Made by a program: the position numbers and the translations under genes. Shown here piece after piece: positions 1-11,073 of a stretch of DNA of 11,073 nt. The stretch is from an archaeon (GTDB lineage: Archaea; Thermoproteota; Nitrososphaeria; Nitrososphaerales; UBA183), in assembly GCA_021786335.1 (NCBI GenBank), contig JAJYNM010000049.1:1-11073 (forward strand). Direction: 5' to 3'. The notes beneath the pieces are model-generated. The model did not search any database, had not been told where the DNA came from, and was given only the letters and a program-made list of their open reading frames with translations. Within the stretch, counting starts at the first letter, position 1; each line of letters begins with the position of its first letter.

Positions 1-21
1 CCCGACGGGAATCGAACCCGT

Positions 22-36
22 TTAGGGGCGTCGGCT
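22..36 (-). other. tRNA intron in the variable loop, canonical bulge-helix-bulge
   Basis: This 15-nt insert (AGCCGACGCCCCTAA on the minus strand) lies between variable-loop base 5 and the T-stem. A full bulge-helix-bulge can be drawn. The outer helix is CCCG (46-43) with CGGG (20-17). The central 4-bp helix is AGGG (42-39) with CCCT (27-24). The 3-nt bulges are TCA (38-36) and AAA (23-21). The inner GC/GC stem closes a CGAC tetraloop. Cutting after the second base of each bulge gives variable loop GGGTC joined to a perfect 5-bp T-stem. This is the substrate form of the archaeal tRNA-splicing endonuclease. Confidence 0.88.
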
Positions 37-67
37 GACCCTCGGGTTAAAAGCCCGATGCTCTACC

Positions 68-85
68 TGAGTTCTCTCCAGTTGT
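68..85 (-). other. tRNA intron in the D-loop, relaxed bulge-helix-bulge
   Basis: An 18-nt insert (ACAACTGGAGAGAACTCA on the minus strand) enlarges the D-loop. A central helix AGTT (91-88) with AACT (73-70) can form, with bulges CCA (87-85) and CAG (69-67). Cutting after the second bulge base restores D-loop AGTTCCGGTA, including the GG that docks on the T-loop. The outer and inner helices are weak, so the exact ends could shift by one to three bases. That an insert is present is certain from the loop length; the boundaries are an inference. Confidence 0.72.
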
Positions 86-128
86 GGAACTAAGCTACGG
101 GCCCGCGCCACCCGTCGCCTTGCGTCCT

Positions 129-138
129 GTATTTTACT
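129..138 (-). promoter_or_regulatory. TATA-like box of the tRNA-Lys gene
   Basis: The minus strand reads AGTAAAATAC, centred about 29 nt ahead of the tRNA 5' end at 104. This is the usual spacing for an archaeal TATA box. It falls just past the endonuclease IV stop codon, so the tRNA can be transcribed independently of that gene. Confidence 0.5.
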
Positions 139-147
139 GTGAGCAGC

Positions 148-984
148 CTAAGCCAGCAAGCTCCGGACCACTTTCATGGTCTTTCTCTCGGCTGCTACGT
201 CCTTGTAAGGAGTCTCCATTATAATCGGTCTTTCGGTTATCCCAGGGCAGCGCAGGAATTCCTTAATCCCCCGACGCCCTATCTTTCCTTCCCCTATGTT
301 CTCGTGCCTGTCAAGCCTGCTCCCTAAGGCCCCCTTCGAGTCGTTGAGGTGGACAGCCTTCAGCCTGTCTAGCCCCACGATTTCGTCAAAGAGACCCATC
401 GAGCGCTCCACCGCGTCCTTGGTAGCGAGGTCGAACCCTGACGCATACATATGGCAGGTGTCGAGGCAGATTCCCATTCTCCCATCATCCCTGACCTTGG
501 CGAGTATCATCTCGAGCTCTTCGAACCTCGCCCCGACGCTGTTCTTCTGCCCCGCCATGTTCTCGAGGAGTATCGTCGTTTCCCCTTTGCTCCCGGCTAT
601 GGCTTCGTTGCATGCCTCGGCGACGTTGGCGACCCCTACCGCAATCCCCTTACCCATATGACTCCCCAGGTGGATGACCAGGTAGTCTATCCCGAGGGCG
701 TCGCAGCGCTTGACCTCCTCGTTGATGGAGTACCGGCTGATCTTCATGGTAGACGTCTCCGGGGATGCCAAGTTGGGGAGGTATGGCATGTGGTCTATGA
801 CCCTCTTGAACCCTGACTCCTTCCTCTTCTCGCGGAATGCCGCGATCGTCTCGTCTGGAATAGGCTTGAACTTCCACTGGTTCGGGTTCCTGGTGAAAAT
901 CTGGAACGTGGTGGCACCAATCTCACTTGCGCGGTCGAAGGCGAGGTCAATGGAGCCTGCTGTTGAGACGTGCACCCCGAGCAT
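148..984 (-). CDS. nfo: Endonuclease IV (AP endonuclease, base-excision repair)
   Basis: This is a 278-residue TIM-barrel AP endonuclease, close to the family's usual 280. It cuts DNA 5' of abasic sites using three metal ions, typically zinc. In numbering from the upstream TTG at 999, all nine metal ligands are visible: H70, H110, E146, D180, H183, H217, D230, H232 and E262, in the motifs VIHLGSH, LLENMAG, CLDTCHMYASG, HLNDSKG, LDRHENIGEG and METP. I chose the ATG at 984 because its protein begins MLGVHVS, as archaeal homologues do, and because a TATA-like box near 1030 would give a leader of about 20 nt. The TTG at 999 adds five residues and remains possible. The gene is followed by the tRNA on the same strand. 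Confidence 0.97.
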   Translation of the reverse strand: MLGVHVSTAGSIDLAFDRASEIGATTFQIFTRNPNQWKFKPIPDETIAAFREKRKESGFKRVIDHMPYLPNLASPETSTMKISRYSINEEVKRCDALGIDYLVIHLGSHMGKGIAVGVANVAEACNEAIAGSKGETTILLENMAGQKNSVGARFEELEMILAKVRDDGRMGICLDTCHMYASGFDLATKDAVERSMGLFDEIVGLDRLKAVHLNDSKGALGSRLDRHENIGEGKIGRRGIKEFLRCPGITERPIIMETPYKDVAAERKTMKVVRSLLA

Positions 985-1017
985 TGACCCTGAAGTCAAT
1001 ATGCCTCAAAAGAGGGA

Positions 1018-1043
1018 GAGTGTGGGTTTATGAACCCACGCTC
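1018..1043. promoter_or_regulatory. Inverted repeat overlapping the nfo promoter
   Basis: GTGGGTT (1022-1028) and AACCCAC (1033-1039) are perfect inverted arms around the 4-nt loop TATG. GAG/CTC extends the stem outside one mismatch, or a wobble pair in plus-strand RNA. It sits between the stop of the membrane-anchored gene (1062) and the start of nfo. The loop supplies the centre of the likely nfo TATA box (minus strand TTCATAAAC). It could act as an operator on nfo, as a 3'-end hairpin for the upstream gene, or as both. No T-tract follows directly. Confidence 0.4.
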
Positions 1044-1061
1044 ACGTTTTGTTCTCTCGGT

Positions 1062-1481
1062 CTAGTGCTTCTTGGGCTTGGCTAGCGTCTTCTTGACACC
1101 GGTGGCACCCCTCACGGGGGCTGTCCTGCGTCTGTAGGTTCGGGTCGGCTTCTTCGCGAACGAAGGCGCCGCGAATGATGTCGAAGACGGCGCGGAGTAG
1201 GTTATCGGCGTTGGCGCTGGCTGGACAGTCTCATAGCGCGCTGGAGCTGGAGAAGGCGCAGGCTCTGCCGCGGCTGGCGTCTCCGCAGCTGGGACCTCCT
1301 TGGCCTGCTCCGTCGCCGTGGTGAAAGTGCTCGTGGTTGTGGCTGATGACGGCGCTGTCCTTGTCTTCCGGTGTCCGAGATAGCCCTTAGACCCCGCGTA
1401 GACAACGGCTACCGCGCCCACGCAGGTACCAAGCAAGATGGCTGCTATTTCTGGGACCATGCTGATGATACGCCCTATCAC
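1062..1481 (-). CDS. Small membrane-anchored protein, Pro/Ala-rich with a basic tail, function unknown
   Basis: I do not recognise this 139-residue protein. Residues 9-30 form one hydrophobic helix (AAILLGTCVGAVAVVYAG), flanked by R4 and then K32/H37/R38/K39. Residues 40-110 are low complexity, rich in Thr, Ser, Pro, Ala and Glu. The last 30 residues are strongly basic (RTYRRR, GVKKTLAKPKKH). The likely layout is an N-terminal anchor, a flexible linker and a cytoplasmic tail that could bind nucleic acid or acidic lipid; that role is inferred only from charge. The start is GTG at 1481, with GGTG 9 nt ahead; an ATG at 1460 is the alternative and would shorten the N-terminus by seven residues. 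It lies between DoxX and nfo on the same strand. Confidence 0.72.
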   Translation of the reverse strand: MIGRIISMVPEIAAILLGTCVGAVAVVYAGSKGYLGHRKTRTAPSSATTTSTFTTATEQAKEVPAAETPAAAEPAPSPAPARYETVQPAPTPITYSAPSSTSFAAPSFAKKPTRTYRRRTAPVRGATGVKKTLAKPKKH

Positions 1482-1508
1482 GGCACTTCACCGCCTGAGT
1501 CAAACTGT

Positions 1509-1546
1509 ATCAACAACTCCGTTATGTTGATTCGACCAAATCAACA
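1509..1546. repeat. Three alternating copies of a 7-8 bp inverted repeat
   Basis: ATCAACA (1509-1515), TGTTGATT (1525-1532) and AATCAACA (1539-1546) alternate in orientation. The last two form a perfect 8-bp hairpin with a 6-nt loop, and the first two form a competing 7-bp hairpin. They occupy the 78-bp gap between the DoxX stop and the start of the membrane-anchored gene, about 30-65 nt ahead of that GTG start. A repressor operator or a 3'-end structure for the DoxX transcript would both fit. Confidence 0.5.
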
Positions 1547-1559
1547 CGTCAGGGAGCGT

Positions 1560-1973
1560 CTAGAGTATGCCCAGCAGCGCATCCAGTGACAACGCCCCGG
1601 ACCCCAGCAGGAGGATTCCTAGGGAGAGTATCAGATAGACGTAGTCGAGTTCGAACCCCGGCTTCTCCCCGGCCGCCATGAACCCCGCCTTCATCTTGCT
1701 GCTCTTCATGAGTATGATTGCGGCGAACTGTATGACGAAGAAAGCAGCGACCAGAGGGACAAGAAACCCCACTATGAGCAGGATTCCGCCGAAGAACTCC
1801 AGAACGGTGACGAGCCTCGCCGCAACTGGAGGGACTCCCATGGTGGCCACCCACGCCCCCGACTGCTTCCCCCACCCCCCTTTCACCTTCGGCACTCCAT
1901 GTGCTATCAGGGCGGCACCCACAGTTACCCTGAGCAGGAGCGACACATAACCCGGATTGATTAGAGCGGACAT
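1560..1973 (-). CDS. DoxX-family integral membrane protein
   Basis: This 137-residue protein has four hydrophobic helices at about residues 8-26, 52-71, 73-90 and 111-130. The layout and the motifs LLLRVTVGAALIAHGVPK, VLEFFGGILLIVGF and the loop GAWVATMGVPP are typical of the DoxX/DoxD-like family. Members are linked to quinone or thiosulfate redox chemistry and oxidative stress, but function is poorly settled and the substrate cannot be read here. The start is ATG at 1973. A minus-strand TTCTTTAACC centred near 2005 lies about 32 nt upstream, so the leader is short or absent. The gene is divergent from the plus-strand gene beginning at 2230. Confidence 0.88.
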   Translation of the reverse strand: MSALINPGYVSLLLRVTVGAALIAHGVPKVKGGWGKQSGAWVATMGVPPVAARLVTVLEFFGGILLIVGFLVPLVAAFFVIQFAAIILMKSSKMKAGFMAAGEKPGFELDYVYLILSLGILLLGSGALSLDALLGIL

Positions 1974-2229
1974 CGAGACTTGGTAAGTCGTTCAGACCTG
2001 GTTAAAGAACTTAACTGATACAGCCTCTCGGGAGAAGGGGTGCGGTTTCCAGCAGTATCCGTAGAGGACGCGATGTCAGACCGGTCGGCCGAGGCTTGCA
2101 GGTGCGCGACGGAGTTCGTCTTCGATAGGATATGCAGGGTGAATCAGACCCGGGAGGTGATTGGCGCCCTTCCCCGAACGCGATTGCCGGGGTTTCACTT
2201 ATATCTCAGCGCGTGTTACTTGAGGCGCG
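1974..2229. other. 256-nt divergent intergenic region
   Basis: The gap lies between the DoxX start (minus) and the DUF6659-like start (plus). It holds a small palindrome GTTAA-AGAAC-TTAAC (2001-2015) at the likely DoxX TATA position. A second hairpin, CCCCG (2172-2176) with CGGGG (2188-2192), sits just ahead of the plus-strand TATA box. A GTG-initiated frame runs from 2040 into the next gene, but it lacks recognisable motifs. I see no tRNA, C/D-box or other RNA gene in it. Confidence 0.4.
2197..2204 (+). promoter_or_regulatory. TATA box of the DUF6659-like gene
   Basis: ACTTATAT is centred about 29 nt ahead of the ATG at 2230. This predicts transcription starting within a few bases of the start codon, so the message would be leaderless or nearly so. 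The GAGG at 2222-2225 would then fall largely outside the RNA. Confidence 0.6.
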
Positions 2230-2607
2230 ATGCTGCAGATTCAGTGGGACAAGATTATCACGGAAATCTACAAGTTTGACCGCAGGATAAGGTCTGCCCA
2301 AATACTCGACCAAAGCGGCAGGCAGATCGCCGGAGGCATGAGGAAGGGGATTCCCTCCCTGGAGCCACAGAGCGAGGACATCAGGCTCATCGCGGGGATC
2401 ACAATCCAGATCAACACCGACCGGACATGGGACCGCTACTTCGGAAAGAACCAGTACACCTTCAACAAGAGGGAGAGGTTGAACATCATGACATTCTATC
2501 TCGGAGAAAAGCTCGTCCTGGTCTCAGCGGAGCCTGATTTCACCCTGCAACAGGCGCAGGATTTACGAAACCAGATAACAACGAACCACGCCGAGCTGGC
2601 GAGATAA
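2230..2607 (+). CDS. DUF6659-like protein, function unknown
   Basis: This is a 125-residue soluble protein. It has an N-terminal helix (WDKIITEIYKFD), a segment IRSAQILDQSGRQIAGGMRKG, a central region with SEDIRLIAGI, and a closing YTFNKRERLNIMTFYL/EKLVLVSAEPDF pair of strands before a final helix. The order D-x-x-IR, then ILD-x-x-G, then KG-x-x-S, then YT-x-x-KRE resembles the DUF6659 family of small thaumarchaeal proteins, which has a Roadblock-like alpha/beta layout. That family call is from memory of the pattern and is moderate. No catalytic motif or membrane segment is visible. It is alone on its strand, with its own TATA box, and converges on the 59-codon gene 23 bp away. Confidence 0.8.
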   Translation: MLQIQWDKIITEIYKFDRRIRSAQILDQSGRQIAGGMRKGIPSLEPQSEDIRLIAGITIQINTDRTWDRYFGKNQYTFNKRERLNIMTFYLGEKLVLVSAEPDFTLQQAQDLRNQITTNHAELAR

Positions 2608-2627
2608 AGACAGCCGAGAGAGTCTAC

Positions 2628-2649
2628 GGCCTAGCTGAGGCCTAGCTCA
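2628..2649. repeat. 11-bp tandem repeat at the 3' end of the 59-codon gene
   Basis: GGCCTAGCTGA (2628-2638) is followed directly by GGCCTAGCTCA (2639-2649), differing at one base. The repeat covers the minus-strand stop codon. Because 11 is not a multiple of three, the upstream copy is read in a different frame and puts no early stop in the gene. Confidence 0.6.
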
Positions 2650-2810
2650 GGGAACTTCGCCTTGACGAGACCAAGCTCGCCCTGGAGAGTCCTGATGCGC
2701 TCGGCATACTTCTTCATGTCTTCCGTGTTTTTCTGAACTTTGGCGACCTTGTACCCGCGCCAGGCCTTCTTCAAGGCGCCCCAGCTCTGACCTTTAGTAT
2801 ACTGAGACAT
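2631..2810 (-). CDS. Conserved-looking 59-residue charged protein, function unknown
   Basis: The protein begins MSQYTKGQSWGALKKAWRGY and is mostly helical and basic in its first half (KKAWRGYKVAKVQKN). An amphipathic segment follows (MKKYAERIRTLQGELG) and then a short Pro/Leu tail. I do not recognise a named family. I chose the ATG at 2810 because CTTATATGG at 2840-2832 is centred 26 nt upstream. This fits a leaderless message and places the promoter inside the longer open frame that runs to 2888. It lies downstream of the JAMM gene on the same strand, with its own promoter. Helix-forming, Trp- and Lys-rich small proteins like this may bind RNA or a partner protein, but nothing here proves it. 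Confidence 0.75.
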   Translation of the reverse strand: MSQYTKGQSWGALKKAWRGYKVAKVQKNTEDMKKYAERIRTLQGELGLVKAKFPELGLS

Positions 2811-2831
2811 AGAAAGTACCCGCGGCCCAGA

Positions 2832-2840
2832 CCATATAAG
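2832..2840 (-). promoter_or_regulatory. TATA box of the 59-codon gene
   Basis: The minus strand reads CTTATATGG, centred 26 nt ahead of the ATG at 2810. It is a near-consensus archaeal TATA box at the exact spacing for leaderless transcription, and it decides the start codon. Confidence 0.75.
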
Positions 2841-2915
2841 GCTTAACATCATTTTTAGCGTGTCCCGCCCCGTCTGTTGCGACATCATCCCGTAGGAGCA
2901 GGCTCCGGCAGACCT

Positions 2916-3299
2916 TTACTTCACCTCGAATGGGATCCTGTTCCCGTTGTGGTCATAGACACCGAGGTTGTCGACAGTGGCGAAGGGGTACCCCATTATC
3001 ACCATGAGCTTGCCGCTGGCATGCAGCAGGTCCTGGTGGGAGGGGTTGTAGTTCCCGGATGGGTGAGAGTGTGCGACGCCTAGATAAGAGAAGTCGACCG
3101 GGAGCATCCACCAGCTGAATGAAGAGAACGCAGCCCCGTGGCTGGCGAGGGGAGGGATTACGACCCCCGTCACCTCCACCACCCCCTCCTTCGACTTCCC
3201 CCTGAGGAGGAGGATCCCTTCGTTGGGGTATGCCATGGCAGAGTAGCTGAAGAGGCTGTCTATGACCTGTTTGTGAAAGACGACCTTCTCTACGACCAT
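2916..3299 (-). CDS. JAMM/MPN+ metalloprotease, candidate desampylase
   Basis: This 127-residue single-domain protein has the complete JAMM zinc motif: E27 (NEGILLLRG), then H77-S-H79-P-x6-S87-x2-D90 in AHSHPSGNYNPSHQD. The order and spacing E...HxHx7Sx2D define active isopeptidases that remove ubiquitin or archaeal SAMP-like modifiers. The size fits stand-alone archaeal JAMM enzymes such as the haloarchaeal desampylase HvJAMM1. The start is ATG at 3299, with GGAAGGG directly before it. It begins 9 nt after the amidotransferase stop, so the two are probably co-transcribed. The proteasome alpha gene lies 0.7 kb away and is divergent from this unit, which supports a role in modifier removal before degradation. 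Another JAMM role, such as cleaving a small-molecule or sulfur-carrier conjugate, remains possible. Confidence 0.92.
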   Translation of the reverse strand: MVVEKVVFHKQVIDSLFSYSAMAYPNEGILLLRGKSKEGVVEVTGVVIPPLASHGAAFSSFSWWMLPVDFSYLGVAHSHPSGNYNPSHQDLLHASGKLMVIMGYPFATVDNLGVYDHNGNRIPFEVK

Positions 3300-3308
3300 C
3301 CCTTCCGC

Positions 3309-3896
3309 CTACTTCAGGAGCCCTATGAAGTTGGCCACAACCCTGTCCCCATCGGGATTGGCAGGGGTGAACCGCTCCGGATGGAACTGCACCCCGTAGA
3401 GGGTGCGGGCCTTGTGCTTCATGGCGGCGACGGCACTGGTGTCGCTCCTGGCCAAGAGGATGAACCCCTCCGGGACCTCCTTGACCACCTCGTACCTGGA
3501 CTCGAAGAGCTTGAGCGACCTGGAGAGGCCCCCGAAGAGCGGGTCGTCTCGCATGACGGCGGTGTTCACCATCTCGAGGACATGCTTCTTGTCCTTGACA
3601 ACCTCAGCGCCGTAGGCGTGGGCCATGAGCTGGTGCCCGAAGCAGATGCCTAGTATAGGGGCGCGTGAATCCAAGATGGCCTGGGCCTCGACCCTGTACT
3701 TGGCCCTGGTCCCGGTGTCAGTCATCATCTCCGGGGAGCCGCTGAGGACCACCCCGTCGAACGAGTCGAACTTGGCGGCGGAGGACTCGCGCCACTCGAT
3801 GGTGGTCACAGTTGCGCCGTTCGTCTGGAAGCACTTCTCCAGAACCCCGGCGCGCCCTTCCGTCGGATAGTTACTCACTACCAGGACCTTGGTCAA
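3309..3896 (-). CDS. Class I glutamine amidotransferase (GuaA-N-like)
   Basis: A 195-residue stand-alone GATase domain would release ammonia from glutamine for a partner synthetase. The nucleophile is C85 in GICFGHQL, and the His-Glu pair is H172/E174 in GVQFHPE. The oxyanion-side glycines sit in VVLSGSPE. The stretch FESRYEVVKEVPEGFILLAR...AAMKH resembles the archaeal split GMP synthase subunit GuaAa. However, the N-terminus (VLVVSNYPTEGRAGVLEKCF) and FHPER in place of the usual FHPEV suggest a paralogue, so I give no symbol. The start is TTG at 3896, with AGTTATTATC about 27 nt upstream. It is the first gene of a two-gene unit with the JAMM protease and is divergent from psmA. Confidence 0.9.
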   Translation of the reverse strand: MTKVLVVSNYPTEGRAGVLEKCFQTNGATVTTIEWRESSAAKFDSFDGVVLSGSPEMMTDTGTRAKYRVEAQAILDSRAPILGICFGHQLMAHAYGAEVVKDKKHVLEMVNTAVMRDDPLFGGLSRSLKLFESRYEVVKEVPEGFILLARSDTSAVAAMKHKARTLYGVQFHPERFTPANPDGDRVVANFIGLLK

Positions 3897-3918
3897 CCCA
3901 GGTCAGGGCCCTGTCTTA

Positions 3919-3927
3919 CGATAATAA
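3919..3927 (-). promoter_or_regulatory. TATA-like box of the amidotransferase-JAMM unit
   Basis: The minus strand reads AGTTATTAT, centred about 27 nt ahead of the TTG at 3896, which predicts a leaderless message. The shared TTTAAA at 3959-3964 is an alternative that would give a leader of about 40 nt. Confidence 0.4.
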
Positions 3928-3958
3928 CTTTCATGGAAAAATAAGAACCGCAGAACAG

Positions 3959-3965
3959 TTTAAAT
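3959..3965 (+). promoter_or_regulatory. TATA box of the psmA operon
   Basis: TTTAAAT is centred 45 nt before the ATG at 4007 and only about 18 nt before the in-frame TTG at 3980. The predicted transcription start is near 3988, giving a leader of about 20 nt that contains GGAG (3991-3994). The position argues against translation from the TTG. Confidence 0.6.
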
Positions 3966-4006
3966 GGCCAAGGAATTAGTTGGGCAAAAAGGAGCAAGGC
4001 AAGAAA

Positions 4007-4753
4007 ATGTTTGCACCTTCGGCAGGATATGACAGGGCGATCACGATTTTTTCGCCCGACGGCAGGCTGTACCAAGTGGAGTACGCCCTCGAGACGGTCA
4101 GGAGGGGCAACCTGGCCGTAGGCGTCCAGACGAGGCAGGGTGTGGTGCTGGCCGTAGAAGAGAAGCAGAGGAAGCTCCAGAGTGCCGAGTCGGTCATCAA
4201 GATGTTCCAGATCGACGACCACGTCGGAGCTGTCGGAGCCGGCTACATCCCGGACGCTCGGATACAGGTGGACAACGCGCGCGTCCTGGCGCAGAGCAAC
4301 AGGCTGATCTATGACGAGCCGGTTGACATCGAAGCCATAGCCAAGCGTATCGCCGACATGAACCAGCAATATACGCAGTATGCAGGAGTCAGGCCATTTG
4401 GGGTCTCTCTCATCATAGCCGGTGTCGATGGAGCCGGGCCGGTGGTATACCTCGCCGACCCTACGGGGACTTACTCCGGGTTCCACGCCATAGCGATAGG
4501 GCAGGGGAGCGACCAGGTCAACGACTATCTGGAGAAGAACTATTCCTCAGACCTGGTACTCGACGAAGCCGTGACCCTGGCCATAGAATGCATCTATCTA
4601 GTCAGCGAGGACAAGAGCGGGACTTCGCACATCAAGGTCGCCGTGGTGGACGCGGAGAGCAAGAAGTGGAGGCGCCTAGCCGAAGCGGAGGTAAGCAAGA
4701 GCGCGGCAGGGGCCAAGACCAGGTCAGACAAGCCGCCGGCCAAGAGCTCCTGA
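4007..4753 (+). CDS. psmA: 20S proteasome subunit alpha
   Basis: The protein has 248 residues. Alpha subunits form the outer heptameric rings of the 20S proteasome and gate the entry of unfolded substrates. The N-terminal gate and alpha signature YDRAITIFSPDGRLYQVEYA begins at about residue 8. FGVSLIIAGVD and GQGSDQVNDYLEK follow in the ntn-hydrolase fold, which lacks a catalytic N-terminal Thr as expected for alpha. The last 20 or so residues are a loose Ser/Ala/Lys tail. I chose the ATG at 4007 because the protein then starts MFAPSAGYDRA and the TATA box fits; the TTG at 3980 would add GKKEQGKK. It heads the plus-strand operon, 15 bp before sbds. The proteasome beta gene and its ATPase are not in the window. 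Confidence 0.97.
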   Translation: MFAPSAGYDRAITIFSPDGRLYQVEYALETVRRGNLAVGVQTRQGVVLAVEEKQRKLQSAESVIKMFQIDDHVGAVGAGYIPDARIQVDNARVLAQSNRLIYDEPVDIEAIAKRIADMNQQYTQYAGVRPFGVSLIIAGVDGAGPVVYLADPTGTYSGFHAIAIGQGSDQVNDYLEKNYSSDLVLDEAVTLAIECIYLVSEDKSGTSHIKVAVVDAESKKWRRLAEAEVSKSAAGAKTRSDKPPAKSS

Positions 4754-4768
4754 GAAGCGTCGGCTCAG

Positions 4769-5509
4769 ATGAGCGGGAACTTCGGGCGAGGCGGCGGGGG
4801 CTTCAAGCCGAGGACTCACGAATCGTCTAAGTTCACCACGGTCAGGCTGACCATAGCTGGGGAACACTATGAGATACTGGTCAACCCTGACTCGGCCCTA
4901 TCCTACAAGCAAGGGAGGAACGTCGAGCCTTCCGCAGTCATCGCCGTAGACGAGGTCTATTCGGACTCGCGGAAGGGGCTGAGGGCCGGCGGCGAGAAGA
5001 TGAAGCTCCACTTCGGGACCGACGACCCCGCCAAGGCTGCCCTTGAGGTACTGAAACGAGGCGAACTGAACCTCACCCAGGAGCAGAGGAAGAGGCTGAC
5101 TGAAGAAAAGAGGCGTGCGATCATAGCTGCGATTTCGAAGAACTTCGTCGATCCGAAGACGCTCCTCCCCCACCCGCCGATGAGGATAGACCAGGCCATG
5201 CTAGAGGCCAGGGTCTCGGTGGACCCGTTTCAGGACCCGAACGAACAGATGAAGGCAGTGGTCGACGCTCTTAGGGCGATACTCCCGCTGAAGTCGGAGA
5301 AGGTCAGGCTGCAGGTGAAAGTGGCAGCCCAGTACACCGGTCAGGCCATAGGGACCCTGAAGACCTTCGGCGAGATAGTCAAAGAGGACTGGCTGGCCGA
5401 CGGGACGCTCTCTGCAATAGTAGAAATACCAGCTGGCGGACAGCCCGGCCTGCTAGACCGCCTCGGCTCGACCACGAAGGGGGCCGCGCAGGTCACAGTG
5501 GTGAAATAG
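4769..5509 (+). CDS. Ribosome maturation protein SBDS/Sdo1
   Basis: This 246-residue protein has the three SBDS domains. The N-terminal FYSH-like domain (about residues 21-112) carries HYEILVNPDSAL, the middle helical domain (113-182) carries KNFVDPKTLLPHPP, and the C-terminal ferredoxin-like domain (183-246) follows. In eukaryotes SBDS works with EFL1 to release eIF6 from the large ribosomal subunit, and archaeal SBDS is expected to act at the same step with aIF6. Residues 1-20 are an unusual Gly/Arg-rich lead-in (FGRGGGGFKPR) ahead of the conserved fold. The start is ATG at 4769; no strong ribosome-binding site is seen. It lies 15 bp after psmA and 2 bp before rrp4, the usual archaeal order. 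Confidence 0.96.
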   Translation: MSGNFGRGGGGFKPRTHESSKFTTVRLTIAGEHYEILVNPDSALSYKQGRNVEPSAVIAVDEVYSDSRKGLRAGGEKMKLHFGTDDPAKAALEVLKRGELNLTQEQRKRLTEEKRRAIIAAISKNFVDPKTLLPHPPMRIDQAMLEARVSVDPFQDPNEQMKAVVDALRAILPLKSEKVRLQVKVAAQYTGQAIGTLKTFGEIVKEDWLADGTLSAIVEIPAGGQPGLLDRLGSTTKGAAQVTVVK

Positions 5510-5511
5510 AG

Positions 5512-6198
5512 ATGCCAATGATACAGAGGAAACAGGTAATCCCGGGAGACGTCGTAGCCAAGGGGAACTACCGCTACGGGAGCTACATCGAGAAGCGCGG
5601 AGAAGAGTACGTGGCCCTCCGGGTGGGGTTAGCCGAGGTTGGGAGAGACGGGATCAAGCTCAACCCATTCACCGGGCCTTATCTCCCCCGCACAGACGAC
5701 GAGGTGATTGGGAAGGTGGTAGACATCAACGGCTTCGGCTGGGTCATAGACATCAACTCGTGCTTCGACGGCTTCCTCCCGGCCTCGTTCGTCTTTGGGA
5801 GGGACTTTTCCCCTGCCACCCACGACCTTTCGAGCAAGTTCAGGGTGGGGGACATCTTGGGGGCCAGGATAGAGTCCTACGAGAGGTCCAGGGACCCGCA
5901 GCTTAGCATCAGGGGCGAAGGGTACGGGAAGATTTCGTCTGGGGAAATCGTTAAGATATCGCCAACGAAGGTCCCCAGAGTAATAGGGAGAAGAGGTACG
6001 ATGATCAACCTAATCAGCGAAAAGACTGGATGCGACATCAGGGTGGGCCAGAACGGAGTTATTGTCGTGGACGGGAGCCCTGATGGGATCGTGGAGGCTA
6101 TCAAGGCCATCCGGCTCGTAGAAGCGGAGACACACGCGCCGGACTTGATGTCCAAGGTAGAGGCAGCTCTGGGAGGGGGCGTCGTTGGCGGGAACTAA
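5512..6198 (+). CDS. rrp4: Exosome RNA-binding subunit Rrp4
   Basis: This 228-residue cap protein of the archaeal exosome recruits RNA to the Rrp41/Rrp42 ring. The N-terminal domain ([20 protein letters not shown], residues 9-28) is followed by an S1 domain (about 64-135; [20 protein letters not shown]) and a KH domain (about 147-215) whose GxxG loop is GRRG at 159-162. All three domains are complete. The ATG at 5512 is 2 bp past the SBDS stop, with GGTGA overlapping the end of sbds as its ribosome-binding site. Its 3' end overlaps rrp41 by 14 nt, implying coupled translation. Confidence 0.97.
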
Positions 6199-6937
6199 GA
6201 AGCTCATAGACGAGAACGGCATCAGGCTCGACGGCAGGAAGTGGAACGAGCTCAGGCCGATAAAGCTGCAGGTGGGCGTCATGAAGAACGCCGACGGGTC
6301 CGCCTACATCGAATGGGGCAAGAACAAGATTATGGCAGCGGTTTACGGGCCGAAGGAGGTCCACCCCAAGCATCAGGTGCTGCCGGACAGGGCCCTGCTC
6401 AGGTGCAGATATCACATGGCGCCGTTCTCCGTAGACGAGAGGAAGAACCCGGCACCGTCCAGGAGGGAGATTGAGATCTCGAAGGTGATCAGGGAGGCGC
6501 TGGTCTCGGCGGTGATTGTGGAAGACTATCCAAGGACGGCCATAGAAGTCTGGGTCGAGGTACTCCAGTCTGACGGGGGCTCGAGGGTCGCCGGCATCAC
6601 GGCGGCATCGTTGGCCCTGGCCGATGCAGGGATCAACATGAGGGACCTCGTCGTCGGTTGCTCCTGCGGCCTAATCGGGGAGCAGGTGGTTTCAGACCTG
6701 GACGACACCGAGGACAAGGAGGGGAACGGAGACATGCCTGTGGCCATCATGCCTAACTTAGGGCTCGTGTCCCTCCTCCAGGTGGACGGGGTGTACACCC
6801 GGGAGAACTTCCAGAAGGCGTTCGAGCTGGCCATCGAAAAGGGGAAGCAGATCTATCAGATGCAGAGGGAGGCCCTGACGACCAGGTTCTTCGGGGGCGA
6901 AGCGCAGTCGACTGAAGTTGAGGAGGCGGCCGAGTAA
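6185..6937 (+). CDS. rrp41: Exosome catalytic subunit Rrp41
   Basis: This 250-residue RNase PH-fold subunit is the active phosphorolytic 3'-5' exonuclease. It adds phosphate across RNA bonds and can tail RNA in reverse. Visible motifs are NGIRLDGRK (11-19), the RNA-binding arginines in [10 protein letters not shown] (R93/R94), the [15 protein letters not shown] phosphate-site region (128-142), and the acidic catalytic patch [17 protein letters not shown] with D177 and D183. The start is TTG at 6185 behind GGGAGGGGG. It overlaps rrp4 by 14 nt and abuts rrp42 with no gap, which should favour equal production of ring subunits. Confidence 0.97.
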
Positions 6938-7753
6938 ATGTCGATGATGAAGAAGAACCATGTGGTAGAGTCCATCACGAAGGAACGGATGGTTCAGCTG
7001 CTGGCGAGCGGGAAGCGCCTCGATGGGAGGGCCCTCGACCAGCCCAGGAACCTGAATATCGAGACCGGGGTCATCCCGAAGGCCAACGGCTCGGCCAGGG
7101 TTACCCTCGGGAACACCCTGGTGCTGGCAGGGGTGAAGATAGCCACGGGTATCCCATTCCCTGACACGCCTGACAAGGGGATATTGATGGTAAACGCCGA
7201 GATACTCCCGATGTCCTCCCCCTACGCCGAGGCGGGGCCGCCTAGCGAAGATGCCATCGAGCTGGCAAGGGTGACTGACAGGGGGATACGCGAGTCCGAG
7301 ATGGTCGACATGACCAAGCTGGGCCTCATCCCGGGGAAGTCGGTCATCGCCGTGTTCGTGGACTGCAACATCATGAACGTAGACGGCAACCTGTTCGACG
7401 CCACCAGCTACGCCGTTGTGTCCGCCCTCAGGACCGCCAAGATGAACAGATACGTGGTCAAGGACGACAAGGCTGTAGCCACCGACGAGCTAATCCCCGT
7501 CCCGGTCGAGAGGACACCGGTGTCTGTCACCATAGCCAGGATAGGCGACAAGCTCGTGGTCGACCCCAACTCGGAAGAGGAAGCGTCGATGGACATGAGG
7601 ATTACCATCACCACGGACGACGACGGGAACATCTGCGCGAGTCAGAAGGGGGAGGCGAGCACCATCAGCGCGGAACAGGTGCTGCAGGCCGCGGACACCT
7701 CCATCAGCGTAGGCAAGGCCATAAGGGCGAAGATACTCGAGGCGACGAGTTAG
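6938..7753 (+). CDS. rrp42: Exosome non-catalytic ring subunit Rrp42
   Basis: This 271-residue RNase PH-like subunit pairs with Rrp41 in a trimer of dimers, helping bind RNA and shape the active site. It has the Rrp42 features: LASGKRLDGRALDQPRNL near residue 23, long spacing to MVNAEILPMSSPYAE, RGIRESEMVDM, and IMNVDGNLFDATSYAVVSAL. It lacks the acidic catalytic cluster seen in Rrp41, as expected. The ATG at 6938 follows the rrp41 stop directly; MSMM gives two further in-frame ATGs close by. Its TAG stop overlaps the GTG of rpl37ae by one base. Confidence 0.97.
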   Translation: MSMMKKNHVVESITKERMVQLLASGKRLDGRALDQPRNLNIETGVIPKANGSARVTLGNTLVLAGVKIATGIPFPDTPDKGILMVNAEILPMSSPYAEAGPPSEDAIELARVTDRGIRESEMVDMTKLGLIPGKSVIAVFVDCNIMNVDGNLFDATSYAVVSALRTAKMNRYVVKDDKAVATDELIPVPVERTPVSVTIARIGDKLVVDPNSEEEASMDMRITITTDDDGNICASQKGEASTISAEQVLQAADTSISVGKAIRAKILEATS

Positions 7754-7977
7754 TGCCGAAGGCGAAGGAGAACATCAGGGGGCTCGGAGCGAAATACGGC
7801 GGCACCCTCAGGAAGAGGTACGCCAGGGTCTTCAGGACATTGAAGCAGACCAGGTCGTGCCCGTCTTGCGCTAGCAAAAAGCTCAGCCGTACTTCTTCAG
7901 GCATCTGGAAGTGCAAGTCCTGTGGCTACACCGTTGCCGGAGGGGCCTTTGACCTCGCCCAGGCGAAGTCAAGATAG
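7753..7977 (+). CDS. rpl37ae: Large-subunit ribosomal protein eL43 (L37Ae)
   Basis: This 74-residue basic protein of the archaeal/eukaryotic large ribosomal subunit has a zinc ribbon: C36-P-S-C39 and C54-K-S-C57, with SSGIWKCKSCGYTVAGGAF after the first pair. The N-terminus (RGLGAKYGGTLRKRYARV) is the rRNA-binding part. GTG at 7753 shares its G with the rrp42 TAG stop. The gene normally follows rrp42 in archaeal exosome operons. In many archaea the next gene is rpoP; here pcc1 follows and overlaps instead. Confidence 0.96.
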   Translation: MPKAKENIRGLGAKYGGTLRKRYARVFRTLKQTRSCPSCASKKLSRTSSGIWKCKSCGYTVAGGAFDLAQAKSR

Positions 7978-8188
7978 CCCCATCGAATCCGTCAGACTCA
8001 CAGTCACGTTCCGTGCGGACAGACAGACGGCCGCGAAGATAGCCGAGAAGCTCCCATCCGCCGTGGTACGTGGGGGGAGGTGCGTCATGAGCATCGAAGG
8101 GAACAGCCCTGGAGAGATTGCCGAGAAGGCGAAGGCGTTGCTGGAGCAAGTGAGGTCCGTCGAGTCAGGCTTGAAAGGATTTAAGTAG
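7949..8188 (+). CDS. pcc1: KEOPS complex subunit Pcc1
   Basis: This 79-residue protein dimerises and binds Kae1 in the KEOPS complex, which makes the t6A modification at A37 of ANN-decoding tRNAs. The core VRLTVTFRADRQTAAKIAEKL and the closing helix EIAEKAKALLEQVRSV match the small Pcc1 alpha/beta fold. I chose TTG at 7949 because GGAGG at 7939-7943 lies 5 nt upstream. A GTG at 7922 in the same frame would overlap rpl37ae by 56 nt and add nine residues. Even the shorter form overlaps rpl37ae by 29 nt. KEOPS also acts on tRNA-Lys(UUU), whose gene is at the left edge. Confidence 0.85.
   Translation: MTSPRRSQDSPIESVRLTVTFRADRQTAAKIAEKLPSAVVRGGRCVMSIEGNSPGEIAEKAKALLEQVRSVESGLKGFK
8179..8188 (+). 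promoter_or_regulatory. Internal TATA box inside the end of pcc1
   Basis: GATTTAAGTA, within the last pcc1 codons, is centred about 29 nt before the TTG of prefoldin beta. No clear ribosome-binding site precedes that TTG, so leaderless transcription from here would explain the start and uncouple pfdB and the DHH gene from the upstream operon. Confidence 0.5.
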
Positions 8189-8212
8189 AGACCGGACCCG
8201 CTGTTCCGAAAG

Positions 8213-8596
8213 TTGAGTCAACCAGAACTTCCACCTCTCCTCAGAGAGCAGCTCGCGAGGTACGACCAGGCGCAGCAGAATCTGCAGGCGGTGCTAGCCC
8301 AGAAGCAGCAGGTGGAGCTCGAGCTCAGCGAGACGGACAAGGCGCTGGAGGAGCTCGGAAAGGCAACAGACTCGGAACCGGTGTACAAATTCGCCGGGAA
8401 CCTGCTGATCAAGACCAAAAAGGAAGACGTGACGAAGGAGCTCATAGAGAAGAAGGAGTTGGCCAACACCAGGAAGATGGTCCTCGCGAAGCAAGAGTCG
8501 AGGTTCAGGGAGAGCCTCAAAGACCTCCAGGTCAAGATAGACGAGTCCATGAAGACGAGGCCGTCGCAGACGCAGCAGCCCCCTGGGGACGCATAG
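8213..8596 (+). CDS. pfdB: Prefoldin beta subunit
   Basis: This 127-residue subunit of the hexameric prefoldin chaperone captures unfolded proteins and passes them to the thermosome. It has two long coiled-coil helices (about residues 6-50 and 72-112, rich in Gln, Leu, Lys and Glu) joined by the beta-hairpin segment PVYKFAGNLLIKTKKEDV, the standard beta-prefoldin pattern. The Thr/Gln/Pro tail after residue 113 is flexible. The start is TTG at 8213. The gene lies 24 bp after pcc1 and 13 bp before the DHH gene; pcc1-pfdB-DHH order is common in archaea. Confidence 0.93.
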   Translation: MSQPELPPLLREQLARYDQAQQNLQAVLAQKQQVELELSETDKALEELGKATDSEPVYKFAGNLLIKTKKEDVTKELIEKKELANTRKMVLAKQESRFRESLKDLQVKIDESMKTRPSQTQQPPGDA

Positions 8597-8609
8597 ACCG
8601 TGGCGACCC

Positions 8610-9614
8610 TTGGCCCTTGAATCGAAACCAGAGGAATTCCCTTTCATAGAGCCCTCTGCCCTCAGGAGAGCCGTCGTCGTGTGCCACAGGAACGCTGACG
8701 CCGACGCTTACCTCTCCGCCTACGCCCTCTCCAGACTCATCGAGTCCCTGGCCCCCAGGTGCCACGTCTCCATTGCAACGCCGGGAGGGATGACGACGCT
8801 CACACAGAGGCTGAGCTCTCGATTCCCTCATGACATCGCCGACGAGAGTGTGGGAGGGTACGACCTATATGTGGCGGTGGACGTGGGGGACGAGGAACTC
8901 CTCAACGAGTGGAGGGGGAAGCTGATGGAGAGCAAGGGGGTGAAGGTCTTGGTGGACCACCACCCGCGAAGGGATGGAGGCCTGTACGACCACTCTGTGG
9001 TCAATGAGGGCGCGACTTCGGCTGCCGAGGTGGTCTACGGGATCTTTGAGCGCCTGAATGCTACCCCGGACCCTCAGACGGCTCAGGCACTCCTCGATGC
9101 TATCCTCTTCGACTCTTCCCACCTCGCGATCGCGGGACGCTCCGGCCTCCAGGCGGCGGTCAGGCTGATGGACGCAGGGGCTGACATCGCCCAGGCCCGG
9201 CGGGAGCTCCGCAGCGAGCCGGACTACGGCGAGGTCATTGCGAAGCTGAAGGGGGCCCAGAGACTCTCGATATTCAAGGCAGGGGAGTGGGTGGTAGCGA
9301 CCAGCCACATCGGCTCGTTCCAGGCCCACGTCGCGAGGTCCATGGTCTACCTCGGGGCAGACCTGGCCATGGTGAGCGGTGAGACGGACGGGGAGACGAG
9401 GGTCAGCCTCAGGTCAACCCAGAGGTTCCAGGAGTCTACCATGGTGAAGCTTGGGTCTCAGGTCGCAGAGGAGATGGCGAGGAGGCTCGGTGGCCACGGC
9501 GGTGGGCACGCCACCGCAGCTTCTTTCTCCGCCCCCGCAGGGGAAGAGGAGACGGTGCAGGCGACTATGAAGCTGTTCGGAGAGCTCATCGGAGAGCTGA
9601 AGAAGCTGGACTAG
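8610..9614 (+). CDS. DHH/DHHA1 phosphoesterase (RecJ/NrnA-like)
   Basis: This 334-residue metal-dependent phosphoesterase has a DHH domain in the first half: motif I HRNADADAY (H26, D30, D32), motif II VAVDVGD (D91), motif III VDHHPRRDG (DHH at 116-118) and motif IV ILFDSSH (D168). A C-terminal DHHA1 domain carries the substrate loop GGHGGGHATAASF (294-306). Relatives degrade short oligonucleotides (nanoRNase), cyclic dinucleotide products, or single-stranded DNA/RNA. The size fits the NrnA-like or small archaeal RecJ-like forms, but sequence alone does not fix the substrate. It follows an RNA-decay operon, where clearing nanoRNA left by the exosome would make sense. The start is TTG at 8610, and the stop shares CTAG with the convergent IDI-like gene. 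Confidence 0.93.
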   Translation: MALESKPEEFPFIEPSALRRAVVVCHRNADADAYLSAYALSRLIESLAPRCHVSIATPGGMTTLTQRLSSRFPHDIADESVGGYDLYVAVDVGDEELLNEWRGKLMESKGVKVLVDHHPRRDGGLYDHSVVNEGATSAAEVVYGIFERLNATPDPQTAQALLDAILFDSSHLAIAGRSGLQAAVRLMDAGADIAQARRELRSEPDYGEVIAKLKGAQRLSIFKAGEWVVATSHIGSFQAHVARSMVYLGADLAMVSGETDGETRVSLRSTQRFQESTMVKLGSQVAEEMARRLGGHGGGHATAASFSAPAGEEETVQATMKLFGELIGELKKLD

Positions 9615-10147
9615 GTGTACCTCGATGAGGCCACGCTCTTCAGGAAGCCCTCGAAAGAGAGCTTGAACCACGGCGTGTATGAGCCCGGGTTCGCCGCCAG
9701 ATCCTTCGCCACTTCGGCCACGCTCGCCCATCTTATCGAGGACATCTCGTCGCTGTTTGGGGTGATCGCCCCGTCGAAGTCTCCGACAAGTACCCGGCAG
9801 AACTCGTTCTCTGCGTTCTCCCCCTGCGGTGCGAAGTAGACGAAGGAGTAGACGTCCTCAAGCTCTCCTACCTTTGCGCCAAGCTCTTCATTCGCCCTGC
9901 GCGCGGCGGCCTGCTGGTAGGTCTCCCCGGGGTAGACATGGCTCGTGAAGGAGACGTCCCAGGCGCCCGGCCAGAGCAGCTTCTTCCGGCTGCGCTGCTG
10001 GAGCAGCATCTTGCCTCCATGGAAGATGAGGGCGGTGTAGGCCCTGTGGCGCTTCCCTTTTCCTGCGTGACAGTTTTCGCGAGTGTCCGTCCCTATCTCC
10101 CTGTCGTTATCGTCCACGAGTATGAGTATCTCTTGCTTGCCCAACAC
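9611..10147 (-). CDS. Type 1 isopentenyl-diphosphate isomerase-like NUDIX protein
   Basis: The 178-residue protein matches type 1 IDI, which converts IPP to DMAPP for archaeal lipid synthesis. The metal ligands are H27, H34 (HAGKGKRHRAY), H70 (SHVYPGE), E113 and E115 (AENEF), plus E87/E88 in RRANEELG. Y104 and W140 also match. The catalytic Cys (C67 of the E. coli enzyme, in VCGH) is Thr68 here, in FTSH. It may therefore be a variant IDI or a NUDIX hydrolase of another substrate. I chose GTG at 10147 because minus-strand CTTATCTA lies 26 nt upstream. The TTG at 10180 would place that promoter inside the gene; TTG at 10144 is another option. It is convergent with the DHH gene by 4 bp and divergent from the riboflavin kinase. 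Confidence 0.85.
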   Translation of the reverse strand: MLGKQEILILVDDNDREIGTDTRENCHAGKGKRHRAYTALIFHGGKMLLQQRSRKKLLWPGAWDVSFTSHVYPGETYQQAAARRANEELGAKVGELEDVYSFVYFAPQGENAENEFCRVLVGDFDGAITPNSDEMSSIRWASVAEVAKDLAANPGSYTPWFKLSFEGFLKSVASSRYT

Positions 10148-10168
10148 CTCCCGTGGGCTGGCGGTTTC

Positions 10169-10176
10169 TAGATAAG
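10169..10176 (-). promoter_or_regulatory. TATA box of the IDI-like gene
   Basis: The minus strand reads CTTATCTA, centred about 26 nt ahead of the GTG at 10147, the spacing for leaderless transcription. It lies within the longer open frame starting at 10180 and so argues for the shorter protein. Confidence 0.5.
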
Positions 10177-10185
10177 CCAATCGGA

Positions 10186-10195
10186 CTTTTTATCT
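10186..10195 (+). promoter_or_regulatory. TATA box of the plus-strand riboflavin kinase
   Basis: ACTTTTTATC is centred about 27 nt before the ATG at 10217, again fitting a leaderless message. Together with the IDI-like box about 18 bp away, it forms a compact back-to-back promoter pair in 69 bp. Confidence 0.55.
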
Positions 10196-10216
10196 CGGCG
10201 GCATCGGGGGCCGCTC

Positions 10217-10639
10217 ATGCGCCTCTCGGTGGCAGGCACCGTGTTCAGCGGGATGGGGAAGGGGAAGTACTACGTGGGCCACCCCGAGTACCAGAGGCGA
10301 TTCAGGGAGCGGCTGGGGTACCTCCCCTACCCCGGCACCCTCAACGTGAAGCTCGACGACAGAGAAGTGATACGGAGGCTCGGGGAGGTCAGGTCCGCTG
10401 ACGGGTTGAAGATAGAGGGGTTCACCATGGGCGGCGAGGCGTTCAGTTCGCTGACAAGCTTCGAAGGGGAACTGAGGGGGGAGAAGGTCACCCTTCTCTT
10501 CATCGACGTCACCTACTATAACGAGACGGTTGCCGAGCTCATCTCCCCGACCTACCTCCGGGGCAAGCTCGGTCTGAAGGACGGCGACCCGGTTACCTTC
10601 AGCGTCGACGTGCCCAGCCGTCCCCAAGGTAGACCATGA
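10217..10639 (+). CDS. CTP-dependent riboflavin kinase family protein, copy 1
   Basis: This 140-residue cradle-loop barrel protein would make FMN from riboflavin using CTP. Family motifs are FSGMGKGKYYV (10-20, nucleotide loop), PYPGTLNV (37-44, in which Thr41 and Asn43 match the Mg-binding pair of the Methanocaldococcus enzyme MJ0056), and ELISPTYLRGKLGLKDGD (107-124). The mid-section is unusual: FSSLTSFEGEL replaces the more typical (F/Y)GGVK-type strand, and VTYYNET replaces the TH(Y/H)-type segment. Start is ATG at 10217. Its last 41 bp overlap the 3' end of the second copy on the other strand. It stands alone, without an HTH domain. Confidence 0.88.
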   Translation: MRLSVAGTVFSGMGKGKYYVGHPEYQRRFRERLGYLPYPGTLNVKLDDREVIRRLGEVRSADGLKIEGFTMGGEAFSSLTSFEGELRGEKVTLLFIDVTYYNETVAELISPTYLRGKLGLKDGDPVTFSVDVPSRPQGRP

Positions 10640-11072
10640 CGGCGCACTCGTCCCCGTCCTCCAGGCCGAGAGACCGCCTGAGGTTGATCGGAGAGATCAC
10701 CTCAAGGACGGAACTGTCATGGTGCGTCCTTTCTATGGCGAGGACAGCCCCTGGATGTCTCCCTGCCACCTTGGCCCTGAAGCACTTCACGCCTCCATAG
10801 GACCTCGTCCCGTCGGTGAAGCCGGGGATCTCAATACCCTTCAGCAGCTCGAGGCGCCGGCGCTGCCCTACCATCGCCTCGCTGGTAAGGCGGAGGTTGA
10901 GAGTCCCAGGGTATGGCTCGAAACCGAGGGCCCTGGCGAAGCCGCCGGCGTACCCTTTCAGCGAGAGGTAGTAAGCCCCCTCCTTCAGCCCTGTGAACAC
11001 GGCTCCGCGGAACTGCATTGTGTCCCTCCCCCTCTCCAGGTTTGCACCCACGTCGGCCAGAAAGGTCTCCAC
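10599..11072 (-). CDS. CTP-dependent riboflavin kinase family protein, copy 2, possibly an HTH fusion cut by the window edge
   Basis: The frame is open to the right edge, giving at least 157 residues. The kinase domain begins at about residue 20 (QFRGAVFTGLKEGAYYL), with PYPGTLNLRL (54-62), IPGFTDGTRSYGGVKCF (82-98), ERTHHDSSVLEVISP (114-128) and LRRSLGLEDGD (131-141). This is closer to the usual archaeal pattern than copy 1, though the second glycine of the nucleotide loop is Lys (GLKEG). Many archaeal versions carry an N-terminal winged-helix domain, and residues 1-18 (ETFLADVGANLERGRD) look like its linker, so the gene may continue outside. Alternatively it starts at ATG 11018 behind GGGGGAGGG as a 139-residue stand-alone enzyme. 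Confidence 0.88.
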   Translation of the reverse strand: METFLADVGANLERGRDTMQFRGAVFTGLKEGAYYLSLKGYAGGFARALGFEPYPGTLNLRLTSEAMVGQRRRLELLKGIEIPGFTDGTRSYGGVKCFRAKVAGRHPGAVLAIERTHHDSSVLEVISPINLRRSLGLEDGDECAVMVYLGDGWARRR

Positions 11073-11073
11073 G

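Follow-up and report, generated by a model that had tools for sequence, protein, structure and literature searches.

The tRNA-Lys(UUU) gene at one edge of the 11,073-nt stretch of archaeal DNA analysed here (the window) appears to be a functional gene, single as far as it was searched for, whose transcript would lose two non-canonical archaeal introns through the action of a heteromeric splicing endonuclease and the ligase RtcB; we assign this reading a probability of about 0.96. One of the introns, of 15 nt (AGCCGACGCCCCTAA, positions 22..36, minus strand), lies between C48 and A49, at the border of the variable loop and the T-stem. The other, of 19 nt (71..89, minus strand), interrupts the D-loop at 15/16. 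The basis for this reading consists of the sequence itself, the splice motif, conservation among relatives, covariation, and enzyme genes (the beta subunit being found in relatives only); that the gene is transcribed and its product cut and ligated in vivo, and in which order the two excisions occur, is inferred. The first-pass annotation had described positions 22-36 as a bulge-helix-bulge (BHB) intron of a tRNA-Lys(UUU), and both the coordinates and the strict motif proved exact to the base. Its view of this element as an intron of the V-loop/T-stem region gains further backing from the conserved spliced product, the covariation of the intron and the two-subunit endonuclease of the family.

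The gene occupies positions 104..1 of the minus strand (5' end at 104), so that the window edge falls within its acceptor stem. The window corresponds to positions 34397-45469 of contig C66 (83561 bases), and the last 4 of the 108 gene bases lie just beyond window base 1, in locus L019. Because the contig extends beyond the window, the entire 108-nt gene is present, and the 3' end that had been described as missing is contained in this locus. In the direction of transcription, the order is the acceptor strand GGGCCCG, the D-arm (GCTTAG-TTCCACAACTGGAGAGAAC-TCAGGTAGAGC), the anticodon arm CGGGCTTTTAACCCG with the anticodon UUU at 49..51 (minus strand; sequence and ARAGORN), the variable loop GGGTC, the 15-base insert and ACGGGTTCGATTCCCGT. 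Removal of both introns from the 108 nt leaves a mature tRNA of 74 nt, with the discriminator and without CCA, rather than the 75 nt given earlier. A putative TATA-like box (GTAAAATA, 130..137, minus strand) is situated 26-33 bases upstream of the tRNA 5' end, and a similar element is seen in relatives (upstream 60 bases, 12 loci). Directly upstream of the tRNA is a gene for an AP-endonuclease-2 or endonuclease IV-like protein (148..999, minus strand; PF01261), which served as a synteny anchor. At the other side of the window, two CTP-dependent riboflavin kinase-like genes (PF01982; 10217-10639 on the plus strand and 10599-11072 on the minus strand) are convergent and overlap by 41 bases.

The motif at 48/49 (46..17, minus strand) is a complete BHB in the strict sense, with a 4-bp helix between two 3-nt bulges on opposite strands. 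It reads, in order, CCCG, AGGG, TCA, GC, CGAC, GC, CCCT, AAA and CGGG; these segments form an outer helix CCCG/CGGG (46..43/20..17), a central helix AGGG/CCCT (42..39/27..24), the bulges TCA (38..36) and AAA (23..21), with the predicted cuts after TC and after AA, a 2-bp inner helix GC/GC (35..34/29..28) and the tetraloop CGAC. Energy minimization of the local segment yields precisely this structure, at -11.4 kcal/mol. Among 20000 shuffles of the 15 intron bases, 6 combined a 4-bp central helix with an inner helix of 2 bp or more, and none of 2000 adopted the exact BHB fold; uniform random 15-mers gave the two helices in 70 of 20000. All these rates apply to a fixed position and leave the freedom to look elsewhere uncounted; conservation is the stronger evidence. 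If both cuts are shifted one base later, the spliced product is the same. The insert is not placed one base 3' of the anticodon, as a canonical 37/38 intron would be. With both introns removed, ARAGORN recovers the cloverleaf of a tRNA-Lys(ttt), and it recovers none from the unspliced gene.

The second intron was recognized by comparison of relatives and from a relaxed motif. Its central helix has 3-4 bp, formed by the 5' strand of the D-stem, GCTT (GCUU), with the intron, and the bulges in this gene are AGU and ACU. No outer helix is seen, which makes this motif weaker than that in the variable loop.

Homologous genes were collected with the endonuclease IV gene as the anchor. A tRNA with both introns lies just downstream of it in 21 of 31 loci compared (L021-L041), out of 65 fetched. 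From 59 locus hits, some of which repeat one genome, 24 distinct homologous genes were obtained, and these contain 18 different V-loop introns (15-21 nt) and 23 different D-loop introns (16 to 21 bases), as opposed to 4 mature sequences that are nearly identical to each other; in 20 of the 24 the mature tRNA is the same. Thus, the introns vary while the exons are conserved. A looser scan yielded 5 further versions of the V-loop intron (14-18 nt), bringing the total to 23, of 14-21 nt; the pair counts given below refer to the original 18 and exclude these later ones.

The intron hairpin covaries across the homologous genes. At the second position of the inner helix, 10 of 18 introns have C-G, 7 have G-C and one is unpaired (G/G); pairing in 17 of 18 was reached by only 7 of 20000 permutations. 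All four pairs of the central helix are kept in 14 introns and three pairs in the other 4, the outermost pair A43-U being lost (A-C or A-G) in 4 of 18. The inner helix is reduced to 1 bp in the intron of L039. The local minimum-energy fold departs from the drawn BHB in 8 of the 18 introns, half of which (4/8) still show the central helix along with the 3' bulge. A MAFFT alignment of these short segments was discarded, and since it misaligned the inner helix between length classes, the pairs were counted in register by a script.

The V-loop intron is present in 36 of 46 genomes of family f1. A pattern spanning both intron sites matched 32 of these genomes, every one of them (32/32) with the insert, and four more carriers are G214, G301, G302 and G311; the remaining 10 genomes gave no match by the patterns searched, perhaps because their genes are incomplete or diverged. 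The D-loop intron accompanies it in 34 of the 36 genomes. It is absent from G310 and G311, the two genomes of genus g73 in which the gene could be read, where the V-loop intron is kept. Outside the family, the uninterrupted 30-base form occurs in at least 32 genomes by a hand count among the matches listed, which leaves out one 30-base match that does not look like a tRNA (G076). The loose pattern gave many chance matches, and two tRNA-like matches of other spacing (G005 and G259) stand outside the count. Among the uninterrupted relatives, G016 and G032, for example, show GGGTC again as the loop that leads straight into the T-stem. With a D-loop free of the intron in g73, and with genes in other families that lack any interruption, the gain and loss of these introns could usefully be timed here.

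Introns in the tRNA-Lys gene were also seen in genomes assigned to other families. In G171 (family f7; L210, G171:C8) the tRNA-Lys(UUU), the same isoacceptor and from the same order, has a canonical intron at 37/38, of 14 nt by eye, and none at 48/49, so that its intron sits in the anticodon loop, in contrast to those described here. Both introns were also found in G345 (family f12; L208, G345:C37), on a 3.3-kb contig. This genome may be misbinned, because the DNA downstream of its tRNA resembles L029 by eye; in view of the possible binning error, and with 8 of the 9 f12 genomes yielding no tRNA-Lys that fits the pattern, we do not extend the range of the introns to that family. Matches in two other f12 genomes (G247 and G340) were read as chance. 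As for the identity of f1, a record of Ca. Gagatemarchaeum stordalenia (L043) shares its tRNA-Lys gene with the f1 genome G307, which suggests that f1 is probably Gagatemarchaeaceae, the Group I.1c family listed in GTDB as f_UBA183 (PMC10640624, in excerpt). In the available main text of that study, tRNAscan-SE is described as having been run on such genomes, and the word "intron" occurs 0 times.

In practical terms, the gene is passed over by ARAGORN and by Rfam at its gathering cut-off. Neither found a tRNA in the window, and a whole-genome Rfam search scored only part of the gene (model positions 9-63) at 27.7 bits, with the cut-off at 29. ARAGORN detected no tRNA in the gene with only the V-loop intron spliced out; it called tRNA-Lys(ttt) once the D-loop intron alone was removed, reading the V insert as the variable region. 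In the closed genome G096, there is one pattern match to a tRNA-Lys(UUU) among the matches listed, and none of the 27 Rfam tRNA hits carries CTTTTAA, from which we conclude that Rfam overlooks the tRNA-Lys(UUU) there as well. Other tRNA genes of the lineage (L187, L200 and L206 of G096, and further RF00005 hits) show apparent V- or T-arm introns by eye.

Could the lysine tRNA gene be a decayed copy, with another intact tRNA-Lys(UUU) doing the work? The failure of standard finders would be in line with this, the genome itself (G000) is only 78% complete and a missing copy is possible there, and one relative, G262, does have a second, uninterrupted tRNA-Lys(UUU) (L111, G262:C8:7735-7789). That copy looks bacterial by eye, is located on another contig and is probably contamination. 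A second intact gene, which the first-pass annotation had named as the observation that would overturn its reading, was looked for in G000 and did not turn up: by pattern there is one gene among the matches listed, as in the closed G096. The only other match in G000 (C22:34409) has no tRNA around it by eye, and L019 is the sole carrier of CTTTTAA among the 19 Rfam tRNA hits of the genome. The exons, moreover, are nearly invariant among relatives, so a decayed gene has a very small probability, and the tRNA-Lys(UUU) gene is most likely functional and hence spliced, with the 78% completeness of the assembly kept in mind.

The insert might instead be kept in the mature molecule as a long variable arm of the class II type, never being removed. 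ARAGORN does call a tRNA-Lys with the V insert left in and the D-loop intron out, and GGG and CCC of the insert could pair as a short arm. Archaeal tRNA-Lys, however, belongs to class I. Moreover, where class II tRNAs conserve a long variable region in the mature tRNA, the insert is diverged in sequence and ranges from 14 to 21 nt, while the splice motif is fixed and the spliced product nearly invariant; uninterrupted relatives have a 5-nt loop, some of them with the same GGGTC. A retained arm is therefore highly improbable. That the assembly is wrong here, or that a mobile element has recently left a scar, is hardly credible, since the insert recurs at the same site, with diverged sequences, in 36 of the 46 family genomes, and the gene lies about 38 kb from the nearer end of its contig. 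It is true that tRNA genes are targets of integration and that 5 of the 19 tRNA hits of this assembly are at most 100 bases from a contig end (L002, L004, L013, L014 and L016, on C68, C58, C20, C1 and C17, respectively); at those five ends, the assembly may have been interrupted by repeated tRNA sequences or by sites of integration.

Enzymes that would serve the splicing of the tRNA-Lys(UUU) transcript are encoded in the family. G000 has one PF01974 gene, of the catalytic alpha type, whose best match among solved structures is the tRNA-splicing endonuclease 3p1z (E = 2.1e-43). Aligned to 3p1z, it displays the loop GYYGKPLGIPKPKD and the motif DHAPY, which contains the catalytic His. K44 and R46 of the aligned loop are discussed in PMC12397907 (in excerpt). 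The structural beta subunit was not found in G000, which fits the 78% completeness of this genome. Elsewhere in f1, the two types were separated by the matched range and score, leaving out G253 with two genes of the second type; the second type has neither the loop nor the DHAPY motif (as read in 8 genomes, L173-L180), and in the aligned beta subunit of G096 the loop is absent and KKPAKY stands in place of the motif. With regard to the heteromeric EndA for which the first-pass annotation proposed to check, genes of the alpha and beta types occur together in 24 of the 46 family genomes, two of which, G096 and G169, have a listed completeness of 100%; in G000, alpha alone was found. RtcB is present in all three genomes searched (G000, G096 and G169).

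In the proposed mechanism, the transcript would form the BHB at 48/49 through pairing of the intron CCCU with A43-G46. The heteromeric endonuclease, composed of alpha with its lysine-bearing loop and the structural beta, would cut between the second and third base of each bulge (UC/A and AA/A), and RtcB would then ligate the exons, so that the variable loop again reads GGGUC and the T-stem pairs ACGGG with CCCGU. The relaxed motif at 15/16 would be excised likewise.

The positions of the two introns share one feature. The cuts (window positions 37 and 90, minus strand) fall immediately 3' of C48 and G15, respectively, which we take to be the partners of the Levitt pair, a tertiary pair known for its archaeosine modification in archaea. 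The adjacency of both cuts to this pair may be due to chance. We consider it unlikely, though worth stating, that the introns are non-random and kept for a purpose, either as a splicing checkpoint of the tertiary core (for instance, by delaying core folding until G15 or C48 is modified) or, in the case of the V-loop intron, by breaking the stretch from the anticodon to the 3' end that is used by integrases.

No paper on this tRNA-Lys was found in the open-access literature searched. The size of the V-loop intron, which had been placed near the lower limit, is in fact typical, published sizes running from 11 to 129 nt around a median of 15 nt (PMC3218864, in excerpt), and most archaeal tRNA introns having 12-25 nt (PMC4090602, in excerpt). 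According to PMC4090602 (in excerpt), motifs may be relaxed and positions non-canonical in lineages with an alpha2-beta2 endonuclease, among them Thaumarchaeota. The introns described here resemble those of Thermoproteales, which are likewise short, occupy many positions, form BHB, hBH or HBh' motifs and are processed there by an alpha2-beta2 enzyme (PMC4033280 and PMC4090602, in excerpt). The positions named for Thermoproteales in the excerpted review (20/21, 22/23, 25/26, 29/30, 30/31, 45/46, 53/54, 56/57, 59/60, "etc.") do not include 48/49 or 15/16, in a list that is open-ended (PMC4090602).

Caldiarchaeum represents a lineage related to Thaumarchaeota. Its species Ca. Caldiarchaeum subterraneum has a tRNA-Thr(GGU) with introns at 24/25 and 45/46, and is similar to the present case in having two introns per tRNA, one of them in the variable region, with BHB motifs (PMC3293823, in excerpt). 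The differences are that here the tRNA is tRNA-Lys, the positions are 15/16 and 48/49 and both introns are widely shared in a family, whereas the extra intron of Caldiarchaeum is variable inside a single population (PMC3293823, in excerpt). The earlier statement that introns next to the T-stem are known mainly from Thermoproteales and some Thaumarchaeota needs correction: D-, V- and T-arm introns had been described beyond Thermoproteales before, e.g., in Caldiarchaeum (PMC3293823, in excerpt), and a thaumarchaeal BHB model exists (PMC8450103, in excerpt). For archaea, tRNAscan-SE 2.0 counted 673 non-canonical introns across 217 genomes; its BHB covariance model was built from thaumarchaeal introns, which are of the same lineage and intron class as the one studied here (PMC8450103, in excerpt).

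Overall, the V-loop intron belongs to a known kind, the non-canonical tRNA introns of archaea, of which it is an ordinary and clean example. Two points are mildly new: the combination of 48/49 with 15/16 as positions, where either cut immediately follows a base of the Levitt pair, and the presence throughout a family. It makes a well-supported, family-wide addition to the non-canonical introns recorded for archaeal tRNAs, and one whose host is probably a Group I.1c thaumarchaeal family, not hyperthermophiles, at a junction, 48/49, that goes unnamed in the review list as excerpted (PMC4090602).
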